From positions 837,501 through 901,500 of the forward strand of contig NZ_JALJAZ010000001.1 of assembly GCF_022899245.1 (NCBI RefSeq): a stretch of 64,000 nucleotides of DNA, written 5' to 3'. This document shows, piece by piece, positions 1 to 64,000 of this stretch. Under the pieces are notes generated by a model. That model saw only the letters and a list, made by a program, of their open reading frames with translations. It ran no database searches and was not told the DNA's origin. Each line of letters opens with the position of its first letter. Within the stretch, counting starts at the first letter, position 1. A program made the position numbers and the translations under genes. This DNA is from Falsirhodobacter halotolerans. GTDB lineage: Bacteria > Pseudomonadota > Alphaproteobacteria > Rhodobacterales > Rhodobacteraceae.

Positions 1-2420
<2,420 letters not shown>

Positions 2421-2521
2421 AAAAAGCCGGACCAAAAGCAACCACGACTTGAACACAGGATCAAAACGATCCCTGATGTTGTAAAACCCTCCCGGCAAAC
2501 ATGCCGGGACGGGGTCTTCCT

Positions 2522-2640
2522 CGGTTTGGTGGTCATAGCACGAGCAAAACACCCGATCCCATCCCGAACTCGGCCGTTAAGTGCCGTCGCGCCAATGGTA
2601 CTGCGTCTCAAGACGTGGGAGAGTAGGTCACCGCCAAACC
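2522..2640 (+). rRNA. rrf: 5S ribosomal RNA
   Basis: A stretch of about 119 bases beginning CGGTTTGGTGGTCATAGC and ending in the complementary CACCGCCAAACC carries the conserved 5S core (CCCGATCCCATCCCGAACTC). It follows the 23S end by about 100 bases. The spacer has a hairpin (CCCGGCA, AACA, TGCCGGG) just upstream that probably belongs to rRNA processing. Ends are set by pairing of the terminal helix and are accurate to a few bases. Confidence 0.95.
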
Positions 2641-2715
2641 TAGAAAGACCCCATACTCTCAAACGATAATCCCTCTCTCGACACAAAAGTAGCGCTCCCA
2701 CAAAAGCGCAACTCC

Positions 2716-2792
<77 letters not shown>

Positions 2793-2829
2793 CCGATACA
2801 GACCCCGAAGGATCAAACCCTTCGCTTCC

Positions 2830-2856
2830 AGCCCCGGCTTTCCGCCGGGGCTCTTT
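2830..2856 (+). terminator. Rho-independent terminator of the rRNA operon
   Basis: A perfect 9-bp stem, AGCCCCGGC (2830-2838) and GCCGGGGCT (2844-2852) around TTTCC, is followed by CTTT. It lies 38 bases after the tRNA-fMet and is the expected end of the rrn transcript. Confidence 0.85.
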
Positions 2857-2865
2857 GCGTTGCGA

Positions 2866-3075
2866 TGAACGGTTCCCCATCTGACCGTCATCCAAAGGAC
2901 TTTCAGCAAGCTGAAGAATGCCCGCCAGATCGCCAATCAATTCCATATGATGGCCGCCGGGAGCACCCCTGTCAGGGATCATCCGCACCTCCGAAATCAG
3001 CCCTCGCAGGATCTCCGTCGCCTCCCGCTTCAGTCCCGGTGCCTGAAGGGACTCCGGATGATGTCCCCAGACGTG
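2866..3075 (-). pseudogene. Serine site-specific recombinase, C-terminal remnant
   Basis: Read on the minus strand from about 3075, one frame encodes HPESLQAPGLKREATEIL, then RGLISEVRMIPDRGAPGG and HHMELIGDLAGILQLAES. This matches the C-terminal region of large serine recombinases of prophages and integrative elements, whose proteins end in a similar ELVGELAGILALA-type segment. The resolvase and recombinase domains are missing. The normal stop is also gone: the frame runs on through the rRNA terminator and tRNA to about 2749. It is a dead fragment left beside the rRNA operon. The family assignment rests on remembered motif similarity. Confidence 0.6.
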
Positions 3076-3156
3076 GTGTAGCTTGCGGTGGCCATCGGGT
3101 TTCTCGGTAGGGTCGGGTTGTGACCACCAACCTGAACCGAGGACTACACCCGATGA
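3061..3156. other. Short junction with imperfect inverted repeats, possible IS/element end
   Basis: About 95 bases lie between the recombinase remnant and the broken FAA-hydrolase gene and code for neither. The left half reads GGCCATCGGGTTTCTCGGT (from about 3090). The reverse complement of the right half reads GGTCATCGGGTGTAG and then CCTCGGTTCAGG, so the two sides form an imperfect inverted repeat around GGGTTGTGACCACCAACC. This would fit termini of a lost insertion sequence, but I do not recognise the element. Confidence 0.3.
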
Positions 3157-3807
3157 CCAAGCCCATGATGGTGCCGCGCGAACTGACGGCTAGCACGATT
3201 TCAGGCTCCGGATTGTTCCAGGTAGAGATCGGATGCAGCCCGACATCCGCACCGGGTCCGACCGCGCTCAGGACCTGCGCCTTCGAAAAGACCTCGGCAT
3301 CGGGGCCTATGCCGACCTCCAGATACTGCGACCATAACCCTTCGGCGATCAGCAGCGTTTTGACCTCTTGCGCCTCGGGACTCCCCGCGCGGATGTCGCG
3401 CAGGCTGTCGCCGATCAGCGCGCCCACGCGGGTTCTGATTGCAGCGGCGCGGGCGGGATCGCCTGCGGATTTTTCCTCGATCACGCGTTCGACCATGGAT
3501 CGGGCAAAGGTCACGCCGCAGGCCTTGATCGCCTGAAGATCGCAGGGGGCAAGAAAGTGCAAAACGCTGGATCGATCGGGTTTCCTGCAATCGTATCGAG
3601 CGATCCGACGTCCGTGCCGGGGCATGTCGCAACATAGGCGGCAGGCGTGTCCATCTCGCAGATGTCGCGCACGGTCGGTGCGGTGCGAGACGTGATGTCA
3701 ACGACGACGCCCCGGCGCACAGTCACCACAGATGGTCCCGCGACCTCGGGCCGCCAAATACGTCCAAGCCAGATACCATTCGGATCGTCGATCATTCCAT
3801 CCCCCAT
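3155..3807 (-). pseudogene. Fumarylacetoacetate-hydrolase-family protein, frameshifted and truncated
   Basis: From an ATG at 3807 the frame encodes an FAH-family N-terminus (start MGDGMIDDPNGIWLGRIWRP) up to about residue 73. The homologous reading then continues in another frame with LAPCDLQAIKACGVTFARSM, VERVIEEKSAGDP and HPISTWNNPEPEIVLAVSSR, so a frameshift lies between about 3540 and 3600. Homology stops at GTIMGLVIG (about 3155), before the metal-binding and catalytic C-terminal half, which the junction sequence replaces. Intact relatives are about 380-400 residues and hydrolyse C-C bonds in acylpyruvate-like acids. The gene is divergent from the cluster starting at 3883 and probably belonged to it. 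Confidence 0.8.
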
Positions 3808-3855
3808 ATGTCGAAGAAGGTTGCGGCACGCGTCAGCCTTCTCTAGGAATGTAGT

Positions 3856-3866
3856 ATTGTATACTA
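3856..3866. promoter_or_regulatory. Candidate GntR operator, copy 1 (ATTGTATACTA)
   Basis: The 11-bp word ATTGTATACTA, with the self-complementary core GTATAC, lies 16 bases before the start codon at 3883. The same word occurs at 9714-9724 and 13067-13077, each time in a control region of this cluster. FadR/VanR-type GntR proteins often bind short AT-rich palindromes of this kind, and the cluster encodes such a regulator at 9792. Confidence 0.55.
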
Positions 3867-3882
3867 AGCTTCAGGGGCAACC

Positions 3883-4767
3883 ATGATCTCGCGCGTGCTG
3901 ACACTCAATCAAGGTGATCCAAGCGAGGCGAGGCTTTATTACCTGCCGCATCTCGTGGCCGAGGCGGCCGGTTTCTTCGCGGAAGAGGGGCTGGAGATCC
4001 GGTTGCTCACTGCGGCGGAGGGTGGCGATACCATCGCGGGTGGGCAGATCCCGTCGGTTCTTTCGGGAATGGCGGACCTGACCATCGGTGGGCCGATGGT
4101 AACAATGAAGATGGCTGAAGAAGGCACCCGGCTGGTCAACTTCTGCGCAGCCGTGCGCAGCAACCCGTGGTTCATACTCGGAGAAAAGCCAGAGCCGGAT
4201 TTCGATCTGACGAAACTGGCAGGCCAGGTCGTGGTGGATGTGGCGCAGGTCGGCACGGCAGGATTCATCTTCGATGCGGTGATGGCCGAGCGTGGAATTG
4301 CGGCGATACGCATTGGTGGGGCCTTTCCGCACGGGGGCCACCGCTATGCCATCCACCATCTTCATGCCACTGCAAACGCAATTGCCGAACGGCGGATCGC
4401 GCCCTTGGCCGATCTTGCAGGTCCGACGGGCGGCGTTCCATGGAGCGCTTATATTGCACGGCCGGACACCATTGCAGCCATGCCCGAGAAGTTCGCCGCC
4501 TTTCGTCGGGCAATCGGTGCGGCGCTGACGTTGATCTCCATGGCCGAACCTGCGGAAATCGCTGCAATGATCGCGTCAAGCTTTCCCGATCACGGCATCG
4601 ACGCGCTGACCATGGCCATAGCGCTCTATCGTGATGCCGATCTTTGGCCCGCCACGACCGCCATCCCGCGCGAGGATTTCGACCGCTTCGGTGCGTTGCT
4701 GATGCGCGCGGGGTGGTTGACGCGCATGCCCTCTTGGGCCGACCTGACGGAGACGAGCGATGCTTGA
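3883..4767 (+). CDS. NMT1/THI5-like binding protein without signal peptide
   Basis: The 294-residue protein has the fold pattern of NMT1/SsuA-type periplasmic binding proteins: an N-terminal LTLNQGDPSEARLYYLPHL segment, then EAAGFFAEEGLEIRLL and an SVLSGMADLTIGGPMVTMKM motif typical of ligand-binding lobe 1. It lacks an N-terminal signal peptide, so it is probably cytoplasmic, and no matching permease or ATPase is adjacent. Its last 8 bases overlap the start of the cyclic amidohydrolase, so the two are co-transcribed and probably translationally coupled. It may bind the substrate of that enzyme or be an enzyme resembling pyrimidine-precursor synthases. The ligand is unknown. Confidence 0.75.
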   Translation: MISRVLTLNQGDPSEARLYYLPHLVAEAAGFFAEEGLEIRLLTAAEGGDTIAGGQIPSVLSGMADLTIGGPMVTMKMAEEGTRLVNFCAAVRSNPWFILGEKPEPDFDLTKLAGQVVVDVAQVGTAGFIFDAVMAERGIAAIRIGGAFPHGGHRYAIHHLHATANAIAERRIAPLADLAGPTGGVPWSAYIARPDTIAAMPEKFAAFRRAIGAALTLISMAEPAEIAAMIASSFPDHGIDALTMAIALYRDADLWPATTAIPREDFDRFGALLMRAGWLTRMPSWADLTETSDA

Positions 4768-6124
4768 CAGGATCATCACTGGCGCGACTGTCGTTCTGGA
4801 CAGTGGTGCCACCCACGTTGATGTCGGGATCGCTGATGGCCGGATCGCGGGTCTTTATGCGGCCGGAGCCGCGCCCGATGCGGCGGATCGCCTGAAGGCC
4901 GAAGGCCTTGTCCTTATGCCGGGAGCGATTGACGCGCATACACATTTCACGGCCTCGCCGGACGGGGTGGAGGATGAGATCTTTGCCGGAACGCAAGGCG
5001 CGGCCGCGGGGGGCGTGACCACTGTGATCGAGATGCCGCATTCGCTGCCCCCCGCGATCGACCTCGCAGGATTTGCCGCGAAACATGCGCTTTGCGCGGC
5101 GAATGCCGCCGTGGATTTCGCGCTTTGGGCGGGGTTGGATGGGGTCAATGCGGGGCAGCTTCGGGCCCTGCACAAGGCGGGGGCCATCGGCTTCAAGGGG
5201 TTCCTTTGCAGCCCGCGTGCGGATGGTGCCGCCCCCGACCCAACGGCGCTTCCGGCCATCGGCGACCGCGCATTGCTGGAGGCGATGCGTGTCGCGGCCG
5301 AGATCGGAGCGCTGGTCGGCATCCATTCCGAAAACCACGACATCCTGCTTGCGGCACAGGCGCGTCTGCGGGCCGAGGGTCGTATGGACATGCGCGCCCA
5401 TGCCGAAGCCGGGCCGGAACTGGCCGAGATCGAGGCCGTGCAGCGGCTGATCCTGTTTGCCGAGATGACCGGGGCAAAGACGCATGTCGTGCATATGGCC
5501 TCGGCCCGAGCGGCTGACCTTTTGAATGCGGCACGGGGGCGTGCGGATCTGACAGCGGAGACCTGTCTGCATTACCTCTGCCTCGACGAGGAGGACCTGG
5601 TGCGGATCGGTCCTGTTGCGCGGTGTGGCCCGCCCTTGCGCCCGCGTGCGGTCGCGGATGCCTTGTGGGATCGGGTGATGGCGGGCGCAATCGACATGAT
5701 CGCCTCGGACCATTGCCCCTACGATCCCGCACTGAAACACAATAATCTCCCGGTTTGGGAGGCTGGCATGGGCCTGACCGGTATCGAGACCAATGTGCCT
5801 TTGTTGATGAGCGAGGGTGTGATCGCGCGGGGGTTGCCGCTGCACGCGTTCGCCCGAATGACCGCGACCGCGCCAGCCCAACGCTTCGGCCTGAAACAGA
5901 AGGGCGCGATCCGCATCGGGCTGGATGCCGATATGACGTTGTGGGACCTGAACGGCAGCACCACCGTGCGTGGCGACGCATTTCATGGTCGCGCGAAGTT
6001 CTCCGCCTTTGAGGGGACGGTGATGCGCGGGCAGCTTCGGCGCACGATCTTGCGCGGCGAAGATGTCTTTGCAGATGGCCACGATTTGGGGCGGCGCGGG
6101 CAGGGGAGGTTTCAGCGCGCCTGA
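4760..6124 (+). CDS. Cyclic amidohydrolase (dihydroorotase/allantoinase/hydantoinase family)
   Basis: This 454-residue protein of the amidohydrolase superfamily should open a cyclic amide such as a hydantoin, allantoin or dihydropyrimidine. Visible metal-site elements in order are GAIDAHTHF (about residue 54, the HxH pair), GFKGFLCS (about 150, the carboxylated lysine), GIHSENHD (about 193), HVVHMASA (about 246) and IASDHCPYDP (about 314, catalytic Asp). The length is normal for allantoinases and D-hydantoinases. It is coupled to the NMT1-like gene upstream and converges with the FMN-enzyme gene, overlapping its end by 13 bases. Allantoin is possible, but a different allantoinase (PuuE type) occurs at 52 kb, so another ring is more likely. 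Confidence 0.85.
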   Translation: MLDRIITGATVVLDSGATHVDVGIADGRIAGLYAAGAAPDAADRLKAEGLVLMPGAIDAHTHFTASPDGVEDEIFAGTQGAAAGGVTTVIEMPHSLPPAIDLAGFAAKHALCAANAAVDFALWAGLDGVNAGQLRALHKAGAIGFKGFLCSPRADGAAPDPTALPAIGDRALLEAMRVAAEIGALVGIHSENHDILLAAQARLRAEGRMDMRAHAEAGPELAEIEAVQRLILFAEMTGAKTHVVHMASARAADLLNAARGRADLTAETCLHYLCLDEEDLVRIGPVARCGPPLRPRAVADALWDRVMAGAIDMIASDHCPYDPALKHNNLPVWEAGMGLTGIETNVPLLMSEGVIARGLPLHAFARMTATAPAQRFGLKQKGAIRIGLDADMTLWDLNGSTTVRGDAFHGRAKFSAFEGTVMRGQLRRTILRGEDVFADGHDLGRRGQGRFQRA

Positions 6125-7146
6125 ACCTCTCCATCCCCCATCCAGAGCGTCAGGGCATAGAGCCCATCGATCATCCGGCGCAGAAACGCATCGACCGCCG
6201 CCTCGCCCCCACCCGTCAGGGCAGAAATCACGGGCCGGGTTGTAACCGCAAGATCTGCGCCCAGCAGGCGCGCAATCAGGATGTCCGCAGGATGGCGGAT
6301 GCCGCCGTCGATCAGGATTTGGGCCTGCGGAACCGCCGCACGAACCCTTGGCAGCTGATCAAGCGCCGGGGCCCAGCGGTCGCTTTGACGCAGACCGATG
6401 TTGGACACGGCAAGACCGGCGGCACCTGCCTGCATCACCGGCATTGCATCGCCCGGATGCAGGACGCCCTTGACGATCAGCGGCAGCCGGGCGTCGTAGG
6501 CGGCTTGGACGGCGTCGCGCAAATCCTCTGCCCCCCAGATCGGGAGCGCTGGAAGTGGCGCAACGCCGATGGCGTTCGATCCGTCCAGCATCGTGCCGAT
6601 GGTCTGCCAGCCACGTCGCCGCAGCTCTGCCCCGATGTCGAAGCCACCCGGGCGCTGACCGGGGCGCGGATGCGACGGGGCCATCAGGGTCAGGACGATG
6701 CCCACCGCCCCCGCATTTGCCGCACCCTTTATGATACGGGTCACGCGGTCGACCGAACCGGCGGCGCGCAACTGCAGCCACGTCTCGGGGTTGGCGGCGG
6801 TGATCTCGTCCAGCGGCGTCACGGTTTCCTCGGATACCACCATCGCAAGGCCCATGCGCTGCGTAGATCGCGCGACAGGCAGCAGGCCCTCGGGGTGAAA
6901 AACCCTGTCACCCGCAAAGGCGCCGATGACCAGCGGAGCCGCCAATGGGCGTCCCGCCAGCGACGCGCGCAGATCGGGCGGCTCTCCGCCGAACAGGCGT
7001 GGGACCAGCTCGAAGCGTTGGAAGGCCGCGACATTGGCATCCTCGACCCCAAGCGCGTCATCTGCCCGCCCGATCATGTAATCAAAGAGCGCGTGGCCCA
7101 GAGCATTTCGGGACGCTTCTGACATGGGAAGGTCATGGTGCGGCAT
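6112..7146 (-). CDS. FMN-dependent alpha-hydroxyacid-oxidase-family protein, catalytic His absent
   Basis: The 344-residue protein belongs to the LldD/glycolate-oxidase TIM-barrel family: LAAPLVIGAFAGDRVFHPEG corresponds to the start of the FMN site, LPLIVKGVLHPGDA to the flavin-contacting lysine strand, and ILIDGGIRHPADILIARLLG to the phosphate-binding region. The family motif SNHGGRQ, whose His abstracts the alpha-proton, reads SNIGLRQ (about residue 247), so classical 2-hydroxyacid oxidation is doubtful. Its start directly follows the stop of the permease-ATPase fusion gene, placing it last in the transporter operon. It could act on another substrate or serve as a flavoprotein with changed chemistry. 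Confidence 0.8.
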   Translation of the reverse strand: MPHHDLPMSEASRNALGHALFDYMIGRADDALGVEDANVAAFQRFELVPRLFGGEPPDLRASLAGRPLAAPLVIGAFAGDRVFHPEGLLPVARSTQRMGLAMVVSEETVTPLDEITAANPETWLQLRAAGSVDRVTRIIKGAANAGAVGIVLTLMAPSHPRPGQRPGGFDIGAELRRRGWQTIGTMLDGSNAIGVAPLPALPIWGAEDLRDAVQAAYDARLPLIVKGVLHPGDAMPVMQAGAAGLAVSNIGLRQSDRWAPALDQLPRVRAAVPQAQILIDGGIRHPADILIARLLGADLAVTTRPVISALTGGGEAAVDAFLRRMIDGLYALTLWMGDGEVQAR

Positions 7147-8688
7147 TCAACGCTCCGTCGCGGGCTGCGGCAGAGCGGGGGGAAGGCGTTGCGGCTCGGG
7201 GGCATCGCGCACCTCCTCCTGCCGGAGATAGGCGGCAAAGGTTTCCGTCTGTGGTGCATCGAGGATGGAGGGCGGCCCGGATTCCACCAGCTTGCCATCC
7301 TTGAGGAAGACGATCGTATCCGCGACGCTGCGGGCGAACCCGACGTCATGCGTGCTGATGACCATTGTCAGACCGGTATCGGCCAACCCGCGGATGGTGG
7401 CGTTTACCTCGCGCACCAGTTCGGGGTCCAGCGCCGAGGTCGGCTCGTCGAACAGCAGCAATTGCGGATCGCTGGCAAGAGCACGGGCGATGGCGACGCG
7501 CTGTTGCTGGCCGCCCGACAGCTCGTGCGGCAGGCGGTAGGCGAAGTCGGCCAGACCGACCTGTGCCAGTGCGCGGTTGGCTGCGGCGCGGGCCTCGTCC
7601 TTGTTACGCTTTTGCACGATGGTCGGGATGCTCATCACGTTCTGTTCGGCGGTCAGATGGTCGAACAGAGCGAAGTTCTGGAAGACGATGCCGATCCGGG
7701 CGGCGATGCGGTTCTTCGTCAGCGCGCGGGGGCCAAGCGCCGCCCCGTGGGCGTTCTGTCCGATCAGCACGTCGCCGACACGGATGCTGCCCGCCTTGGA
7801 CGGCACCAGCGCCATGATCGTCTTCAGCAATGTCGATTTGCCTGAGCCGGAGCGCCCCAGAAGCACCACCACCTCGGACCGTTTCACGACCAACGACAGG
7901 TCCTTCAGAACGGTCTTATTGCGATATGCGACCTCCAGATTGTGGATGTCCAGCATGCGCTCCGCTTGTCCCATCCTTGCCGGCTGGGCGGGGCTTTGCG
8001 TTGGCGCGGGGGGGCGGCGACGTGCGGCGCGATTGGCGCGGGACTCGAGGCTGACGCGGTTCTCGGCCCAGAACTGGCCGCCAGCCAGAACCGATGACAT
8101 GATGATGTAGATCGCGCCCGAAGCCAGCAGCACCGGCAGAAACTGGAAATTCGTTGAAACGATGGTCTGCCCACGCATCGTCAGCTCCGCCACGCCGACG
8201 ACCGAGGCGAGCGAGGTCGATTTCAGCAGGCCCACGCTTTCGTTGCCCAATGTCGGCAAGATCGCCCGCAGCGCTTGCGGGATCACGACATGGATCATCT
8301 CGGCCCGGCGGGAGAATCCGAAGGCCTGCGCCGCCAAACGCTGGTCGCGGTTCGCCGACATGATGCCGCCTCGAATGATTTCGGCGCAATAGGCCGTTTC
8401 GTTGATGGTCAGCGCCAGAAGGGCGCTCCAGAATGGAGACAGACGAATGCCGAATTGCGGCAGCACGTTGTAAAGGATGATCAGCTGCAACAGCACCGGC
8501 GTCCCGCGCAGAAGATAGATGTATGTTTTGACCGGATAGCGCATCCACCACGCGTTCGAGAGGCTGGCAAGCGCAAGGAAGAATCCGATCAGGATGCCGC
8601 CCGTCAGCGCCGCCACCATGAGCTGGATCGCGATGACTGCGCCTTCCCACAGATAGCCGAGTGTCAGGTAATGCAGGAAGTTGTCCAT
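7147..8688 (-). CDS. Amino-acid ABC transporter, permease-ATPase fusion
   Basis: One 513-residue chain joins two usually separate subunits of a polar-amino-acid importer. Residues 1-215 are a HisM/GlnP-type permease with several hydrophobic segments and the EAA-type loop near residue 120-140 ([20 protein letters not shown]). A charged, proline-rich linker (about 216-244) follows. Residues 245-490 are a GlnQ-type ATPase with Walker [10 protein letters not shown], signature [12 protein letters not shown] and Walker [13 protein letters not shown]. The binding protein is encoded upstream at 8739-9629 with a hairpin between. Fused forms are known in this family but are the minority. The substrate is probably an amino acid or a related amide or acid. 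Confidence 0.93.
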
Positions 8689-8710
8689 TCCACCGTCCTA
8701 GAAAGGGATT

Positions 8711-8731
8711 GCCCCCGCACATGGCGGGGGC
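8711..8731 (-). other. GC hairpin between binding-protein and permease genes
   Basis: A perfect 8-bp stem, GCCCCCGC (8711-8718) and GCGGGGGC (8724-8731), separates the binding-protein stop from the permease start. It has no T tract. Such hairpins commonly stabilise the upstream mRNA or dampen read-through, so the binding protein is made in excess. The same arrangement occurs at 21159-21181 and 46033-46047. Confidence 0.65.
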
Positions 8732-8738
8732 GGGCAGG

Positions 8739-9629
8739 TCAGTTGAAGATTTCGACAGGGCGCTGGGCGTCGGCGCCTTGGCCCCACTTGTCCATGATCA
8801 GCTTCTGCACGCCAGAATCCTGGATCACCTTGATGCCGTCCAAAATCGCGGCCTGAAGTGCCTCGTTTTCTTTGGCAATGGGATAGCCGTTGCGGATCGG
8901 CAGATCGACGTCGAAGGCTTCTTCAAGGTTGGGATCGGCGGCGGCCAATCCTGCTGCGACCGCCTTGGAGGTCAGATGGATGTCGGCACGGCCCGATTGC
9001 ACGGCAAGGATCGCGCTGTCGGTGTTCTGGACCAGCAGCACGTCGACGGCCGGGTTCCCGGCCTCGATGCATTTGGCGGTCTGCTCAGGGGCGAGCGTCG
9101 TCGCCTCGAAGGTGCCGGCGGCGGCAGAGATTGTCATGCCGCAAAGATCGTCCAGCGATTGCAGGTTCTTGGGGTTGCCCTTCGGCACCACGGATCCGTC
9201 CACCACCTGATAGGACGATACGAACGCCACCTGTTCCTGCCGTGCCGGGGTCACGTAAAGCGACGGGCCGATGTCCAGCCGACCCGACATGATCGAGGTG
9301 ACCAGCACGTTGAACGCGCCAAGCTGGAAGGTGTAGTCAAAGCCAAGACAGGCGCCCAGACGATCGAACATGTCGGGGTCCAACCCCTCCAGATCCTCGG
9401 GGTTGCCGTCCACCGGCTGCTGGAAGCCTTTGTTATACCCGCCAAGGCCGACGCTCAACGTTTTGCCGACCAGATCGGGATGCTGTTCGCGCAAGGCGAT
9501 ACATGCCGGCATTTCGGTGAAATCGGCGGGGGCGGGCTTCAGCTCGTCCGAGGCGCGAGCGCTGGCCAGAACAGGCGAAAGCACCGTGCTTGCAGCAAGC
9601 AGTGCGGGGAGGATATTCGCAAGTTTCAT
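8739..9629 (-). CDS. Amino-acid-type ABC transporter substrate-binding protein
   Basis: A 296-residue family 3 binding protein. The N-terminus MKLANILPALLAASTVLSPV followed by LASARA is a Sec signal peptide, and it supports the ATG at 9629 over the longer open frame upstream; an AGGGAA sequence precedes it. Recognisable segments include PDMFDRLGACLGFDYTF, the SGRLDIGPSLYVTPARQEQV motif, and GRADIHLTSKAVAAGLAAAD. It should deliver substrate to the permease-ATPase fusion encoded just downstream. Its promoter region is shared with the divergent gntR gene and contains an ATTGTATACTA box. Confidence 0.92.
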   Translation of the reverse strand: MKLANILPALLAASTVLSPVLASARASDELKPAPADFTEMPACIALREQHPDLVGKTLSVGLGGYNKGFQQPVDGNPEDLEGLDPDMFDRLGACLGFDYTFQLGAFNVLVTSIMSGRLDIGPSLYVTPARQEQVAFVSSYQVVDGSVVPKGNPKNLQSLDDLCGMTISAAAGTFEATTLAPEQTAKCIEAGNPAVDVLLVQNTDSAILAVQSGRADIHLTSKAVAAGLAAADPNLEEAFDVDLPIRNGYPIAKENEALQAAILDGIKVIQDSGVQKLIMDKWGQGADAQRPVEIFN

Positions 9630-9713
9630 CTGTGTTTCCCTGATGGATTTCGCACATTCCGCGTCTTGGGGCGCGGTAGGGTGCTGCGGCGTTCCTCGCC
9701 GATGTGTTGTAGC

Positions 9714-9724
9714 ATTGTATACTA
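9714..9724. promoter_or_regulatory. Candidate GntR operator, copy 2 (ATTGTATACTA)
   Basis: The second copy of the 11-bp word lies between the divergent binding-protein gene (start 9629) and gntR (start 9792). A partly overlapping TTATAC follows at 9725-9730. The position is suited to autoregulation of gntR and control of the transporter operon. Confidence 0.55.
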
Positions 9725-9791
9725 TTATACTCTTGGCAAGAGTGGAATTTAGGCTTATCAAGAGAAAAGACGTCAGGGGAGCGAGCAGGCC

Positions 9792-10505
9792 ATGCAGGTC
9801 ACGACATCGGCAGAAGGGTGGACTGCGGCACGGCCGCGGACGTTGGTGGATCACGTGATCGACCAGATACTCTCCGCTGCGGCACGCGGCCTGATATTGC
9901 CTGGCGACCGGCTTGTCGAAAAGGATCTGAGCGCTTCGCTGAACATGAGCCGCGTGCCGATCCGCGAGGCGTTGCGGGTGCTGGAAAGCCAAGGTGTCGT
10001 GACAAGCGAGCCCTACAAGGGCATCCGTCTTATGGAAATAACGCAGGATCGGCTGTCCCAGATCCTGGATGTTCGCACAACGCTGGAAACGCTGGCCGCC
10101 ACCCGCGCTATCGAGGCGGGTCGGAACGCAGGTGAGGCTCTGGCTCCGCTTCGCCGCTCGCTGCAGGAACTTCGTTTGATGGGCGAACGGGGCGAGGTTT
10201 TCAGTTTCGCCTCGGCCGATACGGCGTTCCACATGCAACTGGTCTGTCTTGGGGGCAACCAGCCGCTCGTCACGCTTTGGCAATCGCTGGCACGGCAATT
10301 GACCGTTATCATAGGGCTGGCGGTGAACAGCAAGGACATGAAGACCATCGTCTCAGAGCATGAACGGTTGCTGGACACCATCGCTTCGGGCGATTTGGCG
10401 GCCGTGCGCAAGGAGTTGACTGAACACATCATCACCGAGGGCATGAAGGTCGATTTCGACCTCCTGCACGCACGGCGGATGGCGGCGCAGATCACCGCCG
10501 CCTGA
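9792..10505 (+). CDS. GntR-family transcriptional regulator, FadR/FCD subfamily
   Basis: The 237-residue protein has an N-terminal winged helix (about 15-80; GDRLVEKDLSASLNMSRVPI followed by REALRVLESQGVV) and a C-terminal all-helical FCD domain (about 90-225) with the metal/ligand-binding helices around LDVRTTLETLAATRAI and SEHERLLDTIASGD. It is divergent from the amino-acid-type transporter operon and upstream of the mandelate-racemase-family gene. It is the natural candidate for the protein that reads the three ATTGTATACTA boxes in this cluster; members usually bind a pathway acid and release DNA. The ligand is not known. Confidence 0.92.
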   Translation: MQVTTSAEGWTAARPRTLVDHVIDQILSAAARGLILPGDRLVEKDLSASLNMSRVPIREALRVLESQGVVTSEPYKGIRLMEITQDRLSQILDVRTTLETLAATRAIEAGRNAGEALAPLRRSLQELRLMGERGEVFSFASADTAFHMQLVCLGGNQPLVTLWQSLARQLTVIIGLAVNSKDMKTIVSEHERLLDTIASGDLAAVRKELTEHIITEGMKVDFDLLHARRMAAQITAA

Positions 10506-10566
10506 CTCTCCCCCAGCAAAGACCAACAGGACAACATGAGGAGCGGCCTTGGCCGATTGACGACGC

Positions 10567-11679
10567 ATGAAAATCACCGACATCGAAACCTTCTACCTGC
10601 GCCTGCCAAACGTGGAGGCCCGCACCGACAGTTCTCAGGACACGCTGCTGATCAAGGTCAGCACCGATGCCGGCATCGTCGGCTGGGGCGAGGTGGACAG
10701 CAGCCCCTCGGTCGTGCAGGCGATCATCGGCGCGCCTTACTCGCATACGATGGTGTCGGGGTTGAAGCGCCTGCTGATCGGCGAGAACCCGATCGAGACG
10801 GGGCGGCTTTGGGACAAGATGTATGACGCCACGATCTTCTACGGTCGCACGGGCGCGGTCCTGCAGGCGATGGCGGGGATCGACATCGCGTTGTGGGACA
10901 TCAAGGGCAAGGCATTCAATCAGCCCATCGTGACTCTTCTTGGCGGGGCGCTGCGCGACCGCATGCGGGTCTATTCGTCCAATATGTTCCAGTTTTCGGT
11001 TCAAGATACCGTCGCCCGCGCCAAGGCGGCCGTCGATACGGGCCATACCGGCGTCAAGTTCGGGTGGGAGCCTTTCGGGCAGCATGAAAAGACCGACCTT
11101 GCCTATGTCGAGGCGATACGCATGGCCATCGGCGACGACGTCGATTTCATGCTGGATGTGGGCCACGCTTGGGACATGAAAACCGCGCTGCGCCGCGCCC
11201 GATTGTTTGAACCTTACAACCTGTTCTGGATCGAGGAGCCGCTTCATCCCGAGGATATCTCCGGCTATGGCAAGCTCTCGGCAGGGGCGCAGCAGCGTAT
11301 CGCCGCGGGTGAGCAGGACAGTTCCGTCGCGCAGTTCGAACGGCTGATCGATGAAGGCGGCGTCGATGTTGTGCAGATCGACCTGACTCGCGCAGGCATC
11401 ACCCAAGGCATCCGCGTGGCGAACTACGCGCTCAGCAAGGGGCGCAAGGTCTGCAACCACAACTTCACCACGGATATCAACACGGCGGCCTCGCTGCATT
11501 TCCTTTGCGCGATCAAAAATGCGCTGGTGATGGAGTATTGCGTGGAACCGAACGACATCGCCCGCAAGCTGGCGCTGAACCCCGTCAAGTTCGAAGACGG
11601 CTATGCTCTCCTGCCGTCTGAGCCAGGTCTGGGTGTAACCCCCGATCCCGCAATCATCGAGAAATATCTGGTGAAGTGA
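10567..11679 (+). CDS. Mandelate racemase/muconate lactonizing enzyme family protein
   Basis: A 370-residue enolase-superfamily enzyme, probably a dehydratase or epimerase of a hydroxy acid or sugar acid. The N-terminal capping domain (about 1-115) is followed by a barrel with VKFGWEPFG (about 159, lysine of the KxK position), the metal-ligand strands MLDVGHAWD (about 196) and FWIEEPLHPED (about 219), AAGEQDSS (about 248), and CNHNFTTDIN (about 297) with the His that pairs with an Asp at the base end. All ligands appear intact. It lies 61 bases after gntR on the same strand. A GC-rich inverted repeat sits at its stop. The substrate cannot be assigned; D-galactonate or mandelate would be guesses. 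Confidence 0.88.
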   Translation: MKITDIETFYLRLPNVEARTDSSQDTLLIKVSTDAGIVGWGEVDSSPSVVQAIIGAPYSHTMVSGLKRLLIGENPIETGRLWDKMYDATIFYGRTGAVLQAMAGIDIALWDIKGKAFNQPIVTLLGGALRDRMRVYSSNMFQFSVQDTVARAKAAVDTGHTGVKFGWEPFGQHEKTDLAYVEAIRMAIGDDVDFMLDVGHAWDMKTALRRARLFEPYNLFWIEEPLHPEDISGYGKLSAGAQQRIAAGEQDSSVAQFERLIDEGGVDVVQIDLTRAGITQGIRVANYALSKGRKVCNHNFTTDINTAASLHFLCAIKNALVMEYCVEPNDIARKLALNPVKFEDGYALLPSEPGLGVTPDPAIIEKYLVK

Positions 11680-11696
11680 GGGGGCGCGCCCCCCTC
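11678..11696. terminator. Palindrome between convergent genes
   Basis: GAGGGGG (11678-11684) and CCCCCTC (11690-11696) form a 7-bp stem that includes the stop codons of both convergent genes. No T tract follows, so it may be a bidirectional transcription barrier rather than a classical terminator. Confidence 0.5.
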
Positions 11697-12651
11697 AATA
11701 CCCTTTCGTCGGGTCTACAAGGTTCACCAGCGTCTCGCCCGCGCGGAACCGGCGCAGGTTTTCGGCAAAGATCTCCATGCAGCGGTCAATGTAACCCTCA
11801 TGGTCGTCGACGCTGCAATGCGGGGTCGCGATCAGACCTGGCCAATCCCAAGCGGGGTCGTCCTTGGGCATCGGCTCGGCGTGGAACACGTCCGAAACGA
11901 GGCCCGACAGCCGAGGAAGCGCCGCGCCTAGCGCGTCCTTGTCGAAGACCGCGGCACGGCTGACATTCACGATTCCGGCGCCGTCCGCCAGCAAAGCCAG
12001 CTCCACCGCCCCGACGACTCCCGTCGTCTCGGTCGTAGCGGGCAGGGTGTTGATCAAAAAGTCCGCGTCCGGCAGCACCTTCCTCAGTCTCTCAAGCGTC
12101 ACCGCAGCCTCGACCGGGACCGCGCACGTTCCCGACCGGGTGACCGCGATAACGCGCATTCCGCGTTCATGCAAAAGGCGGATCGCCGCGCCACCGATTG
12201 CCCCCGCCCCAAGAATCACGGCGCATTTTCCGCGCAACGGACGCACGAAATCCTGCGCCCAGTCGTGTCGGGCTTGCGCGGCCAGAAAGGAGGGGATGCG
12301 ATAGTTTAGCATCAACACCGCTGCGAGCACGAACTCCGCCCCTTTCTCCGAATGAACCCCCGACGCGTTTGTCAGCATGACATCAGGCGGCAGGGTCGGC
12401 AGATAAGCTTCGACGCCTGCCGAAATAACCTGAACCCAACGCAGATGGGGCGCGCGCTTGCGCAGCGCACCGATATCGACTTTGGCATTTGTCAAAAGGA
12501 TGTCGGCCGGACCGATCTCCGCCGCCAGGCATGCCGGATCATGAGTGATGGTCAGGGGCGCAGAACCTGCAATACCACGCAGCCGCCCGGCATCGAAGCG
12601 CAGATCAGGCGATGCGGAACCGCTGTCGAGAACATGGATGCGCGAGGTCAT
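11695..12651 (-). CDS. D-isomer-specific 2-hydroxyacid dehydrogenase
   Basis: The 318-residue NAD(P)-dependent dehydrogenase interconverts a 2-keto acid and a D-2-hydroxy acid. The nucleotide-binding motif is AVILGAGAIGGAAIRLL (about 141-157). The catalytic triad is visible: Arg in NVSRAAVFDKDAL (about 232), Glu in DVFHAEPMP (about 259) and His in ATPHCSVDDHEG (about 279). The start at 12651 overlaps the RidA stop by 4 bases (ATGA), so the two are translated from one message. With RidA and the enolase-family enzyme it suggests degradation of an amino or hydroxy acid through keto or imine intermediates. Confidence 0.9.
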   Translation of the reverse strand: MTSRIHVLDSGSASPDLRFDAGRLRGIAGSAPLTITHDPACLAAEIGPADILLTNAKVDIGALRKRAPHLRWVQVISAGVEAYLPTLPPDVMLTNASGVHSEKGAEFVLAAVLMLNYRIPSFLAAQARHDWAQDFVRPLRGKCAVILGAGAIGGAAIRLLHERGMRVIAVTRSGTCAVPVEAAVTLERLRKVLPDADFLINTLPATTETTGVVGAVELALLADGAGIVNVSRAAVFDKDALGAALPRLSGLVSDVFHAEPMPKDDPAWDWPGLIATPHCSVDDHEGYIDRCMEIFAENLRRFRAGETLVNLVDPTKGY

Positions 12652-13049
12652 GAGGCCTCCGGTGCGATGGCGGTGGCCTCGACCTCGATCAGCAGTATTT
12701 TCGGCTGGAGCGCGACGATAAGCGTTGATCGACAGGGGTAGGGGGCCGCGAAATACTGCTCGTATATCGCGTTCAACTCCGCAAAATCTTCGGCTCGGGT
12801 CAAGAAGCATGTCACCTTGATGACATCTGCCATCGTCACACCGGCCTGCTCGATCAGGGCGCGAATGTTGCGGAAAGCCTGATGGGCCTGTTCGGCAAAG
12901 CCCGGCCCCACGATTTGCGCCGTATCCGGATCGATGCCGACCTGACCCGAGGTATAGACCCAAGATCCGCGCCGCAGGGCGGGCGTCAAGGGGGCCGGAC
13001 CAAGTGGCCGGGAATCCGGGGCATGGCCGGGATAGTTTACGATACGCAT
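12648..13049 (-). CDS. RidA-family enamine/imine deaminase
   Basis: A 133-residue YjgF/YER057c/UK114 protein. The conserved Arg occurs in PCRSTLIVAL (about 107) and the Glu in LLIEVEATA (about 121), the pair needed for imine hydrolysis in RidA. Typical family segments are VYTSGQVGID and ADVIKVTCFLT. It is the first gene of a two-gene operon with the 2-hydroxyacid dehydrogenase, behind the third ATTGTATACTA box. The likely role is hydrolysis of a reactive enamine or imine to a keto acid that the dehydrogenase then reduces. Confidence 0.92.
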   Translation of the reverse strand: MRIVNYPGHAPDSRPLGPAPLTPALRRGSWVYTSGQVGIDPDTAQIVGPGFAEQAHQAFRNIRALIEQAGVTMADVIKVTCFLTRAEDFAELNAIYEQYFAAPYPCRSTLIVALQPKILLIEVEATAIAPEAS

Positions 13050-13066
13050 GAATTCTCCACTGTAAG

Positions 13067-13077
13067 ATTGTATACTA
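13067..13077. promoter_or_regulatory. Candidate GntR operator, copy 3 (ATTGTATACTA)
   Basis: The third exact copy of the 11-bp word lies 18 bases upstream of the RidA start at 13049 (minus-strand gene). It links the ridA-dehydrogenase operon to the two other control regions of the cluster. Confidence 0.55.
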
Positions 13078-13386
13078 TATCTATTCCAATGTGAGCAGGC
13101 GATCCATCATAATCCGCGATCTGGCTGGCATTGCGAATATGTACAAGCCAGTCCTCCACGCGCATTTCAAAGGGTCAGCACTGTGACTTCGTTGCCGATC
13201 CAAAACCCGCTTGGCTTGATCGAGGCGCACCGCCAGATGCTGTCCGAAGAATGCCCCATCGCGGCGACATCTGGAGCTTTCGCCCAGGCTTGCTTAAAAA
13301 ATCTGGCCGCCTAACGTGCTGCTTTTCTTCTGCGATTGTGCTGATTGCGGCCCCTCAAGCAAAGGGAGGTATCGTCAACGCCCATT
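13078..13386. other. Intergenic stretch without a recognisable gene
   Basis: About 300 bases between the RidA control region and the 3' end of the LysR gene. A 43-codon open frame with a GTG start at 13183 (stop 13312-13314; IQNPLGLIEAHRQMLSEECP inside) is the only coding-like stretch. It lacks a clear ribosome binding site and I do not recognise it; it may be the remnant of a lost gene. No hairpin terminator was seen. Confidence 0.4.
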
Positions 13387-14292
13387 TCAGGACAGTTCCT
13401 GAGAATAGGCCGTCAGGCTGTTCGTGATCTGCATGGCAAATCGGGCGGAGGATACAGGCAATGTTCGCCCTCGTTTCTGGCCAAGAAAGAGATTTCCGGC
13501 CGAAATATCCCGGTCGGACATCGGGCGGGAAACGAGACCGGCGTCTTCATACTTCAGACCTATGGGAATCTGAAAGCCGATCGCGCCTTCATGAAGCGCG
13601 TAATGGCGGATGAGATCGAAGCTGTCCGATTCGATGACTGGTGCAAGCGTCTGCCGCAATTTGCGCGCCCCCATTTCCAAGAGGTGGCGCACCCCGTATT
13701 GTTTCGATGGAAGGACGTAAGGCCGCTGCAGAACGTCGCGCATCCGGATTTCGGTCTTTGCGGCCAGCGGGTCGTCTTTGTGCAGGATCGCGTGAACCGG
13801 CTGCGGCAAGGCATGCAAAATTTCAAAGTCCACAAGATAAAGCGGTTCGAACACCAGGGCGAGATCGGCGGCGAAGTTGGCAATCTGTCCCTCGGCCTGC
13901 TCGCGATCTCCGACCTTCACGGCAAAAGTCACTCCCGGATGTTTTGCGCGGTAGAGCGCGATCTGTTCGGGCAGGAAATAAGGCGTCAGCGCCTGCGAAC
14001 AGGCAATGGACACATGACCCCGCCGTTCGCCCGACAAATCCGCCACCTGTGATCGCAACCGTGCCAGATCGGAGCGGGAACTGCGGTAGTGGTGCAGCAC
14101 CATCTCTCCGGCCGGATTGAGACGGACGCCTGAGGGCAGGCGTTCGAAGATGTCAAAGCCGAACTCCTCCTCGAACCGCCGGATTCGACGGTTCAGGGCC
14201 GATCCCGTCAGGTTCATATCGTCCGCCGCCCGACGGATTGATCCGGTTCGCGCCACCGCCTCAATAAGTTGAAAGTCGTAAAGATGCTTCAT
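13387..14292 (-). CDS. LysR-family transcriptional regulator
   Basis: The 301-residue protein has the LysR winged-helix N-terminus (about 3-62; FQLIEAVARTGSIRRAADDM and SALNRRIRRFEEEFG) and an effector domain from about 90 (GHVSIACSQALTPYFLPEQI). It is divergent from the urea carboxylase operon with 122 bases between. That interval contains a perfect 7-bp inverted repeat typical of a LysR site, so it is probably the regulator of urea use, with the coinducer unknown. Confidence 0.92.
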   Translation of the reverse strand: MKHLYDFQLIEAVARTGSIRRAADDMNLTGSALNRRIRRFEEEFGFDIFERLPSGVRLNPAGEMVLHHYRSSRSDLARLRSQVADLSGERRGHVSIACSQALTPYFLPEQIALYRAKHPGVTFAVKVGDREQAEGQIANFAADLALVFEPLYLVDFEILHALPQPVHAILHKDDPLAAKTEIRMRDVLQRPYVLPSKQYGVRHLLEMGARKLRQTLAPVIESDSFDLIRHYALHEGAIGFQIPIGLKYEDAGLVSRPMSDRDISAGNLFLGQKRGRTLPVSSARFAMQITNSLTAYSQELS

Positions 14293-14311
14293 TACAATGG
14301 TCTACCACAGG

Positions 14312-14332
14312 GTGGTTCTTTAAATGAACCAC
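14312..14332. promoter_or_regulatory. Perfect inverted repeat, candidate LysR operator
   Basis: GTGGTTC (14312-14318) and GAACCAC (14326-14332) are exact reverse complements around TTTAAAT. The centre fits the T-N11-A pattern of LysR sites. It lies 20 bases from the LysR start and 83 from the urea carboxylase start, so it could control both directions. Confidence 0.65.
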
Positions 14333-14414
14333 ATAGGTGAATTATTAGCATTTTTCACGCGCACCCCGCCGTGCCAAAAACCGCAAGGAATGACCCGAGC
14401 CGGAAAGCGCCTCC

Positions 14415-17400
14415 ATGTTTCACACCGTTCTTGTCGCCAATCGTGGGGAAATCGCCTGCCGGATCCTGCGCACATTGAAGGTGATGGGCCTGCGGACGGT
14501 GGCCATTCATTCCGACGCGGATGCTGACGCACCGCATGTCACGATGGCCGATGTCGCCGTGCGGCTGCCGGGGGACAAGGCCGCCGACACCTATTTGCGT
14601 GGCGATCTGATCCTTGATGCGGCGCAGGCGCATGGCGCGCAGGCGATCATTCCCGGTTACGGATTCCTGTCGGAAAACGCGGATTTCGCCGAGGCATGTG
14701 CCACAGCGGGAATTGTCTTCGTTGGGCCTACGGCGGCACAGATCCGGCAATTCGGCCTGAAACACACCTCCCGCGAGTTGGCGGCGGCGGCAGGCGTGCC
14801 TTTGGTGCCGGGGACGGATCTTCTACCCGATCTTGCAACGGCTTTGGCCGAAGCGGGCCGGATCGGCTTTCCTGTCATGCTGAAGTCCACGGCGGGGGGC
14901 GGTGGCATTGGCATGGTCCGCTGCGCCGATGCGGCGGGGTTGGAGGCCGCGTTCGACACCGTGCGGCGTCAGGCATTGAACTTCTTCAAGGATGCAGGCG
15001 TATTTCTGGAAGCCTGCATTGACGATGCCCGCCATGTAGAGGTGCAGATTTTCGGCGACGGGCAGGGCACTGTGGTGGCCTTGGGCGAGCGTGACTGTTC
15101 GCTTCAACGTCGCAACCAGAAGGTGGTGGAGGAAACGCCCGCCCCCGATCTGCCCGCTGCCACGCGCACAGCCATGCTGGCCGCCGCCCGCGATCTGGGC
15201 GCCAGCGTCGGATACCAGTCGGCCGGCACGGTGGAATTCATCTATGATCGCGCACGGGACGCGTTTTACTTTCTTGAGGTCAATGCCCGCCTGCAGGTCG
15301 AACATCCCGTGACCGAAGCGGTTCTGGGCATCGATCTGGTCGACTGGATGATCCGCACCGCTGCAGGCACCCCGCCGGACCTGACGGCGGTGCCCGCGCC
15401 GAACGGGTCGGCGATCGAGGTCCGCATCTATGCCGAAGATCCCGTCCACGATTTCCAGCCCGCTGCGGGAGAGTTGACCGAGGTGCGCTTTCCCCACGAC
15501 GTGCGCGTGGACGGCTGGGTGGACACAGGATCGCGGGTCACGCCCTATTATGATCCGATGATCGCCAAGCTGATCGTTCACGGCACCACGCGTGCGGATG
15601 CGATAGCCAAGATGCGTGCCGCGTTGGATGCCTCCCGCCTGTCGGGCATCGCGACGAACCTCGATTACCTGCGGACGGTGGTCGCGTCGGAGGTGTTCAC
15701 CTCGGGCAAGGTCTCCACCCGGGCGCTGTCGGACCTGACCTATGCCCCGCGCGCGGTGGAGGTGGTGGTTCCCGGCACCTATACCACCGTGCAGGATTAT
15801 CCGGGCCGGACGGGTCTTTGGCATATCGGCGTGCCTCCCTCGGGGCCGATGGACGATTTTGCCTTCCGTCTTGCCAACCGGATCGTTGGCAACGATGCGG
15901 CAGCGGCCGGATTGGAATGCACGCTGGCCGGTCCGACGCTGAGGTTCCACACCGACACCGTCGTCGCCCTGACGGGGGCAAGCGCCGAGGCGACGCTGGA
16001 CGGCGTGCCGGTGGCCTTCTGGGCCCCCATCGCGGTGACGGCGGGCCAGGTTCTGACCGTGGGAAAAGCCCTGTCGGGCTGCCGCACCTATGTCGCCGTG
16101 GCGGGTGGGCTGGATGTGCCGGAATATCTGGGCAGCCGGTCCACCTTCGTTTTGGGACAGTTCGGGGGCCATGCGGGACGCGTGTTGCACAAGGGCGACG
16201 TAATCCCGCTGGGGACCCACGTTCCGCGCGCCGCCGCACCCACCCCGAAGGCGCTGATCCCGACCTATGGCACGGAATGGGAGGTGGGCGTCCTCTACGG
16301 TCCCCATGGCGCGCCGGATTTCTTCACGTCCGAGGCGATCGAAACGTTCTTTGCCACGGATTGGGAGGTCCATTATAACTCCAACCGTCTGGGCGTGCGC
16401 CTGATGGGTCCGAAACCCACATGGGCCCGCAGCGACGGGGGCGAAGCGGGGTTGCACCCGTCCAACATCCACGACACCGAATATGCCATCGGCGCAATCA
16501 ACTTTACCGGTGATATGCCCGTGATCCTGACCCGCGATGGGCCGAGCCTAGGCGGCTTCGTCTGCCCCGCGACCATCGCCAAGGCCGAATTGTGGAAGAT
16601 CGGGCAGGCCAAACCGGGCGACCGTATCCGCTTCATGCCCATGACCTTCGATGACGCCTTGGCGCTGGAACGCGCGCAGGACGCCGCGATCGATTCACTG
16701 ACCCCGTTGGCCGATCTGCCCGCACCCTTGCCGCCTTCGCGGATGCCGGTAGGCACGGTATCAGCCACGGTTCTGGCCGAGTTGCCCGCCCAAGGCGACC
16801 GTCCCGCCGCCGCCTACCGGCAGGCAGGGGATCGGTATATCCTGCTGGAATACGGCCCGAACGAACTGGACCTTCGGTTCCGTTTCCGCATCCACGCGCT
16901 GATGAAGGCGTTGACGACGGACCCCATCGACGGGGTGCTGGAATTGTCGCCCGGCATCCGGTCGCTCCAGATCAACTATGACGGGCGGGTGATCCATCAG
17001 CGGGACCTGATTGCCCGTCTGCTGGCGGTGGAAGAAACGCTGACCGACACGTCGACGATGAAGGTGCCGACCCGCGTCATACATCTGCCGATGGCGTTCG
17101 AGGATTCCGCCACGCTGGATGCGCAGACCCGTTACCGCGAAACCGTGCGCGCCACCGCGCCGTGGATGCCCAACAACGTCGATTTCATCCAACGCATCAA
17201 CGGTCTGTCGGCCCGCGATCAGGTGCGCGAGATCGTATTTTCCGCCAGCTATATGGTGATGGGCTTGGGCGATGTGTATCTTGGCGCGCCCTGCGCCGTG
17301 CCGATCGACCCGCGGCATCGGTTGCTGACATCGAAATACAATCCCGCCCGCACATTCACGGCGGAAGGGACGGTGGGTATCGGCGGCGTCTATATGTGCA

Positions 17401-18002
17401 TCTATGGGATGGATAGCCCCGGCGGATATCAGTTGGTCGGCCGCACCCTCCCCATCTGGAACAAGTTCACGCGCAATCCCTGCTTTGCGGCGGGGGAGCC
17501 GTGGCTGCTGCGGTTCTTCGATCAGGTCCGGTATTACGAGGTGACGGAGGAGGAGCTGCAACGCCTGCGCGCCGATTTCCGCGAAGGCCGCGCGACTGTT
17601 CGGATCGAGGAGGAGGAGTTCGACCTTGGCGCCTATCACGCCTTCCTTGAGGCGGAGGCGGACAGCATCGCCGCGTTCAAGGCCGGTCAGAGCGCCGCCT
17701 TCCGCATGGAGGTGGCCCGCTGGCAGGAGGACGACGCCCTTGCCGCGCTGGAGGATGAACATCCGCCGGAGGACGAGGTCGCGGGCGATGCGATCCTGGC
17801 CGAACTGCACGGATCGATCTGGAAGGTGCTGGTGGACGAAGGGCAGATCGTGGCGGAAGGCCAGCCCATCATCATTCTTGAGGCGATGAAAACCGAAATC
17901 ACCGTCACCGCCACGGTGGCCGGAACCGTGGCCCGCGTCCACGCCCGCCCCGGACGCACCGTTGCCACGGGTGACCGCCTCCTGGTGATCGAGGCGCATT
18001 GA
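14415..18002 (+). CDS. Urea carboxylase (biotin-dependent)
   Basis: The 1195-residue enzyme carboxylates urea to allophanate using ATP and bicarbonate. Domain order is as expected: biotin carboxylase (1-450; STAGGGGIGM ATP loop at about 156, EVNARLQVEHPVTE at about 292), the carboxyltransferase made of AHS2 (about 455-770, TYTTVQDYPGRTGLWHIG) and AHS1 (about 800-1010, YILLEYGPNELDLRF), and a biotinyl domain at the end with the biotinylated lysine in LEAMKTEI (about 1157). It is followed 8 bases later by allophanate hydrolase and then by the urea transporter, which makes urea the likely substrate. Guanidine carboxylases are close relatives, but their partner deiminase genes are not present here. 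Confidence 0.95.
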   Translation: MFHTVLVANRGEIACRILRTLKVMGLRTVAIHSDADADAPHVTMADVAVRLPGDKAADTYLRGDLILDAAQAHGAQAIIPGYGFLSENADFAEACATAGIVFVGPTAAQIRQFGLKHTSRELAAAAGVPLVPGTDLLPDLATALAEAGRIGFPVMLKSTAGGGGIGMVRCADAAGLEAAFDTVRRQALNFFKDAGVFLEACIDDARHVEVQIFGDGQGTVVALGERDCSLQRRNQKVVEETPAPDLPAATRTAMLAAARDLGASVGYQSAGTVEFIYDRARDAFYFLEVNARLQVEHPVTEAVLGIDLVDWMIRTAAGTPPDLTAVPAPNGSAIEVRIYAEDPVHDFQPAAGELTEVRFPHDVRVDGWVDTGSRVTPYYDPMIAKLIVHGTTRADAIAKMRAALDASRLSGIATNLDYLRTVVASEVFTSGKVSTRALSDLTYAPRAVEVVVPGTYTTVQDYPGRTGLWHIGVPPSGPMDDFAFRLANRIVGNDAAAAGLECTLAGPTLRFHTDTVVALTGASAEATLDGVPVAFWAPIAVTAGQVLTVGKALSGCRTYVAVAGGLDVPEYLGSRSTFVLGQFGGHAGRVLHKGDVIPLGTHVPRAAAPTPKALIPTYGTEWEVGVLYGPHGAPDFFTSEAIETFFATDWEVHYNSNRLGVRLMGPKPTWARSDGGEAGLHPSNIHDTEYAIGAINFTGDMPVILTRDGPSLGGFVCPATIAKAELWKIGQAKPGDRIRFMPMTFDDALALERAQDAAIDSLTPLADLPAPLPPSRMPVGTVSATVLAELPAQGDRPAAAYRQAGDRYILLEYGPNELDLRFRFRIHALMKALTTDPIDGVLELSPGIRSLQINYDGRVIHQRDLIARLLAVEETLTDTSTMKVPTRVIHLPMAFEDSATLDAQTRYRETVRATAPWMPNNVDFIQRINGLSARDQVREIVFSASYMVMGLGDVYLGAPCAVPIDPRHRLLTSKYNPARTFTAEGTVGIGGVYMCIYGMDSPGGYQLVGRTLPIWNKFTRNPCFAAGEPWLLRFFDQVRYYEVTEEELQRLRADFREGRATVRIEEEEFDLGAYHAFLEAEADSIAAFKAGQSAAFRMEVARWQEDDALAALEDEHPPEDEVAGDAILAELHGSIWKVLVDEGQIVAEGQPIIILEAMKTEITVTATVAGTVARVHARPGRTVATGDRLLVIEAH

Positions 18003-18010
18003 GAAACATC

Positions 18011-19807
18011 ATGACACACGCATTTCCCACCATCGCCGCCCTTCATGCCGCCTATGCCTCAGGTGTCGGAGCTTCCGAAATCGTGGCACAGACATTCGCC
18101 CGCATTGCCGAAGTGAATGACCCCGGCATATTCATCACCCTGATCCCCGAGGAGGACGTGAGAGCGGCGGCGGATGCGCTTGGCCCCTTCGATCCGGCCA
18201 AGCCGCTTTGGGGCGTGCCATTCGTGGTCAAGGACAATATCGACGTGGCGGGCCTGCCCACCACCGCCGCATGCCCCGCGTTCGAACATATCGCCACGGA
18301 CACGGCATTCGCCGTGCAGAAGCTGCTGAATGCGGGGGCGATCCTGATTGGCAAGACGAACCTCGATCAGTTCGCGACGGGACTGGTGGGGGTGCGGACG
18401 CCCTATCCGGTGCCGAAGAACTCCATCGATCCCGGATATGTGCCCGGGGGATCGAGCGGCGGGTCGGGCGTGGCCGTGGGGCACGGCATCGTCACCTTCG
18501 CGCTTGGAACCGACACGGCGGGGTCGGGGCGGGTTCCGGCGGGGCTGAACAACATCGTGGGGCTGAAGCCGACATTGGGCACCGTATCGGCGCGCGGGAT
18601 GCTTCCCGCCTGCCGGACGCTGGACACGATCTCTGTCTTTGCCGGGACCGTGGGGGATGCGGAAACGGTGTTCCGTGCCATGGCCGGATACGACGCCGAC
18701 GATCCGTGGTCGCGTGCCATATCGGAGGCCCTGCGCCCTTCGGGCCTGCCGGACGGGCTGCGGGTGGGTGTGCCGGATGCGGGCAGCCGTCGGTTTGCGG
18801 ATGATGCCTTGTCGGAAGCTGCGTTCGATGCCGCGCTGGGCGATCTGGACCATCCTGCAACCAGCATCGACATGACGCCGCTTTTCGATGTGGCGGCATT
18901 GCTTTATGCGGGGCCGTGGGTAGCCGAACGCTATCACGCCATTCGCGGCGTGATCGAAGAGAGGCCGGACGCTTTGCATCCCGCAACGCGCAAGGTCATC
19001 GGCGCTGCGACGGGGTATTCGGCGGCGGATGCCTTCGACGGCATTTACCGCCTGAAGGCGCTGACCCGCGAGGCAGAGCGGATTTGGGACAAGATCGACG
19101 TGCTGGTCGTCCCCACGTATCCTCGCCCGCGCACCCGCGCCGACCTGAATGCGGATCCGATCGGCCCGAACAGCGAGCTTGGCACCTATACCAATTTCGT
19201 GAATCTGCTGGACCTGTGCGCCATTGCCGTGCCGTCGCATTGGCGGGCGGATGGGTTCCCATCGGGCGTCACGCTGATTGCGCCGAAAGGGCGGGACGGG
19301 TTGATCTCCGCCCTCGGGGCGCGGCTTCATTCTGCGGCGGGCGTCGCCATTGGCGCAACCGACACGCCCGTGCCACCCGTGACCCGCACGCCAATGCTGG
19401 CGGAGGGGGAGATCGAGGTTGTCGTCGTTGGCGCGCACCTGTCGGGAATGCCGCTGAACCATGAACTGACGGGACGGGGAGGGCGGTTCCTGCGCGCGGT
19501 GACGACCACGCCCGATTACCGTCTGTTCGCGCTGGCGGGTGGGCCGCCCTTCCGCCCCGGACTGATGCGGGTGGCGACGGGGCAGGGCACCGCCATCCAG
19601 ACCGAGGTCTGGGCCGTTCCCGCACAGCATTTCGGCAGCTTCGTGGCGGGTATTCCCGCGCCGCTTGGCATCGGCACCGCGCGGTTGGCTGACGGCACCG
19701 CACCCAAGGGTTTCATCACGGAGGCCGAGGGTCTGACCGGCGCCACCGACATCTCGCATTTCGGCGGGTGGCGGGCCTATATGGCCAGCCTGTCGCAGCC
19801 TGCATAA
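18011..19807 (+). CDS. atzF: Allophanate hydrolase
   Basis: A protein of about 598 residues that hydrolyses allophanate to ammonia and carbon dioxide. The N-terminal amidase-signature domain (1-450) carries the catalytic Lys in FVVKDNIDV (about 73), the GGSSGGSGVAVG motif and the nucleophile region GTDTAGSGRVPAGL (about 170). The C-terminal domain (about 460-595; VVGAHLSGMPLNHELTGRGG) is the one found only in allophanate hydrolases. The ATG at 18011 is preferred over a TTG at 17999 that would overlap the urea carboxylase stop. With the preceding gene it forms a two-protein version of urea amidolyase. Confidence 0.95.
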   Translation: MTHAFPTIAALHAAYASGVGASEIVAQTFARIAEVNDPGIFITLIPEEDVRAAADALGPFDPAKPLWGVPFVVKDNIDVAGLPTTAACPAFEHIATDTAFAVQKLLNAGAILIGKTNLDQFATGLVGVRTPYPVPKNSIDPGYVPGGSSGGSGVAVGHGIVTFALGTDTAGSGRVPAGLNNIVGLKPTLGTVSARGMLPACRTLDTISVFAGTVGDAETVFRAMAGYDADDPWSRAISEALRPSGLPDGLRVGVPDAGSRRFADDALSEAAFDAALGDLDHPATSIDMTPLFDVAALLYAGPWVAERYHAIRGVIEERPDALHPATRKVIGAATGYSAADAFDGIYRLKALTREAERIWDKIDVLVVPTYPRPRTRADLNADPIGPNSELGTYTNFVNLLDLCAIAVPSHWRADGFPSGVTLIAPKGRDGLISALGARLHSAAGVAIGATDTPVPPVTRTPMLAEGEIEVVVVGAHLSGMPLNHELTGRGGRFLRAVTTTPDYRLFALAGGPPFRPGLMRVATGQGTAIQTEVWAVPAQHFGSFVAGIPAPLGIGTARLADGTAPKGFITEAEGLTGATDISHFGGWRAYMASLSQPA

Positions 19808-19861
19808 ACCAAAGCCTGACGCGCGATCAACGCGCGTATCCCCCCAACACCGGAGATTACC

Positions 19862-21151
19862 ATGACCCTTTCCTTCCGCCTGCCGCTTGCCGCCGCGTTG
19901 GCCGCCAGCATCGCTTTGCCCGCCTTTGCCCAACCGACCGGAGAGCCGATCAAGATCGGCGTTCTGCATTCGCTGTCGGGCACGATGGCCATTTCCGAAA
20001 CCACGCTGAAGGATACCGTCCTCATGCTGATCGATCAGCAGAACGCGGCGGGCGGCGTTCTGGGCCGTCCGCTGGAGGCGGTGGTGGTCGACCCCGCTTC
20101 GGACTGGCCGCTGTTTGCCGAGAAGGCGCGCGAATTGCTGACCGTGTCCGATGTGGACGTGATTTTCGGCTGCTGGACCTCCGTCAGCCGCAAATCCGTC
20201 CTGCCGGTAATCGAGGAACTGAACGGGCTCATGTTCTATCCCGTCCAGTATGAGGGCGAGGAATCGTCGAAGAATGTCTTCTACACCGGGGCCGCGCCGA
20301 ACCAGCAGGCCATTCCGGCGGTGGATTACATGATGGAGGAGCTGGGGGTCGAGAAATTCGCGCTTCTGGGCACCGACTACGTCTATCCCCGGACCACGAA
20401 CAACATCCTGACCGCCTATCTGGGCGACAAGGGCATCGCGGAAAGCGACATCTTCGTCAACTATACCCCGTTCGGGCAATCGGACTGGTCGAAGATCGTC
20501 GCCGATGTCGTGGCGCTGGGTGCAGATGGCAAGCAGGTGGGTGTCGTCTCCACCATCAACGGTGACGCCAATATCGGGTTCTACAAGGAACTGGCGGCGG
20601 CAGGCGTGTCGGCGGACGATCTGCCGGTCATCGCGTTTTCGGTCGGCGAGGAGGAATTGTCGGGTCTGGATACCAGCGATCTGGTCGGGCATCTCGCGGC
20701 GTGGAACTACTTCGAATCCGCCGATACGCCGGAAAACGCGGCCTTCATCGAAGGCTGGCACGAATTCACAGGCGACGACAGCCGTGTGACCAATGACCCG
20801 ATGGAGGCCACGATGATCGGCTTCAAGATGTGGGTGCAGGCGGTTGAAGAAGCGGGCAGCACCGATGTCGATCCCGTGCGCGAGGCGATGTATGGCCAGA
20901 CCGTTCCGAACCTGACCGGCGGCACGGCTGAGATGCTGCCCAACCACCATCTGACCAAGCCCGTCCTGATCGGCGAAATTCGCGCCGATGGCCAATTCGA
21001 CATCATCAGCCAGACCGACCCTGTGCCGGGCGATGCCTGGACCGATTTCCTGCCGGAATCGGCGGTGCTCGAGTCCGATTGGGCCGAGCTTGATTGTGGG
21101 ATGTATAACACCCGGACCGAAACCTGCATCCAGCAGCAATCCAACTACTGA
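19862..21151 (+). CDS. urtA: Urea ABC transporter, substrate-binding protein
   Basis: A 429-residue periplasmic binding protein of the branched-chain amino-acid type. The signal peptide is MTLSFRLPLAAALAASIALP followed by AFAQ. Family signatures of UrtA include IKIGVLHSLSGTMAISET, FGCWTSVSRKSVLPV, NGLMFYPVQYEGEESS and DPMEATMIGFKMWVQA. It heads the five-gene urt cassette and captures urea for the UrtBC/DE importer. A hairpin lies between it and urtB. Confidence 0.96.
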   Translation: MTLSFRLPLAAALAASIALPAFAQPTGEPIKIGVLHSLSGTMAISETTLKDTVLMLIDQQNAAGGVLGRPLEAVVVDPASDWPLFAEKARELLTVSDVDVIFGCWTSVSRKSVLPVIEELNGLMFYPVQYEGEESSKNVFYTGAAPNQQAIPAVDYMMEELGVEKFALLGTDYVYPRTTNNILTAYLGDKGIAESDIFVNYTPFGQSDWSKIVADVVALGADGKQVGVVSTINGDANIGFYKELAAAGVSADDLPVIAFSVGEEELSGLDTSDLVGHLAAWNYFESADTPENAAFIEGWHEFTGDDSRVTNDPMEATMIGFKMWVQAVEEAGSTDVDPVREAMYGQTVPNLTGGTAEMLPNHHLTKPVLIGEIRADGQFDIISQTDPVPGDAWTDFLPESAVLESDWAELDCGMYNTRTETCIQQQSNY

Positions 21152-21158
21152 TGCCCGA

Positions 21159-21181
21159 GGGGCGCCCTTTGAGGGCGCTCC
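21159..21181 (+). other. GC hairpin between urtA and urtB
   Basis: GGGGCGCCC (21159-21167) and GGGCGCTCC (21173-21181) pair with one mismatch around TTTGA. It follows the urtA stop and precedes the urtB start. No T tract is present; it probably stabilises urtA mRNA or limits read-through. Confidence 0.6.
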
Positions 21182-21201
21182 TGACCTGCCAAGGGGCGAC
21201 G

Positions 21202-23097
21202 ATGCAGATACTCCTTTCCATCTTCTTCATGCTGACATTGGCCCTGCCGGTGGCCGCGCAGGATCTGGCGACCGTCCTGAACGCCAACCGCGACCAGATC
21301 GTCCAGCCGTCCCGCACCAGCATCGGGCCGGTCATCGATGCGATTGCAAACAGTGGCGATCCGGCCGTGCGCGATGTCCTTGCCGCGTGGGAAGGCCGCC
21401 GGCTGGCCGTGCGCCAAGCCGACGGGGCTTTCGTGATTGCGGATGGTGACAGGCTGACCGATCTCCGCGGTGCGGCACTGCCCGCCGCAGATGTGACCGT
21501 GCTGCGGCCGAACGCGGGGGTGCGGGGGCTGATCGCCTCGGCATTGGTGCAATTCCAGTTGACCGATCCGGATCCGGTGGCCCGGGGGGCCGCGCGCGAT
21601 GCCATCGCGCGAAATGCCGCCCCCGAACATCTGCCGTTGGTCCGCGAGGCATTGGCGAACGGTTCCGATGCCGACTTGGCACGGTTGGAACGGCTTTTGA
21701 CCCTGCGCTTCGACCCTGATCCGGCGGCCCGCGTGGTCGCGATCCAGGGATTTGGCGCCACATTGTCATTGGACGTGCGCGCGGCGCTGAACCCGCTTCT
21801 TGCCACCCGTCGCGTGGCCGCGTTTGACGAACCTGTCGGCAACATCGCCCGCATCCTGTCCGTCGCGGACCTGGGGCGGGAGGGGGCTTACGACCTGCTT
21901 GTGCAAGCGAACCTTGCCCCCGCCCGCCTGACGCCGAACGACGCGCATCGCGCGCTGGTCGCCAATATCGTGAACGGGCAGGTGGCGGGCGTTCCGGTCG
22001 CCGCGCTCGACACGGCCGAGGCGCGCGAGGGTGCCTACTCCGCGCTGGAAGCGGCAGGCACCGTTCCGACGGCCGCAACCGAGGCGGAGGTGGATTCGAT
22101 ACTAGACCGCGCGCATTTCGCGGATGTCTATGTCGAGCCGGACGCGGTGGTGACCGATGCCGCCCGCGCCGCCCTTCTGGGAATTCAGGCGAAGTTGGGC
22201 GCAATGCAGGCCGCAGACCTGGCGCTGGATGCGCTGTCGCTTGCGTCGATCTATTTTCTTGCCGCTATTGGGCTGGCGATCACCTTCGGCGTGATGCGCG
22301 TGATCAACATGGCGCATGGTGATTTCATCATGATGGGGGCCTATACCGGCTATGTCGTGCAGCAGATCGTGCCGGACCGAACCCTGTCGCTGGTCGTGGC
22401 ACTGCCGCTGGCATTTCTTGTGACCTTTGCGGCGGGGGTGGTGCTGGAACGGCTGGTGATCCGCCATCTGTATCATCGCCCGCTGGAAACGCTTCTGGCA
22501 ACTTTCGGCGTGTCGATCATGTTGCAGCAATTGGCCAAAAACATCTTCGGCACGCAGGCACGCCCTCTGACCGCGCCGGACTGGCTAAGCGGGTCATGGG
22601 CCCTGAACGACATCGTGGGAATAAGCTGGATCCGCGTGGCGATCTTCGTTCTGGCACTGCTGTTTCTTGGCCTTTACCTGTTCATCATGCGCCGCACCCG
22701 GCTGGGGCTGGAGGTGCGGGCCGTGCAGCAGAACCCGACGATGGCCGCCTCGATGGGCATTTCCCCGAATCGGATCAACATGCTGGCCTTCGGACTTGGA
22801 TCGGGGATTGCGGGCATTGCCGGTGTGGCGATCGGGCTGTTCGCGCAGGTTACCTCCGAACTGGGGCAGCAGTATATCGTGCAAAGCTTCATGACCGTGG
22901 TCGTGGGGGGCGTCGGCAATATTTTCGGCACATTGGCCGGGGCCGCGCTGATCGGGTTCCTGCAAAAGGGGATCGAGTGGCTGAACCCCTCGAATACACT
23001 GGCGGCCCAAACCTACATGATCCTGTTCATCATCATTTTCATCCAGTTCCGGCCAAGGGGCATCATTGCCCTGAAGGGCCGCGCGGCGGGGGACTGA
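21202..23097 (+). CDS. urtB: Urea ABC transporter, permease UrtB
   Basis: A membrane protein of about 631 residues. The start at 21202 is chosen because AAGGGG precedes it and the N-terminus MQILLSIFFMLTLALPVAAQ is a signal-like segment; an earlier ATG at 21151 would overlap the urtA stop. A long soluble region (about 25-345) typical of proteobacterial UrtB precedes the LivH-type permease (about 350-630) with AAIGLAITFGVMRVINMAHG and AVQQNPTMAASMGISPNRIN. It pairs with UrtC to form the channel. Confidence 0.94.
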   Translation: MQILLSIFFMLTLALPVAAQDLATVLNANRDQIVQPSRTSIGPVIDAIANSGDPAVRDVLAAWEGRRLAVRQADGAFVIADGDRLTDLRGAALPAADVTVLRPNAGVRGLIASALVQFQLTDPDPVARGAARDAIARNAAPEHLPLVREALANGSDADLARLERLLTLRFDPDPAARVVAIQGFGATLSLDVRAALNPLLATRRVAAFDEPVGNIARILSVADLGREGAYDLLVQANLAPARLTPNDAHRALVANIVNGQVAGVPVAALDTAEAREGAYSALEAAGTVPTAATEAEVDSILDRAHFADVYVEPDAVVTDAARAALLGIQAKLGAMQAADLALDALSLASIYFLAAIGLAITFGVMRVINMAHGDFIMMGAYTGYVVQQIVPDRTLSLVVALPLAFLVTFAAGVVLERLVIRHLYHRPLETLLATFGVSIMLQQLAKNIFGTQARPLTAPDWLSGSWALNDIVGISWIRVAIFVLALLFLGLYLFIMRRTRLGLEVRAVQQNPTMAASMGISPNRINMLAFGLGSGIAGIAGVAIGLFAQVTSELGQQYIVQSFMTVVVGGVGNIFGTLAGAALIGFLQKGIEWLNPSNTLAAQTYMILFIIIFIQFRPRGIIALKGRAAGD

Positions 23098-23098
23098 C

Positions 23099-24223
23099 AT
23101 GCGGCGTTCGACAGTGATTTTTCTGGCGCTTTTGCTGATCTTTACCGCCGTCGTGACGATAATGGCCGGGGCGGGGATGGTCTCCACCTCGTTCGTCAAG
23201 ACGTTGGGGATGACGCTGTGCCTGTGTCTGGCGGCGGTGGCGATGGATGTGGTGTGGGGCTATGCCGGTATCCTCAGCCTGGGGCATATGGCGTTCTTCG
23301 CACTTGGGGGATACCTGATCGGCATGTGGCTGATGTATGCGCGGACCGAGGCGATCGTGGTGCAGGCCCTGTCGGGTGCCCCCTTGCCCGCCACGGCGGA
23401 GGAAATTCGACAGGGCATCGGCAATCAGATTTTCGGTGTGGTGGGATCCTCCGACATTCCGTGGGTGTGGACCTTCGCGGACAGCCTGCCACTGCAACTG
23501 ATGCTTGTGGTGCTGGTGCCGGGGGGGCTGGCAGGAATATTCGGCTGGCTCGCCTTCCGCAGCCGCGTGACGGGGGTGTATCTTTCGATCCTGACGCAGG
23601 CGATGACGCTGGCGCTGGCACTTTATCTGTTCCAGAATGACAGCGGCCTGCGCGGCAATAACGGACTGTCGGGGTTGCAGAACCTGCCGGGGGTGTCCGC
23701 ACCCCAGGCGGTGACCGCGGTGTGGCTGTTCTGGGCCTCGGCTTTCGCCTTGGCGTTGGGTTATGCCGGCACGGCGTGGATCGTGGGGGGCAAGTTCGGG
23801 TCGGTCATCCGCGCCATCCGCGACGACGAGGCGCGGGTCCGCTTCCTCGGCTATCCGGTCGAAGGGTTCAAGCTGGTGGTCTTCACCCTGACGGCGGTGA
23901 TCGCGGCCGTTGCAGGCGCGCTGTATTATCCCCAAGCAGGCATCGTTAATCCGGCAGAGATGATGCCCATCGCCTCCATCTATCTGGCGGTGTGGGTGGC
24001 GATCGGCGGGCGCGGACGGCTGTATGGTGCCGTGATCGGGGCGGCGGTGGTCTCGCTCCTGTCCAGCTGGTTCACCGGTGGACGCGCCCCTTCGGTCGAT
24101 CTGGGATTTTACCGCATCGACTGGGTCAACTGGTGGCAGGTTCTGCTGGGCCTGACCTTCGTCCTGGTCACCTTGTTCGCCCCACGTGGCATCGGCGGGC
24201 TGTTCGACCGGAGGAAGACATGA
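23099..24223 (+). CDS. urtC: Urea ABC transporter, permease UrtC
   Basis: The 374-residue LivM-type permease starts one base after the urtB stop. Family landmarks are DVVWGYAGILSLGHMAFFAL (about 41), SRVTGVYLSILTQAMTLAL (about 156) and IRAIRDDEARVRFLGYPVEG (about 236), with about ten hydrophobic segments. It overlaps urtD by four bases (ATGA). It forms the second half of the urea channel. Confidence 0.95.
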   Translation: MRRSTVIFLALLLIFTAVVTIMAGAGMVSTSFVKTLGMTLCLCLAAVAMDVVWGYAGILSLGHMAFFALGGYLIGMWLMYARTEAIVVQALSGAPLPATAEEIRQGIGNQIFGVVGSSDIPWVWTFADSLPLQLMLVVLVPGGLAGIFGWLAFRSRVTGVYLSILTQAMTLALALYLFQNDSGLRGNNGLSGLQNLPGVSAPQAVTAVWLFWASAFALALGYAGTAWIVGGKFGSVIRAIRDDEARVRFLGYPVEGFKLVVFTLTAVIAAVAGALYYPQAGIVNPAEMMPIASIYLAVWVAIGGRGRLYGAVIGAAVVSLLSSWFTGGRAPSVDLGFYRIDWVNWWQVLLGLTFVLVTLFAPRGIGGLFDRRKT

Positions 24224-24963
24224 GCGCACTTCTGGAAGTGCGCGGCATCTCCGTCACCTTCGACGGGTTTCGCGCAATCAACGACTTATCTTTTGCCATC
24301 AACGCCGCCGAACTGCGCGCGATCATCGGGCCGAACGGGGCGGGCAAAACCACGTTCATGGACATCGTGACCGGCAAGACCCGCCCTGACAGTGGCGACG
24401 TCCTGTTCGGCGAGGTGCCGAAATCCCTTCTGCGCATGAACGAGGCGCAGATCGCCCGCGCGGGCATCGGACGCAAGTTCCAACGCCCCACTGTGTTCGA
24501 GGACCAAGACGTGCGCGCCAACCTGATGATGGCGCTGAAAAAGCCGCGCAACCCCTTCGCCGTCCTGCGATTCCGTCCGACAGCCGAGGATCATGCGAAG
24601 GTGGACGCGCTGGCGGACGAGGTCGGTCTGGCCGACCACCTGCCGCGCATTGCAGGCGAGCTTTCGCACGGGCAAAAGCAGTGGTTGGAGATCGGCATGC
24701 TTCTGGCGCAGGAACCGCGCCTTTTGCTGGTGGATGAACCGGCGGCGGGAATGACACTGGCCGAACGCGAAACCACGACGGCCCTCCTGCGCCGACTGGC
24801 GGCCACACGCGCGGTAGTGGTCGTGGAACACGACATGGATTTCGTGCGTCGCCTGGGATGCCGCGTGACCGTTCTGCATGAAGGGGCGGTTCTGGCCGAA
24901 GGCTCGCTTGATCACGTCACCTCGGACCCGCAGGTCATCGAGGTTTATCTGGGACGCGGATGA
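24220..24963 (+). CDS. urtD: Urea ABC transporter, ATP-binding protein UrtD
   Basis: A 247-residue LivG-type ATPase. Walker A GPNGAGKTTF (about 37), signature LSHGQKQWLEIG (about 147) and Walker B LLLVDEPAAGMT are present; the SHGQK form of the signature is characteristic of UrtD. The ATG at 24220 overlaps the urtC stop; longer in-frame starts upstream lie inside urtC and are unlikely. Confidence 0.95.
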   Translation: MSALLEVRGISVTFDGFRAINDLSFAINAAELRAIIGPNGAGKTTFMDIVTGKTRPDSGDVLFGEVPKSLLRMNEAQIARAGIGRKFQRPTVFEDQDVRANLMMALKKPRNPFAVLRFRPTAEDHAKVDALADEVGLADHLPRIAGELSHGQKQWLEIGMLLAQEPRLLLVDEPAAGMTLAERETTTALLRRLAATRAVVVVEHDMDFVRRLGCRVTVLHEGAVLAEGSLDHVTSDPQVIEVYLGRG

Positions 24964-25658
24964 TGCTGAAGACCGAAAACCTGACCCTTCACTACGGCCA
25001 GAGCCTGATCCTGCACGGTATCGACATGGAGGCGCGGGCGGGCGAGGTCACCTGCATCATGGGAAACAACGGGGTGGGCAAAACCTCGCTTCTGAAGGCC
25101 ATCGCAGGGACCCATCCGCGATCGGGCGGCAAGGTTCGGCTGAACGGGGAGGATTTGCCCGTATTGCGCCCCGACGCCATGGCGCGGCGGGGGGTGGCCG
25201 TGGTGCCTCAAGGGCGGATGATCTTTCCCCTGCTGACGGTCACCGAAAATCTGGAGACGGCGTTCGCGACTCTGCCGAAAACCGATCGCCGCATTCCGGC
25301 AGAGGTCTATGACCTGTTTCCCGTCCTGCACGATATGGCCCGCAGGCGAGGCGGCGATCTCTCAGGCGGCCAGCAGCAGCAGCTGGCCATCGCCCGCGCG
25401 ATGATCATGCGCCCCAAGCTGCTTTTACTGGATGAGCCGACGGAAGGCATCCAGCCGAACATCATCCAGCAGATCGGGCGGGTCATCCGCTATCTCAAGG
25501 ATAAGGGCGATATCGCCATCGTGCTGGTGGAGCAGTATTTCGACTTCGCGTATGACTTGGCCGACCATGTCTATGTCATCAAGCGCGGCGTTGTGGAAGT
25601 CGAGGGCCCGCGCGATACGCTCGGGCGAGAACGGATGAAAGCGGCCGTCAGCGTCTGA
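24960..25658 (+). CDS. urtE: Urea ABC transporter, ATP-binding protein UrtE
   Basis: A 232-residue LivF-type ATPase, last gene of the urea operon. Walker A is GNNGVGKTSLL (about 36), the signature LSGGQQQQLAIARAM (about 137) and Walker B LLLLDEPTEGIQPNI. The Q-rich signature and DEPTEGIQP are typical of UrtE. The ATGATG start overlaps the urtD stop. No clear terminator follows. Confidence 0.95.
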   Translation: MMLKTENLTLHYGQSLILHGIDMEARAGEVTCIMGNNGVGKTSLLKAIAGTHPRSGGKVRLNGEDLPVLRPDAMARRGVAVVPQGRMIFPLLTVTENLETAFATLPKTDRRIPAEVYDLFPVLHDMARRRGGDLSGGQQQQLAIARAMIMRPKLLLLDEPTEGIQPNIIQQIGRVIRYLKDKGDIAIVLVEQYFDFAYDLADHVYVIKRGVVEVEGPRDTLGRERMKAAVSV

Positions 25659-25795
25659 AATCAAATCAGATATTTCTTATATTTGCGATATGGTCTCTGA
25701 AAGCAATGGCCGGAGCTGATTCAGGCGTCCCGAAGGAGGGAATTGATCAGGGACCTTTTCTGACCGATTTATGTGCCGAGAACGCACTTGTGGCC

Positions 25796-26209
25796 TTACT
25801 TTCCCAAGTCTCGCGATCCCTCATCCAGATGATGGCGCACGGGGTTCGGAGAGTTCTGCCGATAAAGGCATATGCGCTCCTCCTGCTTGCGCACATAGAA
25901 CGAGGCCGTCTCGCCCGTCAGATCGACCAGCCGGTGCAGTTCGGGCCGGATCTTTTCGCCCAGATCGAAGCGCCGCCGGAACAACGCGCCCAAGCGCCAG
26001 ACATTCGCGCCGAGCGCGTATCGCTGGTCGGAATCCCGTGTCACGAAACTGAACAGGATCAGGGAATTGAGCAGTCGGGGAAGGGAGCTTTTCGAGATCC
26101 CCGTCTCCGCCGCCAATTCAGTAAGGCTGAACGAACTGCGCTCTTCTGAGAAGGCATCGAGGATCGACAACGCCTTCTCGACCGCTTCGACACGCTGTTC
26201 TGAGGACAT
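25796..26209 (-). pseudogene. IclR-family regulator, truncated after the start of the effector domain
   Basis: From the ATG at 26209 the frame gives 137 residues: a full IclR winged helix (about 5-75; VEAVEKALSILDAFSEE and LTELAAETGISKSSLPRLLN) and the first third of the effector-binding domain (ETASFYVRKQEERICLYRQN). It stops after HHLDEGSRDLGK. Family members are about 250 residues, so more than 100 are missing, and I see no continuation in another frame before urtE. The DNA-binding half is intact and divergent from tctC, so a short repressor-like protein might still be made. Alternatively it is a pseudogene and tctC is deregulated. Confidence 0.75.
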
Positions 26210-26216
26210 TGGGGCT

Positions 26217-26233
26217 GTTCCATTGAGTGAAAC
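26217..26233. promoter_or_regulatory. Candidate IclR-type operator
   Basis: GTTCCATTGAGTGAAAC has near-palindromic ends (GTTCC against GAAAC) and resembles the TTCC-N5-GGAA pattern of IclR/KdgR-type sites. It lies just upstream of the truncated iclR start in the divergent tctC control region. Confidence 0.4.
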
Positions 26234-26244
26234 CAGGGTTCCGC

Positions 26245-26277
26245 ACTGTGGACACGTCCTGCGGGATTGTCCACTGT
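26245..26277. promoter_or_regulatory. Long inverted repeat in the iclR-tctC control region
   Basis: ACTGTGGACA (26245-26254) and TGTCCACTGT (26268-26277) pair in nine of ten positions around a 13-base spacer. The half-site centres are 23 bases apart, about two helical turns, as for a dimer or tetramer binding site. It lies about 40 bases before the tctC start. Confidence 0.5.
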
Positions 26278-26317
26278 TGCGGCAGACGGCGGGGAGGCCG
26301 TTACAAGGAGGATGATC

Positions 26318-27280
26318 ATGAACACATCGCGCGCCCTGGGTGCATTTGCGGCACTCGTCCTGTCGGCGGGTTCGTCGACCGCCCAAGATTACCCTGACCG
26401 GACAATCAGCATGGTGGTTGCCTACAGTGCGGGCGGCGGCACTGACATCGCCGCTCGGACACTCGTTCCCTACATCGATAAATATCTGCCCGGCGACCAG
26501 ACCATTGCGGTCATCAACAAGCCGGGTGCCGCAGGTGAACTGGGTTTCAGCGACATCGCCAAGGCGGCCCCGGACGGTTACACTATCGGCTTCATCAACA
26601 CACCGACAATCCTTACCATTCCGATCCAGCGCGACACGTCTTTCGCATTTGAGCAGATCAAACCCATCGCCAACGTTGTATTTGATGCCGGGTCCCTTGT
26701 GGCGCTGCCTGATAATGATTTTGGTGATCTGGCAGGCCTGATCGCCGCGGCCAAAAAGGCTCCGGGCACCATTACCTATGGCACCACGGGCATCGGGTCA
26801 GATGATCACTTGTCAATACTGGCCCTTGAACGGGAGGCGGGCATCACGCTTCGGCATGTGCCGTTCAGTGGCTCGTCGGAAATCCGTGCGGCGGTCCTGG
26901 GCGGTCACATCGCGCTCGGCTCCATGAATATTGGCGAAGTGATCAACAGCGTGAACGAGGGGGAAATCGTGACTTTCGGCCAGATGGCGGCCCAGAGATG
27001 GGAAGGGGCGCCCGACGTGCCGACCTTCCGCGAACAGGGTATCGACATCGTATCGGGCGCCTATCGCGGTGTGGGTGCGCCCGCAGACCTCGATCCTGCC
27101 ATTATCGATATTCTGTCCGAGGCCGTGGGCAGAGCTGTGGCCGATGAGGACTTCCGCGCCGCCGCTGCAAAACAGGCGTTGCCGCTTGATTACCAAGCTT
27201 CGGATGAATTCACGGCCACTTTGATCGAACTGCAAGGACTTTACCAAACGCTCTGGGACGAAAACCCTTGGGTCGATTGA
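26318..27280 (+). CDS. tctC: Tripartite tricarboxylate transporter, substrate-binding protein TctC
   Basis: A Bug/TctC-family periplasmic binding protein of about 320 residues. The signal peptide is MNTSRALGAFAALVLSAGSS followed by TAQ. Family motifs are YPDRTISMVVAYSAGGGTDI (about 24), INKPGAAGELGFSDIAKAAP and TYGTTGIGSDDHLSILALE. AAGGAGG at 26305 sits 6 bases before this ATG, which fits better than the ATG at 26312 that touches it. It feeds the TctBA permease encoded next. The ligand is probably a tri- or dicarboxylate. Confidence 0.93.
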   Translation: MNTSRALGAFAALVLSAGSSTAQDYPDRTISMVVAYSAGGGTDIAARTLVPYIDKYLPGDQTIAVINKPGAAGELGFSDIAKAAPDGYTIGFINTPTILTIPIQRDTSFAFEQIKPIANVVFDAGSLVALPDNDFGDLAGLIAAAKKAPGTITYGTTGIGSDDHLSILALEREAGITLRHVPFSGSSEIRAAVLGGHIALGSMNIGEVINSVNEGEIVTFGQMAAQRWEGAPDVPTFREQGIDIVSGAYRGVGAPADLDPAIIDILSEAVGRAVADEDFRAAAAKQALPLDYQASDEFTATLIELQGLYQTLWDENPWVD

Positions 27281-27281
27281 T

Positions 27282-27785
27282 ATGTCATCGCGTGACGACT
27301 TCGCCGTGCCCTCCCGCTGGCTGATCGCGGCAGAATTTGGTGCCGCCATCTTATTGGCCGCGCTTTTCGCCACGCTGGCGTGGGTGGGCAGCGGGTATGG
27401 TGGGACCGCCGCCTTCATGCCTTTGGCGGTATCGACACTCGGCACCCTCGCTTCTCTGGCATGGGCCATAGGGTTGTTGCGCAAATACCCGCGCAATGAG
27501 GGGGGGACGACAATCTCGCTGGCGTCCTTGCGCAGGCTTGGCACCCTGGTGGTGCTTTTCGTGACGTTTGTGGCCGCTATCCCGCATTGCGGCTTTTTGA
27601 CCGCGACTTTCGTCTTCGTTGGGGTCACGCCCATCCTGATGGGCCTGCGCCCGGCGTGGCACGCGGTGATCGCGGCGGCCTGCCTTTCAGGGCTGCTCTG
27701 GCTCGTATTCGCCGTCCTTCTCAAAAGCCCTCTGCCCGCGGATATCATTTTCGATCGCCAAGGAGTCTTCGCGTGGATATTCTGA
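27282..27785 (+). CDS. tctB: Tripartite tricarboxylate transporter, small membrane subunit TctB
   Basis: A 167-residue protein with four predicted membrane helices (around 15-35, 45-65, 80-105 and 115-150), typical of the weakly conserved TctB subunit. It starts one base after the tctC stop and its 3' end overlaps tctA by 13 bases. Assignment rests mainly on size, hydrophobicity and its place between TctC and TctA. Confidence 0.85.
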   Translation: MSSRDDFAVPSRWLIAAEFGAAILLAALFATLAWVGSGYGGTAAFMPLAVSTLGTLASLAWAIGLLRKYPRNEGGTTISLASLRRLGTLVVLFVTFVAAIPHCGFLTATFVFVGVTPILMGLRPAWHAVIAAACLSGLLWLVFAVLLKSPLPADIIFDRQGVFAWIF

Positions 27786-29284
27786 CACACCTGGCGGACG
27801 GCTTCGCCAATGTCCTGACGCCGACCGTTGTATTGGCGATGTTCGGCGGCACCATAATGGGGGTGCTGATTGGTGCCTTGCCGGGGTTGTCGGCAACGAT
27901 GGGTATCGCAGTGCTCATCCCGTTCACCTTTGGAATGCAACCCTTGATTGCACTTGGTCTGGTGGCGGGTATCTACAACGGCGCGATGTACGGCGGATCG
28001 ATCCCCGCGATCCTGCTACGTATTCCCGGAACGCCCGCAGGTATCGCCACGGTCTTTGACGGTTACCCGATGACCCGGCAGGGCCGCGCTCGGCTTGCCC
28101 TGCGGGTGTCACTTTATTCCTCTGCCTTCGGATCGTTCGTCAGCGCGCTCTGCCTGATCCTGCTGTCGCCTCCCCTTGCGGCATTGGCCCTGAAGTTCGG
28201 TCCGGCGCAGTTCTTCTGGCTCGCGATCTTCGGCATGCTCTGCATTACGTCGGTGTTGGGGGGATCACTTTCAAAGGGTATGATCGCGACCTGCGCAGGG
28301 CTGCTGATGGGGCTTGTCGGGATCGATCAGATCACCGGCGCCGAACGCTATACTTTTGGCGCCCCTTACATGCTGTCGGGGTTTTCCATCATTGTCGTGC
28401 TGACTGGTCTTTATGCCATCCCGCCCGCGCTTGAGCTGGTCGAAAAGGCACTTCGTGTTTCGGGCAACGATCTTGTGACCGGCAAGCAGGCTGACGACGC
28501 CTTTTTCATGCGTTCGTTGCTGCCGGTCTGGCTGCGGTCGTCAGTGATCGGCGTGATTGTCGGTATCATGCCCGGTGCAGGTGGCAACATCGCAGCGGTC
28601 ATCTCTTGGAATGAGGCTCGCCGCCGCGCGAAAGAGGGTGACCGCTATGGCGATGGCGAACCCAAGGGCATAGCGGCGGCCGAATGCGCCAACAACGCCG
28701 ATACGGCGGCGACGTTGATACCCGCGCTCACGCTGGGTGTGCCGGGGTCTGCCGTGGCGGCGGTGATAATGGGGGTGCTTTTGGTGCATGGCCTGCGGCC
28801 AGGGCCTGCTCTGTTTCGCGAAACCGCCGAAATCACATATGGATTCATGATCGCGATGGGTATCACGGCCCTGATGATGATCCCGGTCGGCCTGTTCGGA
28901 TCTCGGCTCTTCATTAACGCTTTACGTCTTCCGCCGCTGTTGCTCGCTCCGGGCATCGTGGTGCTGACGTCGATCGGTGTCTACACTGTGGGCAACAGCA
29001 TTCTTGATGTTTGGACCATGCTCATCGTCGGATTGGTCGGCTATGCAATGGAAAAGCTTCAAATCCCCACCGCGCCCGCCGTTCTGGCAGTCATTCTGGG
29101 TCCGATGGCGGAATCGGAATTGCGGCGAGCGCTGCTTATCAGCGGCGACGATCCCGCGATCTTCTTCACGGGTGTTGTGAATTGGGTCTTCATCTTGCTG
29201 ATCGCGGTGATGCTGGCGCTTCCGTTCCTCAACCGAAGAGGCAAACGCCACAACATGATTGAAAATGAGAAGGTGGAAACATGA
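27773..29284 (+). CDS. tctA: Tripartite tricarboxylate transporter, large permease TctA
   Basis: A membrane protein of about 503 residues with around 11-12 helices. Conserved TctA segments are GVLIGALPGLSATMGIAVLI (about 24), IYNGAMYGGSIPAILLRIPG (about 65), GIMPGAGGNIAAVISWNEA (about 264) and TLIPALTLGVPGSAVAAV. The GTG start at 27773 is chosen for the AAGGAG 7 bases upstream and because it gives the normal family N-terminus. The stop overlaps the aldehyde dehydrogenase start (ATGA). Confidence 0.93.
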   Translation: MDILTHLADGFANVLTPTVVLAMFGGTIMGVLIGALPGLSATMGIAVLIPFTFGMQPLIALGLVAGIYNGAMYGGSIPAILLRIPGTPAGIATVFDGYPMTRQGRARLALRVSLYSSAFGSFVSALCLILLSPPLAALALKFGPAQFFWLAIFGMLCITSVLGGSLSKGMIATCAGLLMGLVGIDQITGAERYTFGAPYMLSGFSIIVVLTGLYAIPPALELVEKALRVSGNDLVTGKQADDAFFMRSLLPVWLRSSVIGVIVGIMPGAGGNIAAVISWNEARRRAKEGDRYGDGEPKGIAAAECANNADTAATLIPALTLGVPGSAVAAVIMGVLLVHGLRPGPALFRETAEITYGFMIAMGITALMMIPVGLFGSRLFINALRLPPLLLAPGIVVLTSIGVYTVGNSILDVWTMLIVGLVGYAMEKLQIPTAPAVLAVILGPMAESELRRALLISGDDPAIFFTGVVNWVFILLIAVMLALPFLNRRGKRHNMIENEKVET

Positions 29285-30759
29285 TCAAATACTCCAACTA
29301 TATCGATGGCGGCTGGGTCGAGCCAGCGTCGGGGCGTTGGATGGATGCGGTCGAGCCGTTCTCTGGGAAGACGTGGGCCGAGGTCCCACGCTCGGACGCG
29401 ACCGACGCCGATCGGGCGGTGCGCGCGGCCCATGCCGCAATGGACAATCCCGACTGGGTGGGGCTGACCCCAACCGCGCGGGGCGCGCTGCTGCGCCGCT
29501 TTGCCGACTATATCCAAAGCAACTCCGACCGTCTGGTCGAGGTTGAACAGCGCGACAACGGCAAGCTGGTGGCCGAGGTCCGGGGCCAGGTCGCCAATAT
29601 GGCGCAGTGGCTTAATTACTATTCCGGTCTGTGCGACAAGGTTGGCGGCCACGTGGTTCCGATCAACAAGCCGGGCGTCTTCAATTATGTGAAATACGAA
29701 CCCATCGGCGTCGTCGTGGCGATCACCGCGTGGAACTCGCCCCTGTCGCTGACCGCATGGAAGCTTGCACCAGCGCTGGCGGCGGGGAATGCCATCGTCG
29801 TCAAGCCGTCCGAGTTCGCTTCGGCTTCGGTGCTGGAACTGGCGCGTCTTGCCGATGAAGCCGGGATGCCGAAGGGGGTGATCAACGTGGTGACGGGGAT
29901 GGGCGACGAAGTGGGCGAGGCGCTCGTCTCTCACCCCCTGACCGCCAAGATCGCCTTCACCGGGGGTGAGGCAGGTGGGAGGCACGTCGCCATGGCGGCG
30001 GCTCGTTATTTCAAGCCGGTGACGCTGGAGCTTGGAGGGAAGTCGCCCAATATCATCTTCGATGATTGCGATTTGGACCAGGCCGTCAAGGGGGCCATCG
30101 CAGGCATCTTCGCCGCCGCAGGCCAGACCTGCATGGCCGGCAGCCGGGTGCTTGTCCAGAAAAGCGTTCTGGAACCATTTCTTGAAGCCTTCACCGCCGC
30201 GACCGAGGCAGCCCGGATTGGCGATCCGGCAGATCCGGACACCCAAATCGGGCCGATCTGCACCCGACCCCAATTCGACAAAATCCTTTCGATGATCGCC
30301 ATGGCGCAGGAAGACGGCGCACGCCTGGTAACCGGGGGCGATATCGTGAGCGGGCCCGGTCTGGGTCAGGGACAGTTCATCCGCCCCACGATCCTGACCG
30401 ATGTTACAAACGACATGCGCATCGCGCGACAGGAGGTCTTCGGCCCCGTGGCCAGTGTCATTGCCTTCGACACCGAGGAAGAGGCCTATGCTATCGCCAA
30501 TGATACCGATTATGGTCTTGCCGCCGCCGTCTGGACCCGCGATCTGGCGCGCGCCATGCGGGCCGTCGACCGTATCCGCGCGGGCACCGTGTGGGTGAAC
30601 AATTACCGCACCACCAGTTTCGCAACCCCGTTCGGCGGCTACAAGCAATCGGGCCTGGGGCGTGAGGGCGGGGTGGACGCCTTCAAGGATTATCTGGAGA
30701 CAAAAAGCGTTTGGATCACCCCCGAACCCAACCGTGCCAACCCCTTCGTTCTGGGATAA
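29281..30759 (+). CDS. NAD(P)-dependent aldehyde dehydrogenase
   Basis: The 492-residue ALDH-superfamily enzyme oxidises an aldehyde to an acid. Conserved elements are ITAWNSPLSLTAWKLAPALA (about 148, with the oxyanion Asn), TLELGGKSPNIIFDD (general base Glu, about 249), AAGQTCMAGSRVLV (nucleophile Cys, about 283) and GPVASVIAFDTEEEA. It is translationally coupled to tctA, so it acts on a compound brought in by, or derived from, the TctABC substrate. Confidence 0.92.
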   Translation: MIKYSNYIDGGWVEPASGRWMDAVEPFSGKTWAEVPRSDATDADRAVRAAHAAMDNPDWVGLTPTARGALLRRFADYIQSNSDRLVEVEQRDNGKLVAEVRGQVANMAQWLNYYSGLCDKVGGHVVPINKPGVFNYVKYEPIGVVVAITAWNSPLSLTAWKLAPALAAGNAIVVKPSEFASASVLELARLADEAGMPKGVINVVTGMGDEVGEALVSHPLTAKIAFTGGEAGGRHVAMAAARYFKPVTLELGGKSPNIIFDDCDLDQAVKGAIAGIFAAAGQTCMAGSRVLVQKSVLEPFLEAFTAATEAARIGDPADPDTQIGPICTRPQFDKILSMIAMAQEDGARLVTGGDIVSGPGLGQGQFIRPTILTDVTNDMRIARQEVFGPVASVIAFDTEEEAYAIANDTDYGLAAAVWTRDLARAMRAVDRIRAGTVWVNNYRTTSFATPFGGYKQSGLGREGGVDAFKDYLETKSVWITPEPNRANPFVLG

Positions 30760-30763
30760 GTCG

Positions 30764-31882
30764 ATGAAAATTCCTGAATATTCCCGAGCGGCGGTGCTGC
30801 GCCGATACAGTGCCCCTTTGAAGATCGAGAACGTGCCCATTCCGCAAGTGATTGAACCGGGGGCCATCCTTGTGAAAACCGATTGCTGCACCATCTGCGG
30901 CACCGACGTTCATCTTTCTAACGGTGGCCTGGCGCGACCGGTCGAACTGCCGGTAATCGTCGGCCACGAAATGACCGGCTCGATCGTGGCGTTCGGGTCG
31001 GGGGCCGAACGCGACAGCGTCGGACAGGATCTGCGCATTGGCGACCGCATCGTCTGGACCCGGACCAATTGCGGCCACTGCTACATGTGCACCGTCGCGG
31101 CCAAACCAACTCTCTGCCAAAACGCCCGCGCCTACATGTATGAGACGATGGAACGCGCGCCCTACCTTCTTGGCGGCTTTTCGGACTATGTCTATGTTCT
31201 GCCGGAATCGGGGCGGGTGAAGGTGCCGGAAAGTGTGGCCAGCCCTCTAGCCAGCATGGCCAGTTGCGCCTTCCGGTCGGTCATTCATGCGGTCGAGGAA
31301 CTTGGCGAGGTCCGGCATACTGATACCGTCGTGGTTCAGGGCACCGGTCCGCTTGGTTTGTTGGCGACGGGCGTGGCCCGGATGTCGGGCGCGCGCCGCG
31401 TGATTGCGATCGGCGCCCCGGATGGCCGCCTTGATCTGGCGCGGGATTTCGGGGCAGACGACGTGCTGTCGGTCGAAAGGACGTCGGCCGAGGAACGACG
31501 TGCCTTCGTGCTGGACGCCACCGGTGGACGAGGCGCCGACGTGGTGATGGAATTTGCAGGTAACCCCCACGCGTTCACGGAAGGTCTGCATCTGGCGCGT
31601 CGCGGCGGCAGCTATCTGCTGGTGGGTCAACTAGGTCAGGGCGAAGTGACGATCAAGCCGTCCACCTTCGTCAACCGCAACCTTCGGGTTTTGGGATCGC
31701 TTGCCGGCGGTGCCAAGGATTACTGGGCGGCGATGGAGTTCATCCGCCGCCACGGAACCGATTTGCCATTTGGGCGTCTGATCTCGAACAGCTATGGTCT
31801 TGACCAAGTCAATGATGCCCTGACTGCCATGAGGAACCAGACCGAGGTCAAACCCGTCATCACCTTCGGGAACATGGCATGA
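30764..31882 (+). CDS. Zinc-binding alcohol dehydrogenase (MDR family)
   Basis: A 372-residue medium-chain dehydrogenase. The catalytic zinc site is indicated by CTICGTDVH (about 40) and VGHEMTGSI (about 66), and the structural zinc site by four Cys in NCGHCYMC and TLCQN (about 101-120). The Rossmann motif is VVVQGTGPLGLLATGVARM (about 188). The ATG at 30764 follows the aldehyde dehydrogenase stop by 4 bases. It presumably makes the aldehyde used by that enzyme, or reduces it. The end overlaps the CoA-transferase start by four bases. Confidence 0.92.
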   Translation: MKIPEYSRAAVLRRYSAPLKIENVPIPQVIEPGAILVKTDCCTICGTDVHLSNGGLARPVELPVIVGHEMTGSIVAFGSGAERDSVGQDLRIGDRIVWTRTNCGHCYMCTVAAKPTLCQNARAYMYETMERAPYLLGGFSDYVYVLPESGRVKVPESVASPLASMASCAFRSVIHAVEELGEVRHTDTVVVQGTGPLGLLATGVARMSGARRVIAIGAPDGRLDLARDFGADDVLSVERTSAEERRAFVLDATGGRGADVVMEFAGNPHAFTEGLHLARRGGSYLLVGQLGQGEVTIKPSTFVNRNLRVLGSLAGGAKDYWAAMEFIRRHGTDLPFGRLISNSYGLDQVNDALTAMRNQTEVKPVITFGNMA

Positions 31883-33063
31883 CCTCGCAAAGCCGATCCG
31901 TCTCCCCCCTTTCGGGCATCCGGGTTCTGGACATGACGAACGTGCTGGCGGGCCCGTTCGCGTGCCAGCAGCTGGCGCATCTGGGGGCCGAGGTCATCAA
32001 GATCGAGATCCCGGGGCGCGGCGACCTTGCCCGTCAGTTGGGCGCATCGCGGGATCTGTCGGCCGATCTGATGGGCGTGTCCTTTCTGGCGCAGAATGCC
32101 GGGAAAGGGTCGGTGGAACTCGATCTGAAGACCGACGAGGGCAAGGCCGATTTTCTGGCCCTGGTCGCAACCTCCGATGTCGTGGTGGAGAATTTCCGCC
32201 CCGGCGTGATGGATCGGCTGGGACTGGGATGGGAGGTGCTGCGCGCCCGCAAGCCCGATCTCGTCTATTGCGCCATTTCGGGCTTCGGTCAGACGGGTCC
32301 ATGGGCGAACCGCCCGGCCTATGACCAGATCATCCAGGGGGCCGCCGGGGTCATGGCCGTCACCGGCACGCCCGAGGTGACCCCGCTGCGCGTCGGCTTT
32401 CCCGTGGCGGACACGATCGGCGGGCTGACCGCCGCCATGTCGATCTGCGCTGCCCTGGCCGATCGTGGCGAGGCGCGGTTCATCGACGTGTCCATGCTGG
32501 AGGCGACGGTGGCGACGATGGGCTGGGCCGTGTCGAACTGGCTGGTGGCGGGGGTGCCGCCGGCGGTGATCGGCAACGAGAACATGACGGCGGCCCCCTC
32601 CGGCGCGTTTCAGACGCGCGACGGGCTTTTGAACATCGCCGCCAACGAACATCGCCAGTGGGAGGCGCTGTGCCGCCATATCGGCTGCGACCATCTGCTG
32701 ACCCATCCCGATTACCGCCAGCGCGAGGATCGCAAGGCCAACCGCGATGCCCTGCGGGGGGAGATCGAGGCGGCGCTGGCCCGCAAATCCGCCCGCGAGT
32801 GGGAGGCGGAGCTGAACCCGATCGGCGTGCCGAGCGGCGCGGTCCTGAAGGTCGAGGAGGTTCTGGCCTCCGAACACCTGTCCCAACGCGGGCTCGTCCA
32901 CGACTTCGGGCCCATGGAGGGGGTCGCGGGGCAACGGCTGTCGCTGGTCGCCTCGCCCGTGACCATCAACGGCCAGCGGCCATGCGTCGCCGCCCCGCCG
33001 CCGCGGCTGGGTCAGGACACCGAACGATACCTGCGCGGGCGGGACAAGGAGAAAACACGATGA
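31879..33063 (+). CDS. CoA-transferase, class III (CaiB/BaiF family)
   Basis: The 394-residue protein opens with PLSGIRVLDMTNVLAGPFAC, typical of family III CoA-transferases. The catalytic Asp is expected in RPAYDQIIQGAAGVMAVTG (about 149). HLGAEVIKIEIPGRGD and LLNIAANEHRQWEALCRHIG are further family segments. It would move CoA from a donor such as succinyl-CoA to a carboxylic acid. Coupling by ATGA to the citryl-CoA-lyase-like gene suggests the acceptor is cleaved next as its CoA thioester. Confidence 0.92.
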   Translation: MTSQSRSVSPLSGIRVLDMTNVLAGPFACQQLAHLGAEVIKIEIPGRGDLARQLGASRDLSADLMGVSFLAQNAGKGSVELDLKTDEGKADFLALVATSDVVVENFRPGVMDRLGLGWEVLRARKPDLVYCAISGFGQTGPWANRPAYDQIIQGAAGVMAVTGTPEVTPLRVGFPVADTIGGLTAAMSICAALADRGEARFIDVSMLEATVATMGWAVSNWLVAGVPPAVIGNENMTAAPSGAFQTRDGLLNIAANEHRQWEALCRHIGCDHLLTHPDYRQREDRKANRDALRGEIEAALARKSAREWEAELNPIGVPSGAVLKVEEVLASEHLSQRGLVHDFGPMEGVAGQRLSLVASPVTINGQRPCVAAPPPRLGQDTERYLRGRDKEKTR

Positions 33064-33848
33064 CCGACCCCTCCGTAGAGGACTGGTGGACGACCTCGAT
33101 CATCCGGATGGAGCCGGGCGTGATCGAGTTCCGCGACCGCCCCATCGAGGATCTGATCGGCACGGTCAGCTTTCCGCAGATGATCTGGCTGATGCTGCGG
33201 GGCGATCTGCCGACCCCCGGTCAGGCCAGACTGCTCGAGGCGGCGCTGGTCGCCTCGGTCGATCACGGGCCGCAGGCCCCGTCGATCGCCATTGCGCGCA
33301 TGGCCGTCACCTGCGGGGTGGGGCTGAACAACGCGATGGCCTCGGCGGTGAACGTGCTGGGGGATGTCCATGGCGGCGCGGGGGAACAATTGGTGGAGCT
33401 GTTCGGCCGGATCGACCGGGCGGGCGGACCCGCGGCAGTGCCGGAGGCGCTGAAGGCCCATCGCGCCGAACACGGCAAGTTCGTTCCGGGGTTCGGGCAC
33501 CGGTTCCACAAGGACGGCGACCCGCGCGCGCCGCGCCTTCTGGGCCTGGTCGACGATCTTGCGGCCCAGGGAGAGATTTCCGGCCGGTTCGCCGCCATCG
33601 CCCGGGCCATCGAGGCCGAGCTTGCGCGAGGAAAACCCCGGGGCGTGCCGATGAACATCGACGGCGCCACGGCGGTGATCTTCGCCGAACTGGGATTTGC
33701 CGCCCCGCTTGCGCGCGGCATCTTCTGCCTGTCCCGCTCGGTCGGCATTCTGGCCCATGCCTGGGAACAGAGCCAGCAGGGTGGCCGCAACAAGGGGCCG
33801 ATGCCGCCAAACTATCTTTGGACCTATGGCGGGGCGCCGGGCGCGTGA
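33060..33848 (+). CDS. Citryl-CoA lyase-like protein (citrate synthase fold)
   Basis: A 262-residue short citrate-synthase-family protein. Active-site elements visible are LGDVHGGAGEQLVELF (first His, about 103), VPGFGHRFHKDGDPRA (second His, about 141) and NIDGATAVIFAELGF (Asp, about 200). The length matches stand-alone citryl-CoA lyases rather than citrate synthases (about 430). With the CoA-transferase it could activate and split citrate or a related tricarboxylate into acetyl-CoA (or analogue) and a keto acid. Its start overlaps the transferase stop. Confidence 0.83.
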   Translation: MTDPSVEDWWTTSIIRMEPGVIEFRDRPIEDLIGTVSFPQMIWLMLRGDLPTPGQARLLEAALVASVDHGPQAPSIAIARMAVTCGVGLNNAMASAVNVLGDVHGGAGEQLVELFGRIDRAGGPAAVPEALKAHRAEHGKFVPGFGHRFHKDGDPRAPRLLGLVDDLAAQGEISGRFAAIARAIEAELARGKPRGVPMNIDGATAVIFAELGFAAPLARGIFCLSRSVGILAHAWEQSQQGGRNKGPMPPNYLWTYGGAPGA

Positions 33849-33855
33849 CGGCCCG

Positions 33856-33955
33856 CTACAGCCGACCCACGATCCTGTCCGCCACACGCAGGGCATTCGC
33901 GATGATGGTCAGCGTCGGGTTCACCGCACCGATCGACGGGAAAAAGCTGGCTGCA
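33856..33955 (-). pseudogene. GMC oxidoreductase, C-terminal remnant
   Basis: On the minus strand the last 30 codons before the stop at 33856 read SFFPSIGAVNPTLTIIANAL then RVADRIVGRL. This is the conserved end of choline-dehydrogenase-type GMC flavoproteins, including the active-site NP pair. Homology is lost upstream of about 33955-33995, close to the insertion sequence starting at 34087. The other 500 or so residues are not in the window. Confidence 0.75.
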
Positions 33956-34165
33956 GATTGGCACGCAGAACTGATCGGGTTAAGGGCATGGTTCCATTGC
34001 AAACTAAGTCATGTGAATCATCCTCCGACGTGGTGAGCGAAGGGGGCAACGAAGTGATCCACATCTGCTCACCATTTTACACAGAGTGACCTACTCCCTG
34101 GAAATCAGACAGTGACGGAAGCTACGATCTGACGTTTGCTGGTCTTCATGACGAGGAGATCAGGG

Positions 34166-34508
34166 ATGCGGAAACGCAGGAAACCATGACGCGGGCTTCA
34201 AGGCTTGGGTTGCGCTCATGGCCGTGAAGGGCGAGCGCACGGTGTCGAAGCTGGCCGCCGAATACGGCGTGCATCCGACGATGATCCATCAGTGGAAGAA
34301 ATCGCTGCTCGACGGGGCTGCGGATATCTTCGAGCGCGGCGGCAAGAAGCCTGCGACGGAGGTGGATGAAGAGACGGTCCGGTCATTGCATGCCAAGATC
34401 GGGGAGCTGGCTGTCGCCAACGATCCTCCGCAAGGCCTACGCGGCCCCACTGGGGCCACGGTCCTTCCTCCGATGTCACGAAAGCTCAAGCCGTGGACCG
34501 TAAAGTGA
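34166..34508 (+). pseudogene. IS3 OrfA (helix-turn-helix transposase subunit), frameshifted
   Basis: The first codons (ATG at 34166, MRKRR) are put out of frame by one extra A near 34178; correcting it gives NHDAGFKAWVALMAVKGERT, the usual OrfA start. The open part from 34218 contains VSKLAAEYGVHPTMIHQWKK and EETVRSLHAKIGELAVAND. Where relatives read straight into SRKLKPW, about 50 extra bases (about 34425-34475) interrupt the frame; they include a small palindrome GGCCCCACTGGGGCC. Confidence 0.85.
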
Positions 34509-34511
34509 GGC

Positions 34512-35361
34512 GTGGGATGGTCGAACGGAACCATCCTGCGCTGTCGATCGGGGACGCAGTGCCGCCTGCTGTCGATCTCGCGCTCGTCGTTCTACCACGA
34601 GCCTGCGGGCGAGACGGATCAGAACCTCAGCCTGATGCGGCTAATCGACCGACAGTTCCTCGACACGCCGTTCTATGGGGTTCGCCAGATGACCTGGCAC
34701 CTGCAGAACGAGGGGCATCGCGTGAACCAGAAGCGCATCCGGCGGCTGATGCGTGGCAGAGCGCCTGATGCCGATCTATCAGAAGCCCAACACCAGCAAG
34801 CCGAGGAAGGGACACAAGACCTATCCCTATTCGCTGGGCGGACTGCGGGTCCATCGCCCCGGCCAGGTCTGGTGCGCCGATATCACCTGGCTGCCGATGC
34901 GGAGCGGCTTTTTGTATCTGGTTGCCATCATGGACTGGTTCACGCGCAAGGTGCTGGCGTGGCGAATATCGAATACGTTGGAGGCTGACCTTTGCGTCGA
35001 AGCGCTGAACGAGGCCATCCACCGCTTCGGCGCGCCCACGATCATGAACACCGATCAGGGCAACCAGTTCACGTCCTTCGCTTGGGCAGATCGGCTGAAG
35101 CGCGTCGGCACCCGCATCTCGATGGACGGCAAGGGGCGGTGCATCGACAATGCCGTCATCGAGCGCCTGTGGCGATCGCTGTAGTATGAATGCGTCTCCC
35201 TGCATGCTTGGGACACAGGGTCTCAGGCAAAGGCTGCCACCGGAGCTTGGGTCCCCTTCTATAACCATCGCCGGTCACACACTGCCCATGGCGGGCTGCC
35301 CCCCGCCGTGGTCTACTTCAACAGAACCGAAACCGACCGGCAGGCAGAGGCAATCGCTTAA
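34512..35361 (+). pseudogene. IS3 OrfB (DDE integrase-type transposase), frameshifted with internal stop
   Basis: The N-terminal part (SISRSSFYHEPAGETDQN, FYGVRQMTWHLQNEGHRVNQ) shifts frame near 34770. The integrase core follows with VWCADITWLPMRSGFLYLVA (first Asp), IMNTDQGNQFTSFAW (second Asp) and IDNAVIERLWRSL (Glu region). A TAG at 35182-35184 interrupts RSL-stop-YECVS. The rest (FYNHRRSHTAHGG and AVVYFNRTETDRQAEAIA) runs to a TAA at 35359. Confidence 0.9.
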
Positions 35362-35400
35362 ATATCCCCAAAAACTGTCAAAAGATCGGGGAGTAGTTCA

Positions 35401-35603
35401 CAACATGGGTATCGGCGGCATAACACCTGCACAAAAAACTGAGAATGGCTGCGTGAGTTTTAGGGCCAAACCCCGGTAAAACCGGGAGGAGTACCAGCCA
35501 ACCGTTCTGCGCGCGATGCGTAGGCATAAGACCGTCGACAATCCGGCACCGCGCAAACGCGCGAATGGGCGATCGGGTTGGGGCGCGGATGTCGAACGGC
35601 GAT
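35401..35603. other. Non-coding stretch after the IS, with a small hairpin
   Basis: About 200 bases between the IS right end and the amidase stop. It contains CCCGGT and ACCGGG around AAA near 35472-35486, a short stem that could end transcription from either side. No protein similarity was recognised; it may be old mobile-element debris. Confidence 0.4.
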
Positions 35604-36986
35604 CTAAAATATTCCCGTGGGTGCGGTAAGGCGCGCCTCATATCCCAGCCCGAAGCCCAGAAGTTCGCGATCCCCGCGTGGACGACCGATCAGTTGCAGC
35701 CCGACCGGCATTCCGTCCACGAACCCTGCCGGAACATTCAGGACCGGACAGCCGGACAAGGTGGCGGGGGCGACCACCTCCATCCATCGATGATAACTGT
35801 CCATCCGGCGCCCGGCGATGGATTTCGGCCAGTCATGCCCGATGGCGAACGGATGCACCTGCGCCGACGGCAGGGCCAGAATGTCGAACCGGTCGAACAG
35901 GGACAGGATGCGCGCATACCATTTCGCCCGCGTCATGCTCGCCTGGAGTATATCGTTCGCCGTAAGGGCGAGGAACCCCTCGACTTCCCACCGGGCTTCC
36001 GGTTTCAAGAGCGCCCTTTTTGCCAAATCGGCGTGAAGCGGGGACAGGCGGGCGGAGAGATTGAAGTGCCGCAGCGTCACGAACGCCTGCCACAATTCTT
36101 CGAAATCCGTGTCCGGGGTGACAGCCTCCATCCGACTTGTGGCCAGGGCATTCTCGCATGTTGCCAAGATCCCATCCTCGAACGGAAGATGCCCGCCCAG
36201 ATCACCCAGCCATCCGACACGGCACTGCGCGAAATCCCTTGGGGTGATCGACAGATCCTGATCGGGCAGGCTGAGGGGGGCGCGAGGGTCATAGCCCGCC
36301 TGAACCGTCAGCAGCAGATGCAGGTCGCGGATGTTTCGCGCCATGGGACCGTCCGTCGCCAATTGCCCGAAGAACGGATCCGCCGACGGGACGGCCGGGA
36401 CCAATCCTTGGGAAGGGCGATAGCCGAAGATGTTGTTCCAGCCGGCGGGATTTCGCAACGACCCGCCAAAATCGCTGCCGTCGGCCATGGGCACCAGACC
36501 AAGCGCCACCGCCACGGCTGCGCCCCCGCTGGACCCGCCCGCGCTGCGCGTAGAGTCGAACGCGTTCCCGGTCGCGCCGAACACCGTGTTATAGGTGTGC
36601 GATCCCAGCCCGAATTCCGGCGTGTTCGTCTTGCCGATGATGATGGCCCCCGCCTTCCGGATGCGCGCTACATGCAGGGCGTCGGACGTCGGAATATCCT
36701 CGGCGAACAACGGCGAGCCCATCGTGGTGCGAAGGCCCTTGGTCTGGCTCAGGTCCTTGATCGCGAAGGGCAGGCCGTGAAGAGGGCCCGCGGAAGGGGC
36801 GGCATCCGCCTGCCGCGCCTCCTCCACCACCTCCGCCAAGGGGCGCAACGATACGATGGCGTTATGCACGGGGTTCAGGCGGGCGATGCGGTCGTAGACC
36901 GCTTCGACCAGCCGGGCGGAGGTCAGGCTCCCCTCGCGCAACCGTTGCAGGAGGATATGGGCGGGCAGGGTGGGCAGATCGGACAT
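35604..36986 (-). CDS. Amidase (amidase-signature family)
   Basis: A 460-residue Ser-Ser-Lys amidase. The catalytic Lys lies in LPFAIKDLSQTKG (about 76), the cis-Ser in SAGGSSGGAAVAVALG and the nucleophilic Ser in GSDFGGSLRNPAGW (about 171). The start at 36986 gives the normal family N-terminus (LPAHILLQRLREGSLTSARL). It is the last gene of a pair with the M20 hydrolase at 37024, 37 bases apart. It would hydrolyse an aliphatic or aryl amide; no specific substrate can be named. Confidence 0.9.
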   Translation of the reverse strand: MSDLPTLPAHILLQRLREGSLTSARLVEAVYDRIARLNPVHNAIVSLRPLAEVVEEARQADAAPSAGPLHGLPFAIKDLSQTKGLRTTMGSPLFAEDIPTSDALHVARIRKAGAIIIGKTNTPEFGLGSHTYNTVFGATGNAFDSTRSAGGSSGGAAVAVALGLVPMADGSDFGGSLRNPAGWNNIFGYRPSQGLVPAVPSADPFFGQLATDGPMARNIRDLHLLLTVQAGYDPRAPLSLPDQDLSITPRDFAQCRVGWLGDLGGHLPFEDGILATCENALATSRMEAVTPDTDFEELWQAFVTLRHFNLSARLSPLHADLAKRALLKPEARWEVEGFLALTANDILQASMTRAKWYARILSLFDRFDILALPSAQVHPFAIGHDWPKSIAGRRMDSYHRWMEVVAPATLSGCPVLNVPAGFVDGMPVGLQLIGRPRGDRELLGFGLGYEARLTAPTGIF

Positions 36987-37023
36987 GGTGTTCCCGGATG
37001 GTGATGGCAGGAGGGTGGGGGCC

Positions 37024-38184
37024 TTAGCCCGCCGCGCCCCGCGTTTCGACCAGACGCGCCAGAAGGCTCGCGCCAAGGGGCAGGGCCGCATCGTCGAACA
37101 CGAAGCCGGGATTGTGCAGCGGCACCGTCCCGCCATGCCCCAAGGTGCAGTAGGCCCCCGGCACGATGCGCAGCATGTCGGCCATGTCCTCCGACCCCAT
37201 TTGCAGCCCATCCTTCAGACCGGCCTTGTCCATGCCCACCACGTCCCGCGCGGCGGTGACCAGATCGTCGGCACGGGCGGGGTCGTTCATCAGCACGTCG
37301 AACACGTTGCGGATCGAGACGTCGATCTCCACCTCATGCGCGATGGCAAAGCCCTGACAGATCGCGCGGATGCGGCGGGCGATCAGCTCCTCGTCCGCGG
37401 TGTCGAAATAACGCACGGTCCCCGACAGCCGCGCCGTTTCCGGAATGACGTTATAGGCCGCGCCCGCGTGGAACTGGGTGATCGACACGACGGCGGGTTT
37501 CGTGGGGTCCATGTTTCGCGCGACGATGCCCTGGATTTCCTTGACGATCCCCGCGCCGATGACGACCGGATCGCGGCTGACCTGCGGCATGGCCCCGTGG
37601 CTGCCGACGCCCTTGATGTCGATGTCGAAGAAATCCGCCCCCGCCATCGCCGCCCCCGGCTTCACCCCGATCACCCCATGATCGTGATAGGGGGAGTTGT
37701 GAAGCCCATAAAGCTCGTCACAGGGAAAGCGGTCGAACAGCCCGTCCGCGATCATCGCGCGCGCGCCGCCCAAGCCTTCCTCGGCCGGTTGGAAGATGAA
37801 CACCGCCGTGCCCGCGAAATCCCGCGTTTCGGCCAGATAGCGGGCGGCCCCCAGCAGCATCGTCGTATGCGCGTCGTGGCCGCAGGCGTGCATGACGCCG
37901 GGCGTGCGGGAGGCGTAGGGCAGGTTCGTCATCTCGTCGATCGGCAGCGCGTCCATGTCGGCCCGCAAACCGATCCGGCGTCCGGGACGAGCGCCGTGCA
38001 GCACCCCCACCACACCCGTCTTGCCGATGCCCCGCGTCACCTCGATCCCCCATCCGGTCAGCAGATCGGCCACGAGGGCCGAGGTCCGCACCTCCTCGAA
38101 CCCCAGTTCGGGATGGGCGTGGATGTCGCGGCGAATTGCGGTCAGGTCGTCGGCAAACGCGTCGATATGGTCGAGGGGGGGCAT
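37024..38184 (-). CDS. M20-family amidohydrolase (hippurate hydrolase/IAA-amino-acid hydrolase type)
   Basis: A 386-residue zinc hydrolase of the AbgA/HipO type. The motif MHACGHDAHTTMLLGAARYL (about 99) provides the metal ligands, with FQPAEEGLGGARAMI (about 131, general base Glu) and GLHNSPYHDHG following. It should split N-acyl amino acids or N-acyl amides. It is upstream of the amidase on the minus strand and divergent from the gamma-glutamyltransferase homologue at 38378. Confidence 0.92.
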   Translation of the reverse strand: MPPLDHIDAFADDLTAIRRDIHAHPELGFEEVRTSALVADLLTGWGIEVTRGIGKTGVVGVLHGARPGRRIGLRADMDALPIDEMTNLPYASRTPGVMHACGHDAHTTMLLGAARYLAETRDFAGTAVFIFQPAEEGLGGARAMIADGLFDRFPCDELYGLHNSPYHDHGVIGVKPGAAMAGADFFDIDIKGVGSHGAMPQVSRDPVVIGAGIVKEIQGIVARNMDPTKPAVVSITQFHAGAAYNVIPETARLSGTVRYFDTADEELIARRIRAICQGFAIAHEVEIDVSIRNVFDVLMNDPARADDLVTAARDVVGMDKAGLKDGLQMGSEDMADMLRIVPGAYCTLGHGGTVPLHNPGFVFDDAALPLGASLLARLVETRGAAG

Positions 38185-38377
38185 GGCGTATCCTATGCTG
38201 TGATGATGTCACGGGACACCATTCGACATGGTCCGTGCAACCCTCTCGTGGTCTCCATGCCGCCCCCATCGGCCGATGCCCAAATTGCGGGCGCGGGCGC
38301 GTCTTGATTGGGCACTGGGCAGTCCCGAGCGGGGCGGGGGCGATTTGGCCTTGTCCGTGCCGGAGGGGGGGCTTTGT

Positions 38378-39937
38378 ATGAAAAGGACACTACGGGAGGG
38401 ATCGTTCGTGAAAAACCTGTCGCTAAGCCAGCGCACGCGCAAAGTGGTTGAATGGACCGAACGGGGCGTCGTCGCCTCGCAGCACCGGCGGGCGTCGGAG
38501 GCGGGGGCCGAGGTCCTGCGCGCCGGTGGCAACGCATTCGACGCGGCCATCGCCACCTCCTTCGCCATCGGCGTGGTGGAACCGTGGATGAGCGGGCCGA
38601 TGGGTGGGGGCATGATGGTCCTGTGGCCCGCCGAGGGAACGCCCGAAACCATAGAATTCGGAATGCGGTCCCCGAAAGATCTGGATCCGGCGGATTATCC
38701 GCTGATACCGGGGGCGACCAACCCGGACCTGTTTCCGTGGACGCGGGTTGAGGGGGACCGGAACGCCTATGGCGGTTCGGCGGTGGCCGTGCCGGGCACG
38801 GTCGCGGGGATGGCGATGGCGCATCAACGCCACGGCACGCTTCCCTGGGCCGACCTGCTGGCCCCCGGCATCGCCCTCGCGCGGGAGGGGTTGGAGGTCG
38901 ATTGGTATGCCGCGCTGATCATCGCCTCGGCCACGCGGCAATTGGCGCAGGACACGGATGCGGCGGCGATGTTCCTTATCGACGGGCAATGGCCGAACAT
39001 CGGCGGCTGGACCTCGGCGCGCGATGTGCATCTGGACCAGAGCGCGATGGCCGCCACCCTGACCCGACTGGCCGAGGCGGGGGCCGGGGACTTCTATTCC
39101 GGCGATATCGCACATGCGCTGGCCGATGACGTTCAGGCCAAGGGGGGCCGTCTGTCGGTGGCCGATCTGGCCGCCTATCGCGCGCGGGTGGCCCCGACGC
39201 GGCAGTTCGCGCATAACGGGGGTGTGGTGCACGCGGCGTCCGGTCTCAGCGCGGGGGCGGAACTGGGGGCGGCCCTTGCGGCCGTGAAGGGCGGCGTGGG
39301 GCCGGACAGCCTTGCCGCGCTTGCGGCGGCGCTGGGCGATGCCTATCGCGCCCGTCTGGAAAGCTCGGGGGATGTCGCGCCCACCTGCACCACCAGCTTT
39401 AGCGTCGTGGATGCGGCCGGAAACATGGTGACGGTGACGCAGACGCTGTTGTCGATCTTCGGCGCGCATGTCGTATCGCCGAACACGGGGATGCTTCTGA
39501 ACAACGGGATCATGTGGTTCGATCCGGAACAGGGGCGGCCGAATTCGCTGGGGCCGGACAAGGCCTGCCTGATGAACGTTTGCCCGATGGTGGGGGAGGT
39601 GGGGGATCGCCGCTTTGCGCTTGGTGCGGCGGGCGGGCGCAAGATCCTGCCCTCCGTCGCCTGCCTGACACATTACATCATGGATGGCGGCATGTCTTTG
39701 GAGGAGGCGTTCCACCACCCCCGTCTCGACAATACCGGCGCGGGGATGATTACGGCGGATGACAGCTTCGCACCCGATGTTCTGAACGCCCTTGCACAGG
39801 TGGGCGCGGTCAAGACGGCCCGGCGGGGGGTGTTCCCCTATGCCTTCGCGGTGCCGGCGGGCGTCATGCGGCAGGGGGGCCGGAACTGCGGCTGCACCGA
39901 GATCATGACGCCATGGGGGGACGTGGCCTTCGGTTAG
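38378..39937 (+). CDS. Gamma-glutamyltransferase-family N-terminal nucleophile hydrolase
   Basis: A 519-residue Ntn-hydrolase of the GGT family. Residues GVVASQHRRASEAGAEVLRA and GGNAFDAAIATSFAIGVVEP form the typical start. The self-processing site is expected before the Thr in CTTSFSVVDAAGNMV (about residue 332), which becomes the nucleophile of the small subunit. No signal peptide is evident, so it is likely cytoplasmic. The start at 38378 follows a GGAGGGGGG sequence; an earlier frame start is less likely. It converges with the M20 gene, overlapping by four bases. It could be a gamma-glutamyl hydrolase, a cephalosporin-acylase relative or an oxamate-hydrolase-like enzyme. Confidence 0.87.
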   Translation: MKRTLREGSFVKNLSLSQRTRKVVEWTERGVVASQHRRASEAGAEVLRAGGNAFDAAIATSFAIGVVEPWMSGPMGGGMMVLWPAEGTPETIEFGMRSPKDLDPADYPLIPGATNPDLFPWTRVEGDRNAYGGSAVAVPGTVAGMAMAHQRHGTLPWADLLAPGIALAREGLEVDWYAALIIASATRQLAQDTDAAAMFLIDGQWPNIGGWTSARDVHLDQSAMAATLTRLAEAGAGDFYSGDIAHALADDVQAKGGRLSVADLAAYRARVAPTRQFAHNGGVVHAASGLSAGAELGAALAAVKGGVGPDSLAALAAALGDAYRARLESSGDVAPTCTTSFSVVDAAGNMVTVTQTLLSIFGAHVVSPNTGMLLNNGIMWFDPEQGRPNSLGPDKACLMNVCPMVGEVGDRRFALGAAGGRKILPSVACLTHYIMDGGMSLEEAFHHPRLDNTGAGMITADDSFAPDVLNALAQVGAVKTARRGVFPYAFAVPAGVMRQGGRNCGCTEIMTPWGDVAFG

Positions 39938-41070
39938 GCCAGCGTCGTCAGCAGCCCCACCATGATCCGTGTGCGGGGCACGATCATGTCCTCGTGGATA
40001 TGTTCCTCCAGCGTATGCAGACCCGCACCGATCACCCCGAGGGAACAGAGGCTCGGCACCCCCATCGCGCCGGTGAAATTGGCATCCGACCCGCCGCCCT
40101 GACTGCGATGCGGCATATCAAGCCCCAGTTCCGCCGAAAGCCCGCGCGCCAGATCGTAGATCGCCATGGTGCCAGGCATCTCCGGCTCCCATACCGGGCG
40201 GGTGACGCCGCGCGTGACGGTGAAGGTGACCCCGTTGCGGTCCCCGCTCAGCGCCAGCATCCGGTCAACGCCCGCGTCCAGATCCTCCTGCCGTTTCGCC
40301 ATGGACAGGCATTGCGCGCGGGCAAAGGACGGCACGCAGTTCACCCACTGCCCCGAGGACAGGTCGTTGCAGGAAAAGGTGCAGTCCTCGGTCGTCATCT
40401 CCTCGATCTCGATGATCCGGCGGGCCAGTTCGCGCACGGCGCTGACCCCGCCCTTCACATCCGCCCCCGCATGGCTGGGGCGGCCGGTCGCCGTCAGATC
40501 GAAACGCGCAATGGCATAGCGGCCCGTGGTCACGCCATTGTCGGGATGGCCCGGTTCGGGGCAGAGCACGTATTTCGCCCGCCGCGCCTCCATCTCGATC
40601 AGGCGGCGGGTGGCGGGGGTGCCGATCTCCTCGTCCGGGGTGAACAGGGCGGTGATGGGCAGCGGCGTCGCAAGACCCGCCTCCTGTATCCGGCGAATGG
40701 CCTCCAGCGTGATGTAGTTGCCGCCCTTCATATCCTGGATGCCGGGGCCATAGACCTTGCCCCCCTCGCGCCGGAAGGGGTTTTTCGCCAGCGTGCCCAC
40801 CGGATGCACGGTATCCATATGGCCGGAAATCAGGATGCCGGGCGCGCCCATGTCGGGATGGGGAAACCGCGCGCGGACCGACCCGCCAAGGCCCATCGTG
40901 CCGGGGATGCGTTCGACGGTCGCGCCAAGTTCGGCGCAGTCCACGGCGACAAGGTCCATCATCCTGTTCAGGGCATCGGCGTCATAGGTCGGGCTTTCGC
41001 ATTCGATCCACGGGCGCATTCCGTCAATGATGGTGTCGGTGTCGAAGGGCAGGGTTCTCCAATCGGTCAT
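39934..41070 (-). CDS. M20-family metallopeptidase (glutamate carboxypeptidase/ArgE-DapE type)
   Basis: A 378-residue dizinc peptidase. Motif ILISGHMDTVHPVG (about 79) holds the first His and Asp, GPGIQDMKGGNY (about 109) the bridging Asp, and LFTPDEEIGTP (about 143) the general base and ligand Glu. It differs from the M20 gene at 37 kb and resembles CPG2-type enzymes that release a terminal Glu or similar residue. It is downstream of the MlrC-family gene on the same strand. Confidence 0.9.
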   Translation of the reverse strand: MTDWRTLPFDTDTIIDGMRPWIECESPTYDADALNRMMDLVAVDCAELGATVERIPGTMGLGGSVRARFPHPDMGAPGILISGHMDTVHPVGTLAKNPFRREGGKVYGPGIQDMKGGNYITLEAIRRIQEAGLATPLPITALFTPDEEIGTPATRRLIEMEARRAKYVLCPEPGHPDNGVTTGRYAIARFDLTATGRPSHAGADVKGGVSAVRELARRIIEIEEMTTEDCTFSCNDLSSGQWVNCVPSFARAQCLSMAKRQEDLDAGVDRMLALSGDRNGVTFTVTRGVTRPVWEPEMPGTMAIYDLARGLSAELGLDMPHRSQGGGSDANFTGAMGVPSLCSLGVIGAGLHTLEEHIHEDMIVPRTRIMVGLLTTLA

Positions 41071-41079
41071 TCGGTCCTC

Positions 41080-42567
41080 TCAGGCGGGTTGGAACGCGGG
41101 GCCAAGCGCCCCGATGCGGCGGCCGGGCCGCAGACGCGTCCACGGCAGACGGGCGGGATCCACCGCCATCGGGCCGGGGGCGGCGCAGACCAGAAGGTGG
41201 CTGGCGATGGGATCGAAATCGGCGCGGAAATGGACCGAGCTTTTGACGATCAGGATCGGTTCCTCCTCGGGGATGATGCCGACCTGACGGAACATGCCGC
41301 GATCGGCCATCTGCGCCTTGGCCGACACGGTGACGATGCGCAGCGCGCCCACCCGCAGGCAGGCCGATGGCCCCATCTCCATCACCCGGCCGCGGTAATA
41401 GGGGCCGGTGGCGGTGAAGGTGCCGTCCGACAGCGCCTCGACCGTGGCCTCCACCTCGAACGGTGTATCCCCCGCCACCCCCGACTGCCCGCCAAGGGTG
41501 AAGCGCCGCGTCGCGCCCACGCCCGCCGCATGGGCCGCCCGCGCGGCGGCGGGGTCATAGAGGTTGCCGATCGCCCCCCGCGCGCCCGCCGCGACCATCG
41601 CGCGGATCATGCCGGTGGTGTTGCTGTCCGCCCCCGCGCCGGGATTGTCCTGCGTGTCCGCGATCACGACAGGGCCGTGGCGCGACCGCAGGTACAGCGC
41701 CTCGGCCACGCCATCCTCGGGGGTGAAGACCCGCCCGAGGAACGCCGGTTCCTGGGCGTTCACCGCCGCCAGCATCGCGTCGGCGGCCCGGTCCGCATCG
41801 GGACCATAGGCGAGGATCGTCATCTGGCATTCGGGAAAGTCGGCGGCGGGAAACCCCATGTTGAAGCTCATCGCGCGGTCGTTGCCCGCAAGGTCCGCAA
41901 GGCGGGCGTAAAGCCCGCGCGCCGGATCGGCATGGGTGCATTGCCACGCGATCGCCGTCAGGAAATCGGGCACCCGCATCGCCTTGGTCGGGCGACTGCC
42001 GTCCAGCATCGCCCCCAGCGACCGCGCGCCGCGCAGGCCCGTTTCGGCCATATCGACATGCGGATAGGTGCGATAGCTTTCCAGAACATCCGCCAGATCG
42101 AACATCGCCTGCGTGACATTGGCGTGCAGGTCCAGACACACCACCACGGGCACATCCGGTCCGATGGCGGCGCGCAGACGGGCCAGCAGCTCGCCCTCTC
42201 CGTCGTCGTGATGTTCGGTCACCATCGCCCCGTGCAGATCAAGAAACACGCCATCGACGGGCCCAAGGTCCACGATCCGCTGGATCAGTTCGCCCGCGAT
42301 ACGTTCGAACGCATTCTCCGTCACATGGGCCGAGGGGGAGGTGGCGCAGAACAGCGTGGGCAGCAGTTCCCACCCCGCCGCCCACCCGTGACGGATCGCG
42401 CCGGAAATGGCCGCGTTGATGTCGGCGCACGCGGTCAGAATCTCGTCGCCGCGCAGCATCCGGCCCGACCCGCCCCCATGGGCGAAATCGTCATAGGTGG
42501 CCTTGGTCGGGGCGAAGGTGTTGGTCTCGTGCAGAAAACCGCCAAGGGCGATACGGGGCATGGGCAT
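41080..42567 (-). CDS. M81-family metallopeptidase (MlrC-like)
   Basis: A 495-residue protein of the MlrC family, named from the last step of microcystin breakdown, where linear peptides are cut. The conserved start RIALGGFLHETNTFAP, the GPVDGVFLDLHGAMVTEHHD segment (about 107) and VVCLDLHANVTQAMFDLA (about 142) carry the His and Asp residues expected to bind zinc. The C-terminal domain starts near VVIADTQDNPGAGADSNTTG. It directly follows the dipeptide-type transporter genes, a frequent arrangement that suggests it acts on an imported peptide-like or amide compound. Confidence 0.88.
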   Translation of the reverse strand: MPMPRIALGGFLHETNTFAPTKATYDDFAHGGGSGRMLRGDEILTACADINAAISGAIRHGWAAGWELLPTLFCATSPSAHVTENAFERIAGELIQRIVDLGPVDGVFLDLHGAMVTEHHDDGEGELLARLRAAIGPDVPVVVCLDLHANVTQAMFDLADVLESYRTYPHVDMAETGLRGARSLGAMLDGSRPTKAMRVPDFLTAIAWQCTHADPARGLYARLADLAGNDRAMSFNMGFPAADFPECQMTILAYGPDADRAADAMLAAVNAQEPAFLGRVFTPEDGVAEALYLRSRHGPVVIADTQDNPGAGADSNTTGMIRAMVAAGARGAIGNLYDPAAARAAHAAGVGATRRFTLGGQSGVAGDTPFEVEATVEALSDGTFTATGPYYRGRVMEMGPSACLRVGALRIVTVSAKAQMADRGMFRQVGIIPEEEPILIVKSSVHFRADFDPIASHLLVCAAPGPMAVDPARLPWTRLRPGRRIGALGPAFQPA

Positions 42568-42571
42568 CCTT

Positions 42572-44194
42572 TCAGGCGGCGACGGGGCGGAAATTGGCGA
42601 AATCCCAGTCCCGTCCGGGGGCTGCGGCCAGAAGCGCGCGGGTGTAGTCGTGCTGCGGATTGCCCAGAACGGCGGCGGCGGGGCCGATCTCCACCACCGC
42701 GCCCTGCCGCATCACGGCCACCTCGTCGCAGATCTGGGCCGCGACGCGCAGGTCGTGGGTGATGAACAGGATGGCGATGCCGGTCCGCGCCTGCACATCG
42801 GCCAGAAGGTCCAGCACCTGCGCCTGAACCGACACGTCCAGCGCCGACACCGCCTCGTCCGCCACCAGAAGGTCCGGCTCCATCGCCAGCGCGCGGGCAA
42901 TGGCGATCCGCTGGCGCTGTCCGCCGGAAAACTGATGCGGATAGCGGGCGGCAGCCGTGGCGGGCAGGCCGACCAGTTCCAGAAGCTCCGCCGCCCGCGC
43001 CTTGGCCGCCCGGCGCGAGGTGCCGTAGTTGCAAGGCCCCTCGATGATGCTCTCCTCCACCGTCAGGCGGGGGTTGAGCGAGCGGTAGGGGTCCTGAAAC
43101 ACCATCTGCAGCTTCTTGCGGTAAGGGTGCAGCCCCCGGCGCGACAGACCCCCGATCTCCTGCCCCGCCACGCGGATGCCCCCCGAACTGGGGTCGATCA
43201 TCCGCATCACGCAGCGCGCGACGGTGGATTTGCCGGACCCGCTTTCCCCCACGATGCCCAGCGTGCGTCCCGCCGTCAGTTCGAAGGTCACATCGCGCGC
43301 GGCATGGGTGCCCGTGCGTTTGCCCAGCATCCCCCCCGCGCCATAGATCTTGTTCAGCCCGTTGACCTGCAGCGCGGGCTTGCGACTGGCCACCGCCCGC
43401 CCCGCGCGCGGCACCAGCGACGGGACCGATGAGAGAAGCTTGCGCGTATAGTCCATCCGTGGCGCGGTCAGGATGTCCGTCACGCGCCCGCTTTCCACCA
43501 GATCGCCGCGGTTCATCACATAAACGCGGTCCGCAATCTCGGCCACGACGCCCATGTCATGGGTGATGAACAGGACCGCCGTGCCGTGCTTTTCCTGCAG
43601 CTCCTTCACCAGTTTCAGGATCTGCTTCTGCGTGGTCACGTCCAGCGCGGTCGTGGGTTCATCCGCAATCAACAGGCGCGGTTCGAGGACGAGGGCCATG
43701 GCGATCATGATCCGCTGCCGCTGCCCGCCCGAAAGCTGATGCGGAAAGCTGCCCGCGATGCGCGTGATGTCGGGCAGGCCGACCTGATCCAGAATGTCCA
43801 TCACGCGGGCATGAACCTCGGCATTGGACAGGCGGGTATGGGTGTTCAGAACCTCGGCGATCTGGTCGCCCACCTTCATCACGGGGTTCAGGGCGGTCAT
43901 CGGCTCCTGGAAGATCATCGACATCTTCGTGGCCCGCCGGTCCCGAAGCTGGTTCGGGGTCAGGGTCAGAAGCTCCTCGCCCTCCAGCCGGATCGTGCCT
44001 TGGGTCACCTTCAGCGACCCCTTGGGCAGCAAACCCATCGTGGCGAGCGAGCTGACGGATTTGCCCGACCCGCTTTCCCCCACAAGGCAGACGGTTTCGC
44101 CCGCCGCGATGGTCAGGGACAGGGCGCGGACCACCTCGGCCCCGTTGGGGGCATCGACCGCGACGTGCAGGTTCTCGATTTCCAGAACGGTCAT
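42572..44194 (-). CDS. Dipeptide/oligopeptide-type ABC transporter, tandem ATP-binding protein
   Basis: A 540-residue protein with two ABC domains in one chain (about 1-260 and 270-540), corresponding to DppD and DppF. Each has Walker A GESGSGKS (about 38 and 308) and a signature ([24 protein letters not shown]). The start at 44194 ([18 protein letters not shown]) agrees with the family; a longer frame upstream is not supported. It follows the permease genes in a four-gene transporter operon. Confidence 0.94.
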
Positions 44195-44195
44195 C

Positions 44196-45068
44196 TCACG
44201 CCTCTCTTTTGCCCATGCGCGGGTCGAGGATGTCGCGGGCGGCATCGCCCAGCAGATTGATCGCCAGAATGCACAGCGACAGCGCCACCCCCGGCCAGAG
44301 GATGAGCGAGGGCTTCAGCTGGAAATACAACCGCGCCTCGGCCATGATGTTGCCCCATGTCGGCGTTTCGGTGGACACGCCCGCGCCCAGAAAGGACAGG
44401 ATCGCCTCGGTCAGGATCGCGCTGGCGCAGACATAGGTGGCCTGCACCGTCAGCGGCGCGAAGGTGTTGGGCATCAGATGGCGCCACAGCACCCGCGGCA
44501 TCGAAGTGCCAAGCGAGATCGCGGCCTCGACATACGGCTCTTCGCGCGCCGACAGAACAACGGACCGCACCAGCCGGACGACGCGGGGAATCTCGGGGAT
44601 CGTGATCGCGGCCATCACGGTCCAGATGCTGGCCCCCATCAGCGCCACGATCGCGATGGCCAGAAGCACCGAGGGCATGGCCATCAGCCCGTCCATGATC
44701 CGCATGACGACCGCATCCACGCTGCGGAAAAAACCCGACACGAGCCCGATCGCCAGACCGATCGTCACCGCCATGATCGTGACCCCGATCCCGATGACAA
44801 GCGACACGCGCGCGCCATACACGACACGGGAAAAGAGATCGCGCCCGTAATTGTCGGTTCCAAGAAGATATTCGGCCGAGGGTGGCTTCAGCCGGGCAAG
44901 AGGGTTCTGCGCGATCGGATCATGGGGGGCAAGCCACGGCGCGAAGATGGCGGCCACCACGATCAGCAGCAGAACCACGGCGGCAAGGGTCGGCGCGACC
45001 CCCAGACGCAGCGATATCCGGCGGGTGGAAAGGGGCAGGGCCCCACGAAGGCTGTTGCCGGTCATCAA
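44196..45068 (-). CDS. Dipeptide-type ABC transporter permease (DppC-like)
   Basis: A 290-residue permease with an N-terminal helix (about 25-50), the GTDNYGRDLFSRVVYGARVS motif that marks DppC/OppC proteins (about 80) and an EAAISLGTSMPRVLWRHLMP loop (about 192) that contacts the ATPase. It overlaps the DppB-like gene by four bases. Confidence 0.94.
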   Translation of the reverse strand: MMTGNSLRGALPLSTRRISLRLGVAPTLAAVVLLLIVVAAIFAPWLAPHDPIAQNPLARLKPPSAEYLLGTDNYGRDLFSRVVYGARVSLVIGIGVTIMAVTIGLAIGLVSGFFRSVDAVVMRIMDGLMAMPSVLLAIAIVALMGASIWTVMAAITIPEIPRVVRLVRSVVLSAREEPYVEAAISLGTSMPRVLWRHLMPNTFAPLTVQATYVCASAILTEAILSFLGAGVSTETPTWGNIMAEARLYFQLKPSLILWPGVALSLCILAINLLGDAARDILDPRMGKREA

Positions 45069-46006
45069 TAACGGATCCTTGGGTCAAGCAGCGAATAGGA
45101 CAGGTCGATGGCCAGGTTGATCAGGACGTAGATGCCCGCCGTCAGCAGGATCAGCGCCTGGATCACGGGGTAGTCGCGGGCGAAGATGCTATCGACCGTC
45201 AACCGCCCCAGACCGGGGATGTTGAACACGCTTTCCGTCACAACCACGCCGGAAATCAGAAGGGCAAAGCCGGTGCCTATCACCGTCATCACCGGCACGG
45301 CGGCGTTGCGCAGCGCGTGGCGGAACAGCACGCGGCGTTCGGCCAGACCCTTGGCACGGGCGGTGCGGACGTAATCCTCGTTCAGCACATCGAGCAGGCT
45401 GGCCCGCGTCATTCGGGCGATCAGCGCGATATAGATCGACGCCAGCGTCAGCGCCGGCAGAACGGCGCGTTGCGCGAACCCCAGCGGGTCCTGGGTCGGG
45501 GCGACATACCCCTGAACCGGCAACCAGCGCAGGTTCAGCGAAAAAAACGTGATCAGCAGATAGCCGATGACGAAGACGGGAATGGAAAACCCCAGGACCG
45601 AAAAGGTCATGACCGCATGGTCGATCCATGTCTTGTGCCGCCAGGCCGCCAGCACGCCCATCGGCACGGCGACAAGGACCGACAGGGTGATGGTGATAAG
45701 CGCCATCCAGATCGTCGGCCACATCCGGTCGCCCACCAGTTCCAGAACCGGGCGGTTGGAGATGAGCGAGGTTCCGAAATCACCCCGCAGAAGATCGAAC
45801 AGCCACCCGAAGAACTGCACATGCAAGGGCCGGTCCAGACCGAGGCTTTCACGGATGCGGGCCAGTTGATCCGGCGTCGCCATGTCGCCCGCAAGGATCG
45901 CGGCGGGGTCGCCCGGCGTCAGGCGCAGCAACAAAAACACGAAGACCGCGACGATCAGCAGAACCGGAATGGCCGCCAGGACGCGGCGAAGAAGATAGGT
46001 GGACAT
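45065..46006 (-). CDS. Dipeptide-type ABC transporter permease (DppB-like)
   Basis: A 313-residue permease with six membrane helices. The N-terminus MSTYLLRRVLAAIPVLLIVA and the motif YVRTARAKGLAERRVLFRHA (about 209) are typical of DppB/OppB. It is the first permease gene after the binding-protein gene, separated from it by a GC hairpin. Confidence 0.94.
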   Translation of the reverse strand: MSTYLLRRVLAAIPVLLIVAVFVFLLLRLTPGDPAAILAGDMATPDQLARIRESLGLDRPLHVQFFGWLFDLLRGDFGTSLISNRPVLELVGDRMWPTIWMALITITLSVLVAVPMGVLAAWRHKTWIDHAVMTFSVLGFSIPVFVIGYLLITFFSLNLRWLPVQGYVAPTQDPLGFAQRAVLPALTLASIYIALIARMTRASLLDVLNEDYVRTARAKGLAERRVLFRHALRNAAVPVMTVIGTGFALLISGVVVTESVFNIPGLGRLTVDSIFARDYPVIQALILLTAGIYVLINLAIDLSYSLLDPRIRY

Positions 46007-46032
46007 GTCATCTCCCGTAAACGAAGGCGGCC

Positions 46033-46047
46033 GCCCCCGGCGGGGGC
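46033..46047 (-). other. GC hairpin between binding-protein and permease genes
   Basis: GCCCCC (46033-46038) and GGGGGC (46042-46047) form a 6-bp stem around GGC after the binding-protein stop at 46058. It has no T tract and probably adjusts relative expression of binding protein and permeases. Confidence 0.55.
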
Positions 46048-46057
46048 GACGTGTCGG

Positions 46058-47638
46058 TCAGCCGTCGGATTTGCTGACGCCCCAGAAGACGGGGAAGGGG
46101 GCGGAGACGACGCCGTCCAGCTTGTCGCTCCATGCCGAGGGGCTGAAATACTGGCCTAGGTGGATGTAGTTCACATTCTCCATCACATGCGCCTGGATCT
46201 GTTCCGCGACCTGCTTTTGCGCCTCGGCGTCCGGGGCGCTGCCGAATTCGCTCAGAAGCGTTTCGATCCGTTCATCCGTGGGCCAGCCGAACCACGACCG
46301 CTCTCCCCGGCCGCCCATCATGACGTTGCCAAGGGGGTTGGCGACTTCCGGCACGATCCAGTTGGTGAAGAACAGGTTCCAGCCGCCCTCGGCCGGGGGG
46401 GCCATGTTGGCGCGGCGGGTGACGAGCGTCTGCCAGTCCATCGGCTGCATGTCGACGTTGAAACCGGCCGCCCGCAGCGCCTGTGCCGCCACGATGGGCT
46501 GCGCGGTCAGGGTCACGACATCCGTCGGTTGCATCAGGACGACGGGTGTGCCGTCATATCCCGCCTCGGCCAGAAGCGCCTTGGCCCCTTCGATATCCCC
46601 GCCCGAGGTCAGCGTCTCCGACCCCGTCTCGGATGCCAGCGGGGTGCCGCAGCCGGTGATCGCGCCGCAGACCTTGAAGTAATCCGGATTGCCGATCCAC
46701 GCGGTCAGCACGTCCTGCTGGCTCATGGCCATCATCGCGGCGCGGCGGATCTGCGGATTGTCGAACGGGGGGTAGAGGAAGTTCATCCGCCCGATCGCAA
46801 CGCCGCCCAGATCGGCCAGCACCTTGGTCTGGATGCCGTCCATCCCTTCCAGCAGCGGCAGAAGATCGACGGGCACCGCCTCCATATAGTCGATCTCGCC
46901 GTTGATCAGCGCGTTCATCGCGGTCTGGGCATCGGGCATGGTCACCCATTCCACGCGATCGACCAGCACCTCCTTTCCGCCGGAGAACCAGCTCCGATCG
47001 CCGGGGGCGGGGACGTAATCCTCGAACTTGTCATAGACGACGCGGACGCCCGGCTGGAATTCCGCCTCGTTGAACACGAAGGGGCCGGAGCCGACGAATT
47101 CGGTGATGGCGGTGTCCGCCGGGGTGTTGGCGATCCGTTCGGGCATGATGAACAGCGCAAGGCCCGAGGGTTTCGCCATCGCCTCCAGCGTATAGCTGAA
47201 CGGTTCGGTAAGGGTCAGCGTGAATGTCTTGTCATCCGTGGCCTCCAGACTGGCCATGCGGTCGGCCACCATCTGGCCGCCATTGTCGCGTTCCATCCAG
47301 CGCCGGATCGACGCGATGGCATCCGCCGATGTCACATCGCCCCCGTCATGCCATTTCAGGCCGTCACGCAGGGCGAAGGTGTAGGTCAGGCCGTCCTCGG
47401 ACACCTCGAACGTCGCCATCTGGGGCTGAACCTGAAAATCGGAATCCAGCGCCACGAGCGAATCCCAGATCATGGCCGCATTGTCGCGTGTGATGTGGGC
47501 CGTCGTCATCACCGGGTCCAGAACGCGAAGGCCGGAGTGCATGACGGCGGTGATCGTTTCCGCAGTGGCCGGCAGGGCTGTGACAAGACATAGCGCTGTG
47601 GCCGAGGCAAACCGGGCGCATCTGGAATTGAACGTCAT
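46058..47638 (-). CDS. Dipeptide/oligopeptide-type ABC transporter substrate-binding protein
   Basis: A 526-residue family 5 (DppA/OppA) binding protein. The signal peptide is MTFNSRCARFASATALCLVT followed by ALPATAE. Family landmarks are VSEDGLTYTFALRDGLKWHD (about 84) and PPFDNPQIRRAAMMAMSQQD (about 282). It is the first gene of the transporter operon and is divergent from the amidase at 48052. Ligands of such proteins include peptides, opines and various amides. Confidence 0.94.
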   Translation of the reverse strand: MTFNSRCARFASATALCLVTALPATAETITAVMHSGLRVLDPVMTTAHITRDNAAMIWDSLVALDSDFQVQPQMATFEVSEDGLTYTFALRDGLKWHDGGDVTSADAIASIRRWMERDNGGQMVADRMASLEATDDKTFTLTLTEPFSYTLEAMAKPSGLALFIMPERIANTPADTAITEFVGSGPFVFNEAEFQPGVRVVYDKFEDYVPAPGDRSWFSGGKEVLVDRVEWVTMPDAQTAMNALINGEIDYMEAVPVDLLPLLEGMDGIQTKVLADLGGVAIGRMNFLYPPFDNPQIRRAAMMAMSQQDVLTAWIGNPDYFKVCGAITGCGTPLASETGSETLTSGGDIEGAKALLAEAGYDGTPVVLMQPTDVVTLTAQPIVAAQALRAAGFNVDMQPMDWQTLVTRRANMAPPAEGGWNLFFTNWIVPEVANPLGNVMMGGRGERSWFGWPTDERIETLLSEFGSAPDAEAQKQVAEQIQAHVMENVNYIHLGQYFSPSAWSDKLDGVVSAPFPVFWGVSKSDG

Positions 47639-48051
47639 CGTCGATCCTTCGTGCTGTGTTTCAGGCAGGCGTCTTCACCCCAGCATCGGAACGGGTGCGC
47701 CGACCGCTCAAGGAATTTTCGGTGTGTTGGGGTGTTTTTCGCACACCGCTGCAAATACAGGCGGCCTTGGGCGGGACGGTGCGGTTTTTCCGGCGCAGGC
47801 GAACATATCGGGCATGGGCGATCACGCCCAAGGCCGGCACAGCGGGAATGACAACGCGAGCGGCGCTGCGGCGGAACGACCGTTCCCGTTCTCATCTTGA
47901 TGAAAAGTTTGTCGAATGCGCGATCATGGGCCGAAATTTGCGGTGGATGATCGTCGGACCTTCATCCGCGCCATCTCCACCCGCACGGACGTTTCGTCAT
48001 GCGGTTTATGGTTCCTTCCAATGACTCGTCCCCGGAAATGAAAGAGGCCAT
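47639..48051. other. Divergent control region between binding-protein and amidase genes
   Basis: About 410 bases hold promoters for both directions. I see no gene. It is less GC-rich near 47890-47950 and 48000-48040, and a GGCATGGGCGATCACGCCC stretch at about 47811-47829 contains a short inverted repeat (GGGCG, CGCCC). No regulator gene is adjacent. Confidence 0.4.
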
Positions 48052-49467
48052 ATGACCGAAGTTCTTCACGCGCTGGATGCCACCACCCTCCTTGCCGGCT
48101 ATCGGGATGGAACCTTGTCGCCGGTGGAGGTGACGGAGGCGGTCATCGTGCAGATCGAACGAACGGAACCGCATCTGCATGCGATGTATGGCTTCGATCC
48201 CGACGGCGCACGGGCCGCCGCGCGTCGGTCCGAACGGCGCTGGCGTGAAGGGGCGCCGTTGACAGGTGCGGATGGGGTGACGCTGGACGGTGTTCCCGCG
48301 ACGATCAAGGAAAACATCGCCACCAAAGGAACCCCCGTGCCCTTGGGAACGGCCGCCACCCGCCTTGTCCCCGCCACCGCAGATGCGCCACCTGCCGCGC
48401 GTCTGCGCGAGGCGGGGGTCGTCATCCTTGGCAAGACCACAATGCCGGAATACGGCGCGATGTCGTCGGGTGTGTCCAGCATTCACGCGACGGCGCGCAA
48501 CCCGTGGAACCGCGCGATGAACCCCGGCGGATCCTCGGCCGGGGCCGGGGCGGGAGGGGCGGCGGGCTATGGGCCGCTGCACATCGGCACGGATATCGGC
48601 GGATCGATCCGCCTGCCCGCGGCATGGAACGGGCTGGTCGGGCTGAAGCCGTCCCTGGGGCGCATTCCGATCGACCCGCCGTATCAGGGGCGGTGCGCGG
48701 GGCCGATGTGTCGAACGGTCGAGGATGCTGCGCGGATGATGGCCGTCCTCAGCCGTCCCGATCCGCAGGGTCGGGACAGCATGAACCTGCCCCCCGCCAT
48801 GCTGGATTGGCTGGCGCTGGATATCGACCTGGCAGGGGTGCGGATCGGATTGCAGCTGGACGCCGGTTGCGGGATGCCGGTCGATCCGCTGACAATTGAC
48901 CCGGTGATCGCCGCCGCACGCCTGTTTGAAGCGGCGGGGGCGGTGGTGGAGCCGCTGGCGCCATGGATGACCGACGACCTTCTGCAGGGCGTCAACCAAT
49001 TCTGGTTGATCCGTGCCGCGCAGGATCTGGCCACCCTTGACGACGCGAAGCGGGCCAAGGTTCTGCCGGTGTTTCTGGAATGGGCCGCGCCGGCGGCGAG
49101 GATGACGGCACTTGAGGCGTTCCGCGCCTATACCGCGACGATGGAGGTTCGGACCCGCACGGTGGCGGCCACGAAAGGCGTGGATTTTGTCCTGTCCCCG
49201 GTATCGCCCAACACGTCGTTTCCCGCCGAATGGTCGTATGTCACCAATGACGTGTCCCGCGCGATGGACCATATCGGTTTTACCTTGCCGTATAACATGA
49301 GCGAGCAACCCGCCGTTGCGATCTGCTGTGGTTACGATACCGCCGGTGTGCCGATCGGATTGCAGATCGCGGGTCACAGGTTCGATGATACGGGTGTATT
49401 GCGCATGGTGCGCGCGTGGGAACGGATGCGGTCCCCGATGCGTCCATGGCCGATGGACGTGCTGTGA
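48052..49467 (+). CDS. Amidase (amidase-signature family)
   Basis: A 471-residue amidase with the Lys in VPATIKENIATKG (about 85), GGSSAGAGAGGAAG in place of the usual GGSSGGS stretch, and the nucleophile in GTDIGGSIRLPAAWN (about 184). The SAGAG change keeps the catalytic Ser residues. It is divergent from the dipeptide-type transporter operon and presumably works on an imported amide. It is the second of three signature amidases in the window and is only distantly similar to the others. Confidence 0.9.
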   Translation: MTEVLHALDATTLLAGYRDGTLSPVEVTEAVIVQIERTEPHLHAMYGFDPDGARAAARRSERRWREGAPLTGADGVTLDGVPATIKENIATKGTPVPLGTAATRLVPATADAPPAARLREAGVVILGKTTMPEYGAMSSGVSSIHATARNPWNRAMNPGGSSAGAGAGGAAGYGPLHIGTDIGGSIRLPAAWNGLVGLKPSLGRIPIDPPYQGRCAGPMCRTVEDAARMMAVLSRPDPQGRDSMNLPPAMLDWLALDIDLAGVRIGLQLDAGCGMPVDPLTIDPVIAAARLFEAAGAVVEPLAPWMTDDLLQGVNQFWLIRAAQDLATLDDAKRAKVLPVFLEWAAPAARMTALEAFRAYTATMEVRTRTVAATKGVDFVLSPVSPNTSFPAEWSYVTNDVSRAMDHIGFTLPYNMSEQPAVAICCGYDTAGVPIGLQIAGHRFDDTGVLRMVRAWERMRSPMRPWPMDVL

Positions 49468-49990
49468 GGGACAATTGCGACAAGGACTTTCGCGTGTCGC
49501 CGGACCGATCGACGTTCGAACGAGGGGGGAATCGTCGGGCAGGGCGTCGAAATTGCGAAACGAGCTTTGACGCTGTTGCGACCCACGCGCATTCCTCCCG
49601 CATATGGCAGGAGAGTTTCTTGGATTTCAGGATCGCAGGAAACGGCGCGCTTTCTTGACGGCGCGGGTGTGGAGCTGTTCCTGAGTGATCGAAACGAGGG
49701 GACGCCTTGGAAGGCTGCGGCGGAAATCACGGCCCACTTTCCCGTGGGCGACCTGTCGTCGCAGCGTGGATTCGATGATTTTCTGCCCCCTTCGATATCG
49801 ACCGACCCACGCGCACCATGAGTTCGATGCAGGACGAAGGGCTGATCGGCCATATCGGCATCAGTCGAGGAAGGTCGCCTTGACGCTCCTCGAATGCCCG
49901 GTTTGTCCCATGATCCACGTTTGGCGCCCACAAAGATACGTGCGCACCGGCCACTGCGACGGCGAAGTATGGTGCCGCAGAAGACCGTGC
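49468..49990. other. Non-coding or decayed stretch between two amidase genes
   Basis: About 520 bases without a complete gene. On the plus strand near 49790-49865, in shifting frames, FDIDRPTRTMSSMQDEGLIG then HIGIS resembles an aldo/keto reductase (usual pattern: SLNDLVREGKIRHIGVS), so a broken gene is possible. The similarity is short and uncertain. No terminator with a T tract was found after either amidase. Confidence 0.3.
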
Positions 49991-51319
49991 TTACGCCCAG
50001 AGTTCGGGCCTGGCGTCCCCCCTTTTCGCCAGCGTTGTTGCGAGGGCGATGAGGTCGGCATCGCGGCCTTTTGGCCCTATGAGCTGGAGGCCGAGGGGCA
50101 ATCCATCGGTCGGCAAAGGAACGGTCACCACCGGAAGGCCGAGGAAGCTGATGGGTTGGGTGAAGAGGCCCAGATTGGCGCGGGCGGGCTTCGCCTCTCC
50201 GTCGATCAGAAGGGTGGGCTGGTCGATGCGGGGGGCCTCCCCCAGAACGGCCGGAGCGATCAGGACGTCGTGGCGTTCAAAGACGGCGTCGATCTGGCGG
50301 GCAAATGTCGCGCGATAGGCGAGGGCGTCGTCATAGGCGGCCTCGCTCAGCGCGGCGCCGGCGATCAGGCGGTCCCGCGTGCCCGGATCGTAGGAGATGG
50401 GATCGTCGCGCAGGGCGTCCAGATGCAGGCGCCCGCCCTCATAGGCGGTGATCAGGAACGCCGCCGAACGTGCCTGATCGACCCCGCGAAGGGTCACCTC
50501 GGGAACATGCCCCATTCCGGCCGTGAACCGATCCAGCGCCGCCCGCATCCCCGCGGTCAGGTTGCGGGCGAACCAGCCGCCAAGCATGGCGCAGGATAAC
50601 GGCGCGTCGGCGACATGCGATACCGTGCCGCGCAGCACGTCATCGACCATCCGCATATCCCCGGCCGTGCGGGTGAAGCAGCCCATGTCGTCGAGCGTGT
50701 GCACAAAGGGGTAAACCCCGTCCATCGGCAGGCTGTGATGCGTGGGCTTGATGCCGAAGACGCCGCACAGGCTTGCCGGAATGCGGATCGAGCCGTTGGT
50801 GTCGGACCCCAGGCTGAAGCTGACCAGACCGGCGGCGACGGCGGCCGCGGACCCGCCCGAGGATCCGCCCGCAAAGCGTTCGGGATCGTGCGGATTGCGG
50901 GTGATGCCCCACCGCGCATTGTCGGTCACAAAGCCATAGGCGAACTCGTCCATGTTCAGCGTCGCGACCAGCACGGCCCCCGCGCGCGTCAGACGGGCGA
51001 TCGCCTCGGCATCCCGTGTCGCGGGGGGCGCGTGCTCCAGTCGGGCCGCCCCGGCGGTGGTGACTTCGCCCGCCACGTCGAACAGGTCCTTGACGCCATA
51101 CGGAACCCCGGCAAGCGGGCCCGGATCCTCGCCCCGCGCGACCTTGGCATCAACCGCCGCCGCGTCCTGCATGGCGCGTGCCGCAAGGCGGCGCGTCACC
51201 GCCATCAGCTCCGGCGCGGCGTCGATCCGGCGCAGCGCCTCGCGGGCAACCTCCACCGCGCTGAGCGTGCCGGCGCGAACGTTGCGGGCAATGTCCGCCG
51301 CATCGAAAGAGATGGTCAT
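49991..51319 (-). CDS. hpxY: HpxY/AtzE-type amidase (oxalurate or carboxybiuret hydrolase)
   Basis: The 442-residue amidase has Lys in VPYGVKDLFDVAG (about 75), AGGSSGGSAAAVAAGLVS and the nucleophile in GSDTNGSIRIPASLCG (about 173). The AtzE/HpxY subfamily works with a small partner; here the start overlaps a 55-residue HpxX/AtzG-like gene by four bases, with an HpxZ-like gene before that. In Klebsiella hpxWXYZ is required for oxalurate use. The neighbours (PucG, AllC, PuuE, HpxW) make oxalurate the most likely substrate, giving oxamate and carbamate. Confidence 0.88.
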   Translation of the reverse strand: MTISFDAADIARNVRAGTLSAVEVAREALRRIDAAPELMAVTRRLAARAMQDAAAVDAKVARGEDPGPLAGVPYGVKDLFDVAGEVTTAGAARLEHAPPATRDAEAIARLTRAGAVLVATLNMDEFAYGFVTDNARWGITRNPHDPERFAGGSSGGSAAAVAAGLVSFSLGSDTNGSIRIPASLCGVFGIKPTHHSLPMDGVYPFVHTLDDMGCFTRTAGDMRMVDDVLRGTVSHVADAPLSCAMLGGWFARNLTAGMRAALDRFTAGMGHVPEVTLRGVDQARSAAFLITAYEGGRLHLDALRDDPISYDPGTRDRLIAGAALSEAAYDDALAYRATFARQIDAVFERHDVLIAPAVLGEAPRIDQPTLLIDGEAKPARANLGLFTQPISFLGLPVVTVPLPTDGLPLGLQLIGPKGRDADLIALATTLAKRGDARPELWA

Positions 51320-51483
51320 TTCCCGTCCTCCGGGGCGCGCCGCAGCGTCGCAAGATGGGTGGCCAGAAGCCGTGTGTTCATCGCGACGCCGGCCACGCAC
51401 GGGGCCGGGATCTCGAATCCAAGGGTCGCGCCGATCTGTCGGGCCAGCGTGGCATCATCGGGGGCGGTGTCGTGATCGGTCAT
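51316..51483 (-). CDS. hpxX: HpxX/AtzG-like small subunit (DUF4089)
   Basis: A 55-residue protein from an ATG at 51483 with AGGAGGT five bases upstream. The sequence starts MTDHDTAPDDATLARQIGAT and continues LGFEIPAPCVAGVAMNTRLL, fitting the DUF4089 pattern of a short helical partner (hydrophobic helix, IP, then an aliphatic helix ending near LA.HLATL). AtzG-type proteins clamp the AtzE amidase much as GatC does GatA. Overlap with the amidase start supports a stoichiometric complex. It is slightly shorter than known members (about 65-70). Confidence 0.8.
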   Translation of the reverse strand: MTDHDTAPDDATLARQIGATLGFEIPAPCVAGVAMNTRLLATHLATLRRAPEDGK

Positions 51484-51510
51484 CAAGACCTCCTGTCGTT
51501 CGGGGGGGCG

Positions 51511-51894
51511 TCAATGCGAGGTGCCTTCCAGGCTCACATGCGCCGAGACCACCTTCCAGCCGTCCGCAAAACGGACCCAGCTTTGTGTCTGGCGCCCGCG
51601 CAGATCCGAGTTTTCGCGGAAGAATTCGGCATCCGCCGTCGCGAAGCTGTCGCCATAGACGGTGATTGCCACATGGCCCAACCGGCGTCGGGGCGATCCG
51701 CCGCGCCCCTTGCGGAAGGCCCGTATCGCCTCGATGCCGTAAAGCACCTCGCCCACGCCAAAGCGGTTCGTGTGCGGCGAGGCGTGGAACAGCGCGTCCA
51801 TCGCGTCCATGTCGTCCTCCATCAGGGCGCGCTCATAGGCGTGGAAGGCGGCGGTGACTTCGGCCAGCGGGGTGGGGGAGTTGATGGCGATCAT
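51511..51894 (-). CDS. hpxZ: HpxZ/AtzH-like protein (DUF3225, SnoaL-like fold)
   Basis: A 127-residue NTF2-like protein. Segments ALFHASPHTNRFGVGEVLYG, IRAFRKGRGG and the C-terminal QSWVRFADGWKVVSAHVSLE match the HpxZ/DUF3225 family, whose members accompany AtzE/HpxY-type amidases. In triazine degradation AtzH converts 1-carboxybiuret towards allophanate; in hpx operons the role is associated with oxalurate use. Its start overlaps the PuuE stop by four bases. Confidence 0.85.
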   Translation of the reverse strand: MIAINSPTPLAEVTAAFHAYERALMEDDMDAMDALFHASPHTNRFGVGEVLYGIEAIRAFRKGRGGSPRRRLGHVAITVYGDSFATADAEFFRENSDLRGRQTQSWVRFADGWKVVSAHVSLEGTSH

Positions 51895-52769
51895 GCGGGG
51901 TGAACCTTCATCCAGTGGCGGGCGATGTCGATGCGGCGGGCGACCCATACATCGGGAACCCGCGCGATATGGTCGAGGAACCGCGCCAGCGCATGGGCGC
52001 GGGCCGGACGCCCCGCCACGCGTCCGTGCAGACCGACGCTCATCATCCGGCCCCCCTCGGCGTGAAGCTGGTCGAACGTGTCGCGCAGATAGCGGTAGAA
52101 CTGCGCGCCCTCGGTAAAGCCGTTCAGCGCCACGAACTTCATGTCGTTCACGTCCAGCGTATAGGGGACGATCAGCTGCGCGCGGCCATGACGCCGGTCC
52201 CAATAGGGCAGATCGTCGGCATAGCTGTCGGCGTCATAGAGGAACCCGCCCTCTTCGGACACCAGACGGGCGGTGTTGGGGCTGGTGCGCCCCTGATACC
52301 ACCCCAAGGGACGCTGTCCCGTGACCCGTTCATGCAGGGCGACGGCTTGGGCAATATGGGCGCGCTCCACATCCTCGGGGATGTCCTGATAATCGATCCA
52401 GCGCAGGCCGTGGCTGGCGATTTCCCAATCGGCGGACTGCATGGCGGCCACCGCCTCGGGATTGGTTTCCAGCGCTTTCGCCACACCAAAGACCGTGACC
52501 GGAAGATCACGCGCCGTGAACAGACGGTGCAGCCGCCAGAAGCCCGCGCGGCTTCCGTATTCATACAGGCTTTCCATCGCCATCGCACGGGCGGGGTGGC
52601 GCGCGGCCCCCACCATCTCGGACAGGAACCCCTCCGACAGCGGATCGCCGTTCAGGACGGAGTTTTCCGCCCCTTCCTCATAGTTGATGACGAACTGCAC
52701 GGCGGTCCGCGCCCCCTGCGGCCAGCGGGCGGGGGGCGGCGTCTGGCCATAGCCGACAAGGTCGCGCAT
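51891..52769 (-). CDS. puuE: Allantoinase, PuuE type (polysaccharide-deacetylase fold)
   Basis: The 292-residue protein starts MRDLVGYGQTPPPARWPQGA and carries VQFVINYEEGAENSVLNGD (about 27), EYGSRAGFWRLHRLF (about 69) and EIASHGLRWIDY (about 115), all characteristic of PuuE allantoinases. It opens allantoin to allantoate, the step before the AllC-like enzyme encoded two genes upstream. It is cytoplasmic with no metal-dependent amidohydrolase relationship to the enzyme at 4.8 kb. Start and stop are embedded in overlaps with its neighbours. Confidence 0.92.
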   Translation of the reverse strand: MRDLVGYGQTPPPARWPQGARTAVQFVINYEEGAENSVLNGDPLSEGFLSEMVGAARHPARAMAMESLYEYGSRAGFWRLHRLFTARDLPVTVFGVAKALETNPEAVAAMQSADWEIASHGLRWIDYQDIPEDVERAHIAQAVALHERVTGQRPLGWYQGRTSPNTARLVSEEGGFLYDADSYADDLPYWDRRHGRAQLIVPYTLDVNDMKFVALNGFTEGAQFYRYLRDTFDQLHAEGGRMMSVGLHGRVAGRPARAHALARFLDHIARVPDVWVARRIDIARHWMKVHPA

Positions 52770-54010
52770 CAGGCCGCATCCCATGCCGCAACCGCCGCCG
52801 GCACCGCCGCCCCAAGGGGCAGCCTGTGGCCTTCGGCCTGCAGACAGGCCTCCAGCGCAGCAAGGGTGATGAGCACCTTGTGGCGCATGGCGTTGTATCC
52901 CATCGCCCCCAGACGCCAGATGCGCCCCTGAAGCGGCCCGAAGGCGGTGCCGATCTCGATCTCGAAATGTGTGCGCATCATCAGACGCACACGGTCGCCA
53001 TCCACACCGTCGGGGATCCACACGCCGGTCACGTTCGTCATCCGGTGGGCGTCGTCGCCGAACACGCTCAGCCCCATGGCCCGTATGCCCGCGGTCATGG
53101 CCCGACCGGCGGCGGCGTGGCGGGCAAACCGCGCGGGCAACCCTTCGGCCAAGGCGACGCGGGCGCATTCGCGCGCACCGTAAAGCATGGTCGTCGCCTC
53201 GGTGTGGTGGTTCAGCCGTTTCGGCCCCCAATAGTCCATCACCATCGCCAGATCGAAGTAGTTCGACCCGATCATCCGCCCCGCGCCGTTTTCGATATCA
53301 TCGCGGGCGATGCCCTTTTCGACATGCCGCCGGTTCAGGATCCGGTCCGCCGCCGCGTCCGAGATGGTGATGGGCGACGAGCCCGACGGCCCGCCCAGGC
53401 ATTTCTGCAACCCGCCCGTCACCACATCCGCCCCCCAGCGATCGCTCGCGATCTCCATCCCGCCAAGGGTCGCGGTGGCATCGACATAGACGAGGGCGCC
53501 GACCTCCTTCGCGATGGCCCCGATCCCCTCCAACGGCTGCGCCATCGTGGTGGAGGTGTCGCCATGCACCGTGCAGATCACCGTGGGCCGCACGCGGCGT
53601 GCGGCCTCGGCGATCGCGTCCAGCGGCACCACCTCGCCCCAGGGGGCGTCCACGGTTTCATACCGCGCCCCGATGCGGTGCAGGATTTCCTGAAGAAGCA
53701 GGCCGAACCGGCCGAAGTTGACCACGAGCGCGGTGTCCCCCGGTGCCAGCAGGCTGACCAGCGCGGCCTCGATCCCCGCCCGGGCCGTGCCGTCCACCAG
53801 CAGGGTCCAGCGGTTGTCCGTGCCGAAGACGGGGCGATAAAGCGCCATCACCTCGTTCATGTAGCCGGTCATCTCGGGGTCGAACTGCCCCAGAAGGTCC
53901 GCGCCCATCGCGCGCAGGACACGCGGATGGGCGTTGACCGGCCCGGGGCCCATCAGCAGCCGTTGCGGCGGGTCGATCTGGCCAAACAGGTTCTGCGGAA
54001 GCTCAGGCAT
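52769..54010 (-). CDS. pucG: (S)-ureidoglycine-glyoxylate aminotransferase, PucG type
   Basis: A 413-residue class V PLP aminotransferase. The start region RLLMGPGPVNAHPRVLRAMG, the cofactor Asp in VYVDATATLGGMEI (about 183) and the Schiff-base Lys in VTGGLQKCLGGPSGSSP (about 206) are visible. PucG/HpxJ moves the amino group of ureidoglycine to glyoxylate, giving oxalurate and glycine. Placement between PuuE and AllC and ahead of the HpxXYZ genes fits exactly. Ordinary alanine- or serine-glyoxylate transaminases are alternatives by sequence alone. Confidence 0.9.
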   Translation of the reverse strand: MPELPQNLFGQIDPPQRLLMGPGPVNAHPRVLRAMGADLLGQFDPEMTGYMNEVMALYRPVFGTDNRWTLLVDGTARAGIEAALVSLLAPGDTALVVNFGRFGLLLQEILHRIGARYETVDAPWGEVVPLDAIAEAARRVRPTVICTVHGDTSTTMAQPLEGIGAIAKEVGALVYVDATATLGGMEIASDRWGADVVTGGLQKCLGGPSGSSPITISDAAADRILNRRHVEKGIARDDIENGAGRMIGSNYFDLAMVMDYWGPKRLNHHTEATTMLYGARECARVALAEGLPARFARHAAAGRAMTAGIRAMGLSVFGDDAHRMTNVTGVWIPDGVDGDRVRLMMRTHFEIEIGTAFGPLQGRIWRLGAMGYNAMRHKVLITLAALEACLQAEGHRLPLGAAVPAAVAAWDAA

Positions 54011-55241
54011 GCAACTCTCCAAGTTTTTCGATGAACCCCGACATCACGGCCAGCGCCGCCTCGGCGTCGTCCGGCTCCACATGCTCCGCGGGGTTGTGGC
54101 TGATGCCGTCGCGGCACCGGATGAACAGCATCGCGGCCGGGCAAAGCGGGGCCATGTTCATGGCGTCGTGCCCCGCACCGGACACAAGGTGACGTGCGGG
54201 ATGCCCCGCCGCCGCCATCGCATCATCCAGCAGGGCCATCAGCCCGGCATCGCAGGGAGAGGCGGGGAAGTCCTGGACCGTCTCAACCCGCAGATCAAGC
54301 TGACGGCGGGCGGCGATGGCCGCGATCTCGTGCAGGATCGCGGCGCTGGCGCGATCACGCCGCCCCGCATCGCCCGATCGCAGGTCGATGGTGAAGCGCA
54401 CCTCGCCCGGGATGACATTGGTCGCCCCCGGAAACGCCTCCAGACAACCGACGGTGGCCACCAGATCGCTGGCGTCATCGCGGGCGGTCCGTTCGATCGC
54501 GACCATCATTTCTGCCGCGCCCGCCAGCGCATCGCGCCGCAGGTCCATCGAGGATGTTCCCGCATGGCCCGCCATACCGATAACGGTGGCCTGCAGACGC
54601 AACTGCGCCGCGATCCCCGTCACGATGCCAAGCGCCAGCCCCTCGGCCTGCAGGGCGGGCCCCTGTTCGATATGCGCCTCCAGATAGGCCAGCGCGCCGG
54701 AATGCGCCGCCGCCAGCACCTGTTCGGGCGACGTGTCGAAGGCGGCAAGCGCGTCGGCAAAGCGCGTGCCGTCCGCGTCGGCCATCTCGGGAATGCCGGT
54801 CAGGCTGCCCGCCAGCGTCTTGCTGGTCAGCATGGAGACGGGAAAGCGGCTGCCCTCCTCGTCCCCGAAGGCGATCACCTCGATGGGGAAGGGCATCCGC
54901 CGCCCTTCGGCCGCAAGGCGCGCCACGCATTCGATGCCCAGCATGATGCCCAGCGGACCGTCATAGACCCCCGCATTCCGCACGCTGTCGATATGGCTGG
55001 CAAGGATCAGCGGGGGGGCGTCCGTGCTGCCGTCATAGCGTCCGATCAGGTTCACCGCCCCGTCCACCCGCGTGGTCATTCCCGCCGCGCGCATCCACTG
55101 TGCCATGCGGTCGATCGCGGCGCGATGCGCGGGCGTCAGATAGCCGCGGTAAAGCCCGCCCTCCATGTCGGAATAGGGCGCGCGCCCCAGTTCAAGGCAG
55201 CGGGCAACCGCCCGGGCGCCCGAAGGTGTGGTCCTTACCAT
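54003..55241 (-). CDS. allC: Allantoate amidohydrolase (AllC/HpxK type, M20 family)
   Basis: The 412-residue enzyme has LILASHIDSVRNAGVYDGPL (about 78; two metal ligands), AFGDEEGSRFPVSML (about 123), YLEAHIEQGPALQAEG (about 188) and VSGAGHDAMNMAPLC (about 352, last metal ligand). The HIEQGP segment is typical of the allantoate/N-carbamoyl-amino-acid amidohydrolase subfamily. It converts allantoate to ureidoglycine with release of ammonia and carbon dioxide. It overlaps pucG by eight bases and hpxW by seven. Confidence 0.9.
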   Translation of the reverse strand: MVRTTPSGARAVARCLELGRAPYSDMEGGLYRGYLTPAHRAAIDRMAQWMRAAGMTTRVDGAVNLIGRYDGSTDAPPLILASHIDSVRNAGVYDGPLGIMLGIECVARLAAEGRRMPFPIEVIAFGDEEGSRFPVSMLTSKTLAGSLTGIPEMADADGTRFADALAAFDTSPEQVLAAAHSGALAYLEAHIEQGPALQAEGLALGIVTGIAAQLRLQATVIGMAGHAGTSSMDLRRDALAGAAEMMVAIERTARDDASDLVATVGCLEAFPGATNVIPGEVRFTIDLRSGDAGRRDRASAAILHEIAAIAARRQLDLRVETVQDFPASPCDAGLMALLDDAMAAAGHPARHLVSGAGHDAMNMAPLCPAAMLFIRCRDGISHNPAEHVEPDDAEAALAVMSGFIEKLGELHA

Positions 55242-56818
55242 GCCGCCGCCTCCCCGTCGGATCGTGGATCGCTCGCCCCGTCCAGACGGCCATCGGGATG
55301 ACGCACAAGCGCCCCGGCATGGCCCATCATCGCCGAACGCCCCGCGATGCGTTCGACAGCATGGCCGGCGGCCACAAGATCAGCATAAAGCGTCTCATCA
55401 AAACCTTCCTCGATCTTGAGCGTGGTGGACACGTCGCCCCAGGTGCGCCCCAGCAGCCAGCGCGGACGGCTGATCGCCTTTTGCAGGTCAACGTCGAAAT
55501 AGGCGTGGCGCGTGAAGATCGCGGCCTGCGTCTGCGGCTGGCCTTCCCCGCCCATCGTGCCATAGGCCATGATCCGGCCATCCCGCAGCACGGCAAGCGC
55601 GGGGTTCAGCGTGTGGAACGGCTTGCGGCCGGGCTTCAGGGCGTTCCAGCCGTCTTTGGCAAGGCGGAACGAGGCCCCCCGGTTCTGCCAGACGATGCCG
55701 GTGCGGGGCAGCACAAGCCCCGACCCGAACTCGAAATAGGTGCTTTGTATGCAGGAGACGACCTGACCCCGCCCGTCGGCGGCCCCGAACCACGCCGTAT
55801 CGCCCCACTGGCCCGGCTGCGGCCAAGGAGCGGCCCGCGTGGCGTCGATGGCCGCCAGCATACCGTCCAGCGTGGCGGGATCGTCCAGCACCGCCTGCGC
55901 GTCACGCTCCATCATCGCGGGATCGCCGCAATGACGATCGCGCCACAGGAACGCCTGCTTCGTCGCCTCGATCAGACCGTGCAGATGGTCGAACCCATCG
56001 GCGGCATCGGCCCGCATCCGGTCGAACAGCGCAAGGATCAGAAGCGAGGCCGCCCCCTGCGTCGGCGGGGCGGCGTTATAAAGCGTGCCTTGGCCCGTGG
56101 TGACCTTCAGCGGCGCGGGGCGGGTGGCGCGATGATCGCGCAGATCCGCACCCGAGATCGGACTGCCCAGACGTTCCAGATCCTGCGCGATGTCGGCGGC
56201 GAGATTCCCGGAATAGAAGCTGTCCAACCCCTCGCGCCCCAGACGGAGGAACGTCTCGGCCAAGGCGGGCTGCCGCAGGATCTCGCCTTCCGTCAGGGGG
56301 CGACCGTCCGGCTCGAACACATGGCGATAATCGCCCGGAAGATCGCGCAACTCCACGCCCTTCGCCGCCGCGATGGCGGCACCCCCCGCCGTGACCGCCA
56401 CGCCGTCCCGCGCATGGGCCACGGCATCGCGCAGCAACCGCGCCAGCGGCAGCGCCCCCGCATCCCCCTCCAGCGCCGCCTGCCATGCCGACACCGTTCC
56501 CGCCACCGTGTTGGCCGCCAGCGGTCCCCGCCACGGAACGGACTTCATCCCGGCATAGAGCGAAAGCTCCGCTTTCGCCGCCGCCCCGCCGCAGCCGTGG
56601 ATGGACCTGACCGTGCCGTCCGGCCCGTGGATCAGCCAGAACCCGTCGCCACCGATGCCGGTCATGTGCGGATAGACGGCCGACAGCGTCGCCGCCATCG
56701 CAACGCACGCCTCGACCGCCGTGCCCCCCTCCGCCAGCACCGAACGTCCCGCCCGGCTCGCAAGAAAATGCGGCGAGGTTGCCATCCCCTGATGCGAGGT
56801 CACCGTCTTCATCCGCAT
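55235..56818 (-). CDS. hpxW: Oxamate amidohydrolase, HpxW type (gamma-glutamyltransferase family)
   Basis: A 527-residue Ntn-hydrolase. The N-terminus (HQGMATSPHFLASRAGRSVL), the MTGIGGDGFWLIHGPDG segment (about 52) and the processing site before the Thr in GQWGDTAWFGAADGRG (about residue 342) are visible. HpxW of Klebsiella hydrolyses oxamate to oxalate and ammonia. The position beside allC and pucG supports this over a true gamma-glutamyltransferase. It starts 41 bases after the flavin reductase stop. A second family member at 38 kb lacks this context. Confidence 0.88.
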   Translation of the reverse strand: MRMKTVTSHQGMATSPHFLASRAGRSVLAEGGTAVEACVAMAATLSAVYPHMTGIGGDGFWLIHGPDGTVRSIHGCGGAAAKAELSLYAGMKSVPWRGPLAANTVAGTVSAWQAALEGDAGALPLARLLRDAVAHARDGVAVTAGGAAIAAAKGVELRDLPGDYRHVFEPDGRPLTEGEILRQPALAETFLRLGREGLDSFYSGNLAADIAQDLERLGSPISGADLRDHRATRPAPLKVTTGQGTLYNAAPPTQGAASLLILALFDRMRADAADGFDHLHGLIEATKQAFLWRDRHCGDPAMMERDAQAVLDDPATLDGMLAAIDATRAAPWPQPGQWGDTAWFGAADGRGQVVSCIQSTYFEFGSGLVLPRTGIVWQNRGASFRLAKDGWNALKPGRKPFHTLNPALAVLRDGRIMAYGTMGGEGQPQTQAAIFTRHAYFDVDLQKAISRPRWLLGRTWGDVSTTLKIEEGFDETLYADLVAAGHAVERIAGRSAMMGHAGALVRHPDGRLDGASDPRSDGEAAAW

Positions 56819-56859
56819 GTCCTGTCGTGTTCAGCCACAAGGTCCTCGATACAAGATCA

Positions 56860-57501
56860 TCAACGTTCCGACATGGCCATGAAGTCTTCGACGGTCGGGG
56901 TCACACGCTCGAACTGGTCCAATTGCCGGGCATAGAGGTGCCCACCCAGTCGCCCCACCGCATCGATGCCCATCTGGTCGACATGGAGCGTTTCGGGATC
57001 GACCAGCCCTTCGCGCACGAACATGCGCTTCACCTCGCCCAGAACGATGACGCGGGCAGGGGTGATGGGAACGGTCTGCACCAGATGGCATTCGAAGGCG
57101 GCGGGGGCGGCAAGGATGCGGGGGCTGCGCACCGTTTCGCCCGCCACCGTCTCCAGCCCCGCCACCTGCAATTCGTCCACATCCGGGGGGAACTTGATCG
57201 AACATATCTCCATTTGATCCACCAGCGCGTGATCCGAGATGTGAACGGTGAATTCGCCTGTCGCAAGGATGTTCGCGGCCGTGTCCTTGGGTGTGCCGCA
57301 GGGCTTGTATTCGATGCCCACGGCCATGATCGCGGGATCGTGGGTCAGGATGTTGAAGAAGCTGAACGAACCGGCATTGGGCAACCCCTCCGCCGAGACC
57401 GTGGTGATCAGGGCGATCGGGCGGGGGATCACGGTGCCGATCAGCAGCTTGTAACGCTCTTTCGGGGTCAGGGCGGCGAAATCGAAGGCAAGGCTGTTCA
57501 T
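56860..57501 (-). CDS. Flavin reductase-like FMN-binding protein
   Basis: A 213-residue split-barrel flavoprotein. Motifs LLIGTVIPRPIALITTVSAE (about 20), LPNAGSFSFFNILTHDPAIM and GEFTVHISDHALVDQMEI fit the flavin-reductase-like family that reduces FMN with NAD(P)H for a partner oxygenase. No monooxygenase is encoded next to it, so the partner may lie elsewhere or the protein acts alone. The start overlaps the M24 stop by four bases. Confidence 0.9.
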   Translation of the reverse strand: MNSLAFDFAALTPKERYKLLIGTVIPRPIALITTVSAEGLPNAGSFSFFNILTHDPAIMAVGIEYKPCGTPKDTAANILATGEFTVHISDHALVDQMEICSIKFPPDVDELQVAGLETVAGETVRSPRILAAPAAFECHLVQTVPITPARVIVLGEVKRMFVREGLVDPETLHVDQMGIDAVGRLGGHLYARQLDQFERVTPTVEDFMAMSER

Positions 57502-58904
57502 GCGGCGATCCGATGCGTTTCCAGGGGCGTGTGGTGGGACAGGTTTTCGAATCCGTCCTTGGTGACCACATACATGTCGCCGATGTTGCAGCCGGCGCTT
57601 TGCGGTTCCAGCCACTGGGTGTGCAGCACGAAGACCATCCCTTCTTCCAGCATGTCATAGTTGTGGGAGGAGATGTTGAAGGCGTTCTGCCCGCCCGCCA
57701 TCCCAACCGAATGGCCGAGGTTGGGATTATGCGGGCCGAAGGTCGCAGGATAGACGTGCATCAACCGGCGGCCCTGCGCCTCGTAATCGGCATCGGGGAC
57801 GTATTGGCGCGGGATCTCGCGCGGGCCGCCATCCGGTGCCGTGGACCAATTGTAAGGCATGGTGCGGGCCTCGGCATCCTTCAGCAGCCCCGCCTCGACA
57901 TAGCTGTCGAAGGCCGCGTTGTTCAGATCGCGGATCAGGGTGCCGGGGCGGATCAGCTTTTCCGCCGCCTTCACGCCGCGGGTGCAGGCGTCCAGCACCA
58001 GTTCCTGCCGCGCGGTCAGATCGCCGAAGGCGAACATGCGGGCGGTCTGCGCGGTGTATCCCTGATACGTCACGTTCGAGACATACAGGTTCGCCAGATC
58101 CCCCTTGCGCATCACGCGACCGTAAGGCTTGCCGCAATGGGTGCCCCATTCGTTCGCGCCGATCTGATAGCCGTCTCCGGTCTCGCCCCCGCGCGCCATC
58201 TGCGCCATGGTGAAGGCGGCGTAGATTTCGTAATCCGTCACGCCCGTGCGGGCGACGTGATAGGCGGCTTGCGTTGCCACGCTGATCAGTTGCGCGGCGG
58301 TGCGGAACTGCGCGATCTCGGCTTTGGTGCGCGTGCGCTGCATCCGCTCCAGCACGGCGGCCTGGTCCGAGAACGTCGCCTTGGGCATTTGCGCAACCAG
58401 GGCCGCGCGGAACGCGGCCGAGCGTTTGTCGCCGACAAAGCCGATGCTGCCGGCACGAAGTTCGGTCAGGCGCGCAACCGTCGCCGCGACCGTCTTTGCA
58501 CCACTGTCGCCGGGGATGTCGGCATATTCGCGGCCCACGGCCCCGATCTGCAAGATGCGGTCCACGCCCACAGGCTCTCCCCCCGGGGGCAGGATGACCG
58601 ATTGGGTGAAGAAGGACAGGAGAACTAGCTCCTTGTCCTCGTCCATCGGGATGATCAGCACACCTTCGCGCATCCAGTCGCACAGATAGCGCAGATAGGC
58701 ATGGGCGGCGTGGAACCAGCCCACGCTGTCGCAATGGACCACCACGGCATCGAGGCCCGCGGAGACCGCCTCGCGCTTCAGCCTGCGCATCCGTTCGGCA
58801 TATTCGGCGGGGGCGATGGGCAGGGCGGGGCGGAAATCAAAATCGGGTTGAAAATCACCCAGCAACCGTTCGATCGACGGGCGGGGTGCGGTATGGGCGT
58901 TCAT
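57498..58904 (-). CDS. Creatinase-like M24-family protein lacking metal ligands
   Basis: A 468-residue pita-bread-fold protein with an N-terminal creatinase domain (about 35-185) and the catalytic fold (about 195-450). The conserved His lies in NEWGTHCGKPYGR (about 264). The usual two Asp ligands are missing: the segment reads LYVSNVTYQGYTAQTAR (about 281-297). The later Glu positions read LHTQWLEPQSAG and CNIGDMYVVT. This resembles creatinase, a metal-free hydrolase of the fold, rather than aminopeptidase P. It probably hydrolyses a C-N bond of a small ureide or guanidino compound within the operon, but creatine itself is unproven. Confidence 0.85.
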   Translation of the reverse strand: MNAHTAPRPSIERLLGDFQPDFDFRPALPIAPAEYAERMRRLKREAVSAGLDAVVVHCDSVGWFHAAHAYLRYLCDWMREGVLIIPMDEDKELVLLSFFTQSVILPPGGEPVGVDRILQIGAVGREYADIPGDSGAKTVAATVARLTELRAGSIGFVGDKRSAAFRAALVAQMPKATFSDQAAVLERMQRTRTKAEIAQFRTAAQLISVATQAAYHVARTGVTDYEIYAAFTMAQMARGGETGDGYQIGANEWGTHCGKPYGRVMRKGDLANLYVSNVTYQGYTAQTARMFAFGDLTARQELVLDACTRGVKAAEKLIRPGTLIRDLNNAAFDSYVEAGLLKDAEARTMPYNWSTAPDGGPREIPRQYVPDADYEAQGRRLMHVYPATFGPHNPNLGHSVGMAGGQNAFNISSHNYDMLEEGMVFVLHTQWLEPQSAGCNIGDMYVVTKDGFENLSHHTPLETHRIAA

Positions 58905-59719
58905 GGGGTGTCCTTTCGACCGCCAAGACGTTGAAGGATGACAAGCAGCAGCGCCGCAGCAAGGATCAGCAGGCCCGACACGGCGGCAACCCGACCGTCA
59001 AGGCTTTCCTCCAGCATGGCGAACAGGCGCAGCGGCAGCATCGTGCGGCCCGGATCGCCCAGAAACAGCGTGACCGACACGTTGTCGAGCGACTGCATGA
59101 ACACAAGGAACGCCCCCGCAACGATTCCGGGCAGGATGGCGGGCAGGCTGATGCGCAGGAACGTGCGCGCACGGGATGCGCCAAGGGTGGACGACGCCTC
59201 CTCCAGCGCCGGATCGGACCGCTGGGCCAGCCCCAGCACTGTGCGGAACATCAGCGGCGCGAATACGGCCGCGTGGCCGATCAGCACGGCGAGGAAAGAC
59301 GGACCCAACCCCAAAAGGCTGAGCGCCAGCAGGGCCGCCAGGGCATAGACGAGGCTGGGCAGGACAAGGGGTGCCAGCAACACAGGCTCCACCGTGCCGG
59401 AAAACCGGCGCGGCACACGGGCAAGGGCAAAGGCCGCGGGCGCGGTGATCACCGTGACCAGAACCACGGTCGCCAGCGCCACCTCGACCGAGTTGCGGGC
59501 GGCGGTGTGGATCGGTTCGGATGCGACGGGGTCCAGCAGCAGGCGATACCAGCGCAGCGACAGCCCCTGCGGCGGAAAGGCCAGGGTGGCGCCTGCGTTG
59601 AACGACATCACCAGCGCCAGCAGGATCGGCCCGATCATGCAGGCCAGCACCGCCAGCCCCCCGACCCAGACGAAGGCCCGATACGATACGACCGACAGGC
59701 GCGAACGGACATCAGCCAT
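58901..59719 (-). CDS. ABC transporter permease (PotC/spermidine-putrescine type)
   Basis: A 272-residue permease with six hydrophobic segments and the loop EEASSTLGASRARTFLRISL (about 168). It belongs to the PotC-like half of polyamine/iron-type importers. The start overlaps the first permease's stop by eight bases, and the stop overlaps the M24 start by four. Confidence 0.92.
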   Translation of the reverse strand: MADVRSRLSVVSYRAFVWVGGLAVLACMIGPILLALVMSFNAGATLAFPPQGLSLRWYRLLLDPVASEPIHTAARNSVEVALATVVLVTVITAPAAFALARVPRRFSGTVEPVLLAPLVLPSLVYALAALLALSLLGLGPSFLAVLIGHAAVFAPLMFRTVLGLAQRSDPALEEASSTLGASRARTFLRISLPAILPGIVAGAFLVFMQSLDNVSVTLFLGDPGRTMLPLRLFAMLEESLDGRVAAVSGLLILAAALLLVILQRLGGRKDTP

Positions 59720-60542
59720 GACCCTGCAACCTTTCGTGGCGGGCCAGCATCGTCAGGCCCAGCATGATGATGCCGGTGGAGGCCAGCAGAAGGATGGAGA
59801 TCGCCGCAGCCATGGGCCACTGAAACAACACCCCCACCTCTCGATAGACGTATTGCGGCAGGTAGATCAGACGTGCGCCCCCGATCACGCTTTGCGTGAC
59901 ATAGGAGGTGGTGGCGGAGGCGAAAACCAGCACCCAACCCGCCAGAACGGCGGGGATGATCTGCGGGAATATGGCGCTGAACCATGCGCGCCAAGGGCCC
60001 GCGCCCAGTGTCTCGGCCGCCTCCAGCGTGCGGCGGTCGGCGCGGTTCAGCACGGCAAAGACAGGCAGAAGCAGCAGCGGCAGCTCGATCTGGACCAGCG
60101 CCATGATCAGGCCCATTTCCGAAAACAGCAGCGAAAAGGGCCGGTCCGTCAGGCCAAGGGCCAGCATCGACTGGCTGATCGGTCCGTTGCGGCCAAGGAT
60201 GACCACCCAGGCGAATGTGCGCACCACGTTGGCGGTCAGCATCGGCAACAAGGTGCAAATCAGGATCAGCCCGCGCAACCGTGGTCCGCCATGCCAATAA
60301 AGCATCACCAGGGGCAGGGCGGCCAAGCTGACAAAGAACGTCACCTTCGCGCCAAGCGCCAACGTGCCCGTCAGCACCCCGCGCGAAAACGGATCCGACA
60401 GAAAGGCCGCGAAGTTTCCGAACCCCCATCCCCCATCCGCCCCGCGCAAACTGATGCCCAAAAGCAGCAGCAGCGGAGAGATGAAGAACAGCAGCATGAA
60501 CCCGATCATGGGCCATGCCATCAACGTGTCCCTGCGGATCAT
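59712..60542 (-). CDS. ABC transporter permease (PotB/spermidine-putrescine type)
   Basis: A 276-residue permease starting at 60542 (MIRRDTLMAWPMIGFMLLFF), 13 bases after the binding-protein stop; longer starts lie inside that gene. The cytoplasmic loop LEAAETLGAGPWRAWFSAIF (about 165) contacts the ATPase. It pairs with the next permease. Confidence 0.92.
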   Translation of the reverse strand: MIRRDTLMAWPMIGFMLLFFISPLLLLLGISLRGADGGWGFGNFAAFLSDPFSRGVLTGTLALGAKVTFFVSLAALPLVMLYWHGGPRLRGLILICTLLPMLTANVVRTFAWVVILGRNGPISQSMLALGLTDRPFSLLFSEMGLIMALVQIELPLLLLPVFAVLNRADRRTLEAAETLGAGPWRAWFSAIFPQIIPAVLAGWVLVFASATTSYVTQSVIGGARLIYLPQYVYREVGVLFQWPMAAAISILLLASTGIIMLGLTMLARHERLQGHG

Positions 60543-60555
60543 CGCGGCCCCCGTT

Positions 60556-61593
60556 TCAGCGCACGACCAGACGGTCGAACGTCTCGGTCCATTCGGCACG
60601 GTGCGCGTTGATCGCCTGCCAATCGGGATAGACGGCGTTGGCCACCTGTTCGGGCGTGACGAATTCGGACACGACCGCCGAATAGGGCACGTCGGTGTTG
60701 GTGGGGATCATCGCCGTCGGCGCTTCGGCCAGCCTGGTCTGGGCGGCGGCGGAGATGGCGGCGTCCATGTAGGCATAGACCCCATCGGGGTTCGCGGCCC
60801 CCTTCACCAGATGGATCGTGACGGGCACCGAGGGCGAGCCGCTTTCGGGATGCGCGAATTCGCACGGCATCCCCAGTTCGCGCAGCTTCGCCACGTTGCC
60901 GGTGGAGGCCATGAAGACCGCGATTTCGCCCTGCTGATACATCGTCATCTGGTTGGAGCCGGAGGTGGCGATGGCACCCACCTTGGGCAGATAGGCTTCC
61001 AGCAGGTCGAACACCGGCTGCATGTTTTCATACGTGCCGCCATAGATCTTGTTGATCTCGGTATAGGCCATCGTTGCGGTGTTCGATCCGAACCCGATCA
61101 GGGCCACGTTGTATTCATACTGCGGATCCTCGAACAGGGCCTTGTAGCCCGCGGGCTTGTCCACGACCTGGGGATTGTAGGCGATGCCGTTCACCTCGAT
61201 CGTGACGTGGGGACCGTATTCGCTTTGCGCGGCCGGGGTCAGCTTGTCCCAGTTCTTCAGGCGCGAGGGGTCGATCGGCTCGATCAGGTCGTTCTGGATC
61301 AGGATGTCGCTTTGCCCCGGCGACACCAGAAGCGCGTCATAGGGCGGTTGGCCGGGGCTGGCCATCAGGCGGGCGATCTGGTCCTGCGCCAGGGCGGGCG
61401 CAACGGTCAGGCCAAAGCCCGCCTGCTGCACCATCGGCGTCAGGAGGGTGCGATAGGCGTCTTCCCAACTGCCGGGGAAGGTGGCCGCGACCACGTTGGC
61501 GCCTTGCGCGAAGGCAGGGCGGATCAGGGCCGGTGCGGCCAGTGTCGACAGGCCGGCAAGGGTGAAGGCACGGCGGGAGAGGTTCAGTGTCAT
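60556..61593 (-). CDS. ABC transporter substrate-binding protein (PotD/Fbp-like), Tat-type signal
   Basis: A family 1 binding protein of about 345 residues. The N-terminus MTLNLSRRAFTLAGLSTLAA contains a twin-arginine pair followed by a hydrophobic stretch and AFAQG, so export by Tat is likely. Further on are VVAATFPGSWEDAYRTLLTP (about 32) and YQQGEIAVFMASTGNVAKL. An ATG at 61605 is also possible. The ligand is unknown; operon context suggests allantoin, a ureide or a guanidino compound rather than a polyamine. Confidence 0.9.
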   Translation of the reverse strand: MTLNLSRRAFTLAGLSTLAAPALIRPAFAQGANVVAATFPGSWEDAYRTLLTPMVQQAGFGLTVAPALAQDQIARLMASPGQPPYDALLVSPGQSDILIQNDLIEPIDPSRLKNWDKLTPAAQSEYGPHVTIEVNGIAYNPQVVDKPAGYKALFEDPQYEYNVALIGFGSNTATMAYTEINKIYGGTYENMQPVFDLLEAYLPKVGAIATSGSNQMTMYQQGEIAVFMASTGNVAKLRELGMPCEFAHPESGSPSVPVTIHLVKGAANPDGVYAYMDAAISAAAQTRLAEAPTAMIPTNTDVPYSAVVSEFVTPEQVANAVYPDWQAINAHRAEWTETFDRLVVR

Positions 61594-61594
61594 C

Positions 61595-62656
61595 TCAGTG
61601 TCCATCCGGGGTTGAAGGGAAGACGTGCAGTCGGGTCGTGTCGGGGGTCAGCCAGACGGGCTGGCCCTTTTCGGGGCGGGCGGCATCATCGCGCAGGATC
61701 TGCGCCTTGATGGCGGTGCCGTCGGCCAAGGTCGCATCGATCATCAGAAAGCGTCCCATCACCACGGCGCGGTCGAACCGCGCGGGAAACGCGTCCGGCG
61801 TGGGGGTGAGGGAGAGCGTCAGCTCCTCGGGGCGGCATGTCACCACGACACCGCTGCCGGGGATGAAGTTCACCGGAACGGCGATCCCGGTCCCGTCCGC
61901 GGCCTTCAGGCGGGCGGAACCGGTCACCGTGGCCGCGATCCGATTCGCGTGCCCGATGAAACCGTTGACGAACAGGCTGGCGGGGTTGTCATAGATGTCC
62001 TCGGGGGTGCCGACCTGTTCGACGCGCCCCTCGTTCATGATCACAAGCTGCTCGGCCACGGCCTGCGCCTCTTCCTGATCGTGGGTGACCATGACCGTCG
62101 TGATGCCGACATCGTCCTGCATCCGCACCAGTTCCGCCTGAAGTTCCGCCCGCAATGCGCGGTCCAGCGCGCCGAAAGGCTCGTCCATCAAAAGCGCCGC
62201 GGGTTCGGTGGCCAAGGCGCGGGCGACGGCGACGCGCTGCTGCTGCCCGCCCGAAAGGCTGGGTGGAAAGCGATCCGCAAAGGGCGTCAGGCGCACAAGA
62301 TCCAGAAGCTTCGCCACCCGTTCCCTGCGGTCCTCGCGCAAAAGGTGGGTCAGCCCATACGCCACGTTTTCCGCCACCGTCATGTGCGAGAACAACGCGA
62401 AGTTCTGGAAGACCATCCCAAGCTGGCGGTTGCGGACCGGCACCTGCGTCAGATCGCGCCCGTTCAGCAGGATGCGCCCGCCGTCCGGCACGATCAGTCC
62501 CGCGATGGCCCGCAGGATCGTGGACTTCCCGCAACCGCTCGGGCCCAGAAGCGCCACGACCTTGCCGTCGGGCACAGTGAAGTCCACGCCATGCAGGACC
62601 TGTTTCCCCGCATAGCTGTGATCCACCTGGCTGATCTGCAGTCCGGTTCCGGCCAT
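61595..62656 (-). CDS. ABC transporter ATP-binding protein (PotA-like)
   Basis: The 353-residue ATPase has Walker A GPSGCGKSTIL (about 38), signature [15 protein letters not shown] (about 136) and Walker B ALLMDEPFGALD, followed by a C-terminal TOBE domain (about 275-350). It is the first gene of a long minus-strand operon running to 49991 and divergent from a GntR gene. Confidence 0.94.
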   Translation of the reverse strand: MAGTGLQISQVDHSYAGKQVLHGVDFTVPDGKVVALLGPSGCGKSTILRAIAGLIVPDGGRILLNGRDLTQVPVRNRQLGMVFQNFALFSHMTVAENVAYGLTHLLREDRRERVAKLLDLVRLTPFADRFPPSLSGGQQQRVAVARALATEPAALLMDEPFGALDRALRAELQAELVRMQDDVGITTVMVTHDQEEAQAVAEQLVIMNEGRVEQVGTPEDIYDNPASLFVNGFIGHANRIAATVTGSARLKAADGTGIAVPVNFIPGSGVVVTCRPEELTLSLTPTPDAFPARFDRAVVMGRFLMIDATLADGTAIKAQILRDDAARPEKGQPVWLTPDTTRLHVFPSTPDGH

Positions 62657-62722
62657 TGCATCATCCTGTCAGTTTTCTTGATTCGACGGATGCATACACA
62701 TAATTCGAAAATCAATGCGCAT

Positions 62723-62733
62723 GATGTTGCGAA
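62723..62733. promoter_or_regulatory. Candidate GntR site GATGTTGCGAA
   Basis: The 11-bp word GATGTTGCGAA lies between the divergent potA-like and gntR genes and is repeated exactly at 63694-63704 on the other side of gntR. In the same 227-base interval are TTGATT (62678-62683) with its reverse complement AATCAA (62710-62715), and CATA-N5-TATG at 62839-62851. Confidence 0.4.
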
Positions 62734-62883
62734 ACTTTACGGATCATGTCTCCGCCTACATTTTGTGCGGTTCACCCGAGTATGCGAATTCTTCGGGCGA
62801 CGTGACAACGTGTGCTTGCGCCATGAATGCGCGCGTCGCATAGATTGTATGACAGCGCGGCGCGCATCTTTGAGACGGATCCC

Positions 62884-63588
62884 ATGAAAGACGATATTGC
62901 CCAACCCGACGACATTTCCGAAGTCATTTGCGCAACGTTGCGTGCCGCGATCTTCGAAGGGGCCCTGAAGCCGGGCGACAAATTGAAGGAAGACATCCTC
63001 GCCAAGCATTTCGGAACCTCGCGCACGGTGGTTCGGGGGGCGTTGTCGATGCTGGCACAACAAAGCCTGGCCGAACGGCGGCGCAACCACGGATCCTTTG
63101 TCGCGACGCCCAAACCTGACGAGGCGCGCAATCTTCTGGCCACGCGCCGCGTGCTGGAAATGGCGGTGATGGACAGCCTGTCGGGCCAGGTCGGGGCAAG
63201 GCAGGTGGAGCGGCTGACGCAGACCATCAAGCGGGAAAAGCAGGTTCATTCCGGCAGCAACGCCACGGAAAAAAAACGGATCGCGGGCGACTTCCACTAT
63301 TTGCTGGCGGAATTCACCGGAAATGACGTGTTGCGTGAGGTGTTGGAAAATATCCTTACACGCCTTTCGCTGGTGAACTCGCTTTATGAAAAATCGTCTG
63401 GATGTTCCTGCGGCACCCCGCACCATGAAGCGATCCTTGCGCAACTGAAGACCGGCGATTTCGCAGGTGCGCGCAAGGCAATGGCCAATCATCTCGACGA
63501 TATCGAAAGCAGCATCGCGTTCGACGATCAGGTGACCAACGAGGATGACTTCCTTGCGATTCTTGAGCGCATGACCGCCCGAGCCTGA
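62884..63588 (+). CDS. GntR-family transcriptional regulator, FadR/FCD subfamily
   Basis: The 234-residue regulator has a winged helix (about 8-72; LKEDILAKHFGTSRTVVRGA) and an FCD effector domain (about 85-220; FHYLLAEFTGNDVLREVLEN, HHEAILAQLKTGDFAGARKA). It is divergent from the ureide operon and 174 bases upstream of another binding-protein gene. It is the best candidate for their control, possibly with an allantoin-pathway acid as effector. Confidence 0.92.
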   Translation: MKDDIAQPDDISEVICATLRAAIFEGALKPGDKLKEDILAKHFGTSRTVVRGALSMLAQQSLAERRRNHGSFVATPKPDEARNLLATRRVLEMAVMDSLSGQVGARQVERLTQTIKREKQVHSGSNATEKKRIAGDFHYLLAEFTGNDVLREVLENILTRLSLVNSLYEKSSGCSCGTPHHEAILAQLKTGDFAGARKAMANHLDDIESSIAFDDQVTNEDDFLAILERMTARA

Positions 63589-63673
63589 CCAACTTCGCAA
63601 ACTGCCCAAGTTTATATCGCCAGATGTCGCTTGTGCGTTCATCGGGTGCATTTTCGTCGATAAATGCAAAATC

Positions 63674-63704
63674 TTGCAAATGAACTTGCGAAAGATGTTG
63701 CGAA
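63674..63704. promoter_or_regulatory. Three TTGCRAA repeats with 12-base spacing
   Basis: TTGCAAA at 63674, TTGCGAA at 63686 and TTGCGAA at 63698 are spaced exactly 12 bases apart. The reverse form TTCGCAA occurs at 63594-63600. They precede the binding-protein gene at 63763 and share GATGTTGCGAA with the control region on the other side of gntR. Confidence 0.5.
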
Positions 63705-63762
63705 TGATTGTTTCGGCGTGACCTCTGGGCTCATCTGAAACGAGATAAACAGGGGCCCACGC

Positions 63763-64000
63763 TTGAAGACGCTCATTCAACTTACGCTGACCGCTGTTTT
63801 GGTCGCATCCGCCGCCCATGCCCAAGGCATGACCGAGACGATGGTTGCCAAACCGGATATTGCCGCTCTGCCGGGGGTCGCCCTGAACCAGACCCTCGCC
63901 GACGCGCTGCCCGAGGATATTCGGAACGCCGGCATTCTGAAGGTCGCGACCAGCCTGACGCCGCCCATCAGCTTTCACGACGACGATGGCAAGCTGATCG
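63763..64000 (+). CDS. Amino-acid-type ABC transporter substrate-binding protein, 5' part
   Basis: The gene continues beyond the window. A TTG start at 63763, behind AGGGG, gives a signal peptide (KTLIQLTLTAVLVASAAHAQ) and the first part of a family 3 binding protein (ILKVATSLTPPISFHDDDGK). It would deliver an amino acid or similar solute. A role in the same regulon as the ureide operon is inferred from the repeats upstream. Confidence 0.8.
   Translation, partial: MKTLIQLTLTAVLVASAAHAQGMTETMVAKPDIAALPGVALNQTLADALPEDIRNAGILKVATSLTPPISFHDDDGKLI

Follow-up and report, generated by a model that had tools for sequence, protein, structure and literature searches.

What compound could be degraded by an operon in which genes for a tricarboxylate-type importer and two dehydrogenases precede those for a CoA-transferase and a stand-alone 'citryl-CoA lyase'? 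This question is raised by positions 26318-33848 of the window, i.e., the whole stretch of 64,000 nucleotides analyzed here. The reading we prefer, with a probability of roughly 0.48, is that the operon catabolizes an imported carboxylated alcohol (or aldehyde) via citrate or a citrate analogue.

Gene content and regulatory region

The seven genes listed in the first-pass annotation were all found to be intact and codirectional on the forward strand. The first encodes TctC, the periplasmic solute receptor of a tripartite tricarboxylate transporter (26318..27280; PF03401, 129.9 bits), and is followed after a 1-bp gap by that of TctB, the small membrane subunit (27282..27785; PF07331, 48.9 bits). 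The large permease TctA (27773..29284; PF01970, 473.7 bits) has a GTG start and overlaps TctB by 13 bp, and all three transporter components are present. This TctA belongs to another subfamily than the TctA found beside most relatives (31-38% identity), and receptors of such transporters bind many different carboxylates. Next come a betaine-aldehyde-dehydrogenase-like aldehyde dehydrogenase (ALDH, 29281..30759; PF00171, 585 bits), which overlaps TctA by a 4-bp ATGA and scores below every NCBIfam equivalog cut-off, and, after a 4-bp gap, a zinc-dependent alcohol dehydrogenase (Zn-ADH, 30764..31882; PF08240/PF00107). The last two genes encode a class III (CaiB/BaiF, Frc-type) CoA-transferase (31879..33063; PF02515, 388 bits) and the stand-alone citryl-CoA-lyase-type enzyme of the citrate synthase fold (33060..33848; PF00285, NF004864), each overlapping the preceding gene by 4 bp. 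The six junctions comprise three ATGA overlaps, the 13-bp overlap and the gaps of 1 and 4 bp, so the earlier description of genes chained by stop-start overlaps holds for four junctions and fails at two. The number of terminator-like sites was 12, against 7.9 ± 2.7 in shuffled sequences, with none at the ADH/CoA-transferase junction, and a promoter scan scored the real sequence no better than shuffles.

Upstream, on the reverse strand, lies a truncated IclR-family regulator of 137 aa (25799..26209; HTH_IclR, PF09339) that retains the DNA-binding half and is missing the effector domain. An intact copy, 98% identical over 133 aa, is present at a second chromosomal locus of the same genome (locus 2), which also carries a second copy of the CoA-transferase/lyase pair. 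The divergent regulatory region (26210..26317) contains palindromic half-sites (CTGTGGAC ... TGTCCA) that are kept in the window, at locus 2 and in Pseudooceanicola sp. HF7, while the spacer has diverged. This conservation suggests that the half-sites are a probable IclR operator, and the intact regulator of locus 2 probably controls both loci.

The lyase and the CoA-transferase

The lyase scored 427 bits against NF004864, above the curated cut-off of 261. Its predicted structural model (pLDDT 78.6) showed a short form of the citrate synthase fold, and sequence and fold comparisons both gave the Hydrogenobacter thermophilus citryl-CoA lyase (Ccl, 6hxp; fold match E 1.3e-14, TM 0.75) as its closest PDB relative. 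In the fold comparison, the corresponding modules of ATP-citrate lyase ranked next, ahead of citrate synthases. In an alignment of relatives, H69, H104, H147, R156, D201 and R226 were invariant, and these aligned with H238, H274, H320, R329, D375 and R401 of citrate synthase. For R421', the alignment gave no clear equivalent, an invariant R-x-K-G-P being found at this position (R243 and K245 are the candidates), so one carboxylate contact may differ. A search of open-access papers found no biochemistry of NF004864 proteins, and the name 'citryl-CoA lyase' appears to be a transferred annotation. We favor a predicted cleavage of a citrate-type acyl-CoA.

The CoA-transferase has a CoA_transf_3 domain with a putative catalytic Asp, which places it in class III. 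This residue, D178, was invariant in 16 relatives (alignment A3), and we take it to be the equivalent of Frc D169. The closest PDB relatives were YfdE, formyl-CoA transferase and succinate-hydroxymethylglutarate CoA-transferase; every NCBIfam equivalog was far below its cut-off, and no named substrate subfamily fits.

When compared with known systems, the lyase resembled Ccl, which in the reductive TCA cycle belongs to a two-step route of citrate cleavage, in fold, length and aligned catalytic residues (about 33% identity); however, its partner is a class III CoA-transferase rather than citryl-CoA synthetase, and it is found in heterotrophs beside import genes. The C-terminal citryl-CoA lyase module of ATP-citrate lyase shares its fold, but the operon has no ATP-grasp/succinyl-CoA-synthetase-like part. 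An anabolic (reverse-TCA) role was set aside, as neither citryl-CoA synthetase nor ATP-citrate lyase genes were seen in the operon. Citrate lyase CitDEF likewise combines a CoA(-like) transferase with a lyase for the same overall cleavage, whereas CitE has an unrelated fold and acts on an acyl-carrier protein; CitD, CitF, CitG, CitX and CitE-fold lyases were all absent from the operon. Itaconate/citramalate degradation (Ict/Ich/Ccl, i.e., RipABC) also couples a CoA-transferase to a C-C lyase yielding acetyl-CoA, but RipC has the HpcH/HpaI (CitE) fold, and the operon contains no hydratase; the three HpcH_HpaI genes of this genome lie elsewhere.

The nearest parallels in gene logic were ALDH-TRAP-ADH-CoA-transferase-'CoA ester lyase' operons on Skermanella and Ancylobacter plasmids, and a Caballeronia locus with the CoA-transferase-lyase genes divergent to ALDH-ADH-TRAP. 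Their ADHs are orthologous (56-59%), but they have TRAP in place of TctABC, an ALDH only about 40% identical and a CitE-type lyase, which suggests non-homologous replacement of the lyase. These operons bear on mevalonate degradation (mevalonate to mevaldate, 3-hydroxy-3-methylglutarate and HMG-CoA, split into acetoacetate and acetyl-CoA), a reading that the similarity to succinate-hydroxymethylglutarate CoA-transferases would fit, as would the 3-oxoacid CoA-transferase and acetyl-CoA acetyltransferase genes identified by sequence reading beside locus 2. We consider it very improbable: the CitE fold needs an α-keto acid product, R226, the R401-type arginine for the α-carboxylate, is invariant, and the neighborhood of locus 2 did not turn up at the other listed loci.

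Genomic contexts and the proposed pathway

The ALDH orthologues (64-69% identical) were located 39-74 bp from an NF004864 lyase in six of eight plasmid records. In C. necator pBB1, Agrobacterium and Rhodococcus, the ALDH was grouped with a TcuA-like tricarballylate dehydrogenase, AcnA, the CoA-transferase and the lyase, and the same set was found in Azospirillum with AcnA not nearby. All five inspected ADH orthologues of at least 48% identity were near a CoA-transferase, three of them with a CitE/RipC-like lyase; for the G488 ADH (44%), no CoA-transferase was found nearby. A TctA query on plasmids returned two distant matches only, and the one inspected was not beside other operon genes. Together, the ALDH-lyase pairings, the TcuA/aconitase clusters and the ADH-CoA-transferase contexts favor conversion of a citrate-type tricarboxylate to oxaloacetate and acetyl-CoA, in agreement with the substrate class proposed previously. 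Since TcuA, the marker of tricarballylate utilization, was not found in the genome of the window, and its aconitase gene is located outside the operon region, these contexts apply by analogy only. For an aerobe, the TCA cycle would already suffice to consume citrate, which suggests a citrate analogue, and we know of no natural alcohol precursor of citrate.

In the preferred reading, TctCBA would import the acid, and the Zn-ADH and ALDH would convert its hydroxymethyl arm into a carboxylate by oxidation; the product would be citrate or an analogue with a tertiary hydroxyl and a neighboring carboxylate. The CoA-transferase would then charge the new carboxylate arm with CoA taken from a donor, for example succinyl-CoA, and the lyase would run citrate synthase chemistry backwards, yielding oxaloacetate together with acetyl-CoA or a substituted acyl-CoA, with neither ATP nor an acyl-carrier prosthetic group being needed. 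Every reaction, the substrate and the CoA donor are what we infer from features observed directly: gene order, protein families, aligned catalytic residues and conserved pairings. This order of uptake, oxidation, activation and cleavage, already put forward in the first-pass annotation, is suggested by the ALDH-lyase and ADH-CoA-transferase pairings elsewhere, but the final gene pair is not confined to this operon. The first-pass annotation knew of no pathway with exactly this set, and no paper on the module was found in the open-access literature; the set itself is not unique, as parallel sets exist with other transporters, ALDHs or lyases.

Alternatively, the pair could activate and split (R)- or (S)-citramalate into acetyl-CoA and pyruvate, with the ADH and ALDH making citramalate from 2,4-dihydroxy-2-methylbutanoate. 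Substituted gentisates yield citramalate, and in Diaphorobacter, the pair adjoins genes resembling a gentisate pathway; moreover, the transferase is weakly similar to succinyl-CoA:mesaconate CoA-transferase. A few relatives have AtuA (DUF1446) and a partner of about 100 aa downstream of the pair, and in E. coli O157, a DUF1446 gene with a 105-aa neighbor is found on an island that encodes glutamate mutase, methylaspartate ammonia-lyase and mesaconase; the report of that DUF1446 gene calls the fate of citramalate there unclear (PMC4682846). We regard this alternative as unlikely, because the lyase has an invariant R156, the R329-type arginine that contacts the second oxaloacetate carboxylate, and co-clustering with TcuA/aconitase indicates tricarboxylates. 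To our knowledge, no enzyme with the citrate synthase fold uses pyruvate. Malate-type chemistry, from 2,4-dihydroxybutyrate through malate and malyl-CoA to glyoxylate and acetyl-CoA, is the least probable of the readings weighed: the truncated IclR scored best, though far below the cut-off, against the glyoxylate-responsive BhcR, and a glyoxylate/hydroxypyruvate reductase gene lies near one lyase relative, but such a route is superfluous for malate, the lyase retains most carboxylate contacts, and the TcuA/aconitase contexts again disagree.

Most of what is known of citryl-CoA lyases comes from citrate cleavage in autotrophs; the stand-alone lyase described here is associated with a CoA-transferase and importers, in heterotrophic bacteria. 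If our assignment is true, many proteins named 'citryl-CoA lyase' would have a catabolic role, and genome surveys that take this enzyme to indicate carbon fixation could reach wrong conclusions. The question of the substrate can be put to a direct test with the transporter, the transferase and the lyase.

Distribution and recent history

When 398 genomes sampled from the phylum were searched with alignment A1 as query, 22 carried the lyase. At 79 of the 80 other loci, the CoA-transferase and lyase genes are adjacent, and the pair recurs in many soil and marine bacteria; in nearly all relatives, it occurs without ALDH/ADH, its neighbors being different TctCBA/TctDE sets, a lone TctC or IclR. 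Judged from these sequence comparisons, the pair is a conserved, autonomous and portable module, which would here be fused with import and oxidation genes. It is apparently undescribed, as the open-access literature yielded no publication that connects a class III CoA-transferase to both citryl-CoA lyase and TctABC. Somewhat short of even odds, in our estimate, is the broader proposal that it represents an undescribed ATP- and carrier-protein-free route cleaving citrate analogues, an interchangeable cassette behind varied importers and oxidizing enzymes in aerobic Proteobacteria and Actinobacteria, replaceable by a CitE-fold lyase in parallel operons. In Ruegeria THAF33, TctDE-TctCBA-CoA-transferase-lyase adjoins acetate kinase and phosphate acetyltransferase genes, which fits an acetyl-CoA product.

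Among the loci examined, the complete seven-gene form was present only in the window and in Pseudooceanicola sp. HF7, where it is collinear (80% DNA identity over 8.08 kb), with proteins 59-93% identical (81% for TctC). This collinearity, along with the adjacency of the pair elsewhere, argues that the arrangement is not due to chance. GC3 rises sharply from the ADH (0.71) to the CoA-transferase (0.86), indicating that the operon halves have different recent histories, and the block 31854-33951, which spans the pair and a 3' fragment of a GMC oxidoreductase gene (33849..33951, reverse strand; intact at locus 2, L090 14178-15758), differs from locus 2 by 3 mismatches in 2098 bp (99.86%). Both observations would fit two unrelated modules, with the ALDH and ADH serving another TctCBA-imported substrate and the pair having arrived independently. 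We find this rather improbable, given the collinear HF7 operon and the ALDH and ADH orthologues that adjoin a lyase or CoA-transferase elsewhere. Furthermore, locus 2 still carries six codons from the start of TctC and ~25 bp from the end of the ADH gene, and so derives from a full operon, having lost TctCBA-ALDH-ADH by deletion. Separate transcription of the last two genes, named earlier as evidence against a common pathway, is matched by the layout at locus 2 but not in the window. An assembly duplication was set aside for locus 2, since its flanks and the ADH/TctC scar differ. The operon is a recent mosaic, in which the pair was recently overwritten by, or copied from, locus 2, and the GMC fragment was carried in with the CoA-transferase/lyase block.

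The operon and its lyase

The seven genes between 26318 and 33848 of the window lay exactly where the first-pass annotation had placed them, and every gene was intact. Domain searches confirmed their families, i.e., TctC, TctB, TctA, an aldehyde dehydrogenase (ALDH), a zinc alcohol dehydrogenase (ADH), a class III CoA-transferase, and a lyase of the citrate synthase fold. The proposed chaining by stop-start overlaps held at four of the six junctions (three ATGA and one of 13 bp), and the other two were gaps of 1 and 4 bp. This gene set is a real operon and, as a catabolic cassette, ordinary in kind; what is unusual is the lyase and its recurrence with a CoA-transferase.

The lyase scored 427 bits against the citryl-CoA lyase family NF004864. 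Its closest relative of known structure, both by sequence and by fold (Foldseek), was the Hydrogenobacter thermophilus citryl-CoA lyase (PDB 6hxp), followed in the fold ranking by ATP-citrate lyase modules and then by citrate synthases. The structural model had a pLDDT of 78.6, and its low-confidence C-terminal part was excluded from interpretation. The invariant residues H69, H104, H147, R156, D201, and R226 were aligned with H238, H274, H320, R329, D375, and R401 of citrate synthase (pig numbering). No arginine aligned at the R421' position of citrate synthase, where an invariant R243-x-K245-G-P was present instead.

A recurrent CoA-transferase/lyase module

The last two genes form a module: in the 80 loci retrieved via the lyase, a class III CoA-transferase adjoined it in 79, and in the sole exception (L066) it was a few genes off. 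We found no description of this module in the open-access literature searched. Identity to the window's CoA-transferase was 53-65% in most loci and only about 31% for the enzymes in the same position at L008, L056, and L071; therefore, the transferase itself is swappable. Neighbours included TctC (54 loci), TctA (34), IclR (30), and a TctE-like sensor kinase (21). The neighbouring TctA was of a different subfamily from the window's (31-38% identity) in every locus except that of Pseudooceanicola sp. HF7 (L004), which was also the only one of the 80 with ALDH and ADH orthologues. Sequence reading placed TRAP genes near the pair at L034. SMP-30/gluconolactonase-like genes were annotated near the pair at L112 and recognized by sequence reading at L006 and L034; they hint that the substrate may occur as a lactone. 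A lyase of the same family is carried by the Cupriavidus metallidurans CH34 megaplasmid (L130, NC_007974.2 718659-719432), in contrast to the genome paper, which states that this strain lacks genes for citryl-CoA synthetase/citryl-CoA lyase enzymes (PMC2864759).

The window-type ADH was rare: of 296 genomes of the family, only the window's own had it, and of 398 genomes of the phylum it was present in 3, this one included. Its orthologues in Skermanella, Ancylobacter, Caballeronia, Rhodococcus, and one further genome (G462), with 48-66% identity, were all near a CoA-transferase, whose partner in the first three genera was a CitE/RipC-type 'CoA ester lyase'. The plasmid loci of these three (L108, L109, and L110, respectively) combined the orthologous ADH with an ALDH, a TRAP transporter, the CoA-transferase, and the CitE-type lyase, with a divergent transferase-lyase pair in Caballeronia. 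They represent a parallel pathway that differs from the operon in its unrelated lyase fold; thus, the lyase step seems to be served by two unrelated folds.

Candidate substrates

In all, eight plasmid records carried an ALDH sharing 64% or more identity with that of the window. In six of them (five from Azospirillum and one from Agrobacterium), the ALDH was 39-74 bp from an NF004864-type lyase; in C. necator pBB1, both were within one cluster with 10.5 kb between them, and in pBB2 no lyase was detected. The ALDH/lyase clusters contained a dehydrogenase resembling tricarballylate dehydrogenase (TcuA), with scores of 343-354, just under the TcuA cut-off of 369, and those of C. necator pBB1, Agrobacterium, and Rhodococcus also contained aconitase. 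In these three distant genera (L160, L113, and L124), ALDH, TcuA-like dehydrogenase, aconitase, CoA-transferase, and lyase were found in a single cluster. The lyase was associated with SSADH-like and iron ADH genes in Roseibium, and with PQQ-ADH-like and ALDH-like genes in Streptomyces. One coherent path could start with aldehyde oxidation, after which a tricarballylate-type acid would be dehydrogenated, hydrated by aconitase, and, following CoA transfer, split by citryl-CoA-type cleavage; the window operon would join this path at the citrate level, via an alcohol.

Citramalate was retained as a less likely substrate type. A few relatives carry AtuA (DUF1446) with a short partner: at L005, L033, and L038, AtuA and a partner of about 100 aa adjoined the CoA-transferase/lyase genes, with TctCBA intervening in L005 and L038. 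An AtuA-family gene with a 105-aa neighbour likewise occurs in the methylaspartate/mesaconase island of E. coli O157 (L084 8934-10618; PMC4682846), a hint of citramalate, and one locus of the pair adjoins gentisate-like genes. We favour a citrate-type substrate for the operon.

The second locus and regulation

The same genome carries a second CoA-transferase and lyase copy, locus 2, at C1:67175-69272 (region G000:C1:66590-69272, i.e., L090 11343-14273). The two share a 2098-bp block (31854-33951 in the window) with three differing bases, all within the first 214 bp. This block contains the terminal 3' part of a GMC gene whose only intact copy is at locus 2; immediately after the truncated copy in the window comes a disrupted IS3-type transposase, its remnants spread across several frames (34218-35184). 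At locus 2, an intact IclR gene and the upstream region common to both loci are followed by only six codons from the start of TctC; then come some 60 bp of other sequence, roughly 25 bp from the end of the ADH gene, and the transferase. This arrangement is the scar of a TctCBA-ALDH-ADH deletion and stands in frame as a leader of 34 codons. GC3 was 0.67-0.77 from TctC to ADH versus 0.85-0.86 in the last two genes, a step not seen in L004. We read this history as probable recombination between two related loci, and infer its direction from the GMC fragment.

Upstream of the operon, the window's IclR regulator (25799-26209) is truncated to 137 aa and retains the DNA-binding half only. Our guess is that the full-length IclR of locus 2 may regulate the operon in trans, as suggested by conserved palindromic half-sites, CTGTGGAC/TGTCCA, in a probable operator upstream of TctC (26210-26317), which were kept in L004 despite a diverged spacer.
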